Source: Flavobacteriales bacterium
GTDB taxonomy: Bacteria > Bacteroidota > Bacteroidia > Flavobacteriales_C > GCA-002722245
Assembly: GCA_002722245.1 (NCBI GenBank)
Contig: PBLA01000033.1
Location: 130,813-194,812 of the forward strand
Length of the DNA stretch: 64,000 nucleotides
Direction: 5' to 3'
Both the position numbers and the translations under genes were made by a program. This document shows positions 1-64,000 of this stretch, piece after piece; the stretch's first letter is position 1; every line of letters starts with the position of its first letter. The notes beneath the pieces were generated by a model. It saw nothing but the letters and a program-made list of their open reading frames with translations. It did not search any database and was not told where the DNA came from.

Positions 1-275
1 CCATTCAGAACTATTTTAAAGACCAATCCAAAGTTTTTGATTTAGTTGTATACAACACTGTAGAAAAATCTAATTTTAGTAACCCTAAAGCTGATGTATT
101 AATATTTACTAGTCCCTCAAACGCTAGAGCATATTTTTCAGAATTCGAATTCGACGAAAACCAAGTAGTGATTTCGATGGGTCTAACAACTGGAAAGGAA
201 CTTGAGAAACTAGGGATTTCAAATTATAAAACACCTAAATCCACAGGAGAATTAGGATTAATTGATTTAATTTAA
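1..275 (+). CDS. hemD: Uroporphyrinogen-III synthase, C-terminal part (truncated by window edge)
   Basis: An open frame (codons in phase from base 3) runs from the window edge to a TAA at 273-275 and gives about 90 residues. It contains the HemD-like stretch DVLIFTSPSNARAYF, followed by a VISMG-TTGKELEKLG segment and a C-terminal STGELGLIDLI. This matches the end of uroporphyrinogen-III synthase, which cyclises hydroxymethylbilane in cytoplasmic tetrapyrrole synthesis. The 5' part lies outside the window, so its hem-cluster neighbours cannot be seen. A second, more divergent HemD-family protein lies at about 24.6 kb; this copy looks the more canonical. The family call is fairly secure, but only about a third of the protein is visible. 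Confidence 0.75.
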   Translation, partial: IQNYFKDQSKVFDLVVYNTVEKSNFSNPKADVLIFTSPSNARAYFSEFEFDENQVVISMGLTTGKELEKLGISNYKTPKSTGELGLIDLI

Positions 276-310
276 TCACGCATTCCTACGTAAGGTATAC
301 ACATCCTAAT

Positions 311-1366
311 TTATGTCGCACTCTTCTCTCCCCAAACCTTCGTTCCTTCTGTACAATTTTTACATATATCTATTTCTGAACGAGATTTAAGAATGGCCTG
401 ACGAAAGCCTTTATATTTTTGACCTTTCCAAATTGATTTGAAATCTTGTTCGGCTAACTGACCTAGTTGGTGGGTAGCATCTTTATCGAAACAGCAAGGA
501 ACTATTCCTCCATTCCAAGTAATCACACAGCCTTGCCACATCCTCCAACACGCATTAATCATCCGGTTTTTCACTCCCCAGGTACCATCTTTTTTTTGGT
601 AGTAACGGGCGTATTTATCTATTGAAGGGATTAACTCATTTCCATTTTCATAATTGTAAACCTGGGCAGTTTTTAATCGAACCTCATCTACGCCAATCTC
701 TTTCCCTAATCTCAATACATCATCAATTTGATGTTCATTTGGTTTAACTACCAAGAATTGAAAAATTACAAAGGGTTTAGAGGAGTTTATTTTCTTCTTT
801 GCAGCTATTACATTCTTTGCGCCTTCAAGTACCTTTTCCAGCTTACCACCAACTCTGTAGGACTCATATGTCTCTTGGGTTGTTCCATCAATTGAGATAA
901 TCAATCTGTCCAAACCAGATTCAATTGTTTTCTCGGCCATTTCTGGTTTTAAATAATGGGCATTAGTTGACGTAGCTGTGTAAATATTGTTTTCATGAGC
1001 GAACTTTACCATATCTAAAAAAGCTGGATTTAAATAAGGTTCACCTTGAAAATAAAAGGTTAAATAGTGTAATTCTTTTTTAAGTTGAAGAATTGAATCT
1101 TTAAAAAACTTATTTTCCAACATTCCTGTTGGACGGGTAAAAGCTCGCAATCCGCTTGGACACTCTGGGCATCTTAAATTACATGATGTTGTAGGCTCAA
1201 AAGATATACTCGCTGGATACCCCCATTGAACTGCTTTTTTAGTAAGACGCGACCAATAATAACTAGCCAACAACCTAAAACTATTAAACAACTTGGCAGG
1301 AGTTAATTTGGATGTAAGATTAAGTTGATCTTTGATTCTTGCTTTCAAATTGGAAAAATAAGGCAA
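311..1366 (-). CDS. Radical SAM/SPASM domain protein
   Basis: A 351-residue protein with the radical-SAM cysteine motif CxxxCxxC (C62, C66, C69 in SCNLRCPEC), which binds a 4Fe-4S cluster and S-adenosylmethionine. The C-terminal third has a SPASM-type cysteine set (CWRMWQGC, VPCCFD, CKNC) for auxiliary iron-sulfur clusters. A TAG directly precedes the first codon, so translation must begin at the TTG (1366) or further in; TTG gives the usual family length. SPASM proteins often modify peptides or proteins, but no precursor peptide gene is visible nearby, so the substrate is unknown. It converges on hemD with only about 35 bases between them. Confidence 0.85.
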   Translation of the reverse strand: MPYFSNLKARIKDQLNLTSKLTPAKLFNSFRLLASYYWSRLTKKAVQWGYPASISFEPTTSCNLRCPECPSGLRAFTRPTGMLENKFFKDSILQLKKELHYLTFYFQGEPYLNPAFLDMVKFAHENNIYTATSTNAHYLKPEMAEKTIESGLDRLIISIDGTTQETYESYRVGGKLEKVLEGAKNVIAAKKKINSSKPFVIFQFLVVKPNEHQIDDVLRLGKEIGVDEVRLKTAQVYNYENGNELIPSIDKYARYYQKKDGTWGVKNRMINACWRMWQGCVITWNGGIVPCCFDKDATHQLGQLAEQDFKSIWKGQKYKGFRQAILKSRSEIDICKNCTEGTKVWGEKSAT

Positions 1367-1483
1367 CTAAATTAAGCAATGATTGTTTATTTAAATGAAT
1401 TTTAAGGAACTTTGATTATCAATTTTTCATTTGCGCTTTGGAATAATATTTGATCAACAATTAAAATTAATTTTAATCAAAAC

Positions 1484-2296
1484 ATGAGGTCACTACTTTT
1501 AGGTATTTTTTTATTGAGTCTTTTTGGAGCTTTTACGAGTAAAAGGAAAATAGAAACTGATCAAAATGAAACACTTCGATCAGTTTCCCAAACTTCATTT
1601 GGAAGAGGAGAATATTTAGAATATAAGGTTTCTTATGGTCTCTTTGATGCTGCGAAAGCCACATTAGAGATTAAACCTGAATCACAAAATGTAAATGGAA
1701 GAAAAACAATGCATATTGTCGGAAAAGGAAGGTCAAGTGGTGCCTTAAGATGGTTTTTTAAAGTAGACGACAGTTATGAAACGTATGTTGATGAGGAGGC
1801 TATACTACCATGGAGATTTATTCGACATGTACGAGAAGGTGGTTATAAATTAGACCGGAGCATCGATTTTGATCAGTACAAAAATAAAGCAATTGTTTTT
1901 CAAAAAGACACGAAAAACTACACAGTAAAACCAAATACACAAGACTTATTATCAGCTTTTTACTATGCCAGAACGCTCGATTTAAGATCAGCTAAAGTGG
2001 GTCAGGAATTTATTATAAATACTTTTTTTGATCGAGAAATGTATCCCTTGAAAATAAAATATTTAGGGAAAGAAGAAATTGAAACAGATTTAGGAGAATT
2101 CAATTGCTTAAAATTTAGACCAATGGTTGAGAAAGGACGAGTATTTAAGGAAGAAGAAGATATGACTCTATGGTTAAGTGACGATGAAAATAAAGTTCCT
2201 CTTCGATTAAAAACGAATCTTTTAATAGGATCTATAAAAATGGACTTAGCAACCTATAAAAATCTATCTGTTCCTTTAAACACAGTTAAAGAATAA
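1484..2296 (+). CDS. DUF3108 domain-containing secreted protein
   Basis: A 270-residue protein with a hydrophobic N-terminal export signal (about residues 1-19) and then the DUF3108 pattern: GEYLEYKVSYGLFDAAKATLEI near residue 42, a central WFFKVDDSYETYVD, and a late acidic WLSDDENKVPLRL motif. The family is widespread in Bacteroidota and Proteobacteria and is predicted to be a periplasmic beta-rich protein; no biochemical role is established. It starts with ATG and is divergent from the radical SAM gene, with about 120 bases between. It converges on sprE, whose stop lies 28 bases downstream. The family is confident; the function is unknown. Confidence 0.8.
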   Translation: MRSLLLGIFLLSLFGAFTSKRKIETDQNETLRSVSQTSFGRGEYLEYKVSYGLFDAAKATLEIKPESQNVNGRKTMHIVGKGRSSGALRWFFKVDDSYETYVDEEAILPWRFIRHVREGGYKLDRSIDFDQYKNKAIVFQKDTKNYTVKPNTQDLLSAFYYARTLDLRSAKVGQEFIINTFFDREMYPLKIKYLGKEEIETDLGEFNCLKFRPMVEKGRVFKEEEDMTLWLSDDENKVPLRLKTNLLIGSIKMDLATYKNLSVPLNTVKE

Positions 2297-2323
2297 TTAT
2301 TGATTCCCATTAAACAAAAAAAC

Positions 2324-5008
2324 TCAATTCTTATTCGAATAATGTTTCTTAAAAAAGTCCATATATGGCAAGATGTCCTTATACTTAATTAGTGTTGAAT
2401 AATTCGTTTTTGAAATTATGAAGTTAAGATCACCCAATGTCTTTTTATCATTCAATATTTTTTGCTCAATGGTTTCATAATAATCGAGTGCCTCGCTTTT
2501 CGTTTTAAATGGCTTCACAATAATAGCATCCTCATTTTCCGACCATTTTATCGATTTGGATTGCAACATTTTTGTACTGTAAAACATCATATTTACGTCA
2601 GAAAGCTTTAATGAAAGCTCTTTGGTATTGTTTAATTCATTTCCAAAAATCATCATGTAATAGTGTACTTCTTTTTCAGAAGAAATAAATTCACGTGCTT
2701 TACTTTCAGCAGCTAACTTTTTTCCAATAGCAATTGCATTATCTTTTTTCATTCTACTAAGTAATTGACCTGCCTCTGAAGCAGCAAGCGTACCAGTATT
2801 TTCCTCCATAACACGCTTTAAGTAATATTCTAATGAGTCTTTTCCAAACAGATTCCCTTGGGTAAATGCATAAATTAAATTAAACCTTCCTGCCAAGTCC
2901 CCTCCTATAACCTTCTTCTTGTTGTCCACAACAGCTTGAAGTACTTCTGAATATTTTTCTTTTTCATACAAAGAAAAAATCTTCTCATATGCTTGTTCTT
3001 GCTCAGCATATTTTTGTTCTTGTTCAGCCAGCATATTAGGGTGAAGGAGTAATTGCGCCAATTCTGATGTGGGATAATTTTTAATTACTTTTTGTTTAAC
3101 TTCATTCTTTTTGGATAGTTGGTTCATTTTATCATAATTTCTATACAACTGATACCAAGCCTCTGCTTCTTTTAAGTTTCTAGGGTAACGAGAATTAAGC
3201 TGATTGAAATAATATGTAGATCTAGGTAAATCACTAAAATTATCTCGATATAAGACACCGAGCTGATAATAAGCATCCATAATCAGTTGATTTGAAACAG
3301 CTTGTTGATCATTATCAAAAGGCAGGTCTTTTAAATAAAATTCGGGGCGTTGATCCTCAGGCAACTGCCCCCCTTCAACATCATCAAAATCAGCACCTTC
3401 ATCTTGGGAAATTTGATCAAAGGAAAGAGAAGATTTATCACTCCTTCTCCAATGATCCTCCAGTATTCGATCGCCCCACAACCCTTTAAACTGAGCAAGA
3501 CCAGTTACCAACAAACTCGGATTATCAAAAATCCAATTTGCACCCGCTGCTCCTTGAACCGAAGCATTTGCGATCGCTTTTTCCCGTTCAACTTCTTGAA
3601 GTGCCTTTAATTCATCAGCTCTTGCCTTGGCAATCTTAATTTTTTCATCAATAAATCGAGTTCGTTCCTCTTCACTCATGTTCACCAAGTGAAGTAAACT
3701 GTCTTGAACTTTTACAACTTTTAAATGCTTTACTAAATCTACTAAACTCTCCTTTTTACTCTTAATTTCTTCAAAATTTGGAAAGTCTTTCGTAATCACA
3801 GTAAGTGTGGAATCATAATAATCAGAGGCAAGGATGTAAGAAGCTTTATCAAAATAATAATTCCCCAACGCCAAAAAAGATTTTCCTTTTTGCTTAAAAT
3901 TAGAGACGCTTGTTTTTGCCGCTAATTTGTAATTTCGAATGGCAGCTTCCTCAAGACCTTGATTTTCATACACTTTGGCTAATGCATAAAAAATTTGATC
4001 TTGATACTCTTTATTCTTAATGTCCTTCAACATATTTTCCAAAATATCAATCACTTCTTTACTGTTCCCTTCGTAGGTGGTAGCCAAACTAATTTTAGCA
4101 TTAAATTGCAACTCATAACTTGTAGCTTTTTTGGCTACTATTCTATATAAGTCAGAGGCTTTTGACATATTTCCTTGTTGTTGATACAACTGGGCAAGAA
4201 TATACTGAATTCGTTGTTTTAACGCCCTTTTTTTCAATTTCGAAACAGCTAATTCAAATGCAGGAATTGCTAATTCAAATTGGCCACTTCTTTTCAAATA
4301 AATAGCCTCAACAAGCGCAAGATCATCCATTAATTGCTTCGGAAACTTTTGAGCCTTATCCTTTTCCTCCTCTATTGAAGATTTTATAGCCTTTAACGTT
4401 GTTTCAGCATCTACGAAATTTTCTTGATATATATAAGTCATCACCAACCATAAATTGGCTTTATCTTTTTCTTTACCTGTTTCGTAAGAATTTTTAATAT
4501 ATAAAAACGTTTCTTTGGCAGCATTAAAATCATGTTTTAGAAATCTTGCCTTTCCAATAAGTAAATAACAATCGTCAATAATTTGATTAAACTCTACCTC
4601 TTCAGATTTTACTTTGAATTTCATCGAGTGGCGATCAATCATTTTAGCGCCTTTCGTCATTGCTCTATCTAAATTGGAAAATTGATCTTTATTGTCTGTC
4701 GCATTTCCGTATTTAAACACATCCAAGATCTCATCAAAATCATCCTTATGTCGCTCTGCAATATTGTTCTTTGCCTCTTTATATGATTCATTCCCATTAA
4801 AATATCCATTAAAACGTGCGGTAATATAATGATACTTCTTATTTAAAAAGGCATTTTTTTCCGTTGTACAGGAACTGAAAAACGAACCCGAAAGTAAAAT
4901 GATGGCGCAAAAAAATATAGATATTTTTATACTCAAATTCAATTTTGATCTTTTTATCAGAAAATAAACGAATAAAGGTAAGAAATCGTATGCGAAAATA
5001 TCGAACAC
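2324..5008 (-). CDS. sprE: SprE/PorW-like TPR lipoprotein of type IX secretion and gliding
   Basis: A large protein (894 codons from a GTG at 5008) with a hydrophobic segment ending in a lipobox-like FFSSC near residue 47. After this comes CTTEKNAFLNKKYHYITARFN, the hallmark opening of the SprE/PorW family. Tandem tetratricopeptide helices follow (about residues 140-420 and 570-800), with a charged coiled-coil stretch near 450-475. SprE/PorW is an outer-membrane-associated lipoprotein needed for T9SS secretion and gliding in Flavobacterium and Porphyromonas. The lipobox is unusually deep for the GTG start. A TTG about 23 codons further in (NLSIKISIFF) would give a conventional signal peptide and is a likely alternative start. 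A T9SS substrate lies at 42-47 kb. Confidence 0.8.
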   Translation of the reverse strand: MFDIFAYDFLPLFVYFLIKRSKLNLSIKISIFFCAIILLSGSFFSSCTTEKNAFLNKKYHYITARFNGYFNGNESYKEAKNNIAERHKDDFDEILDVFKYGNATDNKDQFSNLDRAMTKGAKMIDRHSMKFKVKSEEVEFNQIIDDCYLLIGKARFLKHDFNAAKETFLYIKNSYETGKEKDKANLWLVMTYIYQENFVDAETTLKAIKSSIEEEKDKAQKFPKQLMDDLALVEAIYLKRSGQFELAIPAFELAVSKLKKRALKQRIQYILAQLYQQQGNMSKASDLYRIVAKKATSYELQFNAKISLATTYEGNSKEVIDILENMLKDIKNKEYQDQIFYALAKVYENQGLEEAAIRNYKLAAKTSVSNFKQKGKSFLALGNYYFDKASYILASDYYDSTLTVITKDFPNFEEIKSKKESLVDLVKHLKVVKVQDSLLHLVNMSEEERTRFIDEKIKIAKARADELKALQEVEREKAIANASVQGAAGANWIFDNPSLLVTGLAQFKGLWGDRILEDHWRRSDKSSLSFDQISQDEGADFDDVEGGQLPEDQRPEFYLKDLPFDNDQQAVSNQLIMDAYYQLGVLYRDNFSDLPRSTYYFNQLNSRYPRNLKEAEAWYQLYRNYDKMNQLSKKNEVKQKVIKNYPTSELAQLLLHPNMLAEQEQKYAEQEQAYEKIFSLYEKEKYSEVLQAVVDNKKKVIGGDLAGRFNLIYAFTQGNLFGKDSLEYYLKRVMEENTGTLAASEAGQLLSRMKKDNAIAIGKKLAAESKAREFISSEKEVHYYMMIFGNELNNTKELSLKLSDVNMMFYSTKMLQSKSIKWSENEDAIIVKPFKTKSEALDYYETIEQKILNDKKTLGDLNFIISKTNYSTLIKYKDILPYMDFFKKHYSNKN

Positions 5009-5023
5009 AATAACTCATGATAC

Positions 5024-5047
5024 AAAAAAAGGGAGCAATGCTCCCTT
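5024..5047 (-). terminator. Rho-independent terminator of typA
   Basis: Perfect 6-bp stem GGGAGC/GCTCCC with an AAT loop (5031-5045). On the minus strand it is followed by seven T residues. It lies 25 bases past the typA stop and before sprE. Confidence 0.85.
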
Positions 5048-5071
5048 AAATATTCATTTGAAAGACACCTT

Positions 5072-6862
5072 CTACTTTGCGCGCTTTCTCTCATTTTCTG
5101 TTAAAAGAATTTTTCTCAATCGGATTGAATTTGGTGTCACTTCCACATATTCATCAGATTGAATATATTCCAATGATTCCTCAAGAGTTCGCTTAATAGC
5201 AGGAACAATTTTAACAGAATCATCTGCCCCAGACGATCGAACATTCGTTTGTTTTTTCGCTTTAGTGACATTAACCGTTAAATCACCCTCTCTTGAATTC
5301 TCTCCAATAACTTGACCTTCATATATCTGTTCGTTTGGATCTACAAAAAACTTACCTCTTTCTTGAATTTTATTAATTGAATATGGTATCGCCGTACCTG
5401 TTTCCATCGAGATTAAGGAACCGTTCTGACGTTGCGGGATATCTCCCTTCCATGGTTCATATTTAATAAACCTATGCGCCATAATTGCCTCCCCTTGAGT
5501 AGCGGTTAACATGGGACCCCTCATTCCAATTAATCCTCTAGATGGAACCTCAAACTCTATTTTAACCCTTGTCCCAACTGGCGTCATCGACTTTAATTCA
5601 CCTTTATTTTTAGTCACCATTTCAATCACCTTACCAGAAGATTCATCAGGTGTATCTACTGTTAATTCTTCAATCGGCTCTGATTTCATCCCATCAATAT
5701 TCTTGATTAAAACTTGAGGTTGTCCAACTTGAAGCTCAAATCCTTCTCGTCTCATTTCTTCAATGAGTACAGCCAAATGCATAATTCCTCTACCTGCTAC
5801 CATCCATGAATCTGCAGAATCTGTATCATCTACTCGCAAGGCCAGATTTTTTTCTAATTCTTTTTCTAAACGATCTTTAATATGGCGAGAAGTTACAAAC
5901 TTCCCTTCCTTCCCAAAAAAAGGAGAGTTATTAATGGTGAATAACATGCTCATTGTGGGTTCATCAATCGCAATAGCAGGAAGACCTTCAGGCGCTTCAA
6001 AATCAGCCACTGTATCACCAATTTCAAACCCTTCTAATCCCGTAATCGCACAAATCTCCCCAGCTTCAACCTCTTCAACATTAACTCTACCTAGATCGTT
6101 AAATACCATCAACTCTTTTATTTGGGACTTAACTGCTTGGCCATCACGTTTAACCAAACTTACTTTTTGATTTACCTTCAAGGTTCCTCTAAACAGTCTA
6201 CCGATAGCAATTCTTCCAACAAAAGAAGAGTAATCCAACGATGTTATTTGCATTTGAGTAGTCCCCACTTCCACTTTAGGATCTGGAATATGTTCAATAA
6301 TTTTCTCAAAAATAATGTTAATATTATCGGTGGGCTTTTGCCAATCATCACTTAACCAACCGTTTTTAGCAGAACCATAAACTACTGGGAAATCCAATTG
6401 CTCCTCTGTAGCTTCTAATTCAAACATTAAATCAAATACCTTTTCGTAAACAGCCTCTGGATCACAATTTTCTTTATCTACTTTATTTACGCATACCATT
6501 GGTTTTAAACCGAGCTGAATAGCTTTTTGAAGAACGAAACGCGTTTGAGGCATAGGACCTTCAAAAGCATCAACAAGTAAACAAACACCATCACACATTT
6601 TAAGCACGCGCTCAACCTCTCCGCCAAAATCGGAGTGACCCGGTGTATCTATAATATTAATTTTGTAATCTTTGTATTGAACAGCCGCGTTTTTAGAGCG
6701 GATAGTAATTCCACGCTCCCTCTCTAAATCATTGTTGTCCATGATTAATTCACCAACCTCTTGGTGTTTAGCAAATACCTCACAGGCATGTAACATCTTA
6801 TCTACAAGTGTAGTCTTACCGTGGTCAACGTGCGCAATAATCGCTATGTTTTTCACTTTCAT
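5072..6862 (-). CDS. typA: Translational GTPase TypA/BipA
   Basis: A 596-residue ribosome-associated GTPase. G1 is AHVDHGKT (10-17), G2 is in the GITIRSKN stretch, G3 is DTPGH (72-76), G4 is NKVD (126-129) and SAK lies near 175. An EF-Tu-like domain 2, two EF-G-like alpha/beta domains and the BipA-specific C-terminal region follow. BipA assists 50S assembly and stress adaptation, especially at low temperature. The chosen start is ATG at 6862, where the protein begins MKVKNIAIIAHVDHGK as in the family; a TTG ten codons upstream is open but not needed. It is followed by its own terminator at 5024-5047. The length and motifs are complete. Confidence 0.97.
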   Translation of the reverse strand: MKVKNIAIIAHVDHGKTTLVDKMLHACEVFAKHQEVGELIMDNNDLERERGITIRSKNAAVQYKDYKINIIDTPGHSDFGGEVERVLKMCDGVCLLVDAFEGPMPQTRFVLQKAIQLGLKPMVCVNKVDKENCDPEAVYEKVFDLMFELEATEEQLDFPVVYGSAKNGWLSDDWQKPTDNINIIFEKIIEHIPDPKVEVGTTQMQITSLDYSSFVGRIAIGRLFRGTLKVNQKVSLVKRDGQAVKSQIKELMVFNDLGRVNVEEVEAGEICAITGLEGFEIGDTVADFEAPEGLPAIAIDEPTMSMLFTINNSPFFGKEGKFVTSRHIKDRLEKELEKNLALRVDDTDSADSWMVAGRGIMHLAVLIEEMRREGFELQVGQPQVLIKNIDGMKSEPIEELTVDTPDESSGKVIEMVTKNKGELKSMTPVGTRVKIEFEVPSRGLIGMRGPMLTATQGEAIMAHRFIKYEPWKGDIPQRQNGSLISMETGTAIPYSINKIQERGKFFVDPNEQIYEGQVIGENSREGDLTVNVTKAKKQTNVRSSGADDSVKIVPAIKRTLEESLEYIQSDEYVEVTPNSIRLRKILLTENERKRAK

Positions 6863-6948
6863 AAAACGCTGTTTAAAATTTATTTGCCGCAAAGATAGGA
6901 CTAAAAGGCATACAGCGTTAAGAAAACTGACTCTGCTCAGAAGTAAAT

Positions 6949-7944
6949 CTACTTTACAATAAACTTATTCCTTTTATAATTCATGAAAAAAATCACCAAA
7001 CATAAAGCTACCGATGCATAAGCCATAATTGAATATGTTCGCAAGGAATAGTCAAGGGCATCATCTGTTTGTATCGCTCCGGTAGAAATTGATTCTAGGT
7101 AAACAATAACGACAAGTGCATTATTAATAAAATGAACAATAATGGGGAATAACAAATTTCGACCCCAATAATACATATAACCTAATACGACTCCTAAAAC
7201 GAAATAATAAAAAAAATTCGTCAGATTAAAATGAATCAATGCAAATAAAAGACCGCTTAAGGCTATTCCATTGTGGTGATTAAATTTAGAACTCAATAGT
7301 TTCATTAAATATCCCCTAAACATAAATTCCTCACCCACCGCTGGGATTAATGCAACACCAATCAACGTAATTAACCAACCTCTATGCTCGTTTGGTAGTA
7401 AAAACATATACTGTGTAATCATATTTTTTAAATCATCGAATTTATCTGTTCCAGTAAAATATTCCTGCAACTGATCTAGTCCAAGAATCTCATTCAATTT
7501 TAATGCATCACTACCAATAATTTGAATGTTAACCGCAACAACAAAAGAGGCAATAAAAAGAATCGGTGCTTTATTTTTAAATGTAAACGAATGTATTCCT
7601 TTTGGTAAAAAAACCTTTCCTAATAATAATGAAACACCTAAAAAAACAATCAGATTGTATACAATCTGGATGTAAAAACCACTATTTAATTTACTTGAAT
7701 CTACTGCTTTAATTAGATCATTAACCCCCTTAAACAATTCACTTTGATTTTCATTACCATCTAACATTTTCTCCGTTAGCGCAGTGATTTTCTCACCGAT
7801 CTCACCTTGCTGAAAACTTTGTAAATCATCTTGTACAAAGAGCGTGACAAAAGCACCAAAAAACAGCATCATAACAAGAAGAGCAAGTAATGAAAACGTC
7901 ACTTTTTGGTTGAAAGACCAGCTCTTCAAATGGTTTAGAGACAT
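6949..7944 (-). CDS. CPBP-family intramembrane metalloprotease
   Basis: A 331-residue polytopic membrane protein with the CPBP (CAAX protease and bacteriocin-processing, formerly Abi) signature: EE at 205-206 with R210 in GEEFMFRGYL, H238 in the HFNLTNF segment and H271 in HFINNALVV. These residues form the glutamate/histidine active site of the Rce1-like fold. About eight hydrophobic segments are visible, with a soluble loop at about residues 40-85. Substrates of bacterial members are mostly unknown. It is divergent from dusB with about 35 bases between the two starts, so the promoters must overlap. The family call is secure; the role is not. Confidence 0.9.
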   Translation of the reverse strand: MSLNHLKSWSFNQKVTFSLLALLVMMLFFGAFVTLFVQDDLQSFQQGEIGEKITALTEKMLDGNENQSELFKGVNDLIKAVDSSKLNSGFYIQIVYNLIVFLGVSLLLGKVFLPKGIHSFTFKNKAPILFIASFVVAVNIQIIGSDALKLNEILGLDQLQEYFTGTDKFDDLKNMITQYMFLLPNEHRGWLITLIGVALIPAVGEEFMFRGYLMKLLSSKFNHHNGIALSGLLFALIHFNLTNFFYYFVLGVVLGYMYYWGRNLLFPIIVHFINNALVVIVYLESISTGAIQTDDALDYSLRTYSIMAYASVALCLVIFFMNYKRNKFIVK

Positions 7945-7961
7945 AACATGTGAATTTGAAT

Positions 7962-7969
7962 TATCTTTG
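7962..7969 (+). promoter_or_regulatory. Candidate -7 promoter element (TAnnTTTG) for dusB
   Basis: TATCTTTG matches the Bacteroidota -7 consensus TAnnTTTG and ends 10 bases before the dusB ATG. No clear -33 TTG was seen, so this rests on one element and its position. Confidence 0.45.
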
Positions 7970-7979
7970 TCATCGTTTT

Positions 7980-8960
7980 ATGAGCATAAAGATAGGAAAT
8001 ATAGATCTTGGTGAATTTCCTCTGCTGTTAGCGCCAATGGAGGATGTAAGCGATCCACCATTTAGAGCATTATGTAAACAGCAAGGCGCAGACATGATGT
8101 ATACAGAGTTTATTTCTAGTGAGGGACTGATTAGAGACGCTCATAAAAGTGTTCAAAAATTGGATATCTACGATTACGAACGACCAATTGGAATACAAAT
8201 TTTTGGAGGAAATATGGAAAGCATGATCCAAGCTACCAAAATTGTAGAACAAGCCAATCCTGATGTAATTGATATCAACTATGGTTGCCCAGTTAAAAAA
8301 GTAGTTTGCAAAGGAGCGGGATCGGGTATTCTTCAAGACATTCCCAAAATGGTTAAACTAACAGAAGCTGTAGTAAAAGCTACCAACAAACCTGTTACCG
8401 TGAAAACTCGCTTAGGTTGGGATGAGGACACCAAATACATAGTTGAAGTGGCTGAGAGATTGCAGGACGTAGGTATTCAAGGTATCTCTATTCATGGTAG
8501 AACCCGAAAACAAATGTATAAAGGAGATGCGAAATGGGATTTAATCCGTGACACAAAAAATAATCCTCGATTGACTATTCCCGTTTTTGGAAATGGCGAT
8601 ATTGATTCTCCTGAGAAAGCACTTCAATATAAAAATGAATATGGTGTTGATGGGCTCATGATTGGAAGGGCAGCCATAGGTTATCCTTGGATTTTCAAAG
8701 AAATTAAACATTATTTTGAAACAGGAGAAATACTTAAACCTCCTACAATCAAAGATCGTATTGAAGCTGCAAAAATACATTTAACAGAATCTATTAAATG
8801 GAAGGGGCTTACTCTTGGTATCCTTGAAATGAGAAGGCACTACACCAATTACTTTAGAGGACTTCCCGGTATTAAAGGATATCGACTTAAATTAGTTACC
8901 TATCAAACAGAACAGGAAATCTTATCCACCTTGGATGAAATCCAACAGGTTTATGGATAA
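7980..8960 (+). CDS. dusB: tRNA-dihydrouridine synthase (DusB-type)
   Basis: A 326-residue FMN enzyme that reduces specific uridines in the tRNA D-loop. It opens with LAPMEDVSDPPFR and has NYGCPVKKVVCKGAGS with the catalytic cysteine at C110. Later come VKTRLGW, HGRTRKQMYKG (phosphate-binding region), and GNGDI and GLMIGRAAIGYPWIF at the end of the TIM barrel. The chosen start is the ATG at 7980; a GTG ten codons upstream would extend across the promoter-like element. The stop overlaps the start of the next gene, so the two are probably co-translated. The family is certain; the DusB subtype rests on overall similarity. Confidence 0.93.
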   Translation: MSIKIGNIDLGEFPLLLAPMEDVSDPPFRALCKQQGADMMYTEFISSEGLIRDAHKSVQKLDIYDYERPIGIQIFGGNMESMIQATKIVEQANPDVIDINYGCPVKKVVCKGAGSGILQDIPKMVKLTEAVVKATNKPVTVKTRLGWDEDTKYIVEVAERLQDVGIQGISIHGRTRKQMYKGDAKWDLIRDTKNNPRLTIPVFGNGDIDSPEKALQYKNEYGVDGLMIGRAAIGYPWIFKEIKHYFETGEILKPPTIKDRIEAAKIHLTESIKWKGLTLGILEMRRHYTNYFRGLPGIKGYRLKLVTYQTEQEILSTLDEIQQVYG

Positions 8961-10896
8961 GTTATTTTCTAAAGCCAACCTTTACCTCGCTGCTACCTGC
9001 TTAATTATTTTTAGCCTTCATAGTTCCCCTCTTCTGTTTGCTCGACTGCTTAATAATGACCCCTCTATGCATACAACACCTTTTGCATACAAAGCTCCTT
9101 TTGGATTAGCGGAAGACAACATTGCGTATGCATGTATGACTCGTTACGCGAGTAAACACCCCCAGCTCTATGTACCCAATGGGGTTGTTAAAGAAAATAA
9201 AAATCAGCGTTTCGCAATTGGAAATGTAGTTATTCTTTATCAAGGAATTCTACATCGTCTTCTCGGAGACATTAATCTAACCTATTACATCGGAGGGTTA
9301 TTACCAATATTTATTGGGGTTATTCTAATTTTCAAAATCATCCAACTTTTTTTTCAGCAACATGCGATCCCTATTGCAGTAGGAAGTTCAATACTTATTT
9401 TGTGCTCAAACTTCAACGACTTTTTTGGTATTCTTCAATTCCTTGATGGAATATTCTTCCAAGAAAATTATCATGGAAACTATCTTGTTTTTGGTTATTC
9501 ACAGCGATTTACCTACGCACAATCTGCACTACCCTTTTTTCTTTTTTGGATTTATCGTTTTCTCCGATATCGAGAAGAGTCTAATTTTAAAAACCAAGCC
9601 CTCTTAATCCTTTCCTTAATTGGATTACAATACGCATATTTCTACTATTGGACGTATGCCATACCTATTGTTATTGCATCCATTATTGTTGAGAAGAAAC
9701 AATGGAAAGAATGGAAATTATTACTCCTAGGATATGTGGTAGGAAGCGCACATTTCTGGTGGCAATATTACACCTTTACACAACTCGATTTTTATACCGA
9801 ATACCAGCAGAAGATGCAAGGAGTTGAAACGTTTCCTCTATTTTGGATTCTTATCGTTGGATCCCTTAATATACTTCCTTTTTTGAGACGCACAAACAAA
9901 CTACTTACTGCAGGTATCTTTTCGGCTCCAATAGTGATTTATATAATGGTTGAATTTATTCATAACTATGGAATACCTCCGTCTAATTTTATCTATAAAT
10001 CGCACTCGTATATTCTGCCATTTCCTTTGATTATCTTTGGTTTTTTAGCATTAAAGAAAAAGCATTGGGGACCGCAAGCATTTTTAAGTTTATCCAACTA
10101 TTTTCTCATTATTCTTCTTTGTTGTTTGAAATTCATTATTGGCTTTAACATCCAACCATTTCATTGGGTTTACACGGCTTTTTACCCACTATTAATTGTG
10201 TCTCTTATAAGTGTTTGGAAAAACTACATTCATTCCAAACACCTAAAATGGACAGTCATTTCCTCCTCTTTAATCATTATTATTATTGGAATAACCAATT
10301 CCTTCAAATTAGCCCAGTTTAATTATAAATTTTGGACAATTCACGATGATGAAATAGAAGTAATTAACCATTTAAAAGAACACCCATACAGTGTGATCGC
10401 AGGAAATAACATGATGCCCCTAATTACTTTTTTGGCCCATACCGACCTCTATATTTATGAAGGAATTTCATGCAATAATATTTCCACTTTTGATGAATCA
10501 GCACAGCGATTCATACACCCCTATAAATTAATGGGTTATTCAAACGAAGGAATTATTGAAGAGTATAAAAAATATGAACAAATACCAAAATACCATCAAC
10601 TATATACCAAAGGAAATATTTTTGAAAGAGACTCTTTGTCCAAAGTTTACCCAGATAATATATTAGGATCAGTAGAAGCTATGCTTCACTACTTTATGAG
10701 TCCTTCTGACTATCTATCAAAATTTAAACAGGCAATAAGTAACTACAATAATAGCGCTCAATTTGAAATGAACAAATTGATTATATATAAACCTACATTC
10801 AAGGGAAACTACTCAAAAATTAAAGGTCTGAAAGTATTCGAAAATGAAACATTCATCATTTATAATGTCTCATATCCTAATACCCTTAAAAAATAA
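8953..10896 (+). CDS. Multipass membrane protein, possibly GT-C-like (unknown function)
   Basis: About 647 residues, with roughly a dozen hydrophobic segments between residues 10 and 450 and then a soluble C-terminal region of about 190 residues. The ATG at 8953 overlaps the dusB stop by 8 bases; an in-frame ATG at 8935 is also possible. The architecture (many membrane helices, long hydrophilic loop after helix 1, soluble tail) resembles integral-membrane GT-C glycosyltransferases, but I see no diagnostic catalytic motif. The overlap with dusB implies one transcript. It converges on the E1 gene without an obvious terminator between. I do not recognise a named family. Confidence 0.75.
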   Translation: MDKLFSKANLYLAATCLIIFSLHSSPLLFARLLNNDPSMHTTPFAYKAPFGLAEDNIAYACMTRYASKHPQLYVPNGVVKENKNQRFAIGNVVILYQGILHRLLGDINLTYYIGGLLPIFIGVILIFKIIQLFFQQHAIPIAVGSSILILCSNFNDFFGILQFLDGIFFQENYHGNYLVFGYSQRFTYAQSALPFFLFWIYRFLRYREESNFKNQALLILSLIGLQYAYFYYWTYAIPIVIASIIVEKKQWKEWKLLLLGYVVGSAHFWWQYYTFTQLDFYTEYQQKMQGVETFPLFWILIVGSLNILPFLRRTNKLLTAGIFSAPIVIYIMVEFIHNYGIPPSNFIYKSHSYILPFPLIIFGFLALKKKHWGPQAFLSLSNYFLIILLCCLKFIIGFNIQPFHWVYTAFYPLLIVSLISVWKNYIHSKHLKWTVISSSLIIIIIGITNSFKLAQFNYKFWTIHDDEIEVINHLKEHPYSVIAGNNMMPLITFLAHTDLYIYEGISCNNISTFDESAQRFIHPYKLMGYSNEGIIEEYKKYEQIPKYHQLYTKGNIFERDSLSKVYPDNILGSVEAMLHYFMSPSDYLSKFKQAISNYNNSAQFEMNKLIIYKPTFKGNYSKIKGLKVFENETFIIYNVSYPNTLKK

Positions 10897-10936
10897 CAAT
10901 TCGTTTGATGAGAACAAGGATGACTAGAAAATCAAA

Positions 10937-13363
10937 TCAATAAAGAACAGGATATTTTTCTGGATCAACTTCATTCATCATTTCATAGGCAGTATCAAAA
11001 ATAAGTTCGGGGTTAGGTTTACTAAAATAATTCCCATCCGATCCGTAGGCAGGACGATGATCCTGAGCGCTTAAAGCACGAGGTGGTGAATCTAAATGAA
11101 AATATCCGTCTTGTTCATCCAATATTTGTTGCATCATAAAACCAGTTGCCCCACCCGAAACATCTTCATCCAATACAATTAAACGATTCGTTTTTTCTAA
11201 AGACTTTTGGATACTGGAATTTATATCAAACGGCAATAAAGTTTGAACATCTATCAATTCAGCAGAAATCCCAACCTCTCTCAATGACTTTACTGATTCC
11301 TCTGCGATTCCAACACAGGAACCATAGGTAACAATAGTTAAATCCGTTCCCTCAATAATTACATCTGGAATACCCACTGGAACTCTGAACTCACCAAGGT
11401 TAGTAGGTAAATCTTCCTTTTTTCTGTAATGTAAAAGCGGTTCAATAACCAAAGATGGGTCATGTGCCTCTAAAAGAGTATTATACATCCCTGCTGCCTG
11501 TGTCATATTTCTTGGAACACAAATCACAAACCCCCTCATAGAATTAATGATCATTCCCAATGGTGAACCCGAATGCCAAATACCTTCAAAACGATGCCCT
11601 CTGGTTCGGATAATCATTGGGGATTTTTGACCACCTTTGGTTCGCCAATGTAAAGAAGCCACATCATCTGTTAAGGTCATTAAGCCATATACTAGATAAT
11701 CTAAATATTGAATCTCTGCAATAGGCCTCAACCCCCTAATAGCCATCCCAGAACCTTTCCCCATGATAGCGGCCTCTCGAATACCTGTATCAAAGACTCT
11801 TAATTCACCATATTTTTCCTGCAATCCCTCACAACCTTGATTAACACCTCCAATTTTACCAGTGTCTTCACCAAAAATGAACACCTTAGGATTTTTGGCT
11901 AATATCGCATCAAAGTTTTCTCGCAAAATAATTCTACCATCCACAAGATTACTGGACGCTTCATAAGTGGGAGCGATTTCTTTTATACTGGATGAGGAAA
12001 AATCCCCATGCGCATATAAAAGCGAATTATAACGATCATGATTCGCAATTTTTGATTCATTTAACCAATCTGCTAACCGTTGTTTTTCATCCGGAATATC
12101 TTCAAAACGCACCAGTCGAAGTACTTTTTTTGCACAACTAATCATATAGTTGCGATAAAGATCCATCTCTCCAGTGAGTTCATCTCTATATTTTTTAATG
12201 AACGTTCTGCTTCGGCTCTTTGATGCAATTGCATCAATCATACCTAACACCTCTGTTAACTCGGCCTTTAATGGCTCTATATATTCCTTCCACGCAGCAT
12301 TTTTAGCATCACGAACTACCTTTTTACATTGCTTGTGAATAGAGGACAACTCTTCTTCACTTGCCCAATTATTATCTAAAATCCATTGTTTAAACTGAAC
12401 AGTACAATCATACTTCGATTCCCACTCTAATCGTTCCTTAGACTTATAACGCTCATGCGATCCTGAGGTGGAATGACCCTGAGGCTGAGTTAATTCAACA
12501 ACATGCACCAAAACAGGTATGTGGTTTTCTCGAGCCAATTTAGCGGCTTTATCATAGGCTGCACATAATTCAGGATAGTTCCAGCCCCTTACTTTCAAAA
12601 TTTCTATCCCATTTGAACCATTTTCCTTCTTAAACCCTTTTAGCGCCTCTGATATACTTCCTTTTGTAGTTTGTTTTTCTACAGGGACAGAAATCGCGTG
12701 CCCATCATCCCAAACACTCATCACAACAGGAATTTGTAGAACACCCATTGCATTAATTGCCTCTAAAAAGATTCCTTCTGAGGTAGAACCGTCTCCAATC
12801 GTTCCAAATACTATTTCATTCCCATTATTTGAAAGCGTAGAAAACTGATGTAAATTTTCATCTTGTCGAAATAACTTAGATGCTAATCCCAATCCCATTA
12901 TTCTAGGCATTTGAGCTGCGGTTGGTGACAAATCTGTGGTAGTAATTTTCATTTTCGTCATATCTTTCCACGATCCATCAGCATTAATGAAACGAGATCC
13001 ATAATGACAATTCATTTGTCTCCCTCCCGAGTGCGGCTCATTCTCCAAATTGGTGTCTGAAAATAATTGAGCATAGAATTCTTTTAACGAAACTTCTCCA
13101 AGGGCAAGCATAATTGTCTGATCTCGATAATACCCGCTTCTATAGTCTCCATCCATGAATTGCTTTGCTAAACAGAGTTGAGCCAATTCTTTTCCATCGC
13201 CAAAAATACCAAACTTCGCTTTGCCAGTAAGTACCTCACGTCTACCCATTAAGGATGCCTCACGACTTTCCATCATGATTCGAAAATCATTCAGAACCAT
13301 TTCTTTTACTACATCTTTTTCCAATTTAGGATCAATCGATGAAGATTCTTTGTCGTTGCTCAT
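10937..13363 (-). CDS. Fused alpha-beta E1 component of a 2-oxoacid (branched-chain type) dehydrogenase
   Basis: An 808-residue protein joining both halves of a thiamine-diphosphate E1. The alpha half has the TPP motif beginning GDG (190-192) and ending near DDGHAISVP (219-227). The beta half, from about residue 477, has NFDAILAKNPKVFIFGEDTGK, VFDTGIREAAIMGKGSGMA, a WHSGSP segment and HRPAYGSDG near the C-terminus. It should decarboxylate a 2-oxoacid (2-oxoisovalerate or pyruvate type) and pass the acyl group to an E2 lipoyl domain. Such fusions are common in Bacteroidota. No E2 or E3 gene is adjacent. The last residue of the TPP motif is D rather than the usual N. The exact substrate cannot be fixed from sequence. 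Confidence 0.88.
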   Translation of the reverse strand: MSNDKESSSIDPKLEKDVVKEMVLNDFRIMMESREASLMGRREVLTGKAKFGIFGDGKELAQLCLAKQFMDGDYRSGYYRDQTIMLALGEVSLKEFYAQLFSDTNLENEPHSGGRQMNCHYGSRFINADGSWKDMTKMKITTTDLSPTAAQMPRIMGLGLASKLFRQDENLHQFSTLSNNGNEIVFGTIGDGSTSEGIFLEAINAMGVLQIPVVMSVWDDGHAISVPVEKQTTKGSISEALKGFKKENGSNGIEILKVRGWNYPELCAAYDKAAKLARENHIPVLVHVVELTQPQGHSTSGSHERYKSKERLEWESKYDCTVQFKQWILDNNWASEEELSSIHKQCKKVVRDAKNAAWKEYIEPLKAELTEVLGMIDAIASKSRSRTFIKKYRDELTGEMDLYRNYMISCAKKVLRLVRFEDIPDEKQRLADWLNESKIANHDRYNSLLYAHGDFSSSSIKEIAPTYEASSNLVDGRIILRENFDAILAKNPKVFIFGEDTGKIGGVNQGCEGLQEKYGELRVFDTGIREAAIMGKGSGMAIRGLRPIAEIQYLDYLVYGLMTLTDDVASLHWRTKGGQKSPMIIRTRGHRFEGIWHSGSPLGMIINSMRGFVICVPRNMTQAAGMYNTLLEAHDPSLVIEPLLHYRKKEDLPTNLGEFRVPVGIPDVIIEGTDLTIVTYGSCVGIAEESVKSLREVGISAELIDVQTLLPFDINSSIQKSLEKTNRLIVLDEDVSGGATGFMMQQILDEQDGYFHLDSPPRALSAQDHRPAYGSDGNYFSKPNPELIFDTAYEMMNEVDPEKYPVLY

Positions 13364-13667
13364 AACGTTTGGTTTTCAATATCTCCAATATGCCTTTAAG
13401 AGACCATCAGAAAATGTCTTTCGAATAGCTACTAAAATAGGAATTTATGCGTTGAATTAAAAGTATATAAACGTGAAGCGAAACTGTTTTTTATTATTTC
13501 ATTATAACAAAATCAGCCAGTAACAAGTATTATTTTTTTTTATGTGCATGATTTTTAATCGATAATTAAAATCTTTTAAGCTATAAAAAAACATCATTAG
13601 TCTAAATTTAACATCATATTACTCCTCTTGTAGTACATAAATAAACAACTAAACACTCATCACCACA
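13364..13667. other. Divergent intergenic region (304 bp)
   Basis: An AT-rich gap between the E1 gene (leftward) and the 58-codon ORF (rightward), so it should hold promoters for both. I see no further ORF, repeat or strong hairpin, and no exact TAnnTTTG. TAAATTTA just before 13610 is the nearest -7-like match for the small ORF. Confidence 0.5.
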
Positions 13668-13844
13668 ATGAAAAAATCAAAGAGAATACGCGTTAAAATT
13701 AGAAAAGCCAAAAGAGCTGCCCTTGCAGATATGGAAAATACAATGTCTTTAGGCAAAGATGTGTTGTATGACATGCTAAATGAAGGTCTGTATAATCCCT
13801 ACAGTCATTTAGATATAAAATCAAGCGAAACAATGGAGCAGTGA
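13668..13844 (+). CDS. Small basic protein, 58 residues, unknown
   Basis: An ATG-initiated ORF of 58 codons. It starts with a strongly basic segment (KKSKRIRVKIRKAKRAA, residues 2-18) and ends with a neutral-to-acidic tail containing LYDMLNEGLYNPYSHLD. It stands alone between leftward genes and is followed 15 bases later by a strong rightward terminator, which argues that it is transcribed as its own unit. There is no signal peptide and no recognised domain. The basic N-terminus suggests nucleic-acid or ribosome binding, but that is only inference. It is too short for most ORF cut-offs and could easily be missed in annotation. Confidence 0.6.
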   Translation: MKKSKRIRVKIRKAKRAALADMENTMSLGKDVLYDMLNEGLYNPYSHLDIKSSETMEQ

Positions 13845-13858
13845 AATGTGATTTAGAG

Positions 13859-13879
13859 GCGCACGAGAGTGCGCTTTTT
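13859..13879 (+). terminator. Rho-independent terminator after the 58-codon ORF
   Basis: Perfect stem GCGCAC/GTGCGC with a GAGA tetraloop, followed by TTTTT on the plus strand. There is no T-run on the other strand, so it is directional and serves the small ORF. Confidence 0.88.
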
Positions 13880-13882
13880 CAC

Positions 13883-14620
13883 CTATTCTTTTCCTATTAT
13901 TTTTTTTAAATCCTCCGGAGTATCAATTCCTATACTCTCATGATTAGTTTCTGCTACAAAAATTTGATATCCATACTCCAACCATCTTAATTGCTCCAAA
14001 GATTCACTTTTTTCTAACAACGAAGCAGACAACCGTACAATTTCTTGCAAAGTCTCTACACGGTAGCCGTACAAGCCAATATGCTTGTAATACGCTTGTT
14101 TACCAATCCATTCCTTTTGTACTGAATCCCGTAAAAATGGAATTGGATGACGAGAGAAATACAACGCTCGTTGATCTACTCCTGTAACTACCTTTACTAC
14201 ATTAGGATTTATTAATTCATCATGATTAGTTAACGCTTTTTTCAATGTCCCAATTTGAGCAGGAGTGGTTTTAAATAAGCCGATTAATTCCTCGAGTTGA
14301 GCGAAATGTATAAATGGCTCATCTCCCTGAATATTTACTACTACATCGAACTCGTTTGGAAGTTTTTGAATGACTTCTCCACATCGATCCGTACCACTTT
14401 GATGATTTTTATTTGTCATCATAACCTCGCCACCAAATTCACTAACAACGTTTTTAATCCGTTCATCATCCGTGGCTACAATCACTTTTTTAAAAAATCC
14501 TGAACTCAACGCTTTTTCATACACATGTTGAATCATCGGTTTGTCATGAATTAGCACTAACGGTTTTCCTGGGAAACGAGTGGATGCAAAACGCGCAGGA
14601 ATAATAGCAATCACTTTCAT
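13883..14620 (-). CDS. kdsB: 3-deoxy-manno-octulosonate cytidylyltransferase
   Basis: A 245-residue enzyme that activates Kdo as CMP-Kdo for lipid A-core lipopolysaccharide. It begins MKVIAIIPARFASTRFPGKP, the nucleotide-binding signature, and has ATDDERI (49-55), GTDRC (76-80) and NIQGDEPF (96-103; D100 is a metal-binding position). The length matches the family. It is cytoplasmic and its presence implies Kdo-containing LPS. It starts with ATG and stands apart, with the aminotransferase upstream on the same strand about 60 bases away. No anomalies are seen. Confidence 0.97.
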   Translation of the reverse strand: MKVIAIIPARFASTRFPGKPLVLIHDKPMIQHVYEKALSSGFFKKVIVATDDERIKNVVSEFGGEVMMTNKNHQSGTDRCGEVIQKLPNEFDVVVNIQGDEPFIHFAQLEELIGLFKTTPAQIGTLKKALTNHDELINPNVVKVVTGVDQRALYFSRHPIPFLRDSVQKEWIGKQAYYKHIGLYGYRVETLQEIVRLSASLLEKSESLEQLRWLEYGYQIFVAETNHESIGIDTPEDLKKIIGKE

Positions 14621-14681
14621 ACTACTAAAGTAATGAGACTTTTTGTTGTAAAACAGATAAAATAACCAGTAATAGGCACCT

Positions 14682-15863
14682 TTATACTTTTAGCAAACGC
14701 TCTGCACCCTTTTCAAGTTCCTCCAAATCCTTTGCAAAACAAAAACGCAACAAATTATCTTGTTTTTTATCTTCATAAAACACGGAAATTGGAATAGAAG
14801 CAACCCCTTTCGTTTTGGTTAACCATTTGGCAAAATCCACATCATTTTCTTTTGTGATGGCTGAATAATCCAACAATTGAAAATAGGTTCCCGGACACGA
14901 TATGGACTTAAATTTACTTCCATCCAAGCATTGAACAAAATAGTCTCTCCTTTCTTGGAAAAACGCAGACAATTCCAAATATTTATCTTTTTTCAACGTG
15001 TAATCTGCTATGGCATACTGAAGTGGTGTTGGCACTGCATATACTTGATATTGATGAGCCCTCATGAAGCACTCCATCATTGGTTTAGGAGCAAAAACAT
15101 ACCCCATTCTCCATCCTGTAGTGTGGTAGGTTTTACCTAAAGAATATACTATAAATGATCGCTCAACTAAATCAGGATATTTACCAATACTTTCATGGCT
15201 ACAATCATCAAATACAATATGCTCATACACTTCATCCGATAAAATGATCACATTTGAATGCTGTACGATTTTTCTTAATTCTTGAATATCGCGTTTATTA
15301 AACACGGTTCCAGTAGGGTTTTGGGGCGTGTTTATAATAATCATTCTTGTTTTCTTAGATACTTTTGATTGAATATCCTTCCAGTCGTAGGAAAATATAA
15401 TATGTTGCGATCCATTTGAATCCAAGGTCTTTACTTTTTTTAATGCACTTCGAATGGGAATCCCTCCATTAAATCTAACTACCGGGTCATAACAATCAAA
15501 TGACGGATCAATAATAATTACCTCATCTCCTTTTTTGATCACAGCACTCACAACGGTAAAAATTGCTTGAGTTGCCCCTGCAGTAATACATATTTCAGAA
15601 TCAGGAGCATAAGAATAACCATTCTGTTCATCCATTTTTGCACACAATCGTTCCCTTAAAATAGGTACACCTTGCATTGGTGCATATTGATTTTTTCCGG
15701 CCAACATATAGTGATTAACTAGTTGGATTAAATCCTTATCCGCATCAAATCCAGGAAAACCTTGAGCAAGATTAACCGCATTGTATTGATTGGCTAACCC
15801 AGTCATAATTGGAAATATGGATGGTGGAATGCCTTGGAGCTTTCTTTGAATGTTTAATTCCAT
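14682..15863 (-). CDS. Class I/II aminotransferase, methionine aminotransferase-like
   Basis: A 393-residue PLP enzyme. It has VNLAQGFPGFD (30-40), typical of the YbdL/kynurenine aminotransferase group, NTPQNPTG (178-185), the SDEVYEH segment (209-215) and the Schiff-base lysine K244 in SLGKTYHTTGWR. YbdL-like enzymes prefer methionine and aromatic amino acids with 2-oxoacid acceptors. The chosen start is the ATG at 15863; an open extension of 19 codons upstream has no family-like sequence. An unusual plus-strand hairpin lies about 100 bases upstream. Substrate choice between methionine and kynurenine cannot be made here. Confidence 0.88.
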   Translation of the reverse strand: MELNIQRKLQGIPPSIFPIMTGLANQYNAVNLAQGFPGFDADKDLIQLVNHYMLAGKNQYAPMQGVPILRERLCAKMDEQNGYSYAPDSEICITAGATQAIFTVVSAVIKKGDEVIIIDPSFDCYDPVVRFNGGIPIRSALKKVKTLDSNGSQHIIFSYDWKDIQSKVSKKTRMIIINTPQNPTGTVFNKRDIQELRKIVQHSNVIILSDEVYEHIVFDDCSHESIGKYPDLVERSFIVYSLGKTYHTTGWRMGYVFAPKPMMECFMRAHQYQVYAVPTPLQYAIADYTLKKDKYLELSAFFQERRDYFVQCLDGSKFKSISCPGTYFQLLDYSAITKENDVDFAKWLTKTKGVASIPISVFYEDKKQDNLLRFCFAKDLEELEKGAERLLKV

Positions 15864-16046
15864 AGTTAAAGATAAATTATTCCTGCTATGCAAAACAGAT
15901 TGATTATTCAATTCTGGCATTGTATTTGGTTAACAATGATCGAACTTATCCTGTTTTATTAGAGCTCCCAGAAAAGTAAAATTTGATGGGGGCTTTTTAT
16001 TTCAGTTTAAACCATAAATTACCGTAAAGCACATGAGGAAATTTCT

Positions 16047-17168
16047 TCAAATCGAATCTTTAAAGGAAATTTCAGCAACAATTGGGTAATGATCGCTTAA
16101 CTCCTTTTCAATTAGGTTAAACCCTTTCACTTCTAATTCATGAGAAGTGAAAACATAATCAATTCTCATGAAAGGATAGTTACTGGAATGGGTAACTCCC
16201 AATCCTCTCCCTCTTTCCAAAAAAGCATCTTTTAAGTTCTCGGTTAACTGATCGTATGCATAAGAAAGTGGTATCTCATTTAAATCACCACAAATTATAA
16301 CAGGATAGGGGCTTTTCTGAATTTGCGCTTTCACGATCTCAATTTGTTCCACTCTTTTTTTAAAGCCACTATTTAACTGACTCACCAAATCCTTCGTTTT
16401 AGAAACATTTATTGCTTCAATCGTACTGTCTTTCAATCCTTTCATGTATTTATAGTGCTTTTTACCAAACTTAAAACTTTGAAGATGGATATTAAACACC
16501 CTTACCGTATCATCATCCTTTCTTATATCACTGATTAAAATCCCATTATTTTGAGTGTTTTTAAAAGGAATAAAAGCTTTGTAAAAAATAGGGAACTTAG
16601 AAAAAGTAGCCATACCATAATGATTTCCTTTTTCCTTAAACGTGTACGCATCATTCACATACTTAAAACCTTGTTTTCGTTTAAGCTCCTTTTTTGTTTT
16701 ATATTCTCCTGATGGCTGATTAAAATATTCCTGAAAACAAATCACATCTGGATTTTCATATCGGATCGACTTGTAAATACTATCCAGAATAAGACCATTA
16801 TCCTTACGCTCCTCCCAATCATCCCACTCCTCTCGTTGAATCCAATTATACACATCAAATAAACGAACATTATAACTCATCACAGACAAATCTCCTTGCT
16901 TTTGAAAAATGTTCAATGCGAAGGTATCTTTTAATCCAATTAAACCAATCACTAAAAACAAGCCGGAAATGAGTCGATATTTTCTCTTATAAAACACCAA
17001 TAAAAGAAAATACATATTCAATAAAAGCCATGCGGGCATTGAATACGCCAAAAAAGGGGCAAGACCTATAGTTTGGGGAGAAATACTGGTAACAAATAAT
17101 CCACAAACCACCATGATTCCTGAAAACCAATAAACAAACTTTAAGACTTTTTTAATAACCTTTCTCAC
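16047..17168 (-). CDS. Membrane-anchored endonuclease/exonuclease/phosphatase (EEP) family protein
   Basis: A 373-residue protein (GTG start) with three hydrophobic N-terminal segments (about 10-30, 35-60, 65-82) and then an EEP catalytic domain. Motifs seen are MSYNVRLFD (N100), CFQEYF (E147), VFNIHLQS, GDLNEIP and a C-terminal SDHYPIVAEI (the SDHxP catalytic motif). The DNase I/Mg-phosphodiesterase active site therefore looks intact. The membrane anchor places the catalytic domain next to the membrane. The substrate, whether nucleic acid, phospholipid or another phosphoester, is unknown. This arrangement is common in Bacteroidota. Confidence 0.88.
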   Translation of the reverse strand: MRKVIKKVLKFVYWFSGIMVVCGLFVTSISPQTIGLAPFLAYSMPAWLLLNMYFLLLVFYKRKYRLISGLFLVIGLIGLKDTFALNIFQKQGDLSVMSYNVRLFDVYNWIQREEWDDWEERKDNGLILDSIYKSIRYENPDVICFQEYFNQPSGEYKTKKELKRKQGFKYVNDAYTFKEKGNHYGMATFSKFPIFYKAFIPFKNTQNNGILISDIRKDDDTVRVFNIHLQSFKFGKKHYKYMKGLKDSTIEAINVSKTKDLVSQLNSGFKKRVEQIEIVKAQIQKSPYPVIICGDLNEIPLSYAYDQLTENLKDAFLERGRGLGVTHSSNYPFMRIDYVFTSHELEVKGFNLIEKELSDHYPIVAEISFKDSI

Positions 17169-17309
17169 ACTTTATAAAAAGAATCGCAAAAATAACCCTA
17201 TTGAGTATTCAGAACAACAAAAGCAATCGCGAAATATACATTATGAATTGATGAAAAAAACGATTCTTAATTTTAACGTGTAAGATGATTCTTTATTGGA
17301 GAGAGGGCT

Positions 17310-18212
17310 CTATTGAATAATTCCATTTCTAACTTCAATCGCTTTTGCCTGAATTTTCTCAAACAATTCTTCCGTTACTTCAACTTTAAAAAGTGGACTC
17401 ACAACTCGTTTACTTTCTGTTGATTTATCTTTAGAAATTTCCTCAAGCTTAATGCTATCAAACAAAACAACAAGTTCATCCAATTTATTCACCAAACTAT
17501 CAAATTGAGGTTCATTACAATCAGCCAACATGTTTTTCAAATTTCGTATCGCGGGTTTTTGCTCACCAATCTTACTCCAAACCTCCGATTCTTTGGGAGG
17601 TTCTGTTTTAAGGTTGACAGCAATATATAACCCTTCCAACCAAGCTCCAGCAAGTATTGATTTCGCAATAATTGGACGTTCATTGTCTTGCAAATACATA
17701 TCGGTATCCATATATGCTGAAGCCACAATATCAATCAAAGAATCTTTGTTACTCAAATTATCTTCTAACTTCATCATGACTTCCTCTGTATATACCCCTT
17801 GTATATTTAACTCATCAGACATCGCCTGTGCAGCGCCCATGAACTTCATCGCATCTTGTGGATAATCAAACATGCTCGTAAAACTCAAATCGGCAAAATA
17901 CACACCTAAATTCAATGCTCTTTTGAAATCCGTTACATAATTGGAAATACTGTTAGGATCATTTAATATCGCAACATCATAAACAGCACTTGTTTTGTGT
18001 AATATATCCGCCATTTCAACTGGAGAAGGTAATGTATAAACAACTTTTGACGCGTTCTTCAGCTCTTTTAAAGTTCGCTGAGAGACAATTCGCTCTTCCT
18101 CCTGATGGTTAGCACCAAGATCAGCTTCAATCTCTTTCGGCTTTATGGTTACATTTTCATCCCCGCATGCCACAATTGATATTATTGCGAGGGCATAAAA
18201 TAGTTTTTTCAT
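17310..18212 (-). CDS. Conserved Bacteroidota lipoprotein of unknown function
   Basis: A 300-residue lipoprotein starting at the ATG at 18212 (a GTG three codons upstream is possible). The signal peptide ends in the lipobox IVAC with C16. The mature part is largely helical, with a conserved-looking centre (DVAILNDPNSISNYVTDFKRALNLGVYFADL, about residues 75-105) and a later ILAGAWLEGLY segment. It is probably anchored in the outer or inner membrane facing the periplasm. I recognise the sequence style as a conserved hypothetical family of the phylum but know no assigned function. It is monocistronic as far as can be seen. Confidence 0.75.
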   Translation of the reverse strand: MKKLFYALAIISIVACGDENVTIKPKEIEADLGANHQEEERIVSQRTLKELKNASKVVYTLPSPVEMADILHKTSAVYDVAILNDPNSISNYVTDFKRALNLGVYFADLSFTSMFDYPQDAMKFMGAAQAMSDELNIQGVYTEEVMMKLEDNLSNKDSLIDIVASAYMDTDMYLQDNERPIIAKSILAGAWLEGLYIAVNLKTEPPKESEVWSKIGEQKPAIRNLKNMLADCNEPQFDSLVNKLDELVVLFDSIKLEEISKDKSTESKRVVSPLFKVEVTEELFEKIQAKAIEVRNGIIQ

Positions 18213-18386
18213 GTGAAACACAATATTGCGGTTAAAATACTCCTTTTCATTGATTTTGTTACGTTAACACCTAAGTTATTTTACTATTGTTTTATCGAGT
18301 GAAATATTATAAATAAAAATGCTTAAAATTACATACCCCTTTTTTAAAAGATGCCTTCCTTATCTGCGTACTTTCTTATAAAAAGT

Positions 18387-18394
18387 TAACTTTG
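18387..18394 (+). promoter_or_regulatory. Candidate -7 element (TAnnTTTG) for the GT2 gene
   Basis: TAACTTTG matches TAnnTTTG and ends 17 bases before the ATG at 18412. No convincing -33 TTG at the normal spacing. Confidence 0.45.
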
Positions 18395-18411
18395 ATAGTT
18401 CAAATTGAATT

Positions 18412-19167
18412 ATGCCAAAAATCTCAGCGGCCATTATAACTTTTAATGAAGAAATCAATATAAAACGTTGTTTATACTCATTGATGGAAGTGGTTGATGA
18501 AATTGTAGTGGTTGATTCAGGGTCAACGGATCAAACGCAAAAAATAGCTTTGGAATTAGGTGCAAAAGTGGTAGTAAACCCCTTTAAAGGACATATTGAA
18601 CAAAAGAATTTTGCAATCACTCAAACGAAATATGACTGGATTATTTCTTTAGATGCTGATGAAGCACTCTCTGAAGAATTAAAATTTTCAATCTTATCAA
18701 TAAAAAACAACCTTTCGGATACCGCTTATGAATTTAACCGATTAACCAACTATTGCGGAAAATGGATTAAACATAGTGGATGGTACCCCGATAAAAAACT
18801 TCGCATTTTCCATAAAAGCCATGGTAAATGGGGCGGAAAAAATCCGCATGATCAATTTATATTAACCTCAGGTAAACCACATCATTTGAAAGGAGATCTT
18901 TTGCATTATAGCTTTTACACAGTTGAAGATCATAAAAAACAAATAATAAAATTCACAGATATCGCCGCTCAATCGTTATATGAACTTGGTATAAAATCTA
19001 GTTGGCTAAAAATATATCTAAAAACCATTGCAAAATTTATACGCAACTACTTCATCAAATTTGGATTTTTGGATGGTGCCATAGGTTTACATATTTGTAG
19101 AATGTCTGCTCATGCGACGTACTTGCGTTATTATAAACTTCTTCAACTTCATCAATCCAGTGAATAA
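18412..19167 (+). CDS. Family 2 glycosyltransferase (LPS core WaaE/KdtX-like)
   Basis: A 251-residue GT-A fold glycosyltransferase. It has AAIITFNEEINIKRCL at the N-terminus, VVDSGSTDQTQKIA (nucleotide-sugar binding), ISLDADEALSEEL with the DxD-like motif, and a C-terminal HYSFYTVEDH segment plus a hydrophobic or basic tail. The pattern is that of the WaaE/KdtX beta-glucosyltransferase group acting on LPS core. It is a peripheral inner-membrane enzyme on the cytoplasmic side. Its last codons overlap the start of the next glycosyltransferase gene, indicating a two-gene unit. The sugar and acceptor are inferred only from family resemblance. Confidence 0.88.
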   Translation: MPKISAAIITFNEEINIKRCLYSLMEVVDEIVVVDSGSTDQTQKIALELGAKVVVNPFKGHIEQKNFAITQTKYDWIISLDADEALSEELKFSILSIKNNLSDTAYEFNRLTNYCGKWIKHSGWYPDKKLRIFHKSHGKWGGKNPHDQFILTSGKPHHLKGDLLHYSFYTVEDHKKQIIKFTDIAAQSLYELGIKSSWLKIYLKTIAKFIRNYFIKFGFLDGAIGLHICRMSAHATYLRYYKLLQLHQSSE

Positions 19168-20284
19168 AACCCCTAAAATACTACATGTTTCTACGCCTAA
19201 AAGTTGGAGAGGAGGTGAACAACAAATTGCCTATTTGTACGAAGAATTAGCCCAAATAGGTATTGAGCAATATATTCTTTGTGCAAAAGGAGGAGAACTA
19301 GCCAAACGAGGAAAAGCCAAAAAGTGGAACATTATTGAGTCTCGTAAAAGAGCTGCTATTGACCCTTTTTTCTCTTTCTCAATAAAACGAATAAGTCGAT
19401 TGAAAAATATTGACATCATTCATGTTCATGACTCGCATGCGCATACTTTTGCCATGATATCTTCTAGTATTTGGAGAAATAATATTCCGATAGTAGTAAG
19501 TAGAAGAGTAGATTTCCCCATTAGCAACTCATCTATAAAAAAATACAATCACAAGAATATCAAAAGAATACTATGTGTTTCTGATGCCATAAAAGCAATT
19601 ACAGCAACCAAAATAGTTGATCAATCTATCCTAAAAACAATTTATTCAGGGATTGATCTTGAACGATTTCACTCTGTGAATCAACCTATGGATGTGTTAA
19701 GAACTGAATTTAATATTGCCGCAAATATTCCTCTAATTGGGAATGTAGCAGCCATTGCGCCCCATAAAGATTACTTTACATTTATTGACACAGCTGAAGA
19801 AGTTATCAAAAGAGGATTGAACGCCAAATTTATTATTATCGGTACAGGCCCTCTAGAATTAGAAATAAAAGAATATTGTTTAATGAAAGGATTAAGTGAC
19901 CACATCATTTTCACCGGATTTCGTTCCGATATTCCAACAATCCTTCCTGAACTTGATCTTTTTCTAATTACAAGTGAAACTGAGGGGCTCGGCACTTCGG
20001 TAATTGATGCCTTTGCATGCAGAGTTCCCGTTGTAGCTACTCGAGCCGGGGGTATTCCTGAATTAGTTCATCATGAAAAAACAGGATTACTTGCAGATAT
20101 TAAAGACCCCGTGGGTCTTGCAAATCAAATAGAATTAATCTTAAACTCAGCCTCTTTACAAGCACAAATTATCAAAGGTCAGCAAGAGATCCTCCCTTTA
20201 TTTACTAAAACAGAAACAGCAAAAAAAACACTGCAAGAGTATTTAGCGGTTCTAGAACAAGAACAACCAAATCATTACGATTAA
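19160..20284 (+). CDS. Family 4 glycosyltransferase (GT-B)
   Basis: About 374 residues from a GTG at 19160 that overlaps the preceding stop by 8 bases. A longer reading from ATG 19112 adds non-homologous residues. The N-terminus KTPKILHVSTPKSWRGGEQQ is the acceptor-side glycine-rich loop. The C-terminal half has FTGFRSDIPTILPELDLFL and the TSETEGLGTSVIDAFACRVPVVATRAGGIPELV block, which contains the donor-binding ExxGxxxxE-type motif (ETEGLGTSVIDA). With the upstream GT2 it probably builds LPS core or another surface glycan. The donor sugar is unknown. Confidence 0.9.
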   Translation: MNKTPKILHVSTPKSWRGGEQQIAYLYEELAQIGIEQYILCAKGGELAKRGKAKKWNIIESRKRAAIDPFFSFSIKRISRLKNIDIIHVHDSHAHTFAMISSSIWRNNIPIVVSRRVDFPISNSSIKKYNHKNIKRILCVSDAIKAITATKIVDQSILKTIYSGIDLERFHSVNQPMDVLRTEFNIAANIPLIGNVAAIAPHKDYFTFIDTAEEVIKRGLNAKFIIIGTGPLELEIKEYCLMKGLSDHIIFTGFRSDIPTILPELDLFLITSETEGLGTSVIDAFACRVPVVATRAGGIPELVHHEKTGLLADIKDPVGLANQIELILNSASLQAQIIKGQQEILPLFTKTETAKKTLQEYLAVLEQEQPNHYD

Positions 20285-20331
20285 TCTTTTCACAAACTAT
20301 TCACAATCGTTAATTCTGCTCGCACAGTGCT

Positions 20332-20339
20332 TATATTTG
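20332..20339 (+). promoter_or_regulatory. Candidate -7 element (TAnnTTTG)
   Basis: TATATTTG matches TAnnTTTG and ends 16 bases before the ATG at 20356. A weak TTA lies about 20 bases upstream. It would start a unit separate from the glycosyltransferases. Confidence 0.45.
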
Positions 20340-20355
20340 ACTAAAAGATGTTTTT

Positions 20356-20730
20356 ATGACTGTTAATTTTAATATTCACGCTGCTGAATGGGAATTTAAA
20401 GAAGAACTTCCGTTTGACATTGTTACAATCAATGATCAAATTCAAGATTTTGAATTACCACTCTATGATGAAAACGATATTGTAACAGAAACCATTTTAA
20501 TGAAAAACTGTCGAGTGATCGAATTGATTGGAGATGAAGACACTTTTTTAGTGGTAATTGAAACAGCACTTATTAAAGAACAAGAAGTTTTTGACGTAGA
20601 GGATAATGACCGAGTATTTAATTTTGCTCTTCATCCTGATCGCCCACTTTGGAGAGAGGGAGAAGATATAGGGGTATTTTACAGTTGGGAAAACCTACCT
20701 GACACATTAAAAGAAATAAAATTAGGATAA
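20356..20730 (+). CDS. Hypothetical protein, 124 residues
   Basis: An acidic, soluble 124-residue protein with no signal peptide or membrane segment. Its single stop is followed one base later by the ATG of a MazG-like gene, so the two are almost certainly co-transcribed. Visible pieces are HAAEWEFKEELPFDIV, an ENDIVTETILMKNCRVIELIGDEDTFLVV beta-rich centre and a C-terminal RPLWREGEDIGVFYSWENLP. I do not recognise a family. The tight pairing suggests a shared process with the pyrophosphohydrolase, perhaps nucleotide housekeeping, but this is inference from position only. Confidence 0.7.
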   Translation: MTVNFNIHAAEWEFKEELPFDIVTINDQIQDFELPLYDENDIVTETILMKNCRVIELIGDEDTFLVVIETALIKEQEVFDVEDNDRVFNFALHPDRPLWREGEDIGVFYSWENLPDTLKEIKLG

Positions 20731-20731
20731 T

Positions 20732-21136
20732 ATGGCTTTAGAAAAAGATATTCACGCATTGATTGGTTGTGTTGAGCAATTTCATGACTCATTTGGTATC
20801 TCCAATAACTATGCTCCCACTGTAGAATTGTCCAAAGAAGATATTCAATTGCGTTTCGAACTATTAAAAGAGGAGAATAATGAATACTTAGAGGCAGCCC
20901 AAAACGGAGATATGGTTGAAGTTGCGGATGCGTTGGGTGATTTAATGTATATTCTTTTTGGGACAATAATGAAACACGGCATGCAACATAAGATTGTTGA
21001 AGTATTTGAAGAAATTCAGAAAAGCAATATGAGTAAATTGGATGCCAATGGACAGCCTATTTATCGAGAGGACGGAAAAGTTTTAAAAGGCCCCAATTAC
21101 TTCAAGCCAAATATCAAAAAAATTCTCGAACACTAA
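20732..21136 (+). CDS. MazG-like / phosphoribosyl-ATP pyrophosphohydrolase family protein
   Basis: A 134-residue all-alpha NTP pyrophosphohydrolase-like protein. The metal-binding pattern is visible as LLKEENNEYLEAA (EExxE) followed by VEVADALGDLMYILFG (ExxDxxxD). The C-terminal part includes SNMSKLDANGQPIYREDGKVLKGPNYFKP, a feature of stand-alone PRA-PH/MazG-like proteins in Bacteroidota. It is expected to hydrolyse a nucleoside triphosphate or related compound to the monophosphate and pyrophosphate. It is cytoplasmic and translationally coupled to the preceding hypothetical gene. No histidine biosynthesis genes are nearby, so a HisE role is unlikely. Confidence 0.82.
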   Translation: MALEKDIHALIGCVEQFHDSFGISNNYAPTVELSKEDIQLRFELLKEENNEYLEAAQNGDMVEVADALGDLMYILFGTIMKHGMQHKIVEVFEEIQKSNMSKLDANGQPIYREDGKVLKGPNYFKPNIKKILEH

Positions 21137-21155
21137 ATCTGCTTTATTTTTTAAT

Positions 21156-21617
21156 ATGCAACTTATTTCAAGACTCACTCTTTTTGTTATTGTTTCGTTA
21201 TCCCTGCAAGGATGTGTAGCATTCAAAGACCTGAAATTTAATGGTATTCAAAATTTTAAAGTAGAGGAGCTATCTATGAAAGGAGTCAAAATTAATCTTG
21301 GAATAAAACTAGATAACCCCAATTGGTTTGCCATAAAAGCAAAAGGTGGAGAAATTCACATTAAAGCAAATGAAATTAATTTGGGAAGTTTCAAAATCGT
21401 TAAACCCGTTAAAATTCCCAAGCGAAGTGACGGTGTCGTTCATGTCACTGTTGAGTCTAAATTTAAAAACCTGCTAGGAAGCGGAGTGATGTAATTAATT
21501 TCAGTTTTATCTAACGGTGGAAAGTTCAAAGTTGATATTGATGGGTATGTAAAAGCATCAGCACTAGGCATCTCAAAAAAAGTAAAGATATCTACAACAG
21601 AGTACGTCGGTCTCTAA
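21156..21617 (+). pseudogene. LEA type 2 family lipoprotein gene with an in-frame stop
   Basis: The ORF from ATG 21156 encodes a lipoprotein (lipobox LQGC, C20) with a LEA-2/WHy-like fold: KVNLGIKLDNPNWF-type segment near 46-58 and LGSFKIVKPVKIPKRSDGVVHVTVES. It stops at a TAA (21492-21494) after 112 residues. The same frame then continues for 41 further sense codons (LISVLSNGGKFKVDIDGYVKAS to EYVGL) to a TAA at 21615-21617. The continuation reads like the missing last strands of the same domain, since LEA-2 domains end in a glycan-like GYVKA-type strand. One base change would restore a 153-residue protein. It may be a recent pseudogene, readthrough or a sequencing error. Confidence 0.75.
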
Positions 21618-21824
21618 TTCTTTTAAAGAAAAAAGTCAAATAACGAAACCTTTTTTAGTGAGTATTGGTTATAAATTATGTCAATATAACTCACCCCCTA
21701 AAACATAGAACCTATGAGAATCCCTCTATATCAATATAGGGGTTTACTCATGTGAAAGCCTTTTATCACTTGCTAAAAACATGTACCACTTTTAATGAAG
21801 TATGGGCGTTTTGTATTGAGCAAT

Positions 21825-21854
21825 AAAAAAGCCCCACTAAATTTGTGAGGCTTT
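21825..21854 (-). terminator. Rho-independent terminator of pgk
   Basis: Stem with arms GCCCCAC/GTGAGGC (one mismatch) and a 7-base loop. On the minus strand it is followed by a T-rich run (six A residues on the plus strand). It lies about 20 bases past the pgk stop. Confidence 0.82.
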
Positions 21855-21872
21855 CAAAATCTTAAGTTAATA

Positions 21873-23063
21873 CTAGTTTAATACCGCATCCACTCCAGGA
21901 AGTACCTTCCCCTCCAACAATTCTAATAAAGCGCCTCCACCTGTAGAAATGTAGGAAACTTGATCAGCCAAACCATATTTATTAATCGCTGCAACCGAAT
22001 CACCACCTCCAATTAAGGTAAAGGCTCCGTTTTCAGTAGCCCGAACAACAGATTCAGCAATAGCCTTAGTTCCCGCTCCAAATGTTTCCATTTCAAAGAC
22101 ACCAACAGGACCATTCCATAAAACAGTACCAGACTGTTCAATAACACTTCCAAATACCTTTCTTGATTCAGGACCACAATCTAGTCCCTCCCAACCATCA
22201 GGGATTTCACCAGCTGAAGCTACTTTTGTATTCGCATCATTCGAAAAATCATCGGCAATTAAAGAATCAACTGGAAGATAAATATTTACACCTTTTTCCT
22301 CAGCCTCTTTAAGCACATTTAACGCAGTTTCTAAGAAATCGTCTTCAACAATTGAATTCCCAATTTTTCCACCTTTTGCCTTAGAAAAAGTATATCCCAT
22401 ACCACCACCAATAATTAAATTATCCACCTTGTCTAATAACTGAGTAATGATTTGAATCTTTGAAGATACTTTTGATCCACCCATAATTGCTGTAAGTGGT
22501 GCTTTTCCTGTTTTAATTGCTTTTTCAATACTTTCAAGTTCACCCGCCAATAATAATCCAAACATTTTATCCTTAGGGAAAAACTTAGCAATAATCGTGG
22601 TTGATGCATGGGCTCTATGGGCAGTACCAAACGCATCGTTTACGTAGCAGTCAGCCAATTTAGCCAATTTCTCAGCAAACGCATTGTCACCATTAGTCTC
22701 TTCCTTATAAAATCTTAAATTGTCTAACAACAACACCTCTCCAGCCTTTAAATTATTTGCTTCGGCCTCAACATCCTCTCCGATACAATCTGAAACAAAT
22801 TTTACATTTACTCCTAAATGCTCAGAAACTTTAGTTACGATATGTTTCAAAGAAAACTTATCCTCTGGTCCATTTTTTGGACGTCCAAGATGTGACATTA
22901 ATATTGCACTCCCTCCCTTTTCCAATATGGTTTTAATCGTTGGGGCTGCCGCTCTAATTCTTGTATCATCCGTTACATTAAAGTGATCATCTAATGGAAC
23001 ATTAAAATCAACCCTAACAATGGCCTTTTTGCCAGAAAAATCATAATCTCTTACTGTGTTCAT
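21873..23063 (-). CDS. pgk: Phosphoglycerate kinase
   Basis: A 396-residue glycolytic kinase transferring phosphate from 1,3-bisphosphoglycerate to ADP. It has the N-terminal [11 protein letters not shown] substrate loop, [18 protein letters not shown], the [11 protein letters not shown] segment and [11 protein letters not shown]. The C-terminal WNGPVGVFE and [14 protein letters not shown]-binding motif are also present. The length is canonical. The ATG start at 23063 is clear. It is cytoplasmic. A single-gene unit is indicated by a terminator directly downstream and a divergent holB upstream. No anomalies are visible. Confidence 0.98.
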
Positions 23064-23251
23064 ATTGTATTATCGTTTGTTCTTAATTCGTTGTCCACAG
23101 GGACAGTACTAAAATAGCGATTCTTGTTGGTTTATTGTAATATTTCGATTCATTATCGAAATTAAAAACAGCCATATAACCGTGAATGAACAGAATAAAT
23201 AATTCGTATGTATATTGATACTCAAGTAGACTTTAATATCTTTAATTATTC

Positions 23252-24385
23252 ATGCAATTCAAAAATATTGTTGGACATAAAAAGGTTAAAAAGCACCTTA
23301 TTGAAAGCGTAAAAAGCAACCGTATAAGCCATGCGCAATTGTTTTTGGGTGGCGAGGGAAACGGGAACTTTCAAATGGCTTTAGCATATGCACAATATGT
23401 AAACTGTGAAGCACCTAACGAAACAGATTCTTGTGGCACGTGCTCAAGTTGTATTAAATATGAAAATATACAACATCCTGATTTAAATTTCTTTTATCCA
23501 AGTGCAATTGGTACTGCTGTAAAAACTCAGCCAACAAGCAGAAAATTATCAAAAGAATGGATTGAATTTTTAAAGTGCAACGAATATTTTGAAATGAAGG
23601 ATTGGGTAGATCATATCGGAGCAGGTCAAAAACTAGCGATTATCAATAAATATGACAGCGAAGATATTATCAAATCAATATCACTTAAAAACTTTGAGTC
23701 AAAATATAAAATTGTTTTGATTTGGTGGCCAGAGCGTATGAATATTGAATGCTCAAATAAAATCTTAAAAGTACTTGAAGAACCCACGCCTAATACTCTC
23801 TTTTTACTAGTTGGACACCATACTGACGAACTTTTAACCACCATACTTTCTCGGGTACAAATTATAAAATTAGGTAGTCTTCAACCATCAGAAATTAAAG
23901 AAGGACTAATTGATAAAGAAGGAATACCTGAGGACTTAGCAGATTCAATTGCAAACTTATCGAATGGTAATTTCACACGTGCGCTTGAGCTTGTTCGTCA
24001 ACCTGATGGTGATGAACTCTTCATTGATTCATTTCAAACATGGATGCGACTATGTTATACCGTAGATTATCTTAAACTCGAAAACTGGGTAGATCATATC
24101 CACAAACTAGGTAGAATAAAACAAAAAGACTTTTTGGAATATGGACTTCGAATATTTAGAGAGTGTATGATTTATAACTATGCCTCGCCCTCGTTAAATC
24201 GTTTGCATCAAAAAGAAGCGCGTTTTAATGAAAAGTTTTCAAAATTCATACACGGTGGAAACATTCTACCTATAATAAGTCTTTTTGAACATACCCATAC
24301 ATCGATTTTAAGAAATGCTTATGCAAAATTAGCATTCATGAACTTAAGCCTAAAAATGTGTAATTTGCTTAAATCTAAACCTTAA
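23252..24385 (+). CDS. holB: DNA polymerase III delta-prime subunit
   Basis: A 377-residue clamp-loader subunit. It opens with MQFKNIVGHKKVKKHL and the SHAQLFLGGEGNGNF loop (33-40), a degenerate Walker A as expected of delta-prime, which does not hydrolyse ATP. Zinc-type cysteines C52, C61, C64 and C67 (CGTCSSC) follow, then HPDLNFFYP. The sensor or Walker B equivalent reads IVLIWWPERMN, followed by ILKVLEEPTPNTLFLLV and an ILSRVQIIKL arginine-finger (SRC-like) region. The Bacteroidota-type insertion between 90 and 130 is present. Divergent from pgk and followed by a terminator. Confidence 0.92.
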   Translation: MQFKNIVGHKKVKKHLIESVKSNRISHAQLFLGGEGNGNFQMALAYAQYVNCEAPNETDSCGTCSSCIKYENIQHPDLNFFYPSAIGTAVKTQPTSRKLSKEWIEFLKCNEYFEMKDWVDHIGAGQKLAIINKYDSEDIIKSISLKNFESKYKIVLIWWPERMNIECSNKILKVLEEPTPNTLFLLVGHHTDELLTTILSRVQIIKLGSLQPSEIKEGLIDKEGIPEDLADSIANLSNGNFTRALELVRQPDGDELFIDSFQTWMRLCYTVDYLKLENWVDHIHKLGRIKQKDFLEYGLRIFRECMIYNYASPSLNRLHQKEARFNEKFSKFIHGGNILPIISLFEHTHTSILRNAYAKLAFMNLSLKMCNLLKSKP

Positions 24386-24454
24386 GTGTTTTTTTCTAAT
24401 CATACGACTTGCCCTTTTATTTTCTTTCTTCACAAATTATATTTCCATTAAAAT

Positions 24455-24486
24455 AAAAAAGACCGCATTCGGGGTGCGATCCTTTT
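24455..24486 (+). terminator. Candidate terminator downstream of holB
   Basis: Hairpin GACCGCA/TGCGATC (one mismatch) with a 7-base loop at 24461-24481, then CTTTT. Six A residues on the left mean it could also act leftward. Confidence 0.6.
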
Positions 24487-24551
24487 CGGGATTAATCTAA
24501 GAACTACGTATACTTTATATCGAAATAGTAAACCTTTTATTGTTCAACCAT

Positions 24552-24580
24552 AAAAAAAGGCATCTCGAAAGATGCCTTTT
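24552..24580 (-). terminator. Bidirectional terminator for the YceI-DUF5777-DUF4271-HemD operon
   Basis: Perfect 7-bp stem GGCATCT/AGATGCC with a CGAA loop. There are seven T residues on the minus strand and four on the plus strand. It lies 19 bases past the end of the leftward operon. Confidence 0.9.
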
Positions 24581-24598
24581 AATTACCTCTTATTAATA

Positions 24599-25345
24599 TT
24601 AATTATGTTCCTTGATATAAGCTTCAATAGCACCGGTCATTGAAGGAGCATTGGGAGCAGGGGCCGCAATATTTATATCCAACCCCGCTTTAACAGCGGC
24701 CTTTTTAGTTGACTCACCAAAAACAGCAATTCGGGTATCGTTTTGCTTAAATTCAGGAAAATTCTTAAACAAGGAATCAATACCTGCAGGACTGTAAAAA
24801 ACCAAACAGTCATAAAAAACATCTTCCAAATCACTCAAGTCACTCACTACTGTTCGATAAAGAATCGCCCTTTTATAATTAATATTTGCATCATTAAGTT
24901 GGCTTGGAATAACATCTTTTAAAATATCCGAAGAAGGCAACAAAAACTTTTCGTTTTTATGCTTCTTAATTAGTTCCATCAATTCAACAAATCGCTGTCG
25001 ACCATGAAAAATCTTCCTCTTCCTGTACACTACGTGTTTTTGTAAATAAAGAGCAACTGCTTCTGACACACAAAAATATTTCATTGAATCAGGAACCGAA
25101 TACCTCGTTTTCTCACACATTCTGAAAAAATGATCAACTGCTTTTCGTGAAGTTAAAATAACAGCAGTAAACTCTGAAAAATTCACCTTTTGATCACGAA
25201 ATTCTTTTACACCCACACCTTCTACATGAATGAAGGATCTAAAATCGATTTTTACACTGTGCTTATCACCCAATCCGAAAAAGGGCGATTTTTTATTATC
25301 TGGTTTAGGCTGTGACACCAGAATAGACCTAATTGCTTTCCCCAT
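24599..25345 (-). CDS. HemD-family (uroporphyrinogen-III synthase-like) protein, second copy
   Basis: A 248-residue protein from ATG 25345 (an in-frame extension to 25378 is open). It has the two-lobe HemD layout: SILVSQPKPDNKKSP, AVILTSRKAVDHFF, a hinge KFLLPSSDILKDVIPSQL, YRTVVSDL, LVFYSPAGIDSLFKNFP, and RIAVFGESTKKAAVKAG near the end. Proteins of this type adjacent to DUF4271 are common in Bacteroidota and are usually annotated as uroporphyrinogen-III synthase. The canonical hemD end sits at the left edge of this window, so this copy may be redundant or have taken another role. It is the last gene of a four-gene operon. Confidence 0.82.
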   Translation of the reverse strand: MGKAIRSILVSQPKPDNKKSPFFGLGDKHSVKIDFRSFIHVEGVGVKEFRDQKVNFSEFTAVILTSRKAVDHFFRMCEKTRYSVPDSMKYFCVSEAVALYLQKHVVYRKRKIFHGRQRFVELMELIKKHKNEKFLLPSSDILKDVIPSQLNDANINYKRAILYRTVVSDLSDLEDVFYDCLVFYSPAGIDSLFKNFPEFKQNDTRIAVFGESTKKAAVKAGLDINIAAPAPNAPSMTGAIEAYIKEHN

Positions 25346-25386
25346 AACTCTTTCTTTTCTTCTTTGCTTTAGTAGCAACTTTTAGG

Positions 25387-26067
25387 TTATAAAATTTCAC
25401 CTAACGCTTTAAAAGCAATTCCAAATGGCAAAATTTCGAGGGTGCAAATATACAAAATTGAATAAAAAAATGGAATGTTTCCTAGCTTAAATCCTACAAG
25501 AACTCCACTAATCCATCGAAACGCTAGATAAACAAAGAGTATTACTACCCCTAAAACAACAGAAAACTCCTTTAAAGAGGCATTAAATTCAAACAAAAAT
25601 AAAAGAGGAAAAACAAGAACACTAAACCCTTTATCTCTGATCGATGTATGAGAAAAATAGAGACGAGTAATTCCTTGCGTTTTAAAAACTCTCCCTAAAA
25701 ACACTTTAAACGCAAACTTGATTAAAAACACTGAAAAAGTAATCAACGTACTTAATCCTAAAGCGACCCAATCACTTTGCCAGTTGAGTGTAACAACGTA
25801 TTTAACACAAAAATACACGATTAAATTCGCACTCATTAAAAAAAACAAATTGAACCACACACTGGCTTTTTTAGAAACATTGGAATCCTCTTTGTTAAAG
25901 TTTTTTAGGAGTCGGAAGCTAAAATTTGAAAGTATAATATTTTTCAGATACAATTTGTAATGAAAAGAAATGTATATCAAAAGGAGAAGAGACAACAGAA
26001 GATAGATCGCTATGATAGGCGAATTAAAATCATCACGAGGTATTGATATTAAAAGCTCCTTTTTCAT
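25387..26067 (-). CDS. DUF4271 membrane protein
   Basis: A 226-residue integral membrane protein with about six hydrophobic segments and basic cytoplasmic loops (for example RLLKNFNKEDSN). The spacing of helices and the final ILPFGIAFKALGEIL fit DUF4271, a Bacteroidota-specific family of unknown function that usually precedes a HemD-like gene. Its ATG overlaps the stop of the upstream barrel gene by four bases (ATGA), showing translational coupling. The HemD-like gene begins about 40 bases downstream. A role in the membrane envelope is likely, but nothing more specific can be read from the sequence. Confidence 0.85.
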   Translation of the reverse strand: MKKELLISIPRDDFNSPIIAIYLLLSLLLLIYISFHYKLYLKNIILSNFSFRLLKNFNKEDSNVSKKASVWFNLFFLMSANLIVYFCVKYVVTLNWQSDWVALGLSTLITFSVFLIKFAFKVFLGRVFKTQGITRLYFSHTSIRDKGFSVLVFPLLFLFEFNASLKEFSVVLGVVILFVYLAFRWISGVLVGFKLGNIPFFYSILYICTLEILPFGIAFKALGEIL

Positions 26068-26963
26068 TTCAAAACAAAAAACCTTGAAATTGTGAAACCA
26101 AGCTTAATTTCTCCATCTGCCCATGAATCTAATCCAGTATTTAATAAATCCTGATAAATCAATCCTGGCGAATTGGATAAGTTAATATGAAATACATGTC
26201 CTCCTGTTTCGATCTCAATACCCAAAGAAAGTGGATGATAATATTCAATCTCATTTGAGTTCCTAAATAAACCAAAAGTATAATTATACTCTCCTACAAT
26301 AGATAACTTTTTATTGACTTTACAACGGACTCCGCCTCCTAAGGAGAACAGTTCATTACGATCTCTCGGCAGGTTAATGTCAGCTTTTTGAATAACTACG
26401 TTTTTATGAAGATAGGTACCATTAGCGAGTATTGAAAAACGATTATTTACCTTACTTCCAAGAACAATTTGATTAATAAACATTAATCGATGAGCAAATT
26501 TAGAAAAATAGCCATTTGGGTCTTTTTTGGGTGTAATAGCAGTATTTGAAAGCACTACAGCTGAAAAAGGAACCTCCCCTTTTTTTTGTCTTAAAACCCT
26601 CAGCTTAAGAAGACCATCAACATGTTCATTTGTTTTACTTCGTCCAATCCCAATTTGAAAATTCTCGGTAATCCCATAGTCAAATGAAAATCGAATATTA
26701 GAAGCCTGGTCAAGTCCATATAAAGAATGTATTCCTCCGGATTGACCAAAAAGATCGCCAAATCGATGAGCTATTCGAAAATCCAGAACACCTTTAGGCT
26801 CCATTTCCGTTGTATGTGCATTAATGAGATATGGCGCTTTCCAAGAAGATGTCACCCACTCAACATCAGGTGCCATTTCCAATTCTAATTCTGCCAAAAG
26901 ATCATTTTGTCCAATCAGACGAACTACTTGTAAAAAAAGTACTCCCGCTAGTAAATTTCTCAT
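26064..26963 (-). CDS. DUF5777 family outer-membrane beta-barrel protein
   Basis: A 299-residue exported protein with a short signal peptide (to about residue 19) and alternating hydrophobic/polar strands. These include FRIAHRFGDLFGQSGGIHSLYGLDQASNIRFSFDYGITENFQIGIGRS-type strands in the first half and a C-terminal IKLGFTISRFFVLK ending in aromatics. This is the DUF5777 barrel-like pattern, typically found next to YceI proteins in Bacteroidota. It probably sits in the outer membrane. Start and stop overlap both neighbours by four bases, so the three genes are translated as a unit. Confidence 0.85.
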   Translation of the reverse strand: MRNLLAGVLFLQVVRLIGQNDLLAELELEMAPDVEWVTSSWKAPYLINAHTTEMEPKGVLDFRIAHRFGDLFGQSGGIHSLYGLDQASNIRFSFDYGITENFQIGIGRSKTNEHVDGLLKLRVLRQKKGEVPFSAVVLSNTAITPKKDPNGYFSKFAHRLMFINQIVLGSKVNNRFSILANGTYLHKNVVIQKADINLPRDRNELFSLGGGVRCKVNKKLSIVGEYNYTFGLFRNSNEIEYYHPLSLGIEIETGGHVFHINLSNSPGLIYQDLLNTGLDSWADGEIKLGFTISRFFVLK

Positions 26964-27508
26964 TGTTTCGCTAAAATAGGTGCGTATGTAATATTTACAG
27001 AAACCTCTACAACTTCCGCAATATTTTTAACCACGACGGACGGCACTTTAACTTTATGATCAGCAACCCTTACAGCAAACTTAGCCTCTACACTTACCAC
27101 ACCCTCTTTAACAAAAATCGTTCCCTTCACCTCACGGTCTTTTTCCTCACCATGAATCATCAATTTTCCCTTCACTGTAACTGGATATTCCCCGTCTTTT
27201 TCCACATCAAAATCACCAATAATCGTCCCATTAAATGTTGCTTTTGGAAATTTATCACATTCCATATAATCCTCCTGAAAATGCTTTTGCATCATTGGAT
27301 TTTTAAAAATGAATGAATTGGTTTTCATTAAAATCGCAATCTGTTTATCCTCCGCAACGAAAACAGACTGACTTTTTTTACTTTCTCCATAAATATCTTC
27401 CAAAGCAGTCTCGGATAAAAAACTTATGATTGAACTCGAACTTTTAAACTTTTGCGCTTGAAGGGTAAAAGTTAGCACCAACAGCGCGATTCCTATAACT
27501 ATTTTCAT
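26960..27508 (-). CDS. YceI family periplasmic protein
   Basis: A 182-residue protein with a signal peptide (about 1-18, cut before QKFKSSS). The YceI lipocalin-like fold shows as NSFIFKNPMMQKHFQEDYMECDKFP, KATFNGTIIGDFD, VTVKGKLMIHGEEKDREVKG and VPSVVVKNIAEVVEVSVNI. YceI proteins bind long-chain isoprenoids or similar lipids in the periplasm. It is the first gene of the leftward operon YceI - DUF5777 - DUF4271 - HemD-like, overlapping the next gene by four bases. Whether the ligand is a quinone-type isoprenoid here is not known. Confidence 0.92.
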   Translation of the reverse strand: MKIVIGIALLVLTFTLQAQKFKSSSSIISFLSETALEDIYGESKKSQSVFVAEDKQIAILMKTNSFIFKNPMMQKHFQEDYMECDKFPKATFNGTIIGDFDVEKDGEYPVTVKGKLMIHGEEKDREVKGTIFVKEGVVSVEAKFAVRVADHKVKVPSVVVKNIAEVVEVSVNITYAPILAKQ

Positions 27509-27673
27509 TTAAAATCGTCTTTTTAACAAAATAAACAGGTTTTTTTAAAAAGCCATATTCATTTTAATTTTCTTTTTATTCTTTGCGTAGAAACAATTAC
27601 TTTGCCAATAATTGATAAAGCTAATTATGCGTTTTAATTTTGAGGAAAACACGGTCTTTACGAAAAGAGAATC

Positions 27674-30592
27674 ATGAAAAACCACTATTTTAATACCCTT
27701 TTTGATGAATCTGATGAAGGCATTCTAATTCTTGATCAAGAACACAACATTCACTACTTCAATCCAGCAGTATATCGAATTATTCCTAATCTCCCAAAAT
27801 CTCCGAAAAAAAAAGACTTTGAAATCACTATTGATTTCAATATCGATTTAAACGTTGAGATTAGTTTTGATTTATTTGAAATTGATTATTTTATTTTAAT
27901 TACAAAGCAACAATTTCACCTTAATAAAGAAAGTTATTTCATCTATCGTTTAAAATCAAAAGATAAAGACCCTATCGAACAGAAATTATCCTTTTTTCTC
28001 GGAAACATTGATGAAATCGTTTATACAGAAAGAATAAATCAAAAGCAGGAAAATCGATTAGGATACATCTCAAAAGGAGTTCATTCAATTACAGGATGTA
28101 GCGCAGAGGATATGATGATCAAAAATATTCGTCCACATCACTTTGCTGTGATTGATGATCAAAAAAAAATAGATCGTATCCTCGATAAAATCAATAAAAG
28201 CGGACGAACAGATCGCTGCCAATTCAGAATTAAAAATGCGTTAAATGAATCCACAAAATGGGTTGAATTATCTATATATCCCCAACTTACTGAGCAAGGA
28301 GAACATTTTGCCAATTTTGCTATTCTTAGAGATATTTCCAAACACATCGAAGCCGACCAGCTTTTGAGGCAAAGTGAACTTAAACATCGATTACTTTTTA
28401 GTGAAGCCAACGATGCAATTATGATCTTTAAGGGTCATGAAATGGTAGATTGTAATGAAAAAACATTAACCATGTTTGATTCCCCAAATTTCACTCAAAT
28501 TGCGGGAAAAAAGCTCTATGAGTTAATGCCGGAAAAGCAACCAAACGGAGAAGACTCTATCTTAAACTACCATTATAAAATGCAAAAAGCCATTGATGGA
28601 GAATCGCAATTCTTTTATTGGAAACATTCAAAAACAAATGGAACTCAATTTGACAGCGAAGTAAGCATAAATAGCTTTAACGTTGAAAATGAAGTGTTCG
28701 TTCAAGTAATTGTAAGGGATATCACCCAACGAAAAATAGCCGAGGAACAGAAAAACCAATCCATTAAAAGCTATTTTGAGATTTTCAACTCAAGTTCAGA
28801 CCTGATCTTCATAGTGAGCGGACAAGGAGAAGTAATTGATGTAAATCAACCTGTTTTAGACACCTACGAAATGCTTAAAACTGAAATTGTTGGAACTCCT
28901 TTTGAGCAACTCGGGGAACTTCAAATTATGAGTGACGATGATTTAATAAAAATGGGGAAGGCATGGACTGGCGAAGCTCAAAAGTTCGAATGGCATTGCA
29001 CCACCAAAAAAGGCAAAGTGATTCCATTAGAAATGATCTTGCACCCTGGAACTTACTTTGGAAAAGAAGTCATTATTGCAAGTGGACGAGACATCAGTGA
29101 ACGATTACACAATGAAAAAATCATGCGACAAAGTGAAACTCGCTTCCGAACCTTAGCTGCGCATGCACCTATTGGTATATTCTTAACAGACAATCAAGGA
29201 AAAGCAATTTATGTCAATGAGAAACTCAAGGAAATTGCTTATTTCCCCAGTGTTGATGGATTTATGGAAAACTGGTTATCTAAAGTTCATCCCGATGACC
29301 GAGCTCGCGTAAAAAGATATGCAGATATTACCGAAAAAGATAATCATCAGCAATACGAATATCGACTCATACCAAAAAAAGGAGATCAACGATATGTAAA
29401 GGCGCAAGTCAATCTCCTGAAAGATCGAAAAGGAAATGTTTTAGGTAGAGTGGGAACCATTGAAGACTTCACGCGAGAATTTGAAGCTGCAAAACTTGGA
29501 AAAGAAGCAGAAAAGGAAAAATTAAGAGCTGAGTTTGCTGAAGAAACTACTCGAAAACTTCAACAAGAAATTGATGTACGAATTGCAGCAGAAAAAGAAT
29601 TAAAATCAGCCAAAGAATTCAATCAATATATCATTGGCTCCTCCATCGATATGATTATCGCCACAGACATCAATGGTAATATCACCGAATTCAATAAAGC
29701 AGCATCTGAAGGTTTTGGATATGAGAGTACAAAAATAGTGGGCACATATGTGGATCCATTGTTCGCTGAAGAACGAGATAAAGAAACCATTCTGAAAAAG
29801 GTATTTCAAGAGCGAAAATGGAGTGGAGAAGTCTTGTGTAAAAGAGCAAATAAAACGACATTTACGGGGTATTTATCTGCATCTGTACTTGTAGATGGTG
29901 AAAAAGAAATTATAGGAACCATGGGAGTTCTTAGAGATATTACTGAACTCAAAAAAGCAGAAGTAGAACTCAAAAACAACGTTCAACAAAAAGAAATTTT
30001 ATTAAAAGAAGTTCATCATAGAGTAAAAAACAACCTACAAGTCATTAGTTCCATTTTAAATTTACAAACAGGATATATTGACGATGAACATACCCTTGAA
30101 ATCATTCGAGAATGTCAAGATCGAATTAAATCTATGGCATTTATTCATGAGAGTCTCTATCAAAAAGAAGATTTAGCAGAAGTGAACCTGTCAGAATATT
30201 TACAAAATCTCTGCAACAATCTAAAACACTCTTACCGCACACCAGATAGAAATATATTAATAGATTTTGATATTGATGAGATATCCCTATCTTTAGACGC
30301 AGCGATACCTTGTGGTTTAATTGTTAACGAACTGGTTTCCAACTGCTTTAAGTATGCATTTAATGACCAAAATACAGGAAGCATAAAAGTGTCGCTTGCC
30401 AAAGATAACAACAACAATAAACTACTTGTAGTACATGACTCAGGACAGGGTCTGCCGCAAGACTTAAACATTGAAACAAACGACTCGCTCGGATTGCAGC
30501 TAGTATGGACATTGGTAGATCAAATTGATGGAGCCATCCAATATGAATATGACAAAGGAAGTCGATTCGTTATTAACTTTAAAAGAGATTAA
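27674..30592 (+). CDS. Soluble multi-PAS sensor histidine kinase (HisKA_2 type)
   Basis: A 972-residue kinase without membrane segments. A degenerate PAS-like start (ILILDQEHNIHYFNPAV) is followed by about four or five PAS/PAC repeats between 110 and 770, each ending in a variant of VIVRDITQRK or GTMGVLRDITELKK. A coiled coil lies near 615-645. The dimerisation/phosphoacceptor segment LLKEVHHRVKNNLQVISSIL places the histidine at H782 (HR motif). The ATPase has IVNELVSNCFKYAF (N box), HDSGQGLP and SLGLQLVWTLVDQ. It is cytoplasmic, so the signal is probably intracellular (redox, light or ligand). The cognate LytTR regulator follows 8 bases downstream. Confidence 0.93.
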   Translation: MKNHYFNTLFDESDEGILILDQEHNIHYFNPAVYRIIPNLPKSPKKKDFEITIDFNIDLNVEISFDLFEIDYFILITKQQFHLNKESYFIYRLKSKDKDPIEQKLSFFLGNIDEIVYTERINQKQENRLGYISKGVHSITGCSAEDMMIKNIRPHHFAVIDDQKKIDRILDKINKSGRTDRCQFRIKNALNESTKWVELSIYPQLTEQGEHFANFAILRDISKHIEADQLLRQSELKHRLLFSEANDAIMIFKGHEMVDCNEKTLTMFDSPNFTQIAGKKLYELMPEKQPNGEDSILNYHYKMQKAIDGESQFFYWKHSKTNGTQFDSEVSINSFNVENEVFVQVIVRDITQRKIAEEQKNQSIKSYFEIFNSSSDLIFIVSGQGEVIDVNQPVLDTYEMLKTEIVGTPFEQLGELQIMSDDDLIKMGKAWTGEAQKFEWHCTTKKGKVIPLEMILHPGTYFGKEVIIASGRDISERLHNEKIMRQSETRFRTLAAHAPIGIFLTDNQGKAIYVNEKLKEIAYFPSVDGFMENWLSKVHPDDRARVKRYADITEKDNHQQYEYRLIPKKGDQRYVKAQVNLLKDRKGNVLGRVGTIEDFTREFEAAKLGKEAEKEKLRAEFAEETTRKLQQEIDVRIAAEKELKSAKEFNQYIIGSSIDMIIATDINGNITEFNKAASEGFGYESTKIVGTYVDPLFAEERDKETILKKVFQERKWSGEVLCKRANKTTFTGYLSASVLVDGEKEIIGTMGVLRDITELKKAEVELKNNVQQKEILLKEVHHRVKNNLQVISSILNLQTGYIDDEHTLEIIRECQDRIKSMAFIHESLYQKEDLAEVNLSEYLQNLCNNLKHSYRTPDRNILIDFDIDEISLSLDAAIPCGLIVNELVSNCFKYAFNDQNTGSIKVSLAKDNNNNKLLVVHDSGQGLPQDLNIETNDSLGLQLVWTLVDQIDGAIQYEYDKGSRFVINFKRD

Positions 30593-30600
30593 TTTATACC

Positions 30601-31365
30601 ATGGCAAACACGAAAGTATTTATTCTCGAAGATGAAAATATTGTCGCTAAAGATATTGAGCAAAGTTTAAAAAAACTCGGTTATGAGGTAGTGGGAATTG
30701 CCTCCTCTGGAGAAAAAGTAAAAGAATATTTATCAGAAGGTATTCTACCAGACATCTTTTTGATGGATATTATGATTAAAGGAGATATGACGGGTATTGA
30801 AGTTGCTGAATACGTGAAGGAGCACCATCAACTGCCTATTATTTTCCTAACGGCTTATGCCGACGAAAACACACTTAATAAAGCCAAAATAACAGAGCCA
30901 TATGGGTATATCTTGAAGCCATATAAAGAAATTGATTTACATACAACCATTGAAATGGCCTTGTATAAACATCAAAAAACATCTGAAATGAAAAAGGAAC
31001 TGGATATCTATTCAGCCCTTGCCAGTGAGTCTCAAAACGGAAAAGACTATGTTTTTGTAAAAAACAAAAGTCGATTAATTAAAATTAGTGTAGAGGACCT
31101 GTTTTATGTTGAGGCACTAAAAGACTATGTAAACTTTCACGCCCGTCATGGAAGATATACGATTCATAGTACCATGAAAGACGTTGAGGCAAAATTGCCA
31201 GTAAAGTTTTTCGCAAGAGTTCATCGATCATTCATCGTCAATGTAGATAAAATTCTATCTATTGAGCATGTAAATGGAAGACTACAGCTTGAGCACGTTG
31301 AAAAATCCATTCCTATTGGAGGGTCTTATAAAGAAGAACTCTTGGCTAAGTTTAACTTATTATAA
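30601..31365 (+). CDS. LytTR-family response regulator
   Basis: A 254-residue regulator. The receiver domain (1-125) has FILEDENIV with the acidic pair E10/D11, phospho-acceptor D56 in DIFLMDIMIKG, the switch residue in IIFLTAYAD and LKPY near 107. The C-terminal LytTR DNA-binding domain (about 150-254) has YVFVKNKSRLIKISVEDLFYVEALKDYVNFH and FARVHRSFIVNVDKI. LytTR proteins bind direct repeats upstream of target promoters. The gene begins 8 bases after the histidine kinase stop, so the two form one operon and very likely one phosphorelay. Targets are not visible. Confidence 0.95.
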   Translation: MANTKVFILEDENIVAKDIEQSLKKLGYEVVGIASSGEKVKEYLSEGILPDIFLMDIMIKGDMTGIEVAEYVKEHHQLPIIFLTAYADENTLNKAKITEPYGYILKPYKEIDLHTTIEMALYKHQKTSEMKKELDIYSALASESQNGKDYVFVKNKSRLIKISVEDLFYVEALKDYVNFHARHGRYTIHSTMKDVEAKLPVKFFARVHRSFIVNVDKILSIEHVNGRLQLEHVEKSIPIGGSYKEELLAKFNLL

Positions 31366-31428
31366 TATTAAAGCCTAGATCATTCGAGACTTTTTTGTTA
31401 CTTAATTGCTTTTGTAAGTTATTTAAAT

Positions 31429-32478
31429 ATGAAAATCATAATTGCATTTTTCATAATTGTATCTTCTTGCACTCTAAAGTCTCAAAACGTACAAAAGCTA
31501 ATTAAAAAATTATCTGACGATTGTTTATATATATCTCAGGATTCGCTGTGGTTACCAAATCCTATAAATGCAATATCACTGAGTGATTTATTAGATTCCC
31601 TTAACAATTCGAAAAACAAACTAAAATACTACACTCATTTAAAGAATGTATGTGATATAGGAGTATATGGAGAAGGTTCTATAAGTTCAATTAAAAATGA
31701 CCTGTTCTGGTTCAAAACAATAAGAAAAACAGATATACCTCCTAATCTTTTTGCAAAAACTGCAATAAACATTATGTTGGAAAGAATATGCCGAAAAAAA
31801 AGGTCCAACCTATTATTCAATTATAAAAAGGCATTAAAAAGACAAATACTACCTTGGTTAATTGAATATTACGATACCCTACAAAACAACTATTGTAGTT
31901 ATTCAATTAAGGATTATATTTTAGAAACGGAGGACTTATCTGTACTGAAGAAAATAGATCCTAAAAATTTTGAAGAAAATGTAAAGTTAGAAATCATTGA
32001 GGTTGCAGAAAAAAAGAAAAATCACAACGTTATTTATTCCCTAATTAAAAATGAATCAGCTCCAAAATGGGAGGAACAAAAAATTGATGCATTAATACAA
32101 CTTGGTAAAACAGACTCCATTAATCTCACTATTATCTCCTTTCTTAAAAAGATTTACTCAGAAGATACAAATCGTATAATTCCATCTTCATTAACTACTC
32201 ATTTTCAAAAGATTTATAATTGCCATAAAAACTTAATATATTATGGCAAGCCTCCTCGATGGGGACCAGATAGGTGGTTTTATTATGCCGAATTATGCTT
32301 CTTTGAAAAAAACTGGGAGGATTGTCAGAAATTCTTAATTAAAGCTATTAGAGTTACAAAGCAAAGACCATACGCTTACAATAACGAAAAAGCAATAATA
32401 CATTTTGGTCAAACCCTTTATTCACAAAATATCAAATTAACTCAAGAGTTCATAAAATGGTTTCCTAAAAAGAAATGA
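31429..32478 (+). CDS. Orphan secreted protein, 349 residues, helical repeat-like
   Basis: A 349-residue protein with an N-terminal export signal (MKIIIAFFIIVSSCTLKSQ); the SSC could make it a lipoprotein. The mature part is Lys/Asn/Ile-rich and predominantly helical. The C-terminal section WFYYAELCFFEKNWEDCQKFLIKAIRVTKQ looks like a tetratricopeptide hairpin, and the middle resembles HEAT-like helices. I do not recognise a family. It sits 63 bases after the LytTR regulator on the same strand and could be transcribed with it or be a target. Its codon usage is more AT-rich than that of its neighbours, which suggests a lineage-specific gene. Confidence 0.7.
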   Translation: MKIIIAFFIIVSSCTLKSQNVQKLIKKLSDDCLYISQDSLWLPNPINAISLSDLLDSLNNSKNKLKYYTHLKNVCDIGVYGEGSISSIKNDLFWFKTIRKTDIPPNLFAKTAINIMLERICRKKRSNLLFNYKKALKRQILPWLIEYYDTLQNNYCSYSIKDYILETEDLSVLKKIDPKNFEENVKLEIIEVAEKKKNHNVIYSLIKNESAPKWEEQKIDALIQLGKTDSINLTIISFLKKIYSEDTNRIIPSSLTTHFQKIYNCHKNLIYYGKPPRWGPDRWFYYAELCFFEKNWEDCQKFLIKAIRVTKQRPYAYNNEKAIIHFGQTLYSQNIKLTQEFIKWFPKKK

Positions 32479-32496
32479 CTTGCTACAACCAATGAA

Positions 32497-32531
32497 AATA
32501 AAAAAGCATCCAAAAGGTCGATTTTTTATTT
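32497..32531. terminator. Weak bidirectional terminator between convergent genes
   Basis: An A-tract (AAATAAAAAA) and T-tract (TTTTTTATT) flank an imperfect CC-AAAA-GG core. It overlaps the thrC stop and lies between two converging genes. The core is weak. Confidence 0.35.
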
Positions 32532-33821
32532 AGCTCTCGCCAGCAAATACTGTTTAAGTTGATTAAAATCCGGTTGAATTAAAGTAGCAACTTTTTCTCT
32601 TTTCATATATTCTTGAAGTCGTTCAGGAACCTCTACTTTTTGACCAATAACAGGTTCAACTACATCTCCAAACTTAGCAGGATGAGCTGTTTCTAAAACT
32701 ACCCCTTGAACATCGTGATGTTTTTGATATTCTTTTACCGCCATGTAACCTATTACACCATGGGGCTCCATAAGATAACCTGTTCTTGAGATTACATCGC
32801 GCATTCCCTCTTTTGTTTCTTCATCACTGAAAGCATAACCAACCATAGACGTTTTTACTTTTTCCCAATCTCCTCCATGTAACTCCAATATTCTTACAAA
32901 ATTAGAAGGGTCGCCAATATCCATAGCATTAGAAATCGTTGGAATTGATGGGCGCGCTTTATATATTCCTGTTTTTAAGTATTCTGGAACAACATCATTA
33001 GCATTTGTTGCTCCAATAAAGCGAGCAATAGGTAATCCCATTTCTTTTGCAAACATACCTGCGGTTAAATTCCCAAAATTTCCTGATGGACAAGAATATA
33101 CAACAGGCTTCGTTTTATCCTCTAATTGCTCATAAGAACCAAAATAATAAAACGATTGCGGTAAAAATCGCGCTACATTAATTGAATTCGCAGAAGACAA
33201 CTTCATTGCTGCACGAAGTTCAGGATCATTAAATGCTTGCTTTACCATGGCCTGACAATCATCAAAAGAACCTTCCACCTCAAGAGTAGAAATATTTTGT
33301 CCCATGGTAGTAAGTTGTTGCTCTTGAATTTTGGACACTAATCCCTTTGGATAAAGAATTACCACATCAATCCCTTCAACACCTAAAAATCCTGAAGCTA
33401 CTGCTGAACCAGTATCTCCTGAAGTTGCTACGAGAATGGTCACCTTATCACCGCTCTGTTGTACAAAATGAGATAAACATCGCCCTAAGAATCGTCCACC
33501 AACATCCTTAAACGCGCAAGTTGGCCCATGCCATAACTCCAAAGAATATACATCCTGTTCCACCTCTACAATAGGCAACGGGAAATTTACCGTTTCAGAC
33601 ACAATTCGCTGTAAATCACTATCCGGAATTTCACCATCCACAAATCGTTTAGCTACCTCATATCCAAGCTCTTCAATGGATGCGCCAGATCCAATTAACC
33701 CCTCTGGTAATTTATCGATTCTTTCGGGGAAATATAAGCCCCCATCTGGAGCTAATCCTCTTATCACCGCATCCTTAAACGAAACTTCTTCAGATTTTTT
33801 TCTCGTACTATAGTATTTCAT
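32526..33821 (-). CDS. thrC: Threonine synthase
   Basis: A 431-residue PLP enzyme converting O-phosphohomoserine to threonine. It begins MKYYSTRKKSEEVSFKDAV and has LAPDGGLYFPE, the Schiff-base lysine K105 in GPTCAFKDVGGRFLGRC, the phosphate-binding VATSGDTGSAVASGFLG and YSCPSGNFGNLTAGM near 240. The length and motifs fit the short bacterial ThrC. Its ATG overlaps the thrB stop by four bases, so it is the last gene of the thrA-thrB-thrC operon. It should be under control of the leader at about 37.4 kb. Confidence 0.97.
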   Translation of the reverse strand: MKYYSTRKKSEEVSFKDAVIRGLAPDGGLYFPERIDKLPEGLIGSGASIEELGYEVAKRFVDGEIPDSDLQRIVSETVNFPLPIVEVEQDVYSLELWHGPTCAFKDVGGRFLGRCLSHFVQQSGDKVTILVATSGDTGSAVASGFLGVEGIDVVILYPKGLVSKIQEQQLTTMGQNISTLEVEGSFDDCQAMVKQAFNDPELRAAMKLSSANSINVARFLPQSFYYFGSYEQLEDKTKPVVYSCPSGNFGNLTAGMFAKEMGLPIARFIGATNANDVVPEYLKTGIYKARPSIPTISNAMDIGDPSNFVRILELHGGDWEKVKTSMVGYAFSDEETKEGMRDVISRTGYLMEPHGVIGYMAVKEYQKHHDVQGVVLETAHPAKFGDVVEPVIGQKVEVPERLQEYMKREKVATLIQPDFNQLKQYLLARAK

Positions 33822-34747
33822 TCTCCTATAATTTTTGCCCCTTCCGAATTAACTTGAGAAACATGAATTTCAAAATCAACCCCAAATTGGGTATATACTT
33901 CAGCCATTGCCTCCTTCACCTTTAACGCGGTTTCTTCCCCCCTGGATAACCCAAATATTGAAGGACCAGAACCAGAAATAGAACAGCCTAGAGCACCCGC
34001 ATTAATTGTCGCTTTTTTTACCTTTTCATACCCAGGAATCAAAATGGATCGAATTGGCTCAATAACAACATCTACCAAAGAACGACCTATTAAATCATAA
34101 TCTTTGGAGTAAAGACCTGCAACGAGCCCTCCAACATTACCCCATTGTGTAATTGCCTTTGATAAATCAATCCCACCTTTTAAAACTCTTCGAGCATCTC
34201 GTGTTTTCACCTCCAGTTGAGGATGAATTACCGTTGCCCAAAGTTCATCTGGAGAATCAATTTTAATCACATCCAATGGATCATAGGAACGAACCAAAGT
34301 AAACCCACCGCAAATTGAGGGAGCCACATTATCCGCATGCGCAACACCAGTGGCACATTTTTCACCTTCCATTGCAAATTCAACCAATTCTTTTCGCGTA
34401 AATGGATTTCCCAACAACTCATTTACAGCAACTACTGCGGCTGCAGAGCTTGCTGCAGAACTCCCAATACCACTTCCTGGCTTTACACCCTTTGTTAACT
34501 CAAGTTCAAAACCTTGTTTAGAGCCCAACTTATTCAGGAGAGCCTTAATCGCAACTCCAGCAACATTTTTATCGGCATCTAACGGAAGGTTCTCTGCATT
34601 ATGACAAGCCGTAATAACCACTTCATGGCTATCCGTTTTCTTTACAACAACTTCATCACCTGGATAATCTAACGCTAATCCTAGCACATCAAATCCACAA
34701 GCTACATTAGCAATGGTTGCGGGAGCAAATACTTTAACTTGATTCAT
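33818..34747 (-). CDS. thrB: Homoserine kinase
   Basis: A 309-residue GHMP kinase phosphorylating L-homoserine. The N-terminal KVFAPATIANVACGFDVLGLAL and the ATP-binding motif PGSGIGSSAASSAAA (90-104) are clear. The late GALGCSISGSGPSIFGL is the third GHMP motif. It is cytoplasmic. Three bases separate it from thrA, and its stop overlaps thrC, so the operon is tightly coupled. The length is normal and no key residue is missing. Confidence 0.97.
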   Translation of the reverse strand: MNQVKVFAPATIANVACGFDVLGLALDYPGDEVVVKKTDSHEVVITACHNAENLPLDADKNVAGVAIKALLNKLGSKQGFELELTKGVKPGSGIGSSAASSAAAVVAVNELLGNPFTRKELVEFAMEGEKCATGVAHADNVAPSICGGFTLVRSYDPLDVIKIDSPDELWATVIHPQLEVKTRDARRVLKGGIDLSKAITQWGNVGGLVAGLYSKDYDLIGRSLVDVVIEPIRSILIPGYEKVKKATINAGALGCSISGSGPSIFGLSRGEETALKVKEAMAEVYTQFGVDFEIHVSQVNSEGAKIIGE

Positions 34748-34750
34748 TAT

Positions 34751-37183
34751 TTAGTAATTAGCTATTCGAACAATATCTGCAAATACTCCTGCTGCGGTAA
34801 CTCCTGCTCCTGCTCCTGCTCCTTGAATAACCATTGGCTGAGCAACATAACGATCCGTGTAAAGCGCAACTGTGTTATCCGTTCCTTGTAAATTATAAAA
34901 AGGATGACTCGAATCTACCGCTTGCAACTCTACCGTGGCCTTTCCATTCTCAAACTTTGCAATAACGCGTAACTTTCTGTTTTCGGCTTGTGCCTCATTA
35001 ACCATAGCGCGGAAAGTTGCTTCGTCGTTACTTAGAACGTTGAAAAAATCTTCAACAGATTCTACCTCAAAACAAGCCTTAGGAAGAATGTCTTTAACTT
35101 CAATATCATCAAACTCCATCTTTATTCCCGCCTCACGAATCAGAATTAAAATTTTACGCTTCACATCTACTCCTGAAAGATCAATTCTAGGATCCGGCTC
35201 CGTGTAACCCTCTGTTTTAGCCTGCATAACTACATCATGAAAAGTATTTTCACCATTGTAGGTATTAAAAATAAAATTCAATGACCCGGATACAGTCGCT
35301 TCAATTTTTTGAATTCGATCGCCTGAATGCACTAAATCGTTAATGGTACCAATTACGGGCAAACCGGCTCCAACATTAGTTTCGTATAGAAACTTAACGT
35401 TATTCTTTAAACAAATATTTTTTAACTCCTGATATAAATCATAATCCGAAGAACAGGCAATTTTATTTGCGGTAACCACATTGATGTTTTTCGATAATGC
35501 TGTTTTGTATACAGAAGCAATTTCATAATTAGCTGTACAATCAACAAACACAGAATTTCTTAAATTCATTTGAGCAATTTGAGCAACCAATTCATCCTTA
35601 TCAAAAGGAAGATCCGACGCTTCAACTTGTTCTTGCCAATCATCTAGCGCAATGCCTGATTCATCCAACAGCATTTTTCTGGAGTTCGCTAAACCAGCAA
35701 CCCGAACAACAATATTTGAATTTTCCTGAAGTGTAGCTTGTTGGCGCTTAATTTGATTAACTAACTCTCCTCCAACATTACCCACACCTACTACAAATAA
35801 ATTCAGGACTTTATTCGATCCCTCAAAATGATTTTCATGAAGGACATTTAACGCCTTTTTTACATCTTTTTCCTCTATCACAGCTGAAATATTTCGTTCT
35901 GATGACCCTTGTGCAATCGCTCTCATATTTATTCCGTTACTACCTAGGGTGTTAAACATTTTACCACTAACATTTACCTGTCCGTTCATCTTCTCCCCAA
36001 CCAATGCAATAACCGATAGCCCTGTTTCCATACGTGGACTATTAATTTTTCCTGTTTGAATTTCAAAAGCAAACTCTTCTCTTACAGCATCTACCGCATC
36101 ATCAATGTCCTCAGGGACAATAGCGAAAGAAATAGAATGCTCCGAAGATGCCTGTGTAATTAGAATGATATTTACTTTGGCGCGCGCGAGGGCTCCAAAT
36201 AAGCGAGCAGAGATACCCGGAATCCCAATCATTCCAGAACCGCTTAAACTTGCTAATGCAATTTGATCAATAGAACTAATTCCTTTGATAGGCATACCCT
36301 CATCAGCACTTGCCGTAATAAGGGTCCCTTGATCCTCTGGCGCAAACGTATTTTTTATTTTTAGTGGAATTCCTTTTTTATAGACTGGTAAAATAGTTGG
36401 TGGGTAAATCACCTTAGCACCAAAATGAGACAACTCCATTGCTTCTTTGTAAGAGGCAAATTTTACTGGAAAAGCGGCTTTCACCTTTCGGGGATCAGCT
36501 GTATACATTCCACTTACATCTGTCCAAATTTGAACCTCAGAGGCTTCCACTCCTGAGGCAAACAGCGCAGCAGAAAAGTCTGAACCTCCTCTACCCAATG
36601 TTGAGGTAATTCCTGCTTGCGTGGAAGCAACAAATCCAGGGGCAACAAATATTTGAGATGAACTTCGCTCAAAATATTCTTTTATGTTTTTGTAGGTCAC
36701 ATCGTACTGTACTGAAGCCCCACCATGTTGGTCATCTGTTAAAATCAAACGCTTAGAATCTACCAATTCAGCGTCCAATACTTTTGAAACCAGAATAGAA
36801 GAAAGAGATTCTCCAAAACTCACCACAAAATCGGATGTTTTTGGCGACAATTCCTGTACCAAGTAAACCCCACTTAAAATATCCTCCAGTTGATTTAAGA
36901 GTACTTTTATAGTAGCAATGACACCACTTTGTTCATCAATGGAAATCAATGATCGAACCGCATCAAAATGTTTCGCCTCAATTTCTTTAACAATCTCCTT
37001 GTAAGAATTATCACCATTTGCAGCTAAATCGCTTGCGGCTAAAAGCTTATTGGTGACTTGAGACATTGCCGAAACAACAACAATAACTCGCTCTTCCTTC
37101 GCTTCATTGGCAATAATTGCACTCACTTTTTTGATTGAGTCCGATGTTCCAACTGATGTTCCTCCAAATTTTAAAACTTTCAT
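34751..37183 (-). CDS. thrA: Bifunctional aspartate kinase / homoserine dehydrogenase
   Basis: An 810-residue fusion. The kinase part (about 1-460) has MKVLKFGGTSVG, VVVSAMSQVTN, SFGESLSSILV, TLGRGGSDFSA and a two-ACT regulatory region (GIPGISARLFGALARAKVNII). The homoserine dehydrogenase part (about 465-810) starts with LNLFVVGVGNVGGELV (NAD(P)-binding), then TANKIACSSDYDLYQEL, GAGLPVIGTINDLVHSGD and GAGAGAGVTAAGVFADIV. It catalyses the first and third steps from aspartate to threonine. The ATG at 37183 gives the standard MKVLKFGGTS start; a longer reading is not needed. It is the first gene of thrABC, with a leader of about 250 bases upstream. Confidence 0.97.
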   Translation of the reverse strand: MKVLKFGGTSVGTSDSIKKVSAIIANEAKEERVIVVVSAMSQVTNKLLAASDLAANGDNSYKEIVKEIEAKHFDAVRSLISIDEQSGVIATIKVLLNQLEDILSGVYLVQELSPKTSDFVVSFGESLSSILVSKVLDAELVDSKRLILTDDQHGGASVQYDVTYKNIKEYFERSSSQIFVAPGFVASTQAGITSTLGRGGSDFSAALFASGVEASEVQIWTDVSGMYTADPRKVKAAFPVKFASYKEAMELSHFGAKVIYPPTILPVYKKGIPLKIKNTFAPEDQGTLITASADEGMPIKGISSIDQIALASLSGSGMIGIPGISARLFGALARAKVNIILITQASSEHSISFAIVPEDIDDAVDAVREEFAFEIQTGKINSPRMETGLSVIALVGEKMNGQVNVSGKMFNTLGSNGINMRAIAQGSSERNISAVIEEKDVKKALNVLHENHFEGSNKVLNLFVVGVGNVGGELVNQIKRQQATLQENSNIVVRVAGLANSRKMLLDESGIALDDWQEQVEASDLPFDKDELVAQIAQMNLRNSVFVDCTANYEIASVYKTALSKNINVVTANKIACSSDYDLYQELKNICLKNNVKFLYETNVGAGLPVIGTINDLVHSGDRIQKIEATVSGSLNFIFNTYNGENTFHDVVMQAKTEGYTEPDPRIDLSGVDVKRKILILIREAGIKMEFDDIEVKDILPKACFEVESVEDFFNVLSNDEATFRAMVNEAQAENRKLRVIAKFENGKATVELQAVDSSHPFYNLQGTDNTVALYTDRYVAQPMVIQGAGAGAGVTAAGVFADIVRIANY

Positions 37184-37255
37184 GTGTATTTCGTTTAAAT
37201 GTTCAAGATCCATGAAACAATTGTGTCACTTTCTCTTTTCCTTGTATTCGACTTG

Positions 37256-37270
37256 TGCGCCGCAGGCGCA
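37256..37270 (-). other. GC-rich hairpin in the thr leader
   Basis: Perfect 6-bp stem TGCGCC/GGCGCA with a 3-base loop, about 75 bases before thrA. On the transcript it is preceded, not followed, by a U-run, so it is not a standard terminator. It may be an anti-terminator or pause element. Confidence 0.6.
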
Positions 37271-37340
37271 AAAATATTGAATATTAGTGCGACTAGCTAA
37301 CGTTTTAGTCAGAAATAAATAACCCTATAAATTATATGTA

Positions 37341-37362
37341 AAAATTAAACCCCAAAAGGGGT
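37341..37362 (-). terminator. Candidate attenuator hairpin at the end of the thr leader ORF
   Basis: On the transcript ACCCC-TTTT-GGGGT is followed by TTAATTTTT. The 5' arm is formed by the ACC (Thr24) and CCT codons of the leader ORF, and the hairpin ends at its stop codon. The stem has only five pairs but four are G-C. Confidence 0.6.
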
Positions 37363-37431
37363 AATAATAGCAATAGCAATAACGGTTGTAGTTGCTGAAA
37401 TCAATAAGATATTCTTGCTAATCATATGCAT
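37345..37431 (-). CDS. Threonine/isoleucine-rich leader peptide of the thr operon (thrL-like)
   Basis: A 28-codon ORF (ATG 37431, or the in-frame ATG at 37425) in the thrA 5' region. It reads MHMISKNILLISATTTVIAI followed by AIITPFGV. It contains three consecutive Thr codons (14-16), a fourth Thr at 24 and seven Ile codons. Thr and Ile are the residues that a thr operon leader would sense, as in the Thr/Ile-rich ThrL of enterobacteria. The stop sits inside a G-C hairpin followed by a T-run, and a TATCTTTG promoter element lies 10 bases upstream of the first ATG. Translation here probably controls transcription of thrABC by attenuation. The composition, position and operon identity agree strongly; regulation itself is inferred. 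Confidence 0.78.
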   Translation of the reverse strand: MHMISKNILLISATTTVIAIAIITPFGV

Positions 37432-37440
37432 AATGAAGAG

Positions 37441-37448
37441 CAAAGATA
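37441..37448 (-). promoter_or_regulatory. Candidate -7 promoter element (TAnnTTTG) of the thr operon
   Basis: On the minus strand TATCTTTG matches the Bacteroidota -7 consensus, with a TTG 16 bases upstream (slightly short spacing). It would start a transcript a few bases before the leader ATG. Confidence 0.55.
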
Positions 37449-37510
37449 AGAAGAATAAACCAATCAAGTTACATTCCAACTTTTATGAAAGTAAATCGTA
37501 AATTAGAACA

Positions 37511-38233
37511 GTGCTTATTCAAAAACCATATTTTTTTTTACTCCCTCTCTTTGCTGTACTTTTTACAAGCTGTCACACTAAATTTAAAGACAGCTACAGT
37601 GGTGGATCAGGAGGAAGAAAATATAGACTTAAATTCAACGATTCATACGGTGGCGGGTCAGGTCGAAAAAAACAATTAGGCTTTAGAGACTCCTATCGAG
37701 GAGGAGGAGGAAGGAGAAGCCAGCATGGCTTCAAAGACACTTATGGAGGAGGAAGTGGAAGACGAAATCAACACGGATTTAAAGATTCATACGCAGGTGG
37801 CGGTGGAAGACGAAATCAACTTGGATTTAAAGACTCATACAGAGGAGGAGGTGGAAGAAAAGGTCAAATAGGATTTCGAGACACCTATGGCAGTAGAGGA
37901 AATGGAAGAAAGAATCAACATGGATTCAAAGACTCTTACGGAGGTCAATCCGGACGAAAAAACCAACATGGATTCAAAGATTCATATCGAAAAAATAGTC
38001 GAGGCAAAATAAAAACGAAATACAATAAAGATCCCTATAATTCATCTGCTAAAAGGAAAACAAGAGGGTATCAAGATCCGGATCGAAAATGGTATAAAAT
38101 TGGAAGTAAACAAAAGCGCGAAGGAAAACCATTTAAAAATCGAAAAACATACACTACAAAGGATAAAAAGCATACCATTCCAAAAAAGAAAAAGAAAGTA
38201 AATCGGTCAACAAAATTTGAAGGACAAAAATAA
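37511..38233 (+). CDS. Repeat lipoprotein with nine 16-residue Gly/Arg/Tyr repeats
   Basis: A 240-residue protein from a GTG at 37511, with a hydrophobic signal ending in LFTSC (C21). From residue 25 it consists of about nine copies of a 16-residue unit, typified by FKDSYGGGSGRKNQHG and FKDSYAGGGGRRNQLG. Two degenerate units (YNKDPYNSS, YQDPDRKWYK) and a Lys-rich tail follow. It is extremely basic, with no other domain. The mature protein should be lipid-anchored in the envelope and disordered; the Arg/Gly/Tyr content would suit binding of acidic polysaccharide or nucleic acid. A T9 tract in the signal region and an alternative ATG at 37485 in another frame make the true start uncertain. It is divergent from the thr leader. 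Confidence 0.75.
   Translation: MLIQKPYFFLLPLFAVLFTSCHTKFKDSYSGGSGGRKYRLKFNDSYGGGSGRKKQLGFRDSYRGGGGRRSQHGFKDTYGGGSGRRNQHGFKDSYAGGGGRRNQLGFKDSYRGGGGRKGQIGFRDTYGSRGNGRKNQHGFKDSYGGQSGRKNQHGFKDSYRKNSRGKIKTKYNKDPYNSSAKRKTRGYQDPDRKWYKIGSKQKREGKPFKNRKTYTTKDKKHTIPKKKKKVNRSTKFEGQK
37582..38010 (+). repeat. Tandem 48-bp coding repeats
   Basis: Nine diverged 48-bp units encode the 16-residue repeats of the lipoprotein; one unit carries an extra codon (TYGSRGNGRKN). Units share TTYAARGAYTCNTAY at the start and GGNMGNMGNAAYCAA later. Divergence is mostly synonymous or K/R exchanges. Confidence 0.85.
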
Positions 38234-38284
38234 ACACACCCGTTTGCATTGCCGTTTTCCAATCATTTTTTCCGTTGAAAGAAG

Positions 38285-38292
38285 TATCTTTG
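38285..38292 (+). promoter_or_regulatory. Candidate -7 element (TAnnTTTG) for the SbsA-Ig lipoprotein
   Basis: TATCTTTG, ending 4 bases before the ATG at 38297, so the mRNA leader would be extremely short. No well-spaced -33 element seen. Confidence 0.45.
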
Positions 38293-38296
38293 TATC

Positions 38297-39916
38297 ATGT
38301 TTTCAAAATTCCTTCGCAACATTCATTTCATCGCGTTTTTTACGATCACTAGTGTGATATTGTGGGGATGTGGACAAAGAGGTGCCCCCAGTGGTGGGCC
38401 TCGTGATATAACTCCTCCTGAGGTTGTTCAATCATACCCAAAAAAGATGGGGACAAATTTCAAAGGCTCTGAAATATTCTGGAAGTTTGATGAATATGTT
38501 ACAAATACAGGGTTGGCCCAAGAATTATTAATTTCTCCTCCTGTAAATCACCCACCCTCCATTAAGTTAATTGGAAAAAAACTAACGCTGAAATTTGATA
38601 CCGTTCTTAACGAAAATACGACGTATAGCATCTATTTAGGAAAAGGAATCAAGGACCTAAATGAAGGAAATCCACTAGAAAACAACCTATTCATTTTTAG
38701 TACAGGTGATCAAATAGATAGTTTATCTTTCCATGGTGAAATTTACGATGGTGAAACCATGCAACCAATGAATGAAGGTATGATTCATTTGTACAAAGAG
38801 GTTGACGATTCCGTTCCTGCTCAACAAATACCCTCTTACTTTGCTAAAATTAATGAAGGTCATTTCCACTTTAGCAACCTATCTGAAGGTGAATATAAAC
38901 TTATCGCCCTGGTAGATAATAATGGAAACTATTTATATGACTTACCCAATGAAAAAATAGCGTTTGTAGCCGAGCCAATTCGCGTAACTGAATACCAAGA
39001 CTCATTAGAAATTGTTTTAAAATCATTTATTACGCCTGATCAACGCCAATTTATCTCGTCGAAAAAATGTGATTTCAACGGCGTAATTCAATTGGAATTC
39101 AATCAACCTGTTCAAAAATGCAACATTGAAATGATGGATCATTCCTTTAAAAAAGATTGGAAAATCGAACAGTGGAATAACACACGAAATTTACTCACCA
39201 TATGGAGTACAGAAATTTTAGAACAAGACTCCATTCATCTTTTAGTCTCCTTTGATGAAGAACTAGACACCATATTCTTTGATCTTTCCAAAAGAAAAAA
39301 AATACGTGATCAGCCACTCACTGTTGAGCACAATTTTGAGGGTTTAGGAAACTCCTACAAAAAGAAATTAGCACTTACCTTTTCACAACCCATCTCATCG
39401 TATGATGTATCAAAATTTCAATTGCAAAATCCTTACGACACAACAAACATTCAAATTTCACAAGAAAATGAATTGCTTATTGTAGATGAAATATTTCAAG
39501 AAAGTACCCATTATACGCTGCAACTTCTCCCTCAAGCTGTAAAATCTATTTTTGATGTGTATAATACCGATACCATATCTCTCCATTTCTCTACAACATC
39601 CACTGCATCCTTGGGTAATTTAAATATCAACTACAATTTTGAACAAGCAAATCAACACGGTGTTTTACAAGTATATCGTGAGCAGAAATTAATCAAAGAA
39701 GTAAAGGTACTTAATCAACAAGGTTTGGTAAGTCTTGAGGGCATTCAACCCGGAGATTATCAATTGAAATATATTTCCGATTGGGATAACAATGGCGTGT
39801 GGTCAGCAGGGAATTATTGGACCAAACAACAACCCGAAAACGTGTATTGGTATAGCGAGCCCATTAATTTGCGCGCAAACTGGGACTTGGATGTAAATTG
39901 GCAATTAATTCCTTAA
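38297..39916 (+). CDS. SbsA Ig-like domain lipoprotein
   Basis: A 539-residue lipoprotein (lipobox LWGC, C25). The mature start GQRGAPSGGPRDITPPEVVQSYPKKMGTNF is typical of a widespread Bacteroidota family with an N-terminal Big_5/SbsA Ig-like domain (about 35-140, ending in YLGKGIKDLNEGNPLENN and FIFSTGD). A carboxypeptidase-regulatory-like beta domain (about 150-235) and further beta-sandwich repeats follow. It ends in a QPGDYQLKYISDWDNNGVWSAGNY segment. It is probably anchored in the outer membrane. Members often co-occur with envelope genes but have no firmly assigned role. The next gene starts 11 bases downstream. Confidence 0.85.
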   Translation: MFSKFLRNIHFIAFFTITSVILWGCGQRGAPSGGPRDITPPEVVQSYPKKMGTNFKGSEIFWKFDEYVTNTGLAQELLISPPVNHPPSIKLIGKKLTLKFDTVLNENTTYSIYLGKGIKDLNEGNPLENNLFIFSTGDQIDSLSFHGEIYDGETMQPMNEGMIHLYKEVDDSVPAQQIPSYFAKINEGHFHFSNLSEGEYKLIALVDNNGNYLYDLPNEKIAFVAEPIRVTEYQDSLEIVLKSFITPDQRQFISSKKCDFNGVIQLEFNQPVQKCNIEMMDHSFKKDWKIEQWNNTRNLLTIWSTEILEQDSIHLLVSFDEELDTIFFDLSKRKKIRDQPLTVEHNFEGLGNSYKKKLALTFSQPISSYDVSKFQLQNPYDTTNIQISQENELLIVDEIFQESTHYTLQLLPQAVKSIFDVYNTDTISLHFSTTSTASLGNLNINYNFEQANQHGVLQVYREQKLIKEVKVLNQQGLVSLEGIQPGDYQLKYISDWDNNGVWSAGNYWTKQQPENVYWYSEPINLRANWDLDVNWQLIP

Positions 39917-39927
39917 AAAGGAACTTC

Positions 39928-40977
39928 ATGCGAAAAATTATTCTCGTCATATTACTTATTGCAACGGCTCTTTTTGGACTTGATTACACCTATTCTTTTC
40001 TTATTCAGGAAAATCAAAATATTAAAATCTCCCATGTTATGAAGGGAGGTAAAAATTATGATGTACTTTTTCATGGACCATGTGAACCTCTTTTCACCAT
40101 TGATGCCTCACATATTGATTCACTTATCGGTACCCAATCGTACAATTTTGCCCTAAGACATACCGATTTTGCGGATAACTACCTTCATCTATACCTCTAT
40201 TTAAAAAAAAATAAAGCGCCGAAACAGGTTTATTTATACGTGACCCCAGAAAGTTTTGATCGTAGATTTAATGCATTCCACACGTATCGATTCGCCCCTT
40301 ATTTGGGAGATTCGGTAGTAGATTCAGTAGTTCACGAACTTGATCCAACATACTATGCCAAGTCACGTTTTCCTTTTATGCGGTTCGCTTTTTATAATAG
40401 TTACAAAACGTTTGATGCCCTACAAGGACTTAAACACTATTTAAAAGGGAAAAAAAACGCCTATTTCAAAGACGGTTATATTGCGCATCCTGATAACATT
40501 TATCACACTCAACCCGACGGCTATATTGCTCCTAAACATCTTATCTATGCGGCTAATATGGATGTGACCGTACTCAATGATTCAGCAATTTATTATGAAC
40601 TCTACGCAGCACGCCAACGATTTAACTGGGATAAAAGCAGAGAAAAATATTTAAAAAAAATGTTTGAATTATGTCGTACGCACAATATTGAATTGATTCT
40701 ATATGAAAGTCCCGTATATGCACCCTCTGTCATTGATCAACCTAATCGAGAGCAATTCATTGATCGAACAAAAGAAATTGCCAAAACATATGGATCCGAA
40801 TACCTTACTTTTGACATTCCTTCTATAAGCCAACATAAATCTAATTTTGTTTGTCCACTCATCCTTTCAGTAAAAGGTACTACCCCCTTTTTATCCATCT
40901 TTGCACAATCTATTCAAAAAAGACTTGCGATTACAAACAACTCCATGGAAAGATCATTTCATCCACTTGATCAATAA
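39928..40977 (+). CDS. SGNH/DltD-like exported protein with altered catalytic positions
   Basis: A 349-residue protein with an N-terminal membrane anchor (about 4-22). The pattern YDVLFHGPCEPLFTIDASHID (residues 44-64) aligns with the strand-loop that carries the GSS(E) nucleophile motif of DltD/AlgJ-like SGNH proteins, but the serine is replaced (G50-P51-C52-E53). Near residue 310 the usual DxxH is replaced by CPLIL in VCPLILSVKGTTPF, while the flanking LSVKGTTPF remains family-like. Cys52 might act as nucleophile, but the loss of Asp and His argues for a pseudoenzyme or binding protein. It lies 11 bases after the SbsA-Ig gene and was probably co-transcribed with it. The family assignment is inference from pattern. 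Confidence 0.6.
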   Translation: MRKIILVILLIATALFGLDYTYSFLIQENQNIKISHVMKGGKNYDVLFHGPCEPLFTIDASHIDSLIGTQSYNFALRHTDFADNYLHLYLYLKKNKAPKQVYLYVTPESFDRRFNAFHTYRFAPYLGDSVVDSVVHELDPTYYAKSRFPFMRFAFYNSYKTFDALQGLKHYLKGKKNAYFKDGYIAHPDNIYHTQPDGYIAPKHLIYAANMDVTVLNDSAIYYELYAARQRFNWDKSREKYLKKMFELCRTHNIELILYESPVYAPSVIDQPNREQFIDRTKEIAKTYGSEYLTFDIPSISQHKSNFVCPLILSVKGTTPFLSIFAQSIQKRLAITNNSMERSFHPLDQ

Positions 40978-40986
40978 TAAATCATC

Positions 40987-42195
40987 TTACTGCTTTAACA
41001 TACCTGCAATGAATCCTGTAGTCCATGCCGCTTGAAAATTAAATCCTCCTGTTACACCATCAATATTAAGCACTTCACCCGCAAAATAAAGATTAGGAAC
41101 CACCTTACTCTCCATGGTTTTTATATTCACATCCTTTAAACAAACACCACCGCAAGTGACAAATTCCTCTTTGAACGTTGTTTTTCCTTTTGCTTGGTAT
41201 TCATCATTTAGAAGCGTATTGATGATCCTATTTTTCTCTTTTTTACTCAATTCGCCATTCATCTTTTGAGGATTAATCTCCACTTTTTCAATGAGGTGCT
41301 TCCACAATCGATTAGGAATATCAAAAGGATTTGCGCTTTCCACTTTTTTCTTATCGTAGTTGTAGCAATGTCTGTAAAAAAGTGTTCTCACGTCCTCCTC
41401 ATTGGGATTACCAACCCAATTTACCTGAGCAATAAAACTGTAATTAACCTCTGCTAAATCACGAGCACCCCAAGCAGAAGTTTTTAAGATCGCAGGTCCG
41501 CTCATTCCCCAATGGGTAATTAAAAGAGGACCTTCATGCACCAATTTTGTTCCTTGAATTCGAACAATGGAGTTTTGAACAGAAAGTCCCTGAAATGCTT
41601 TAATTGGTTCCTCAGGCATGTTAAACGTAAATAAAGAAGGTAAGGGGTGTTCAAGTGCATGACCTAAATCCCCTAGCCACTTCAACCCCTCCAATTTGGG
41701 ACTTCCACCCGTTGCTACAATAACCTTGTTAAAATAATGATCAAATCCATCAATAACTACATTGATTCCATTGTCTAATGGTTTTAAAGCATCAATACAA
41801 ACCTGCCTTTTAATCTTTACCCCTAATTTTGAAGCTTCATCCAAAAAACAATTAATAATTGTTATTGACTTATCTGTAATTGGGAACATTCTGTTGTCGG
41901 ACTCGCGTTTTAATTCAACGCCGCGCTCCTTAAACCAAGCAACCGTATGATTCGTATTAAAAATACCAAAAGCCTTTTTCAGTTGCTTTCCTCCTCTTGG
42001 GTAAAATCGGGCTAATTCACTGGCCTTAAAACACGCATGAGTAACATTGCATCTGCCGCCTCCAGAAACTTTGACTTTACTCAAAAGCTTATCTGATTTT
42101 TCGAACACAGTCACCTCTGATGTTGGGTGATGTTTTTTAGCAGATAAAGCGGCAAAAAAACCAGCTGCACCTCCTCCAATAACAGCAATTTTCAT
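40987..42195 (-). CDS. HI0933-family (BaiN/RdsA-like) FAD-dependent oxidoreductase
   Basis: A 402-residue flavoprotein. It has an N-terminal Rossmann motif VIGGGAAGFFAALSA (4-18), the HI0933 hallmark KVKVSGGGRCNVTHAC (42-57), VIVATGGSPKLEG and a C-terminal NLYFAGEVLNIDGVTGGFNFQAAWTTG. Members bind FAD and, in some cases, reduce unsaturated bile-acid intermediates or other substrates; the native substrate here is not known. It is a soluble cytoplasmic protein. It converges on the SGNH-like gene with a 9-base gap and lies downstream of the T9SS gene's terminator. Confidence 0.92.
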   Translation of the reverse strand: MKIAVIGGGAAGFFAALSAKKHHPTSEVTVFEKSDKLLSKVKVSGGGRCNVTHACFKASELARFYPRGGKQLKKAFGIFNTNHTVAWFKERGVELKRESDNRMFPITDKSITIINCFLDEASKLGVKIKRQVCIDALKPLDNGINVVIDGFDHYFNKVIVATGGSPKLEGLKWLGDLGHALEHPLPSLFTFNMPEEPIKAFQGLSVQNSIVRIQGTKLVHEGPLLITHWGMSGPAILKTSAWGARDLAEVNYSFIAQVNWVGNPNEEDVRTLFYRHCYNYDKKKVESANPFDIPNRLWKHLIEKVEINPQKMNGELSKKEKNRIINTLLNDEYQAKGKTTFKEEFVTCGGVCLKDVNIKTMESKVVPNLYFAGEVLNIDGVTGGFNFQAAWTTGFIAGMLKQ

Positions 42196-42210
42196 CCCTC
42201 AAATGTAAGG

Positions 42211-42239
42211 CAAAAAAAAGCCCCTGCTAAGCAAGGGCT
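42211..42239 (-). terminator. Terminator of the T9SS substrate gene
   Basis: Stem GCCCTTGC/GCAGGGGC (one mismatch) with a TTA loop, followed on the minus strand by eight T residues. It lies just past the stop of the 1623-codon gene. Confidence 0.88.
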
Positions 42240-42246
42240 GAAAGTT

Positions 42247-45200
42247 TTATCCGCCATAAAAAAACAGTTGGAAGAAACCATTAATGTAATGAACCTCTCT
42301 GGAAGAATCTTCATATCGATGCACAAAATAATAAACTCCAGGAGTCACTCGTTGATTTTCAAAATAACCGTCCCAAGACGGAACCAAATCCTTACTTTGG
42401 AAAACCTTTAACCCCCAACGATTATAAACCTCGTACTCACTCCATAAAATATTATCAATATAATCTTGCCTATCTTTTCCTTCTGGAATATCAAGTCCGC
42501 ATGTCATGCCTGGAGGATTATTTGGATTTCCAAGCTCGCAAATTCTCTCTGTAATATTAGTCGGAAGACAATACTCATCTATAAATACCGTATCACCCGT
42601 ATAGCACCCAGTGGCAGAGTCGGTTAAAGTTCCATAAATGGTAATCGGTGCATAATCCGCTGTAAAAATAGTATCATTGATATTATTGTTATCCGATCCA
42701 CCTTTTGAATCCGCCCAAGTTAAATCACCAATAACATTCATATCGGCAATAACCATTCGTATATCGAGTCGTTCTTGACCTAAAGAACACATGACCGTAT
42801 CAGGACCTAAATCAATAAATGGCACACGAATAACCGCATTTGTGAATTCATGGACACCACTACAATTAAACTTATCGGTTACAAGTAACTCATAAAGACC
42901 ATCTAGATATGGCACAATAACTTGCCCTTGATCGGATCCCCCATCGGGCAATGTCCAATCGTACACAGCTTCTTCAAATGCCCCCGCGTCGAAAGGAGTT
43001 TCATCTTCCATTCCAAAACATACTTGATGGTTATCAGCTAAAGCACTCATATCCAATGAATCCAGAGCATTCACCACCATTTCAGCGCTATCCACACATC
43101 CCTTATCATCTGTGATCACAACTGAAATTGACCCTGGTCCAATTTGAGTATTTGTAGGCCCCGAAGTACCATCACTCCATTGATAGTCCACTCCATTAGA
43201 CAAGGTGACATCTAATTCTATTTCACGCCCTTCACATGCAGAATCCGTAGCTGCTAAATTTACAGCAGGCAATTCGTTTTCAGTAATCGTAGCAGTTGCC
43301 TCATTGGTACAATTATTACCATCTGTGATTTCAACTGTGATAGAACCGGCTGTTTTCACATAAAATGTTTGACTAGTTTCACCATTGTCCCAAGAATAAT
43401 CCGTTCCATTTGGACCAGCATCAACCTCAACGCTATCTCCAGCACAGAATTCATACGATGAGTTAAGTGTCACCTCTGGTAATTGATGATTATCTATGTA
43501 TGCGGTATCACTGGCCTCACACCCGTTAGCTGTCCGTACAACTACTCTATAAATTCCAGAATCTGCATCAAGAGTTTGTTCATCGTCTGCCAATAAGACT
43601 CCATCCAAATACCATAGATAAGTCAAGTCCAAACCAGATCCCGCATCCAACGTTTTGGTTACATTGTCACAAATAATATCATCGCCTCCCAAATCAACCG
43701 TTGGTGGATTTTCCTTTGTAACTGATCTGGAGGTGACAAATTCACAGCCATCAACATCTGTAATTGTTACACCATAGGTCGCATCATCAGAGGATACTCT
43801 TATTGTTGGTGTACTTTCTCCATTTGGCGTCCATGCATAGGACGATGCATCTGGATGTGTTGCGTCCAATGTTAAAGAATCATCTGCACAAACGGTTACA
43901 TCTCCCCCTAAATCAACTCGAGGTAAATCATTTTGATTGATATCTACATTATCCGTAGCAGTACAACCATTACCATCTGTAACGGTTACTTCTATATTCC
44001 CTTCCGTATTCACAACTTCAGTTTGAGCCGTTCCTCCTGAAGACCAATCATACTCCACAAATCCCGCTCCTGCATCCAGTGTCACATCGGATTCTTCACA
44101 GAAAAATAAATCGCCTGTTGTACTTGTTATTGTTACAGTAGGTAAACTAAATGTATCTACTACTACTGTATCACTGGCCTCGCAGCCATTCTCTCCAGTA
44201 ACTGTTAACACATAGGTTCCTGCTGTTCCTACAATAATTTGATTATTCGTATCCAATGTATTCCATTCAAATGTTTCACCTGGGTTTCTATCAACTCCTA
44301 AAACAATCGTTTCTTGATCTTTACATATGGTTACATTTGGATCACCCAAATCAACGGATGGTAACGCACCTGTAGTAATAGTCTTCTGAGTGATAAATTC
44401 ACACCCATCATTATCCGTAACAGTCACACCATAAGTCACATTTTCCGATGAAACTCTTATTGTAGGTGTACTTTCTCCATTCGGTGTCCACGCATAGGAT
44501 ACTGCATCTGGATGTGTTGCATCAATGGTTATTGAATCATTTCCACACACATTTTGATCACCCCCTAAATCTACAGTAGGCAATTCATTTTCCGTAATAA
44601 CAATATCATCTGTTGCCGTACAACCATTCGCGTCCGTTACTGTTACCGAATAAGTATTCGCTGAACTTACTGTTTCATCTCGTTCATCTCCACCAGACGA
44701 CCAATCGTAAGTATTAAAAGCAATATCGGTTCGTAAAGTCACATCTGAACCTACACAATAAAAAGTATCTCCAGATAAAGGAACAATTTCAACGGTAGGA
44801 AGCGTATGCCCTGAAATAATAATCTCATCCGTGGCTTCACATCCATTCGGGGAAGTAACAGTAATGGATATTGTTCCTGGAGAATTTACCAAAACAATAT
44901 TATTTGTATCCAATGTACTCCAGCTGTAAGTATGACCTGGGAGCCTAACTGGTCCAATTTCTAAATTTGTTTGACCCGAACATATCGTGGTATCATTTCC
45001 TAAATCAACCTCTGGTGCGTTTTCGAGTGTAACTTCATGGTCATCTTGTCCAACACATCCGAAAGCATCTGTTTCAGTGATTGTATATGTCCCGCCCGTT
45101 ATTACTGTTCTTGGGTTGTCGTCATTACCAGTATCGGTCCAATTTAAGGTCCCTCCTCCACTCGTAACAGTCAAATCCGTTGAAGCTCCATCACAAACAA

Positions 45201-47118
45201 TATCTGCCCCTGTGATTTCAGGACTTGGTAATGAACGCTCTGAGATGGTAATATCATCTGTTCCTACACATCCGTTCGCATCCTCTACAGTTACCGTAAA
45301 TGTTCCTTCTGAATTAAATGTAGCTTCTCTTTGATCTCCTCCAGAAGGTGACCAATCGTAGGAAGTAAATCCAGCACCCGCATCTACCGTAACATCACTT
45401 CCTGCACAATAGAAATCATCACCTGTAATGGTTGGGTTAGGAACTGCATGCGTACTGATTTCTATTTCATCAGAACCAGGACAACCATCCGCATTTTCAA
45501 CCTCTACTCTGTATGTTCCAGAATCCGCTTCAAAAGTTTGACTATCATTCGATGAAGACTGTAAAACGCCATTTTCATACCATCGGATAGAGGTATAACC
45601 CGCGCCTACATCTAAATTACGTGTGGTGTTTCCACAAATTGTAACATCATCCCCTAGATCGGGATCGATATTAGGACAACATTCATTCACTGTAATATAA
45701 ATACTATCTGGTTCATCACAGCCATTATCATAAGTGACTAAATTTGGAGCGCTTGTTGAAGCCAACGTAGGATCAAACATACCCCCTGAAGTTATGTATG
45801 AAGCTGAAGCAGGTCCAAAAGTTCCTCCCGCAGGATTAGCTGTTAACTGAACAGGACTATCGTCATTACAAAACGCTCCAACAGCATTGATTAAACATTC
45901 ATTTGAAACATTACATACAAATCCTTGCGGCATTGCATATGATACGGTTTGAGCCCCTGGAGCAGCTGCAAAACTTAATGCTGAATAATTATAACCTACA
46001 GAACCAGCAGGGTTGTTAGGATTATCAATTCTTGCCAAAGTCATAGAACCAGGAACAGTAGGTTTTCCTATATATAATTTCTCATCAGGTCCTGAAATGA
46101 TTTCGCCATGAATATTTGATGATGATACCCAAGTAGAGGTTTCATTCTCTACATCGTACTGAAAAATTCCAGAAAACAGATTACTTGCTAAATATACTTT
46201 TGAACCATCAGGTGAAAATTCAGAACCATACCCCCAATATGTATTCCCTGTTGGATCTAAAACCTTTTTAGGATTAGACAATGCTCCTGTATGCTTATTA
46301 AAATCTAAAATAAAAGTTCCAGCAGGGGATTGTGCTGTAAAAATTAATTTTGTTCCATCAGGATTTATATCCATTGAACCTCTTAAACTTGATGCATTAC
46401 TTATATCAGAAATTCCTGATCCAACTGCACCATTTCTCATTACAACATTATCAGAAACTGTACTTTGAATACCATCTTTAGTTACTAAAACCCTTGTGAA
46501 ATTATAACTTGATTCTTGATGAGCTATAATCCAAATACTATCAGATCCACAAACTCCATACGAGGTAAGCATTTCACCAGAACTTGCTTCAAGCAAATTA
46601 TCAAATGATGTTACCCTACCTAAGGGAGGATCACCTCCGCCTGCATTACCTTGTAAAGACAAATCTATTTCACTGAATCGCAAACCTGTTCCACTTCCAT
46701 CCTCAGCTCCAGTTGTAAAAAGAAGATACTTAGTATCTGAATTTGGAACTTTTAGAATATAGGCTCCTTGAACTGCACTTGCTGTAGTACCTTGTTGAGA
46801 ACCTTGAAGCGCGGCTGGTGCCCCTGACATCAGGTTATGTGAAGCATCCATTATTTCAATCCCATCAGAATAAAACAGCACATTACCATTTTCATCCGAA
46901 GCAACTGAAACTGATTCATAATAAGCTAGTGCAGATTCATTCCAAGTTCTAACGGGTGCTCCACCTCCTGAAAAATCTAACCCAAAAGATGAATACCTCC
47001 AAGCAGGTATTGGCCCCGTTAGAGTTGAACCAAAATACCAAACGTTATTTTCATATTGCCCATGAATTTTGGAGAATAATCCAAAAGAGATTAGCATTAA
47101 AACAATTATTCTTTTCAT
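42247..47118 (-). CDS. Giant T9SS-secreted multidomain surface protein (type B sorting domain)
   Basis: A 1623-residue protein with a signal peptide (about 1-20). A beta-propeller-like N-terminal part (about 20-400) has YENNVWYFGSTLTG, LKVPNSDTKYLLFTTG and IDLSLQGN blades. After this, about a dozen Ig/PKD-like modules of roughly 75-80 residues extend to about 1480. The modules recur with near-identical blocks such as AWTPNGESTPTIRVSS and a TDxxGCE or ANGC cysteine element. The C-terminus YEVYNRWGLKVFQSKD to YYFVHRYEDSS is the type B T9SS sorting domain (CHU_C type). It should be carried across the outer membrane by T9SS and anchored or released as an adhesin. It starts with a clear ATG and has its own terminator. 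Confidence 0.92.
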   Translation of the reverse strand: MKRIIVLMLISFGLFSKIHGQYENNVWYFGSTLTGPIPAWRYSSFGLDFSGGGAPVRTWNESALAYYESVSVASDENGNVLFYSDGIEIMDASHNLMSGAPAALQGSQQGTTASAVQGAYILKVPNSDTKYLLFTTGAEDGSGTGLRFSEIDLSLQGNAGGGDPPLGRVTSFDNLLEASSGEMLTSYGVCGSDSIWIIAHQESSYNFTRVLVTKDGIQSTVSDNVVMRNGAVGSGISDISNASSLRGSMDINPDGTKLIFTAQSPAGTFILDFNKHTGALSNPKKVLDPTGNTYWGYGSEFSPDGSKVYLASNLFSGIFQYDVENETSTWVSSSNIHGEIISGPDEKLYIGKPTVPGSMTLARIDNPNNPAGSVGYNYSALSFAAAPGAQTVSYAMPQGFVCNVSNECLINAVGAFCNDDSPVQLTANPAGGTFGPASASYITSGGMFDPTLASTSAPNLVTYDNGCDEPDSIYITVNECCPNIDPDLGDDVTICGNTTRNLDVGAGYTSIRWYENGVLQSSSNDSQTFEADSGTYRVEVENADGCPGSDEIEISTHAVPNPTITGDDFYCAGSDVTVDAGAGFTSYDWSPSGGDQREATFNSEGTFTVTVEDANGCVGTDDITISERSLPSPEITGADIVCDGASTDLTVTSGGGTLNWTDTGNDDNPRTVITGGTYTITETDAFGCVGQDDHEVTLENAPEVDLGNDTTICSGQTNLEIGPVRLPGHTYSWSTLDTNNIVLVNSPGTISITVTSPNGCEATDEIIISGHTLPTVEIVPLSGDTFYCVGSDVTLRTDIAFNTYDWSSGGDERDETVSSANTYSVTVTDANGCTATDDIVITENELPTVDLGGDQNVCGNDSITIDATHPDAVSYAWTPNGESTPTIRVSSENVTYGVTVTDNDGCEFITQKTITTGALPSVDLGDPNVTICKDQETIVLGVDRNPGETFEWNTLDTNNQIIVGTAGTYVLTVTGENGCEASDTVVVDTFSLPTVTITSTTGDLFFCEESDVTLDAGAGFVEYDWSSGGTAQTEVVNTEGNIEVTVTDGNGCTATDNVDINQNDLPRVDLGGDVTVCADDSLTLDATHPDASSYAWTPNGESTPTIRVSSDDATYGVTITDVDGCEFVTSRSVTKENPPTVDLGGDDIICDNVTKTLDAGSGLDLTYLWYLDGVLLADDEQTLDADSGIYRVVVRTANGCEASDTAYIDNHQLPEVTLNSSYEFCAGDSVEVDAGPNGTDYSWDNGETSQTFYVKTAGSITVEITDGNNCTNEATATITENELPAVNLAATDSACEGREIELDVTLSNGVDYQWSDGTSGPTNTQIGPGSISVVITDDKGCVDSAEMVVNALDSLDMSALADNHQVCFGMEDETPFDAGAFEEAVYDWTLPDGGSDQGQVIVPYLDGLYELLVTDKFNCSGVHEFTNAVIRVPFIDLGPDTVMCSLGQERLDIRMVIADMNVIGDLTWADSKGGSDNNNINDTIFTADYAPITIYGTLTDSATGCYTGDTVFIDEYCLPTNITERICELGNPNNPPGMTCGLDIPEGKDRQDYIDNILWSEYEVYNRWGLKVFQSKDLVPSWDGYFENQRVTPGVYYFVHRYEDSSREVHYINGFFQLFFYGG

Positions 47119-47160
47119 AACAGCCTGTTAAGTTTCACTGCAATAATGCACAACCTGCGC

Positions 47161-47211
47161 AAAAGATACAGTTTAAACCTTTTTTTTACATTGAAGGATA
47201 AAATCCTTCAA
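47161..47211 (-). promoter_or_regulatory. Promoter region with 9-bp inverted repeat upstream of the T9SS gene
   Basis: TATCTTTT (47161-47168 on the minus strand) resembles TAnnTTTG. Perfect inverted repeat TTGAAGGAT-AAA-ATCCTTCAA at 47191-47211 spans the -33 region and upstream, an operator-like position. No T-run follows it, so it is not a terminator. Confidence 0.4.
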
Positions 47212-47276
47212 TTCAATTATAACCGCCTAAGTTAATAATCTTAAAATTAATGGGAGCATAAAAAACTTTGTCTACA

Positions 47277-47310
47277 GAAAAATTGGAGTGATTTTTTTTA
47301 AACAAACTCC
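47277..47310 (-). terminator. Weak terminator of the sterol-desaturase-family gene
   Basis: Stem GGAGT/ACTCC with a long A/T loop directly after the stop, followed by AATTTTT on the minus strand. Confidence 0.4.
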
Positions 47311-47312
47311 TT

Positions 47313-48281
47313 TTATTTGGACCTCAAGAAAAAACGCGAAAAAGGACGTATTAAACTTTTAAAGAAGGTATTATAATGACGATCCTCTTCCCCTAGTCCA
47401 ACAATGAGATGTTCTACCTCTTTCGATTTCACAAGGGTTCCAAACATCTTATCCCATATCGCTAATTTTGACCCTAAGTTTTTATCATGTAAATGCTTTT
47501 GAGCACTGTGATGAATTTGGTGTTGATAAGGACTAATTAACCAACTCTCCAACCAATTAAAATATACCAATTTGATGTGCGAATGCCGGAGATTTGCGCC
47601 CCAAGTGTTAAAGGCAAATAACACTAAATTAACACCCATAAATGTTTTCTGATAAAAAACTCCTCCTCCTGCTAAATAGTTAAAGGTTCCTCCTAGAAGA
47701 ATCAAAACAAGGGCATACCTCATATTGTTTAACACCAATTCAATGGGATGAATTCTAAATTGAGTAATAGGGTTGAGTGCTGTGGAGGAATGATGAATTT
47801 TATGAAAAGCCCACAAAAAAGGAATTTTATGGTATAATAGATGGAGGAGATAATATGAAAAATCACCTATAATTAATATGAATAAAGGGTAAATCACCAA
47901 TAAAACAGGAATATCCAACTCTATAGTTTTATAGCCTACATGTTCCAAAAACCATTCATTCAGGTTGTTTTGTTGGCGAGTCACCCACAAAAGAACCCAG
48001 CTTAAAAAAAGGACTTTGAAAAAACCATTAAATAAAAGAAACGCATAATCTGTGAATGCCGTTTTACTCCAATAATGCTCTTTTTTAAACAAAAACGCCA
48101 AAAAATTTTTAATTGTATTTCCTTTAGAGTGTTGGACGTTCGGCACTCTGGATTGGGTTCGCCAATATACGTATACAGCCAAAAGAATTGACGTAAGAAT
48201 ATAAAACCAATGAATTCTTTCTTGTAAATTGATTGTATACCCTATACTGGCCTCTAAAGCTTTTACGAGCGTTTGAAACAT
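47313..48281 (-). CDS. Sterol desaturase / fatty acid hydroxylase family protein
   Basis: A 322-residue membrane protein with four to five hydrophobic segments. The histidine boxes of the di-iron fatty-acid hydroxylase superfamily are present: HLLYH and WAFHKIHHS (an HxxxH, HxxHH set around residue 165-185) and a C-terminal HQIHHSAQKHLHD. The enzymes hydroxylate or desaturate lipid acyl chains, sterols or carotenoids using O2. It acts in the inner membrane. The substrate is not identifiable, and no lipid or carotenoid genes are adjacent. It begins with ATG and lies in its own unit between the sucB terminator and the T9SS gene. Confidence 0.92.
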   Translation of the reverse strand: MFQTLVKALEASIGYTINLQERIHWFYILTSILLAVYVYWRTQSRVPNVQHSKGNTIKNFLAFLFKKEHYWSKTAFTDYAFLLFNGFFKVLFLSWVLLWVTRQQNNLNEWFLEHVGYKTIELDIPVLLVIYPLFILIIGDFSYYLLHLLYHKIPFLWAFHKIHHSSTALNPITQFRIHPIELVLNNMRYALVLILLGGTFNYLAGGGVFYQKTFMGVNLVLFAFNTWGANLRHSHIKLVYFNWLESWLISPYQHQIHHSAQKHLHDKNLGSKLAIWDKMFGTLVKSKEVEHLIVGLGEEDRHYNTFFKSLIRPFSRFFLRSK

Positions 48282-48360
48282 TACTGCAAAATTAATTGAT
48301 TGGAATATTCAATCAATACCCTGTTTAGGGTAGAATACAATGAATGGTATACGTTTAAAT

Positions 48361-48395
48361 TAAAAAAGCTCGACAGTTTTGCCGAGCTTTTTTAA
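48361..48395 (-). terminator. Bidirectional terminator after sucB
   Basis: An 11-bp stem formed by AAAAAAGCTCG and CGAGCTTTTTT (with a 10-base loop), so it terminates in both directions. It lies 18 bases past the sucB stop. Confidence 0.9.
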
Positions 48396-48412
48396 TCTTA
48401 CTTCATTAAAGT

Positions 48413-50008
48413 TTATAATCCCAATAATACTTGCTCTGGAGTTTTTCCTCCAAATAATAAACTTACTGGGTTTTCTAAATAATCTTTCACTGTTTTAAGG
48501 AATCCTACCGAGTCCTTTCCATCAATAATTCTATGATCATAAGACAATGCCACATACATAATAGGACGGATTTCTACTTTTCCATTAATGGCTACTGGTC
48601 GCTCAACAATATTGTGCATTCCCAAAATAGCCGACTGTGGTGGGTTGATGATTGGTGTGGATAACATGGATCCAAAAACCCCTCCGTTGGTTATTGTAAA
48701 TGTTCCTCCAGTCATTTCAGGGATGGTTAATTTCCCATCTCTTGCTTTAATGGCTAATCTTCTGATTTCAGCTTCAATTTCAGCTAAACTCATTTGCTCA
48801 GCATTTCTTAAAACAGGAACCATTAAGCCTTTTGGTGATGAAACGGCAATACCAACATCAGCATAGTCAAAGTTAACAATGTGATCATCATCAATCATTG
48901 CATTAACATCAGGGAACTGACGCAATGCTTCTGTTACTGCTTTTGTAAAGAAAGACATGAATCCAACGCCTACACCATGTGTTTCTTTAAATGTTTCTTT
49001 ATATTTTTTTCGAATATCCATAATTGGCTTCATGTCCACCTCATTAAATGTGGTTAACATGGCCGTTTCTTGTTTTACAGCTACTAATCGCTCGGCAATT
49101 TTTCTTCGAAGAGCTTTCATTTTCTTGGAGGATTCTTCTCTGGTTCCTCCCCATCCTTGAGCAACATCTCCTGCATTAAATCCTGCTGCGATGTAATCTA
49201 CTACATCAGACTTCAATATTCTACCGTCTTTCCCTGAGCCGTTTACTTTCGCTAAATCAACATTCGCCTCTCTTGCTAACTTGGCAGCTGCAGGACCAGC
49301 ATGACCATTAGCATGACTTGTCTTCGCTGGGGAAACAGGCTGAGGGGGTGGTGTTGGCGCTGCTGTTTTCTGTACGTTTGTTTCAGGAACAGGTGCAGAT
49401 ACAGGTGCAGACCAGTTCGGATCAATCTTTGCGATAACATCTCCCACATTTACAGTTGTTCCCTCATCCACTAATCGGGTGATCACACCTGCTGCTTCCG
49501 ATGGCAATCCTAATGTCGCTTTGTCAGAATCAACTTCGCAAATATCTTCATCTAATTCAACGTAATCGCCATCCTCTTTAAGCCAAGTCGCAATCTCTAC
49601 CTCCGTGATAGATTCTCCTGGGGAAGGAACTGCAATTTCTATTTCTGGTTTGCCCTCACCCGTTGGTTTTGGCTTACCGTCACCATTTACTGCAGGTACT
49701 ACCTCTGCCACAACAGACGAGGCTTCTTCTTTTGCAGGAAGATCATTTGCTACTCCTTGTGGAGCAACAGCGCTGGTATCAATTTTTGCAACGACATCTC
49801 CCACTTGAACAACATCACCTTCTTCAACAAGAATTTCAATTGTTCCTGCTACTTCAGAAGGCAATCCTAAGGTTGCTTTATCCGAGTCTACTTCACAAAT
49901 ATCTTCATCCAATTCAACGTAATCGCCATTGGACTTTAACCAGGTTGCTATTTCTACCTCTGTGATAGATTCTCCTGGACTTGGAACTTTGATTTCTACG
50001 ATTGACAT
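48413..50008 (-). CDS. sucB: 2-oxoglutarate dehydrogenase E2 (dihydrolipoyl succinyltransferase) with two lipoyl domains
   Basis: A 531-residue E2. Two N-terminal lipoyl domains have lipoylated lysines K44 and K163, each in an identical [13 protein letters not shown] context. An Ala/Pro-rich linker comes next, then a peripheral subunit-binding domain (about 240-275, [16 protein letters not shown]). The C-terminal catalytic domain has the HRIIDGKD motif (HxxxDG-type) at the end. It transfers succinyl from the E1-bound intermediate to CoA in the TCA cycle. The two lipoyl domains differ at only two of 44 central positions. It lies 28 bases downstream of sucA and ends at a strong terminator. Confidence 0.96.
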
Positions 50009-50036
50009 GTTATATTTTTTTCTAATTGTTCAACAT

Positions 50037-52787
50037 TTATTTTGCTAATACTACTTTCGCATGCGAGAATACTTGATCGAAAAATATTTTCAGTCGCTTT
50101 TCATGACGCTTTTTTGAACCTGCTGCTGGAGCAGAACTTTCCATTCTTCCAATGTATTCTAACTTGACTTCTGGGAATTTTCTTAACATAAATCCCCATG
50201 CACCCATATTCTCTGGCTCCTCTTGAACCCAAAAATGCTTTTCAGCTTTGTTGTATTTTTTCAGAATTGCTTTAATTTGCTTCACTGGCAATGGGCTGAT
50301 TTGTTCAATTCTTACAAGAGCAACATTGTCTAAATTTGCATATTTTTCTTGCTCAGCAATGATTTCATAGTATACTTTTCCCGACATGAACATTACCGTA
50401 TCCACATCTTTCGCTTTTTTGTCGGATGGGTCATCAATGACCTCTTGAAAACTCCCATTTATTAAGTCTTCTAAAGGCGATACACATTCAGGATACCTTA
50501 ATAATTTTTTGGGAGTAAATACCATCAAAGGTTTACGGAAATCTCTCACCATTTGTCTTCTTAACGCATGAAAGAAATTCGCTGGGGTGGTACAGTTTAA
50601 GATCTGAATATTTAATCCTGCAGATAATTGAAGGAAACGTTCTAATCGAGCACTCGAATGTTCTGCTCCTTGCCCCTCATACCCGTGCGGCATCAACATC
50701 ACTAATCCAGATTGAGTTTTCCATTTATCCTCACCGGCAACAATGAATTGATCAATCATGATTTGGGCTCCGTTATTGAAGTCTCCAAACTGTGCCTCCC
50801 AAATAGTAAGAGAATTTGGATTTGTTAATGAATAGCCATATTCATACCCCAGTACGCCATACTCAGAGAGTAAGGAATTGTATATCCAAATTTTACCTCC
50901 TTTATCCGAAGGAATATTATTTAATGGAATATATTTTGTTTCGTTATCTTCCGTTTTAAGCACTGCGTGACGATGAGAAAATGTTCCTCTTTGCACATCC
51001 TGTCCTGTAAATCGAATTGTTTTCCCTTCATTGATTAATGATCCATAGGCTAAAAGCTCTGCCATACCCCAATCTAATTGGTTTGTATCATTAATCATTG
51101 CCTCACGCTTTGCAAATTCCTTTTGAATTTTTCGAATGAAATTTAAATCCTTAGGTTGCGTGTAAATTGCTTTCGCAACTTTTAGTAATTCCTTTTTTGC
51201 AACGCCTGTTTTAGGTGACTGTTCAAAATCCGCTTCTGTTCCATATCGAAAGTCTTTCCAGTAGTCCTCCAAAAATGATGTAACAGTCGCTTTAGTAATT
51301 TGTTTCGATTCTAAAATTCTGGCCTGAAGTTCATCTTGGAATTCTTTTTCCATTTTCTTGGCCATTTGTTGCTCCAGTACTCCCTCGGACATCAATTTAT
51401 CTACGTAAATTTTTCGAGGATCTGGATGCTTGGCTATGGCTTTATATAATAACGGTTGAGTATATCTTGGCTCATCTCCTTCGTTATGTCCATGCTTTCG
51501 ATAACATAGTAAATCAATAAAAACATCTTTACCATATCGCTGACGGTACTCCATAGCCAGGTTAATGGTATGTGTTAATGCTTCAGCGTCGTCTCCATTC
51601 ACATGAAATACTGGTGACAATGTTACTTTACCAATATCGGTGCAATAAGTGGACGATCTGGCATCTCTATAATTGGTAGTAAAACCAACCTGATTATTAA
51701 TCACAATATGAATAGTCCCTCCAGTTTTATATCCCTTAAGCTGAGCCATTTGGATGTACTCATAAACGATTCCCTGCCCCGCAACTGCCGCATCTCCGTG
51801 AATCAAAACTGGACATACTTTTGTGTTATCGTTTCCGTATTCTTTATCTAATTTTGCTCGAGCAATTCCTCCTACCACAGGATCAACGGCCTCTAAATGA
51901 GAGGGATTAGGAGCTAAGGTCATTTTTATGTCTTTTCCTGAATCTGTTTTGATATCACAGGTATATCCTAAATGATATTTTACATCTCCATCAAATCCTA
52001 ATGGTTCATCCTCAAAATCTTTCCCTTCAATTTCCGAGAAGATTTCTTTATACGTTTTGTAAAAAATATTTGCCAAAACATTCAGTCTCCCCCTGTGAGC
52101 CATCCCAAATACGTATTCATCTACGCCTAATTTGGCACCTGTTTCAACAACAGAATCCAAGGCCGGTATAAGAACCTCGGCTCCTTGCAAAGAAAAACGT
52201 TTTTGACCGACGTACTTTTTGTCCAAAAATTGTTCAAAAACTACTGCCTGGTTTAATTTCTTTAAGATTTGCTGCTTTTGATCAACAGAGAATTTTGTTC
52301 TGTTTTTTCCGCTTTCAATCTTTTGCTGTAACCACTCAACTTCATCTGGTTTTCTGATATAGGTATACTCAACTCCAATATTATCGCAATACGTTGCATC
52401 CAAGTGAGCAATTATATCCTTTAACTTACGTGTTCCAATCCCTATCCTACTTCCTGCCTGAAATTCAACCTCAAGATCGGATTGATCTAAGCCAAAATTC
52501 TCAATGTTCAGAGTTGGAACATATTTTCGTCGTTCTCTTACCGGATTGGTATGTGTAAAGAGGTGACCGCATTTTCGGTATGCTTCAATTAATTCAACGA
52601 CTTTGAATTCTTTCAATACATTTTCTGGGACAGCTCCCTCTGTATCAAAATTCGCCTTAGCAAAATCAAACCCAGCAAAAAATTGTTGCCACGTTTCATC
52701 TACTTGATTAGGGTCTGCTAAAAACTGCTCATACAATGACTCTACAGCATTTACATCCCCATTTCCTACAAATGTAAATTTGTCCAT
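50037..52787 (-). CDS. sucA: 2-oxoglutarate dehydrogenase E1
   Basis: A 916-residue TPP-dependent E1o from the ATG at 52787; a seven-codon upstream extension is open. It has FVGNGDVNAVESLYEQF and WQQFFAGFDF at the start, FGMAHRGRLNVLANI, VLIHGDAAVAGQGIVYE (TPP-binding GDxA motif) ending at VINNQVGFTTNYRDARS, and a C-terminal LLRYPECVSPLEDL and WVQEEPENMGAW. It is a cytoplasmic complex component with SucB (next gene) and a lipoamide dehydrogenase encoded elsewhere. The two genes form an operon. The length and motifs are normal. Confidence 0.97.
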   Translation of the reverse strand: MDKFTFVGNGDVNAVESLYEQFLADPNQVDETWQQFFAGFDFAKANFDTEGAVPENVLKEFKVVELIEAYRKCGHLFTHTNPVRERRKYVPTLNIENFGLDQSDLEVEFQAGSRIGIGTRKLKDIIAHLDATYCDNIGVEYTYIRKPDEVEWLQQKIESGKNRTKFSVDQKQQILKKLNQAVVFEQFLDKKYVGQKRFSLQGAEVLIPALDSVVETGAKLGVDEYVFGMAHRGRLNVLANIFYKTYKEIFSEIEGKDFEDEPLGFDGDVKYHLGYTCDIKTDSGKDIKMTLAPNPSHLEAVDPVVGGIARAKLDKEYGNDNTKVCPVLIHGDAAVAGQGIVYEYIQMAQLKGYKTGGTIHIVINNQVGFTTNYRDARSSTYCTDIGKVTLSPVFHVNGDDAEALTHTINLAMEYRQRYGKDVFIDLLCYRKHGHNEGDEPRYTQPLLYKAIAKHPDPRKIYVDKLMSEGVLEQQMAKKMEKEFQDELQARILESKQITKATVTSFLEDYWKDFRYGTEADFEQSPKTGVAKKELLKVAKAIYTQPKDLNFIRKIQKEFAKREAMINDTNQLDWGMAELLAYGSLINEGKTIRFTGQDVQRGTFSHRHAVLKTEDNETKYIPLNNIPSDKGGKIWIYNSLLSEYGVLGYEYGYSLTNPNSLTIWEAQFGDFNNGAQIMIDQFIVAGEDKWKTQSGLVMLMPHGYEGQGAEHSSARLERFLQLSAGLNIQILNCTTPANFFHALRRQMVRDFRKPLMVFTPKKLLRYPECVSPLEDLINGSFQEVIDDPSDKKAKDVDTVMFMSGKVYYEIIAEQEKYANLDNVALVRIEQISPLPVKQIKAILKKYNKAEKHFWVQEEPENMGAWGFMLRKFPEVKLEYIGRMESSAPAAGSKKRHEKRLKIFFDQVFSHAKVVLAK

Positions 52788-52897
52788 TTTGGGTCTTTTC
52801 AAATTCAACAGACAAAACTAATGTTTTTCCGTGATTCATGTCTACTGTTTTTCGTAAGAAATACCTTTTTTAGATAGGAAAATAAACCAATCCCCCA

Positions 52898-53389
52898 CTA
52901 ATTAAGTTTAGAAAGTCTCTTCAAGTGTATTAATGAGACAATAATTGATGCTAATCCTATGATTCCAAAAAATGCGAACATGAGGGAAATTGAATCTAAA
53001 AGAGATAATTGAACCGAGGTGCTAATTTGGTCAACATCACTTGGATAAGTAATGTTTTGATAGGTTTTCACAACTGAATCATGAACTGATGAAATCCAAC
53101 TCAACAGAATGACTACAGACACCACTAAAACTGCGGAACTTGATGTTAAAAATATGGTATTTTCTTTTGAATCTAAATTCCTCCAAAGTTTAACCACTGC
53201 AACATAAACCCCTGTTAATCCTGTAAGGAAAGAAATGAGTAAAGGCATCTTTTGCTTAAAAGGAGTCTCTGTCACAACTTCAAACTCTGAGGAAAATGAT
53301 GTTTCAACAAGGAGCAACATACTTATTGTGGAAAAAATAACAATAAATCCAAAAACCATTAGGTTATGTTTACTCGGAGAAAATTTCAC
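52898..53389 (-). CDS. Small membrane protein, four hydrophobic segments, unknown
   Basis: About 163 residues from a GTG at 53389, placed 4 bases after the aquaporin stop. A longer reading to 53428 would overlap the aquaporin gene. Four hydrophobic segments (about 10-30, 50-72, 82-102, 135-155) are separated by short polar loops, including LWRNLDSKEN and YPSDVDQISTS. I recognise no family. Its position as the last gene of a tight glycosyltransferase-aquaporin cluster suggests an envelope role, but this is inference. No terminator with a clear stem is seen downstream. Confidence 0.6.
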   Translation of the reverse strand: MKFSPSKHNLMVFGFIVIFSTISMLLLVETSFSSEFEVVTETPFKQKMPLLISFLTGLTGVYVAVVKLWRNLDSKENTIFLTSSSAVLVVSVVILLSWISSVHDSVVKTYQNITYPSDVDQISTSVQLSLLDSISLMFAFFGIIGLASIIVSLIHLKRLSKLN

Positions 53390-53393
53390 ACGC

Positions 53394-54197
53394 CTACATT
53401 GAATGTTGACGTTTACGGGACTTACCAAATTGAGTTACTCTTTTGATGAAAAACGCAAATGAACCCGCAGCAATTACAGCTCCTAAAAGAGGAGCGAATA
53501 TATAAACGCTTAAAAAGCTTAATCTAGGTTTTGGAAAGGCGTGGTCTCCCCACTTAAAATAATAGGCCACTAGTCGAGGTCCAAAATCTCGTGCAGGATT
53601 TATGCCACATTGAGTAAATGGTGCAATCCAGAGAATTAAACCCGCAACGGTTAAGCCAATGAAAAAAGGACTTACACGAGATAGATTTTTGGAAATACGC
53701 AAAAAAAGAATAATTAACATGAGTATGAACGTGCCTGTAAGCTCATAAAAAAAAGCTGAAATAAGTGATAATTCTTTTAAGTCTTTACTAATCGGGTTAG
53801 GGAAAAACTCTCCAAATATCGCTGCAGTTTCTTGGGAATGTTTTAATCCGTTAATTAATTCATACTCTTCTATTTTTGATATAAATAAAAGAAAAATCAA
53901 TAGTCCAGCCACTATCCCTCCTGAGAGTTGAGCAAAAAAATGATGAATCAATTGCTTTACTGAAATTTTTTTCAGTACGGCAAAACCTATTGATACAGCA
54001 GGATTTAAACATGCTTTAGAAAATGATTTCACAACATAAATCGCTAACACAACCCCTACCCCCCAAATACAAGCTACTTGAAAAAGGGAGGAAAAAGCCT
54101 TGAACAACAAATCAAAAGCTACCGCTGAACATCCTATAAAAGTTAATATAAATGTCCCTAAAAATTCTCCTATGTTAGATTTCAATTCGGTTTTCAC
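53394..54197 (-). CDS. MIP-family aquaporin / glycerol-facilitator-like channel
   Basis: A 267-residue six-helix channel with both NPA boxes: NPA at 65-67 (SKACLNPAVSIG) and NPARD at 200-204 (CGINPARDFGPR). The Asp after the second box is typical of aquaglyceroporins such as GlpF, so glycerol or small solutes are likely permeants besides water. It starts with a GTG and overlaps the upstream glycosyltransferase by 23 bases, giving translational coupling. Uptake of glycerol is not supported by a kinase gene nearby, so the physiological solute remains open. It acts in the inner membrane. Confidence 0.9.
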   Translation of the reverse strand: MKTELKSNIGEFLGTFILTFIGCSAVAFDLLFKAFSSLFQVACIWGVGVVLAIYVVKSFSKACLNPAVSIGFAVLKKISVKQLIHHFFAQLSGGIVAGLLIFLLFISKIEEYELINGLKHSQETAAIFGEFFPNPISKDLKELSLISAFFYELTGTFILMLIILFLRISKNLSRVSPFFIGLTVAGLILWIAPFTQCGINPARDFGPRLVAYYFKWGDHAFPKPRLSFLSVYIFAPLLGAVIAAGSFAFFIKRVTQFGKSRKRQHSM

Positions 54198-55176
54198 AAA
54201 GCAATCTTCTAAGCGTAGCGAAACTAAGTAAGGATTGTTGTGTATATGTTACGTTATGATTAACAAATAGATGTTTTGCCAAATAAAGTTGCTCGAATTG
54301 TCCTGGAGTTGGAATAAGAATCATCTTCTTTTGAAGTACCCAATAATCCATTATGGATGAATAGCCAGGGCGTCCAATAATTACTTTAGCTTTTTGAATG
54401 TTTTTTATAAACTCAGGGGTTGAGTCATGACTTTTTATGGTTAGAAGACCATGTATCTCTTCTTTATTTTCGTTTGGATTGCCTGTGTATAAAATCACTT
54501 TGTGATCAAGATTTTTAAGAATTGGAACAAGTTTTTCAATAAGTATGGTTTTTTGTGGCTCCGGACCTGAAACGATCGCTAAAATCAATTCTTCTGAAGC
54601 AGTATCACTCTTTTTAAATCTGGAAATCCAACCAATCTCTTTTACCTTATTCATGAGCTTAGACGGAATGGGTTGAGACAACTCGCCGGATAACGTATTT
54701 TCATGATCTGGCACCCAAATTTCATGAAAACGATTGAGCCAAAAATGGTTTTGAGCGTTCACTACATTTTCTAATATGGGTACTTTAATATTAAGTTGAT
54801 GTGTAATAATAATCGATTTGATTTCGGAACAATACATTCCATAACGATTATCACTTATAATCAGATCTACCTTTTGTTTCTTTAGAAATCGTTTGAGCCA
54901 TACTTGTTCTCTCTTTACCGCTATTTGTGTATTCAATCCATTCTTAATCAACGGCAAAATATTTCCTTTCTCACCATACTGAATATTGTACGATGGAACC
55001 TCGAACATCTTAAGTTGAGGAAACTCCTTCATTAAAAACTCTTTGGCTACTCCATCACTTGCCAAAATGACCTCATTTCCTTCATTAAGGAGATTATTGA
55101 TTAATTCCCAACTTCGGGTAGCGTGCCCTAGTCCCCAATTAAGGACAGCAAATAATATTTTCTTCTTGTTTTTCAA
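54175..55176 (-). CDS. GT-B glycosyltransferase (MurG/UDP-GlcNAc transferase-like)
   Basis: A 333-residue GT-B enzyme from a TTG start (in keeping with its 5' context). The N-terminal lobe opens KKILFAVLNWGLGHATRSWEL, a glycine-rich acceptor loop. The C-terminal lobe has LAIVSGPEPQKT, YTGNPNENKEE and the donor-site KVIIGRPGYSSIMDYWVLQKKMILIPTPGQFEQ with the GxPGYSSIMD pattern of MurG-like transferases. The acceptor and donor are unknown. It is the first gene of a leftward cluster with an aquaporin and a small membrane protein, which is an unusual combination. Confidence 0.88.
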   Translation of the reverse strand: MKNKKKILFAVLNWGLGHATRSWELINNLLNEGNEVILASDGVAKEFLMKEFPQLKMFEVPSYNIQYGEKGNILPLIKNGLNTQIAVKREQVWLKRFLKKQKVDLIISDNRYGMYCSEIKSIIITHQLNIKVPILENVVNAQNHFWLNRFHEIWVPDHENTLSGELSQPIPSKLMNKVKEIGWISRFKKSDTASEELILAIVSGPEPQKTILIEKLVPILKNLDHKVILYTGNPNENKEEIHGLLTIKSHDSTPEFIKNIQKAKVIIGRPGYSSIMDYWVLQKKMILIPTPGQFEQLYLAKHLFVNHNVTYTQQSLLSFATLRRLLCENRIEI

Positions 55177-55277
55177 CGGTTCAAATTTAAACTAAGAATT
55201 CAATACCTACCGGCTTTTTTACATTTGAAGTAATTTTGTAACCAATTTGAATTTTAGAGTTATTTGATTACATTATT

Positions 55278-57758
55278 TTGAAAATACTTTTATCATATTT
55301 CCTTATAGCGCTTTATTTTGCGTCATTTGCTCAAACAGAAAAATTTGATCAAAAGAAACTTGAACATCTTGTAAAAACAAAAATAGATGATTTCCGACAG
55401 TCAAAAGGTTTAAATATTCTTGTAAATGATTCTATACTTTTTATTGCTGCTCAAGATCACGCACAATATCTTGATGGTGAAAAGACAATAACTCATTATC
55501 AAAAAATAGCAAGTAAAAAAACTCCTCAAAACAGAGCAGATTTTTATGGGGCAATCAACTATCAAGTTGGAGAAAATATTGTTGAAGTATCGCTTGATGG
55601 TTCCGAAGAAAACATAGCTCAACAAATGGTCACGGCTTGGTTAAATTCTCCAGGCCATTATGCAAACATCGTTACAGCAGATTATGATTTAACAGGACTA
55701 GCTATTCACTATAACTCTAAAAAAAAGACAGTTGTTGCAGTTCAAAAATTTGCAATTGTCAATCAATTTTATGTCATAGAAAATAATAAAAGTCTCTTTC
55801 CTTTCGCAGAAGAAGTCCCTAAGAAAATTGCAGATCAATTTGTTACCTCTTTACCCAAAAAGCATAAACGACATGCATATGGTATAAAAACTAAAAAAAA
55901 GAAAGAAATATGCGAAAACAGTAATTCAAGTATTTTCTCAAACGCTAACATCGAATTAAATGCGAAAGGAGATTCGCTCTATATTGGGATAAAAAAAAGA
56001 GCCCTTTCGAAGGTTAAAAATTATTTTAAAAAGAAAAAAGATGGATTAACACTGGAGTTTGTAATGTTTAAATATAATTATTCTTGTGATATTCGAGATA
56101 ACACTAAAATTCCCACGAGAAGGAATGGTAGATGTGAATTTGATGGACCAATAATTGAACCTACTTATAAGGCAAGTATCCTAGAGCAAATAAAAGACAG
56201 AGAGGATTATTATAGATTGAAAAGAATAAGACTTCACCGCGAAGAATGTATTTGGATTAATCTTGGAAAGTTTCCTGAAAAAGTCAAAGGAGAGAAGTTT
56301 GAGATTAACCTTTTAGTTCTCAAAAAAAATCGTGTGTGTAATATTGTTTCAACTCATAGTGCTTGTGGTAAGAAAATGGTTAATCCACTACCTAAGCTTC
56401 CCTATTTTGACAATTTAACCCCTGTGACCTATTCACCTAAATTAAAACCAGCAATCAAGAAAATAAGAGTGAATTTTGGTAAAAATGAAACAAAAAATAA
56501 CTCGACAGTTATTGAAGAAGCTATTGATGAACTAAACTTGAATCATCATGAAATTTTCAATGCAAATATTGAGGCTTTTGCAAGCGTTGAAGGAAGTTTA
56601 AAAGGTAACCAAAACTTATTTAAAAAAAGAGCTGAAGGAGTCCTTAAAAAATTTGAAGAACATCAAGACTCTTCAATTAATTACACATTGAAGACTCAAG
56701 AGAACTGGAGAATGTTTTTTAAACAAATCGACACAACAAATTTAGCTCATCTTAAAGAATTAGATACTCTAGAAATTAGGAAATACGTTAACAAAAACAA
56801 TACGCAACTTGAACATTTTTTGTCCAAACAAAGGTATGCCTACATTACACTTTACACACGTCCAAAAATCAACAACAATAATCTTATTTTATTTGCGAAA
56901 GAGAATTTCAAAAACATTATTAAATCCAATAAATTCACGACAACTAATGTTAAAAAACTAACTGAAATCCAACAGTTTTTATACGATAAAGTAAGTAAAG
57001 GAATACTTCATCCCGACTCGGTTTCCTTAAATTATCCAATTGAAAAAGAAAAGTTAGTTCAACTTAGATTTAATGAGTTAATGTTTAATTATCGCTACAA
57101 AAAGAATCTTTCTGATTTAGAGATGTATTATCAATTTGAAACCATGAATAAAACACCTCATCAAAATGAGCTTATTACATTCAATTTCAAGTCTGCATTT
57201 TTTAACGCAAAAATAAATAGAGGAATCAAAAAAAGAATTGACAATACTTCTTGGATAATTTCAAAAATGCAAAAATTAAATTTTTCTGAAGATACAATTT
57301 ACCCATTTAAACTTCACAAGAATCATCTTATTGTAAACCGATACTATTCAGATCAAGGAGGTAGACTAGTCCCCACACTTAAAGCTTTAAGTTTTATTAA
57401 AAAACACTATGACGGATGTCTTGATACCATGTCAGCAGATTTTAAATTTAAATTGGCAAAATATTATGTTTTTGCAAAAAATTACTTTTGGGCTATGGAA
57501 AGATTAAAACCACTAGCTGAAATTCCTAATTATAAACATTCTGTTTATATACTATATCTTAAGGTTTATAATAATCTTAAGGCTTATTCTCCCGAATATT
57601 ATGATATTAATTTAAAATTGTCCAATGCAGTTGACAAACTTACAAACGATGAATGGTGCAATCTTTTTATCGGGTTCTGTAATATTAACTTCCATATTTT
57701 TGATGACCAGTCATTAAAAAATCTCTATTGCCTTAAATGCAGAAGTAAACTGGATTAA
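55278..57758 (+). CDS. CAP-domain protein with OmpA-like segment and novel C-terminus
   Basis: An 826-residue secreted protein from a TTG start that gives a good signal peptide (MKILLSYFLIALYFASFAQ). A CAP (SCP/PR1) domain covers about 28-155, with LFIAAQDHAQYLDGEKTITHYQ, YQVGENIVEVS and WLNSPGHYANIVTADYDLTGLA. After a basic, Cys-containing middle region, about residues 395-470 resemble an OmpA-like peptidoglycan-binding domain (NANIEAFASVEGSLKGNQNLF and KRAEGVLKK). The remaining about 300 residues match no family I know. CAP domains act in adhesion, lipid binding or proteolysis-related functions. The gene is AT-rich and looks lineage-specific. Confidence 0.78.
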   Translation: MKILLSYFLIALYFASFAQTEKFDQKKLEHLVKTKIDDFRQSKGLNILVNDSILFIAAQDHAQYLDGEKTITHYQKIASKKTPQNRADFYGAINYQVGENIVEVSLDGSEENIAQQMVTAWLNSPGHYANIVTADYDLTGLAIHYNSKKKTVVAVQKFAIVNQFYVIENNKSLFPFAEEVPKKIADQFVTSLPKKHKRHAYGIKTKKKKEICENSNSSIFSNANIELNAKGDSLYIGIKKRALSKVKNYFKKKKDGLTLEFVMFKYNYSCDIRDNTKIPTRRNGRCEFDGPIIEPTYKASILEQIKDREDYYRLKRIRLHREECIWINLGKFPEKVKGEKFEINLLVLKKNRVCNIVSTHSACGKKMVNPLPKLPYFDNLTPVTYSPKLKPAIKKIRVNFGKNETKNNSTVIEEAIDELNLNHHEIFNANIEAFASVEGSLKGNQNLFKKRAEGVLKKFEEHQDSSINYTLKTQENWRMFFKQIDTTNLAHLKELDTLEIRKYVNKNNTQLEHFLSKQRYAYITLYTRPKINNNNLILFAKENFKNIIKSNKFTTTNVKKLTEIQQFLYDKVSKGILHPDSVSLNYPIEKEKLVQLRFNELMFNYRYKKNLSDLEMYYQFETMNKTPHQNELITFNFKSAFFNAKINRGIKKRIDNTSWIISKMQKLNFSEDTIYPFKLHKNHLIVNRYYSDQGGRLVPTLKALSFIKKHYDGCLDTMSADFKFKLAKYYVFAKNYFWAMERLKPLAEIPNYKHSVYILYLKVYNNLKAYSPEYYDINLKLSNAVDKLTNDEWCNLFIGFCNINFHIFDDQSLKNLYCLKCRSKLD

Positions 57759-57785
57759 TTCAATATATAAGTCTAATTTTATGTA

Positions 57786-58478
57786 ATGAATTTTATTATT
57801 ACCGGAGCTAGTAGAGGGTTAGGAAAAGCATTTGCAAAGTATGCTTCTCGATTAGGAGGAACAGTAGGTATTGTTGCTACCAATCAGAAATTATTAAAAG
57901 ACTTGTCAAATGAACTAAAAGGATGCAATGTGATTACCTATGTTTGTGATTTCACAGAACCTTCTGCTGTAGAAGCGCTTGTGAAGGAACTTCAAATGGA
58001 CTTTCCAAAAATTGATGTAATTATAAATAATGTAGGTGCCTTTGAGATGGGTAATTTAAACGAGACTACCCTAGAGGATATCGATAAAATGCTTGCTATT
58101 AATTTTAAAGCGTCCTTTTCGATCACCCAAGGATTTCTTTCTACCTTGAAACGACAGCAAAAAGGACTCATTGTGAATATTGGATCTATTGTAACAGAAG
58201 AACCAAAAAAAGATTTTGCTGCCGCGTATACTATTTCAAAATTTGCACTTCAAGGATATACGAAGCTGTTGTGTGACGAATTGAAGGATTTTGGAGTTCA
58301 GGTGACAGAAATTATTCCTGGCTCAATTAACACTTCTTCTTGGGACGGGATTGATGTTCCTAGAGAACAACTCATTCAAAGTGCCGATATTGTCAACATT
58401 CTGAATATGGTTATTAACTCATCAAAAGGAACTAATTTTGAGCAATTTATTGTTCGACCAACAAATCGAAATTTTTAA
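57786..58478 (+). CDS. Short-chain dehydrogenase/reductase (SDR)
   Basis: A 230-residue classical SDR. The cofactor motif TGASRGLG (6-13), NNVGA (81-85) and the catalytic set S134, Y148 and K152 (YTISK) are all present. It oxidises or reduces an alcohol/ketone with NAD(P)(H). The length and fold are standard. It lies 28 bases after the CAP-domain gene stop and 3 bases before trmB, so it is probably co-transcribed with trmB. Its substrate cannot be deduced from sequence. Confidence 0.92.
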   Translation: MNFIITGASRGLGKAFAKYASRLGGTVGIVATNQKLLKDLSNELKGCNVITYVCDFTEPSAVEALVKELQMDFPKIDVIINNVGAFEMGNLNETTLEDIDKMLAINFKASFSITQGFLSTLKRQQKGLIVNIGSIVTEEPKKDFAAAYTISKFALQGYTKLLCDELKDFGVQVTEIIPGSINTSSWDGIDVPREQLIQSADIVNILNMVINSSKGTNFEQFIVRPTNRNF

Positions 58479-58480
58479 TC

Positions 58481-59203
58481 ATGAGTAAAGGAAAACTTGA
58501 AAAATTCGCCATGATTAGCGAATATAAAAATGTGGTTGAACCTTCTATGGAAGAGGCAATGCATTTAGGTATTGCGTTGAAAGGAAAATGGAAGCAGGAA
58601 TTCTTTAAAAACAATAATCCAATCACTGTAGAATTAGCCTGTGGTGGTGGAGAATATACCGTTGGTATGGCTGCCATGTATCCAGAGAGAAACTTTATTG
58701 GTGTTGACATTAAAGGAAATAGAATTTGGAAGGGTGCTACAAAAGCCATTCAAGAAAACTTACCTAATGTTGGTTTTTTGAGAACACGAATTGATTTTAT
58801 TGCTAATTGCTTCGCAAAGAATGAAGTGGATGAAATCTGGATTACCTTCCCTGATCCACAAATGAATAAAAACAGAAGAAGAAAACGTTTAACAAACAAA
58901 CTCTTTTTGAGTAGATACAGTCAATTTTTAAAAAATGGAGGAAAGATGCGGTTAAAATCCGATAGCGACTTCTTTTATGCATTTACTAAGGAAATAATAG
59001 AGGAGAAAGGCCTTCAAATCCTTTTTGATTGTGATGACATCTATTCTAAATACACCCCTCAAAACCCAGACTCTGAATTAACAAAAGAACTTTCTCTGAA
59101 AACATTTTATGAAAAGATGTGGTTGAGTGAGGGAAAAACAATTAAGTATATTGAATATACACTTGATGATTTTAAAATTGAAGAAGGAGAGCCTCTTTTC
59201 TAA
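58481..59203 (+). CDS. trmB: tRNA (guanine-N7)-methyltransferase
   Basis: A 240-residue SAM-dependent enzyme that methylates G46 of tRNA. The SAM-binding segment VELACGGGEYTVGMAAMYPERNFIGVDIKGNRIW and the TrmB signature WITFPDPQMNKNRRRKRLTNKLFL are clear. An active-site aspartate lies in the PDP element. It is cytoplasmic. It follows the SDR with a 3-base gap, so expression is coupled. The ATG start is clear and the length is normal. Confidence 0.95.
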   Translation: MSKGKLEKFAMISEYKNVVEPSMEEAMHLGIALKGKWKQEFFKNNNPITVELACGGGEYTVGMAAMYPERNFIGVDIKGNRIWKGATKAIQENLPNVGFLRTRIDFIANCFAKNEVDEIWITFPDPQMNKNRRRKRLTNKLFLSRYSQFLKNGGKMRLKSDSDFFYAFTKEIIEEKGLQILFDCDDIYSKYTPQNPDSELTKELSLKTFYEKMWLSEGKTIKYIEYTLDDFKIEEGEPLF

Positions 59204-59302
59204 ATGCGAAGCCTATTTTCCGAATTGAAATAACCCACATACTAAATGAGTATTTTTAGAGTTAATTCATTTGATGAATTTTAAGAAATTCAAATTCTGA
59301 TA

Positions 59303-60052
59303 ATGAAAAAAATACTCTTTCTAATTCTTTTTGTAGGTTTTCAAACTCAAGCTCAAAAAGTCATTTACACCCTCGTGGCGCTATGTGATAACGAATCTCA
59401 AGGAATCGTTCCTGTCCCAGCCGCTATTGGTGATGGTGATAATCCTAACACAAATCTTTACTGGGGCTGCGGATATGGGCTAAAAACTTTTTTTAAAAAG
59501 AGTATCGATTGGCAATTAATTCATAGTTCTAAGATTGATTCTACAATACTTGAGCGATTAATTTTTTATAATGAAAAGCATAATACATTTCATATTGCAG
59601 AGGCCTATCGAGGAAAAGAAATAAAACAATGCAACATAGACTTTTTTAATGCCGCAGCGGGTAAGATTGACAAGGAAATAAAAATAAATGATTCTACACA
59701 CATCAACACAAATCAAGCGACCTTAGTAAATTATGTTGGCCATAATGGATTAATGGATTTTACATTAACCCATTATCCTTCAAGAATTGATACTACAAGT
59801 AGAAAAACATCTGTACTAGCCTGTATGGCTAATGTATATTATAATAAGGGCTTGAAAGCATGCAATGCGGAGCCTTATGTGTGGACGACTCATTATATGG
59901 CTCCAGAAGCTTACACTCTGTATGCAATTATTAATAACTGGATGAATAACAAATCTGGTTCTGATGCAGATGAAGCTGCTGCTCAAGCCTATAACAAATA
60001 CCAAAAGTGCGGTATTCGAGGTGCTCGAAATCTATTCAAAACTGGATTTTAA
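59303..60052 (+). CDS. Conserved secreted protein of unknown function
   Basis: A 249-residue protein with a signal peptide (MKKILFLILFVGFQTQAQ). The mature start VIYTLVALCDNESQGIVPVPAAIGDGDNPNTNLYWGCGYGLKTFFKKS is strikingly conserved-looking. Further blocks are VAEAYRGKEIKQCNIDFFNAA-like and a VNYVGHNGLMDF stretch, then SVLACMANVYYNKGL and VWTTHYMAPEAYTLYAIINNW. The pattern (multiple Cys, Gly-Asn-His blocks) suggests an extracytoplasmic hydrolase-like enzyme, but I know of no characterised homologue. Similar proteins occur in distant bacteria. It stands alone, with AT-rich flanks. Confidence 0.72.
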   Translation: MKKILFLILFVGFQTQAQKVIYTLVALCDNESQGIVPVPAAIGDGDNPNTNLYWGCGYGLKTFFKKSIDWQLIHSSKIDSTILERLIFYNEKHNTFHIAEAYRGKEIKQCNIDFFNAAAGKIDKEIKINDSTHINTNQATLVNYVGHNGLMDFTLTHYPSRIDTTSRKTSVLACMANVYYNKGLKACNAEPYVWTTHYMAPEAYTLYAIINNWMNNKSGSDADEAAAQAYNKYQKCGIRGARNLFKTGF

Positions 60053-60179
60053 TACCTTTTTTCAATAGTTAGGGATCATGATAATCACCGATACCCTTAT
60101 TTATCTCATCATTTATTTACTTCGAATAAATTACTATACACCTTGGGAAAATCAACGTATGTAATCAGATCATACTAAA

Positions 60180-61187
60180 CTAGTACTCCCCTACCTGATT
60201 CTTAATTAAATAATCTCTGACGTCTTTTTCATTATTGAAATTTGCAACTGCAATCATTAGTTTTGTCACCGCAGCTTCCTTTGTCATCTTTCCTCCAGAT
60301 ATGGCATTTAACGCACTTAACGCATGACCTGCCTCGTATTTACCAATCTCTACACCTCCTTTTAAACAGTCAGAAATAACAAGAATTGGTAATTTCATTT
60401 TAAAGAGTTGTTTATATATTAAATCTGTTATTTTTATTGGCAGATTCCCCAACCCTAATGCAGAGAGTATAATCCCTTTAAATGTATTTGACTCAAGCCA
60501 TTGGGCAACTAAATTTAGATCCATTCCTGGAGTAAAATTCAAAACGAAGATCGAGTTGTTTATTTTGTCTAAAAAAAACGCTGATTTTTCTAATTTTTCA
60601 TCCGTATTCTCATATTCTATGCCAGAGGATAACTTAGCTAAAACGGGGTGATTTGGGGAAGAAAAACCGTTCATTGATTTAGTATCAACTTTAGTCACAC
60701 AAGCTCCTTTGTAAAGACTCTTATGGAACCATAGAGCAACCTCTTTGACGCGGCCATCGCTGGCTATTTTTAATGCATTATAGAAATTTTCTACACCATC
60801 TGACCCCTCCTCACAAATTGGAATTTGAGATCCTGTAATTACGATAGGTTTTAATGCACCTTTCAGTAAAAAACTTAACGCGGAGGAAGTATATGCCATA
60901 GTATCAGTTCCATGCAGTACTACAAAACCATCAAACTGCTGGAGCTGGTTCCGAATAACTCCAGCTATTTCCAACCATTCGTTGGGGCCAACAAAGGTAG
61001 AATCCAAGGGCTTATCAAAGGATTCAAAAGAAAGATTTGCCCCAATTTCTGCTAGATTTGGAACATATTCCAACAACCGATCCAAAGAAGCAGGAACATA
61101 GTGTCCATCCTTTGACTTGACCATACCTATGGTGCCTCCAGTATAAATAACTTTAATGTTTGGTCTCATCTTTTTGATTTTCTTCAT
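60180..61187 (-). CDS. ansA: Type I L-asparaginase
   Basis: About 335 residues from the ATG at 61187 (a second ATG at 61169 is possible, and an open extension reaches 61208). The catalytic motifs are IYTGGTIGM with the first Thr nucleophile and VLHGTDTMAYTSSAL with the second Thr and the Asp. A GSQIPICEEGSDG flexible loop follows. It hydrolyses asparagine to aspartate and ammonia, feeding the aspartate-family pathway also represented by thrABC. There is no signal peptide, in line with a cytoplasmic type I enzyme. It lies 26 bases downstream of the sirtuin gene. Confidence 0.95.
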   Translation of the reverse strand: MKKIKKMRPNIKVIYTGGTIGMVKSKDGHYVPASLDRLLEYVPNLAEIGANLSFESFDKPLDSTFVGPNEWLEIAGVIRNQLQQFDGFVVLHGTDTMAYTSSALSFLLKGALKPIVITGSQIPICEEGSDGVENFYNALKIASDGRVKEVALWFHKSLYKGACVTKVDTKSMNGFSSPNHPVLAKLSSGIEYENTDEKLEKSAFFLDKINNSIFVLNFTPGMDLNLVAQWLESNTFKGIILSALGLGNLPIKITDLIYKQLFKMKLPILVISDCLKGGVEIGKYEAGHALSALNAISGGKMTKEAAVTKLMIAVANFNNEKDVRDYLIKNQVGEY

Positions 61188-61234
61188 TCTGCGAGATAAT
61201 GAAAACAATCATCATCTATTATGTAAGAATATTT

Positions 61235-61930
61235 TTACTTACTTGAATTAAACATTAATTGTTTTACCAATTCATTTAATCCCTCACCCGCTCCTTTTTG
61301 AATATGAATAATATTGGTTAGATGAAAAGACCCAACTTCAGCAGGATCAACTAAATATAAAGGTGTTCCATGTTTTGTTTCGTTAATCAGTCCTGCAGCT
61401 GGATACACATTTAAAGACGTCCCTACTACGATCATAACATCTGCCTGTTTTACAAGTTCAATGGCCGGAGAAATATTGGGAACATCCTCTCCAAACCAAA
61501 CAATATGCGGCCTGAGCTGACTACCTTTTTCACAAGTATCTCCAAGATTTAATTCCCACGAATCCATTTCATAAATTAAACGAGAATCAACTGTAGAGCG
61601 GGCTTTTTTTAATTCTCCGTGCAAATGCAAAATGTTTGATGATCCAGCTCGTTCATGCAAATCGTCAACATTTTGAGTGATGATATGGACGTTAAAATGC
61701 TCTTCCAATGCAACTAACGCCTGATGGCCACTATTCGGTTCAACCTCAAAAAGTTGTTTTCTACGTTGGTTGTAAAACTGAAGAACTAATTTTTTATTTT
61801 CTTCCCATGCAGACGGCGTAGCTACTTTTTCAATAGGGTGATTTTCCCATAATCCATTACTATCTCGAAAGGTTGAAATTCCACTCTCAGCACTAATTCC
61901 TGCACCTGATAAAACCACTATATTTTGCAT
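61235..61930 (-). CDS. cobB: Sirtuin-type NAD-dependent deacylase without Zn-finger cysteines
   Basis: A 231-residue sirtuin. It has VLSGAGISAESGISTFRD (7-23), the class III Y53-x-x-R56 deacylase pair (FYNQRR), TQNVD (85-89), the catalytic H104 in LHLHGEL, VVGTSLNVYPAA and a PLYLVDP end. The region where four Zn-binding cysteines normally sit (about 105-135) has just one, C133. The Y-R pair predicts preference for succinyl/malonyl-lysine in addition to acetyl. It is cytoplasmic. It lies 26 bases upstream of ansA and is probably in the same operon. Similar finger-less forms are known to me from Bacteroidota-type sequences. Confidence 0.9.
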   Translation of the reverse strand: MQNIVVLSGAGISAESGISTFRDSNGLWENHPIEKVATPSAWEENKKLVLQFYNQRRKQLFEVEPNSGHQALVALEEHFNVHIITQNVDDLHERAGSSNILHLHGELKKARSTVDSRLIYEMDSWELNLGDTCEKGSQLRPHIVWFGEDVPNISPAIELVKQADVMIVVGTSLNVYPAAGLINETKHGTPLYLVDPAEVGSFHLTNIIHIQKGAGEGLNELVKQLMFNSSK

Positions 61931-62044
61931 GCTTCCAAATTAGAAAAAACACGTCATTTTAAACAAACTCTAGCACTATAAAACTAATAATTTCATTATT
62001 TTCGTTCGGTTAATCCTGAAGGATCAAATATACAGTTCAAAAAA

Positions 62045-64000
62045 ATGGCCAAACTAAGAAAACAAGAAGCGCTCGACTATCATGCTCAAGGGAAACCTGG
62101 TAAAATTGAAGTCATCCCCACAAAACCTTACAGCACGCAAAGAGATTTGTCGCTTGCGTATTCACCAGGCGTTGCAGAACCTTGCTTGGCAATTGCTGAA
62201 AATAAAGATGCTATATACAAATACACAGCAAAGTCTAATCTTGTGGCTGTAATTTCAAATGGAACGGCTGTTTTAGGTCTTGGCGACATAGGACCCGAAG
62301 CCTCAAAACCTGTTATGGAAGGAAAAGGTCTTCTCTTTAAGATATTTGCAGATTTAGACTGCTTTGATATTGAAGTAGATGCCACGGATGTTGATAAATT
62401 TATCGATACTGTTAAAGCGATATCACCCACATTTGGAGGGATAAACTTAGAGGACATTAAGGCTCCTGAATGCTTTGAAATTGAGCAAAGACTAAAAGAT
62501 GAATTGGATATTCCAATTATGCATGATGATCAGCATGGCACAGCTATCATAACAACGGCTGGTTTATTAAATGCTCTTGAAATAGCAGGAAAAAATATTG
62601 AGCAAGTCAAAATAGTGGTCAATGGAGCTGGAGCATCAGCGGTGAGTTGTGCTAAGCTTTACATTTCGTTGGGGGCAAAGAAAGAAAATATTCTAATGGT
62701 AGATTCTAAAGGGGTCATAAAACCATCACGAGGAAATTTAACCGAGCAAAAATTATACTTCGCTAACGAGGTAAACGCCTCAACGTTGGAAGAAGCGATA
62801 AAGGGTGCGGATGTTTTCCTAGGTCTTTCAAAAGGAAATATTTTATCGCCTGAAATGGTTCAAACAATGGCTGAAAATCCCATTGTATTTGCCTGTGCAA
62901 ATCCTGATCCTGAAATTGCTTACAACGTTGCTGTATCCTCTAGAGAGGATATTATTATTGCTACAGGACGATCAGATCACCCTAATCAAGTAAATAACGT
63001 TATTGGATTTCCATTTATCTTTCGTGGGGCAATGGATGTAAATGCTTCTGCCATAAATGAAGAGATGAAAATCGCTGCTGTTAAAGCAATTGCCGCGCTT
63101 GCTAAAGAACCTGTTCCCGAAGAGGTGAGCAAAGCTTACAATCTTAAAAACATAGTTTTTGGAAAAGAGTATATTATTCCAAAACCTACAGATCAGCGAT
63201 TAATCTCTATTGTAGCACCTGCAGTAGCAAAAGCTGCAATGGATTCTGGTGTTGCTCGAAAACCAATTGAAAATTGGGAGAAATATAAGCAGGAATTAAT
63301 TAGTCGAATGGGCTATGATAGTACACTCATGCAACAGGTTACCCTTCGCGCTAAACAAAATCCACAAAAGGTAGTTTTTGCAGAGGCCGACAACTACAAG
63401 GTATTAAAAGCTGCTCAAACAGTATTTGACGAAGGTGTGTGTACACCGATTCTTCTCGGAAGTAAGGAAAACATTGCTGATTTAATTGAGGAATATCAAT
63501 TAGATCTAGAGGGAGTTGAAATAATTGACACACGATCGGAGGAAGCTAAGCCAAAACGAAAACAATATGGCGAGGTACTTTATCAAAAAAGAAACCGCCG
63601 AGGAGTAACACGATACGAAGCAGATAAAATTATGCGAAGTAGAAACTATTATGGAAGTATGATGGTGGAAACAGGTGAAGCAGATGCTTTAATTACAGGT
63701 GTTACTCGAAAATATAAGGATTCTATTCGACCCTCTTTGCAAGCTATTGGTGTGGATAGTAAAATTGGGAAATTAGCAGGAATGTATCTGGTGCTGACCA
63801 AACATAATGGGCCATTTTTCTTTGCTGATACGACCATTAACCAGCATCCTACCGCGCAAGATTTGGCAGACATTGCTGTATTAACACATAATGCAGTGAA
63901 AGAATTTAATATTGAACCTCGAATTGCCATGTTGAGTTACTCCAATTTTGGCTCAGTAGATGGAAGAAGTCCGGACAGAGTTCGGGAAGCGGTGAAAATT
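62045..64000 (+). CDS. maeB: NADP-dependent malic enzyme with phosphotransacetylase-like domain (truncated by window edge)
   Basis: 652 codons from the ATG at 62045 to the window edge, still open. The malic enzyme part (about 1-430) begins MAKLRKQEALDYHAQGKPGK, then KPYSTQRDLSLAYSPGVAEPC, IMHDDQHGTAII, VVNGAGASAVSCAKLYISLGA and ANPDPEI. From about 440 the phosphotransacetylase-like domain begins (KVVFAEADNYKVLKAA). This is the usual MaeB architecture of about 760 residues, so about 100 codons lie outside the window. It makes pyruvate and NADPH from malate. It is divergent from the sirtuin gene, with about 110 bases between. Confidence 0.96.
   Translation, partial: MAKLRKQEALDYHAQGKPGKIEVIPTKPYSTQRDLSLAYSPGVAEPCLAIAENKDAIYKYTAKSNLVAVISNGTAVLGLGDIGPEASKPVMEGKGLLFKIFADLDCFDIEVDATDVDKFIDTVKAISPTFGGINLEDIKAPECFEIEQRLKDELDIPIMHDDQHGTAIITTAGLLNALEIAGKNIEQVKIVVNGAGASAVSCAKLYISLGAKKENILMVDSKGVIKPSRGNLTEQKLYFANEVNASTLEEAIKGADVFLGLSKGNILSPEMVQTMAENPIVFACANPDPEIAYNVAVSSREDIIIATGRSDHPNQVNNVIGFPFIFRGAMDVNASAINEEMKIAAVKAIAALAKEPVPEEVSKAYNLKNIVFGKEYIIPKPTDQRLISIVAPAVAKAAMDSGVARKPIENWEKYKQELISRMGYDSTLMQQVTLRAKQNPQKVVFAEADNYKVLKAAQTVFDEGVCTPILLGSKENIADLIEEYQLDLEGVEIIDTRSEEAKPKRKQYGEVLYQKRNRRGVTRYEADKIMRSRNYYGSMMVETGEADALITGVTRKYKDSIRPSLQAIGVDSKIGKLAGMYLVLTKHNGPFFFADTTINQHPTAQDLADIAVLTHNAVKEFNIEPRIAMLSYSNFGSVDGRSPDRVREAVKI

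Follow-up and report, generated by a model that had tools for sequence, protein, structure and literature searches.

Among the orphan (ORFan) small-protein genes of bacteria, which are short and combine an intact frame and their own terminator with a want of convincing relatives, a 58-codon open reading frame from a Flavobacteriales genome finds its nearest likeness. It has all of these properties, nothing distinctive separates it from such genes, and it is known from its sequence alone. The closest RNA counterparts are the small RNAs (sRNAs) of Bacteroides thetaiotaomicron, for which the portion of PMC7366714 considered here gives 49 'high-confidence' terminator-bearing intergenic examples, among them 27 that are strain-specific. 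The locus described here resembles those strain-specific sRNAs in being intergenic, in carrying a terminator and in having no conservation that was found, and it differs from them, as far as that portion describes them, in its open frame, its open start region and the absence of a promoter motif among the sites found. The same portion reports Ribo-seq support for 7 of 409 predicted small open reading frames, in a study confined to conserved ones. For translation initiation the relevant background is Flavobacterium johnsoniae, where low structure and an A at positions -3 and -6 promote initiation, with positions -12 and -13 named beside them in the part of PMC6847099 considered.

The small open reading frame and its terminator

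The window, the whole 64,000-nucleotide stretch that was analysed, comes from a genome assembled into 34 contigs that total 3.0 Mb. The 58-codon frame runs from ATG to TGA at positions 13668–13844 of the plus strand and lies alone on that strand inside a 519-bp spacer. The genes on either side, both encoded by the minus strand, were assigned from the list of open reading frames and a family search: an 808-residue E1 dehydrogenase/transketolase-type protein (10937–13363) and a 245-residue CTP_transf_3 protein (13883–14620), which we take to be KdsB-like. The first-pass annotation had described a small ATG frame with a terminator on the strand opposite to both neighbours, and this was confirmed with the coordinates correct. 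The terminator does follow the stop codon, at 14 bases by our count instead of the 15 given there.

The terminator occupies 13859–13879 of the plus strand and was examined by sequence, fold, scan and simulation. It consists of the hairpin GCGCAC-GAGA-GTGCGC at 13859–13874, with a perfect 6-bp stem and a GAGA loop, followed by TTTTT at 13875–13879, so that the 3′ end has the intrinsic terminator typical of intergenic sRNAs. Folding of 13838–13882 gave -17.3 kcal/mol with a z score of -3.8. The hairpin is directional, because the minus-strand reading continues after it with CTCTAAAT and has no T run. A search for GCGCACNNNNGTGCGCTTTTT in its own genome gave a single match, at the terminator. A standard terminator scan of the window left the hairpin at 13859–13874 unlisted, probably because additional A-T and G-T pairing lengthens the stem and draws in bases of the T run. 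When greedy extension was removed the scan gave 12 terminator-like sites in the window and 13859–13879 ranked fourth, below 24555–24580 (counted on both strands) and 5029–5047, which follows a 606-residue frame. At 24555–24580 a strong hairpin, followed by a T run on either strand, separates two convergent reading frames and is probably a bidirectional terminator. A terminator of this kind within 70 bases of the stop codon was found for 3 of the 228 window frames of at least 40 residues, the other two frames encoding 259 and 606 residues.

Chance expectation was estimated from simulated 519-bp spacers, 4000 for each of three Markov models. Under the three models, 4.3%, 8.0% and 12.2% of the spacers contained, on one strand, an ATG frame 58 codons long or longer, and the frame is by itself weak evidence and unremarkable. 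An equally good terminator was obtained in 2, 4 and 2 of 600 simulated spacers, and the frame together with a terminator no more than 60 bases past its stop was obtained in 0 of 12,000. The combination of frame and terminator is not due to chance. A plus-strand transcript ending at 13875–13879 is therefore predicted as likely, given both the joint count of 0 in 12,000 and the 3 of 228 frames that are terminated in this way. The first-pass annotation had argued that a terminator with no other gene to serve implies a real transcript, and the simulation counts support the transcript as a prediction.

The plus strand of 13364–13882 was also searched for promoters. The TAnnTTTG/TAnnTTnG motif was not found there; in B. 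thetaiotaomicron 81% of primary start sites are preceded by a related motif, according to the part of PMC7366714 considered. Two sigma-70-type sites were found on the plus strand of this interval, one within the frame and one at 13504–13533, and such sites were fewer than in shuffled sequences. The recognisable promoter expected of an intergenic sRNA was thus not found on the plus strand of 13364–13882.

Coding signals and the predicted product

Codon use was scored with a model trained on window frames of about 150 residues or more. The 58-codon frame gave 0.05 bits per codon, exceeding 153 of 163 shadow frames (10 score at or above it) and 23% of 306 gene segments of 58 codons; the separation is approximate, as the gene segments were within the training set and the background contained the spacer of the frame itself. 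Codon use leans mildly towards coding.

The 30 bases upstream of the ATG (13638–13667, plus strand) contain no G, which is the case for 0.5% of ATGs and for 1 of 32 window genes. The start region from -30 to +20 is nearly unstructured, with a minimum free energy of -0.3 kcal/mol; among 1500 sampled ATGs 0.9% have a value this weak, as does 1 of the 32 window genes. The leader has A at -3, -6 and -13 and C at -12. By analogy with the Flavobacterium rules, in so far as the considered portion of PMC6847099 sets them out, this start region would suit translation. A start-context matrix built from the 32 ATG genes of the window, whose starts were taken as the longest frames and may be wrongly placed, scored the ATG at 13668 below all 32 training genes, and 77% of 2347 other ATGs scored at least as high. 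With pseudocounts included, A was present at -3 in 53% of these 32 genes and at -6 in 17%.

The product would be a protein of 6.7 kDa with a pI of 9.6. Residues 1–19 contain 10 Lys or Arg and carry a charge of about +9.5, in agreement with the basic N-terminus described previously, and residues 20–58 contain eight Asp or Glu and two Lys or Arg, with a charge of about -6.1. A single-sequence AlphaFold2 model gave one helix over residues 2–38 with a mean pLDDT of 82.6 and a pTM of 0.38, the pLDDT of the five models ranging from 67 to 83. A modelled Lys/Arg-rich helix of this sort can also arise from AT-rich chance sequence. For the activity of the product, our best guess is that the helix binds nucleic acid or an acidic partner, a rather doubtful guess drawn from charge alone.

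The product does not fit a type I toxin, meaning a small hydrophobic membrane peptide, given the 10 Lys or Arg among its 19 N-terminal residues and the acidic remainder. Antisense to the frame is a hydrophobic 41-residue frame at 13649–13774 of the minus strand, toxin-like by eye. It was rejected as a toxin and is probably the mirror of the Lys/Arg-rich frame, with a codon score of -0.05.

Relatives and the same site in congeners

A protein search of 198 relatives at E ≤ 0.1 gave three matches, the product itself and two weak ones, in two genomes of the class, with E values of 0.037 and 0.049. One of the weak matches lies inside a 311-residue frame; the other is a 48-residue frame with a TTG start whose end overlaps a 281-residue frame. 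The latter, at L003:1471–1617 in another genome of the class, resembles residues 6–41 at 39% (E 0.049). Among 198 genomes a few matches of such an E value per genome are to be expected. Both weak matches are taken as probable chance hits, the one at 0.037 less surely. Comparison with 147 loci by tblastn returned five copies of the frame itself, then these two weak matches, and nothing else under E 3. Their E values in this comparison, 8e-4 and 0.005 without composition correction, do not count as evidence, since the loci were themselves chosen with the same query.

Only the product itself was found in 10 genomes of the order (1 of 10) and in 395 genomes of the class (1 of 395), a set that partially overlaps the 198 relatives. 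A peptide-pattern search of GTDB contigs gave 121 stretches and a search of viral contigs gave 10, none of which was confirmed, and 13 phage records had a best E of about 2. The product had no match among plasmids, Pfam, NCBIfam, PADLOC or solved structures, and its best match in PHROGs had an E of 0.098 over 13 residues. Taken together, these searches of genomes, phages, plasmids, viral contigs and protein families turned up no convincing homologue. The translated search for short orthologues that the first-pass annotation had proposed as a check gave no convincing relative in the genomes searched.

At the DNA level, with the cutoff set as loosely as E 10, each of 60 genomes had matches to the spacer. 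The best match away from the site, among the matches listed, had an E of 3.9e-5 with 81% identity over about 50 bases and fell at 13531–13578, upstream of the frame; within the frame the matches listed were about 20–40 bases long with E values of 0.01 or more. An Rfam search of the whole window at the gathering score found no family; under permissive settings the spacer had two matches with E 4–5, far below the curated scores. Neither a known RNA family nor unusual folding was found in these searches and in the folding of the RNA without its terminator (z -0.5).

The three closest E1-gene loci in GTDB contigs, among the best 80 and by the E1 gene only, were 85–87% identical (L067–L069). The flanking kdsB-like and E1 genes are adjacent in three of four congeners (G001, G002 and G004); in the fourth (G003), which is 77% complete, neither flanking gene was found. 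In G002 the matches lie 153 bp apart, and the spacer there lacks a gene of this kind. The spacers of G001 and G004 are 583 bp and contain a 137-residue frame on the strand of its neighbours, which in G004 is DUF4259 by Pfam (E 6e-23) and in G001 is a close counterpart by eye. Visible alignment of the spacers is confined to some 80 bp next to the E1 gene (13364–13445, minus strand), where the window, from 13439 on the minus strand, reads TATTTTAG and matches three congeners. A TACTAA..TA.GAA block in this upstream region is kept in four genomes and may, from its sequence, be part of a minus-strand E1 promoter. The remaining segment of about 440 bp (13446–13882), which bears the frame and terminator, is missing from three congeners or has other sequence in its place; of the four genomes compared, each representing its species singly, only that of the window carries it. 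No hairpin comparable to that at 13859–13874 was found at the kdsB-like end of the G001, G002 and G004 spacers, and a scan of these spacers for stems of at least five pairs gave one, in G001 only and away from that end. As judged from the sequence comparison, the site between the kdsB-like and E1 genes varies, being empty or holding a DUF4259-type gene or the 58-codon frame.

Readings of the locus

The 58-codon frame is best read as an orphan monocistronic small-protein gene of an ordinary kind, to which we assign a probability of about 0.55. The plus-strand transcript would begin upstream of 13668, probably within 13446–13640, and translation would start at the ATG at 13668 with no Shine-Dalgarno element, as the sequence context suggests. 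The transcript would end at the T run at 13875–13879, where the terminator might also block antisense transcription into the kdsB-like gene, and the predicted 6.7-kDa product would combine a long basic helix with an acidic tail.

The main rival, a possible though doubtful one, is a species- or strain-specific intergenic sRNA that ends at the terminator and contains the frame fortuitously. By chance, 4–12% of such spacers hold a frame this long on one strand. The figures for B. thetaiotaomicron in the part of PMC7366714 considered also speak for this rival: 27 of 49 terminated intergenic sRNAs strain-specific, and 7 of 409 predicted small frames supported by Ribo-seq in the study confined to conserved ones. 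Against it are the unusually open start region and the codon score above 153 of the 163 shadow frames; the RNA minus its terminator also folds like its shuffles, a weak point with which an sRNA is still compatible. The first-pass annotation had left the choice between a small protein and a small RNA, and the evidence no more than tilts towards the protein: the start matrix is unfavourable, and neither a promoter consensus nor a convincing homologue of the protein or the DNA was found.

The variable site, empty in one congener and holding a DUF4259-type gene in two, would also fit a longer or acquired gene that has decayed, leaving this remnant and the terminator behind. This is improbable, as the ATG-to-stop frame is intact with the terminator in place, the Pfam, NCBIfam and PADLOC searches gave no match, and PHROGs gave just the match at E 0.098. 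A DUF4259 remnant in the spacer was tried and rejected, the best tblastn E being 0.79. It is more improbable still that the hairpin is the 3′ end of the minus-strand kdsB-like gene and that the frame is unrelated to it. Three bases lie between the T run and the end of the stop codon of the kdsB-like gene, which would agree with such an origin, but the hairpin read on that strand runs on without a T run, and the three congener spacers have no counterpart of it.

A further reading is unlikely: that the frame arose recently, either de novo or by capture, and encodes a small protein that binds nucleic acid, its gene being complete with a terminator and placed at a site, between the kdsB-like and E1 genes, whose occupant differs among congeners. 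If translated, the frame would be one more lineage-restricted small protein, and the variable site might be of use in tracing gene gain within a Flavobacteriales lineage that has received little study; if it is not translated, the locus is an orphan of the ordinary sort. DUF4259-type genes of 137 residues lie between kdsB-like and E1 genes at L055:396–809 on the minus strand and L054:327–740 on the plus strand.

Follow-up and report, generated by a model that had tools for sequence, protein, structure and literature searches.

A Thr/Ile-rich leader peptide with an overlapping hairpin as a candidate attenuator of non-classical architecture upstream of thrABC in Bacteroidia

Leader region of thrABC in the window

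In the window, i.e., the whole stretch of 64,000 nt analyzed in this study, the threonine operon thrABC is preceded by a short reading frame rich in Thr and Ile codons, which raises the question of whether the operon is controlled through a leader peptide and, if so, by which RNA parts. The three genes were assigned via NCBIfam models (Table 1), and thrA most likely starts at 37183, based on a start (MKVLKFGG) common to relatives. The source bacterium and its close metagenome-assembled relatives are probably marine. An earlier reading of the bare sequence (the sequence-only reading) had described a 28-codon ORF about 160 bases upstream of thrA with Thr at positions 14, 15, 16, and 24 and seven Ile, a promoter-like element just 5' of it, a hairpin arm formed by its last codons, and a later hairpin without a U-run, placed at 37256–37270. 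All of these features were recovered: the distance from the leader stop to the thrA start was measured as 161 nt, the residues are those named, TATCTTTG is located 9 nt from the leader ATG, one hairpin overlaps the end of the leader, and the later hairpin, given slightly different ends here, indeed lacks a U-run. Two elements absent from that description were added, namely a second -7-like box whose end overlaps hairpin 3 and another kept hairpin (hairpin 2).

Table 1. Features of the thrABC leader region and operon in the window, with the observations on which each assignment is based
Feature	Position	Strand	Basis
Leader ORF, 28 codons, MHMISKNILLISATTTVIAIAIITPFGV and stop	37345..37431	-	Sequence (ATG at 37431, TAA at 37347–37345); same length in 5/5 species of the genus
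Thr codons 14–16 (ACT ACA ACC)	37384..37392	-	Sequence; relatives have Thr/Ile codons in the same part of the leader
Thr24 codon ACC, first codon of the hairpin 1 5' arm, proposed stall site	37360..37362	-	Frame comparison
-7 element TATCTTTG of leader promoter P1, Bacteroidota type TAnnTTTG	37441..37448	-	Kept in relatives
Possible -33 element (TTG) of leader promoter P1	37465..37467	-	Sequence; weak alone
Hairpin 1, ACCCC-UUUU-GGGGU, then UUAAUUUUUA	37349..37362	-	Built from the last leader codons
Box ACAUAUAAU	37331..37339	-	Kept in several families, as ACAUAUMAUCC or similar
Hairpin 2, GACUA...UAGUC in the window	37291..37310	-	Up to 8 bp in four genus relatives
Second -7-like box TATTTTTG, possible internal promoter P2	37269..37276	-	Same position in 5/5 species of the genus
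Hairpin 3, GCGCC-UGC-GGCGC, without U-run after it	37257..37269	-	Four of five pairs invariant; genus-specific
thrA, bifunctional aspartate kinase/homoserine dehydrogenase I	34751..37183	-	NCBIfam NF006959, 1021.8 bits, above cut-off
thrB, homoserine kinase	33818..34747	-	NCBIfam NF002288 and TIGR00191, above cut-off
thrC, threonine synthase	32526..33821	-	NCBIfam TIGR00260, above cut-off

The leader region lies on the minus strand between a divergent gene beginning at 37511 and thrA. At the place of the possible -33 element, distant relatives revealed TTTG or T-rich sequence. Hairpin 1 ends one base 5' of the leader stop codon and was the sole site found by a terminator scan of the region (0.2 expected in shuffles). 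Its folding energy is unexceptional in single-sequence folding (z of -1.3), so that the case for the hairpin rests on conservation, and folding was not used as evidence. The second -7-like box has a poor -33 element and was not kept in most other families; it may be a leader-independent promoter feeding thrA. The divergent gene (37511–38233, plus strand) encodes a predicted lipoprotein with repeats at 37682–37986, whose unit of 48 bases (16 residues) is of the type GFKDSYGGGSGRKNQH; the other species of the genus have similar repeat-coding sequence in the corresponding position.

Conservation in the genus and across Bacteroidia

Comparison of thrA upstream regions, which the sequence-only reading had proposed as a check, clearly revealed conservation, with a short Thr/Ile ORF kept. 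In the four other species of the genus, thrA is preceded by a 28-codon ORF ending in AIITP[FI]G[VA] and the stop, by the hairpin, and by a TAnnTTTG box 8–9 nt 5' of the leader start. The remainder of the peptide varies freely and is still rich in Thr and Ile, and all five species carry Ile at codon positions -2 and -1 before the hairpin. Covariation within the genus did not exceed that of shuffles, five sequences being too few for this test; the one pair of hairpin 2 changed on both sides (C-G to U-A) belongs to this same small set. In the sister genus, no leader was found in the thrA upstream region, which has a promoter-like TATTTTCG box near thrA instead. Judged from these regions, the leader is dispensable in the sister genus and was lost there, which counts against an attenuator at this locus. 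Tracing of the element within its own family past the genus of the window was stopped by this loss.

For a wider comparison, thrA upstream regions were collected from 91 Bacteroidia genomes and then from 67 more of one large family, apparently Flavobacteriaceae in view of its size and of the named carriers Robiginitalea and a Winogradskyella MAG. Within 330 nt before thrA, the pattern ACCC-N3-7-GGG was detected in 68 of the 78 large-family genomes (1.1 expected from dinucleotide shuffles), and the same pattern occurred upstream of hisG in 1/18 and upstream of ilvD in 0/20 cases. In some of the large-family genomes without the pattern, thrA is located directly behind another gene. Altogether, 87 related elements were compared. 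In every one of them (87/87), the Thr-richest frame puts a Thr codon ACC at the 5' base of the hairpin, a count in which the identity of ACC was fixed by the search pattern and its being in frame with the Thr run was not. Among the codons before the hairpin, Thr accounts for 39–57% at positions -6, -5, -4, -2, and -1 and for 31% at -3 (n = 87). A TAnnTTTG -7 box was present within 180 nt 5' of the hairpin in 75/87 elements compared to 13.3 expected, typically 8–22 nt before the start codon. For the leaders with a called promoter and ATG, the frame was open from the ATG to the hairpin in 70/70, with counts of 8 and 25 for the other two frames, the calling of the ATG itself having required an open frame.

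A covariance model of hairpin and box, run against 150 genomes, resulted in 68 matches. Of these, 64 lie immediately upstream of thrA, including 14 in genomes outside model building. The other four, away from known thrA, were weak (G516:C61:1161, G430:C138:1309, G464:C1:1742862, and G445:C15:60556). Upstream regions of ilvD and hisG carried textbook attenuators or none, and not the design of the thr leader. As far as sequence comparison can carry it, the element is real, exceeds chance, and is common in Bacteroidia, and the sensing half is well supported. The proposal of the sequence-only reading, a Thr/Ile leader as candidate attenuator with non-enterobacterial logic and stalling at Thr24 within the hairpin arm, is thereby strongly supported.

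Two observations concern the leaders of other families. In the large family, thr leader promoters carry a palindrome, CAAAAGTA-N-TACTTTTG, that overlaps their -7 box, e.g., in L111 and L154, with two or fewer mismatches between the halves at 42/70 promoters; it looks like a regulator site and was not seen in the genus of the window. In two further families (L095, L097, L079, L098, and L106), codons for Met accompany those for Thr near the hairpin of the thr leaders, e.g., ...MFMCTMTLRG and ...TWALTMTPWGV up to the stop, so that methionine may also be sensed there.

Several lines of evidence point to selection on the structure of the hairpin. In the codon that precedes it, the third base can pair with the base opposite in 58/87 elements compared to 38.5 (sd 4.2) in shuffles, a figure uncontrolled for relatedness. 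Coding does not account for the 3' arm, since 19/87 leaders reach their stop codon before this arm or within it. Swapped arms, ACGGG-GUAA-CCCGU or near variants, one of them only three pairs long, were found in six of the seven genomes of another family; here the loop contains the stop, and the 5' base is once more formed by the last Thr codon, which has become ACG. This swap indicates that structure, and not sequence, is conserved. On the 3' side of hairpin 1 follows the box, as ACAUAUMAUCC in several families and as UAUAUUCUUCAGG or UAUAUCCGUCCGU in others, and after it hairpin 2. In 18 members of one group, 96% of the hairpin 2 cells were paired and three pairs were changed on both sides, and the two-hairpin structure of these members scored above all 500 shuffles and all slid versions in both paired cells and covariation.

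Conservation of this downstream part would also be expected for post-transcriptional control, in which the two hairpins flank a cleavage or protein-binding site (the ACAUAUMAUCC box) and the position of the ribosome sets mRNA decay or thrA translation, and not termination of transcription. The box and hairpin 2 are kept though neither resembles a part of a terminator, and in another family hairpin 2 carries two-sided changes at three pairs; however, there is no known partner, and pairing to the thrA start was not found. We regard this explanation as rather improbable.

The second -7-like box leads to another explanation, namely that the thr genes are driven mainly from there and that the leader is incidental or a minor transcript. 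None of the five species of the genus departs from its position, and the sister genus has its similar proximal box without a leader. Nevertheless, selection on the leader frame, the Thr/Ile codons, and the hairpin would not persist if the leader were incidental, transcription started from this box would break up a hairpin at the expected start site, and the poor -33 element also speaks against it, which makes this explanation quite improbable. A thrA promoter downstream of 37345 had been named by the sequence-only reading as a result that would contradict it. Such a promoter may exist at this box; it would bypass and not abolish the leader. That it could do so, being kept in the genus, still counts against control by the leader.

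Terminator and antiterminator parts

In the following, type 2 denotes the design found in the window and type 1 the textbook attenuator that precedes thrA in another Bacteroidia family. Between leader and thrA, a lenient terminator test was positive in 28 of the 87 related elements, mostly marginally at hairpin 1, and no terminator-like site was detected in the other 59; hairpin 1 itself passed in 23/87, again mostly marginally. The same test was positive for hisG of the same genomes in 17/18 cases and for type 1 thrA in 13/14. As for a competing helix, the downstream pairing of the hairpin 3' arm over the 87 elements scored 13.2 compared to 13.8 in shuffles, whereas the type 1 thrA control reached 21.1 compared to 13.6. 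Only L003/L004 and L005/L006 offered species-specific possibilities for such a helix. Since the hisG and type 1 controls were positive, the absence of terminator and antiterminator is specific to this thr leader. Thus, neither the U-run terminator nor the antiterminator helix that define the classical (trp/his/thr-type) attenuator is present as a conserved feature. The hallmarks of a leader-peptide attenuator, a short ORF rich in codons for the product amino acid and, after the control codons, a predicted RNA structure placed where a stalled ribosome would act on it, are both present in these sequences.

These results bear on two explanations with a terminator. In a classical 1:2/2:3/3:4 attenuator, hairpin 1 would be the 1:2 pause hairpin, its 3' arm would form the antiterminator with the 5' arm of hairpin 3, and hairpin 3 would be the terminator. 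Like a 1:2 hairpin, hairpin 1 overlaps the end of the leader, and in two of five species (L003 and L004) GGGGCGUAA pairs with UUGCGCC of hairpin 3 over 10–11 contiguous pairs. In the species of the window, L005, and L006, however, pairing of the GGGGCGUAA type is impossible in that form, hairpin 3 is genus-specific and lacks the U-run, and the shuffle comparison given above separates the 87 elements from textbook thrA. A classical attenuator is therefore very improbable.

Alternatively, as in E. coli pyrBI, hairpin 1 with UUAAUUUUU might be a plain intrinsic terminator overlapping the leader, which terminates unless covered by the ribosome. The window site passes the terminator scan, as do L005 and L006, and terminator hairpins of E. 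coli are known to be repressed by a nearby ribosome (PMC4824070). Against this stand the weaker U-tracts of L003 and L004 and the few, mostly marginal hairpins passing the lenient test. We therefore consider a plain overlapping terminator unlikely as the general explanation. The label of intrinsic terminator may thus suit the window, but it does not generalize, since most relatives lack the U-run.

In the large family, the stretch from hairpin 1 to thrA contains 17% C and 7% G, compared to 16% C and 13% G before hisG. Attenuators that depend on Rho would expose RNA that is rich in C, poor in G, and unstructured once the leader has been translated. In general, 5' UTRs are often G-poor, and G depletion is at most an indirect sign of Rho.

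A search with Rfam RF00506 (Thr_leader) resulted in no match at the gathering score for the window and ten relatives, and none up to E = 5 for the region. The element is also absent from Rfam 15, where searches gave nothing relevant, so that the thr leader is an RNA element new to Rfam. No paper describing it was found in the part of the literature covered; an earlier comparative account of Bacteroidota thr leaders may exist, one comparative paper (Lopatovskaya et al. 2010) being cited in PMC4833913. General remarks on leader peptides are given for Flavobacterium psychrophilum (PMC9723704) and Bacteroides thetaiotaomicron (PMC7366714), with nothing on this element.

Proposed switch and related systems

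Based on these data, we think it probable that thrABC is controlled by a ribosome-stalling attenuator of non-classical architecture, which would sense charged tRNA-Thr and, in this genus, tRNA-Ile as well. The leader ORF is probably translated, as conservation of its frame suggests. Transcription would start just downstream of the -7 box of P1, and the leader would be translated while emerging. If Thr or Ile is scarce, the ribosome would stall on the last Thr/Ile codons, and since the 5' base of hairpin 1 is formed by the final Thr codon, the ribosome, once stalled, would cover the 5' arm and hold the hairpin open, so that RNA polymerase could continue into thrA. If Thr is plentiful, the ribosome would leave at the stop codon, the hairpin would close, and thrA expression would drop; the same would be expected if the leader were not translated at all. 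As a ribosome at the stop codon would also cover the hairpin, the switch would require fast release or a slow RNA polymerase.

Stalling and the direction of its effect are deduced from the arrangement of codons and hairpin, and the action of the closed hairpin is the least certain part of the proposal. In the window, hairpin 1 may be a weak intrinsic terminator. For the relatives without a U-run, we favor termination assisted by a Rho-type factor, or pausing stabilized by the hairpin in the G-poor stretch. On the scale of the phylum, we propose only tentatively that such attenuators might work without intrinsic terminator or antiterminator. In these, the terminal Thr codon would lie in the effector hairpin, the stalled ribosome would itself be the antiterminator, and the closed hairpin together with the conserved box 8–22 nt downstream would stop transcription via a factor or a programmed pause.

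Among the known systems, E. coli ThrL senses the product of the pathway and a derivative of it. It resembles the leader of the window as a short Thr/Ile-rich peptide before thrABC (Rfam RF00506). In comparison, type 2 has neither a strong U-tract terminator nor a conserved antiterminator helix, and its hairpin begins at the last Thr codon and includes or abuts the stop. The type 1 attenuator (L050, L051, L055, L081, and others) precedes the same gene with a Thr/Ile leader (MTINNTTIITIITTGINFGGR and stop), but differs in having a long terminator, GCCTTCCTCC...GGAAGGC-T7, and a leader whose tail is complementary to the 5' arm of that terminator, neither of which was found in type 2. In all, type 1 loci comprise L047, L050–L052, L055, L064, L075, L081, L082, L083, L086, L089, L096, and L099, and 13 of these 14 have a U-run terminator of the GCCTTCCTCC...GGAAGGC type or similar. 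Within the same cell, the hisG attenuator (L190) also has a leader peptide (HIHHH) before an amino-acid operon, yet unlike the thr leader it revealed a classical strong terminator, GAGCCACGC...GCGTGGCTT-TTT. This hisG region (L190, G000:C1 near 9002–9547; also L191) encodes the leader MNKQKHIHHHFTTLPRA up to the stop, followed by the terminator GAGCCACGCTAATTAGCGTGGCTT-TTT.

Two further systems share part of the design. The pyrL leader responds to UTP through pausing of RNA polymerase, not through codon-specific stalling, and has a true U-tract terminator. In E. coli pyrBI, the leader ORF overlaps the effector hairpin and the position of the ribosome decides on folding (PMC5021804, PMC4824070), as is proposed for type 2. 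Salmonella mgtL is an amino-acid-sensing leader with a Rho readout and able to act without an intrinsic terminator (PMC5021804), but it senses Pro and uses competing stem-loops, whereas no competing helix was found in the thr leader.

Attenuation is a textbook case of RNA-level control, and its parts list of pause hairpin, antiterminator, and U-run terminator is enterobacterial. The thr leader of many Bacteroidota families seems to have kept the codons and one hairpin and dropped the rest, while the histidine version in the same cells is of the textbook kind, and thr and his leaders thus offer a natural comparison for the minimal needs of a ribosome-controlled switch. The element is also a pointer to the regulation of amino-acid synthesis in Bacteroidota, a major marine and gut phylum in which transcription termination has been little studied.

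Apart from that, the genome harbors two full-length ilvD genes, L198 (G000:C6) and L211 (G000:C9), neither of them with a leader peptide. Of the relatives checked within the genus, none has more than one, and the second copy could be a duplication or stem from contamination (4.15% reported).
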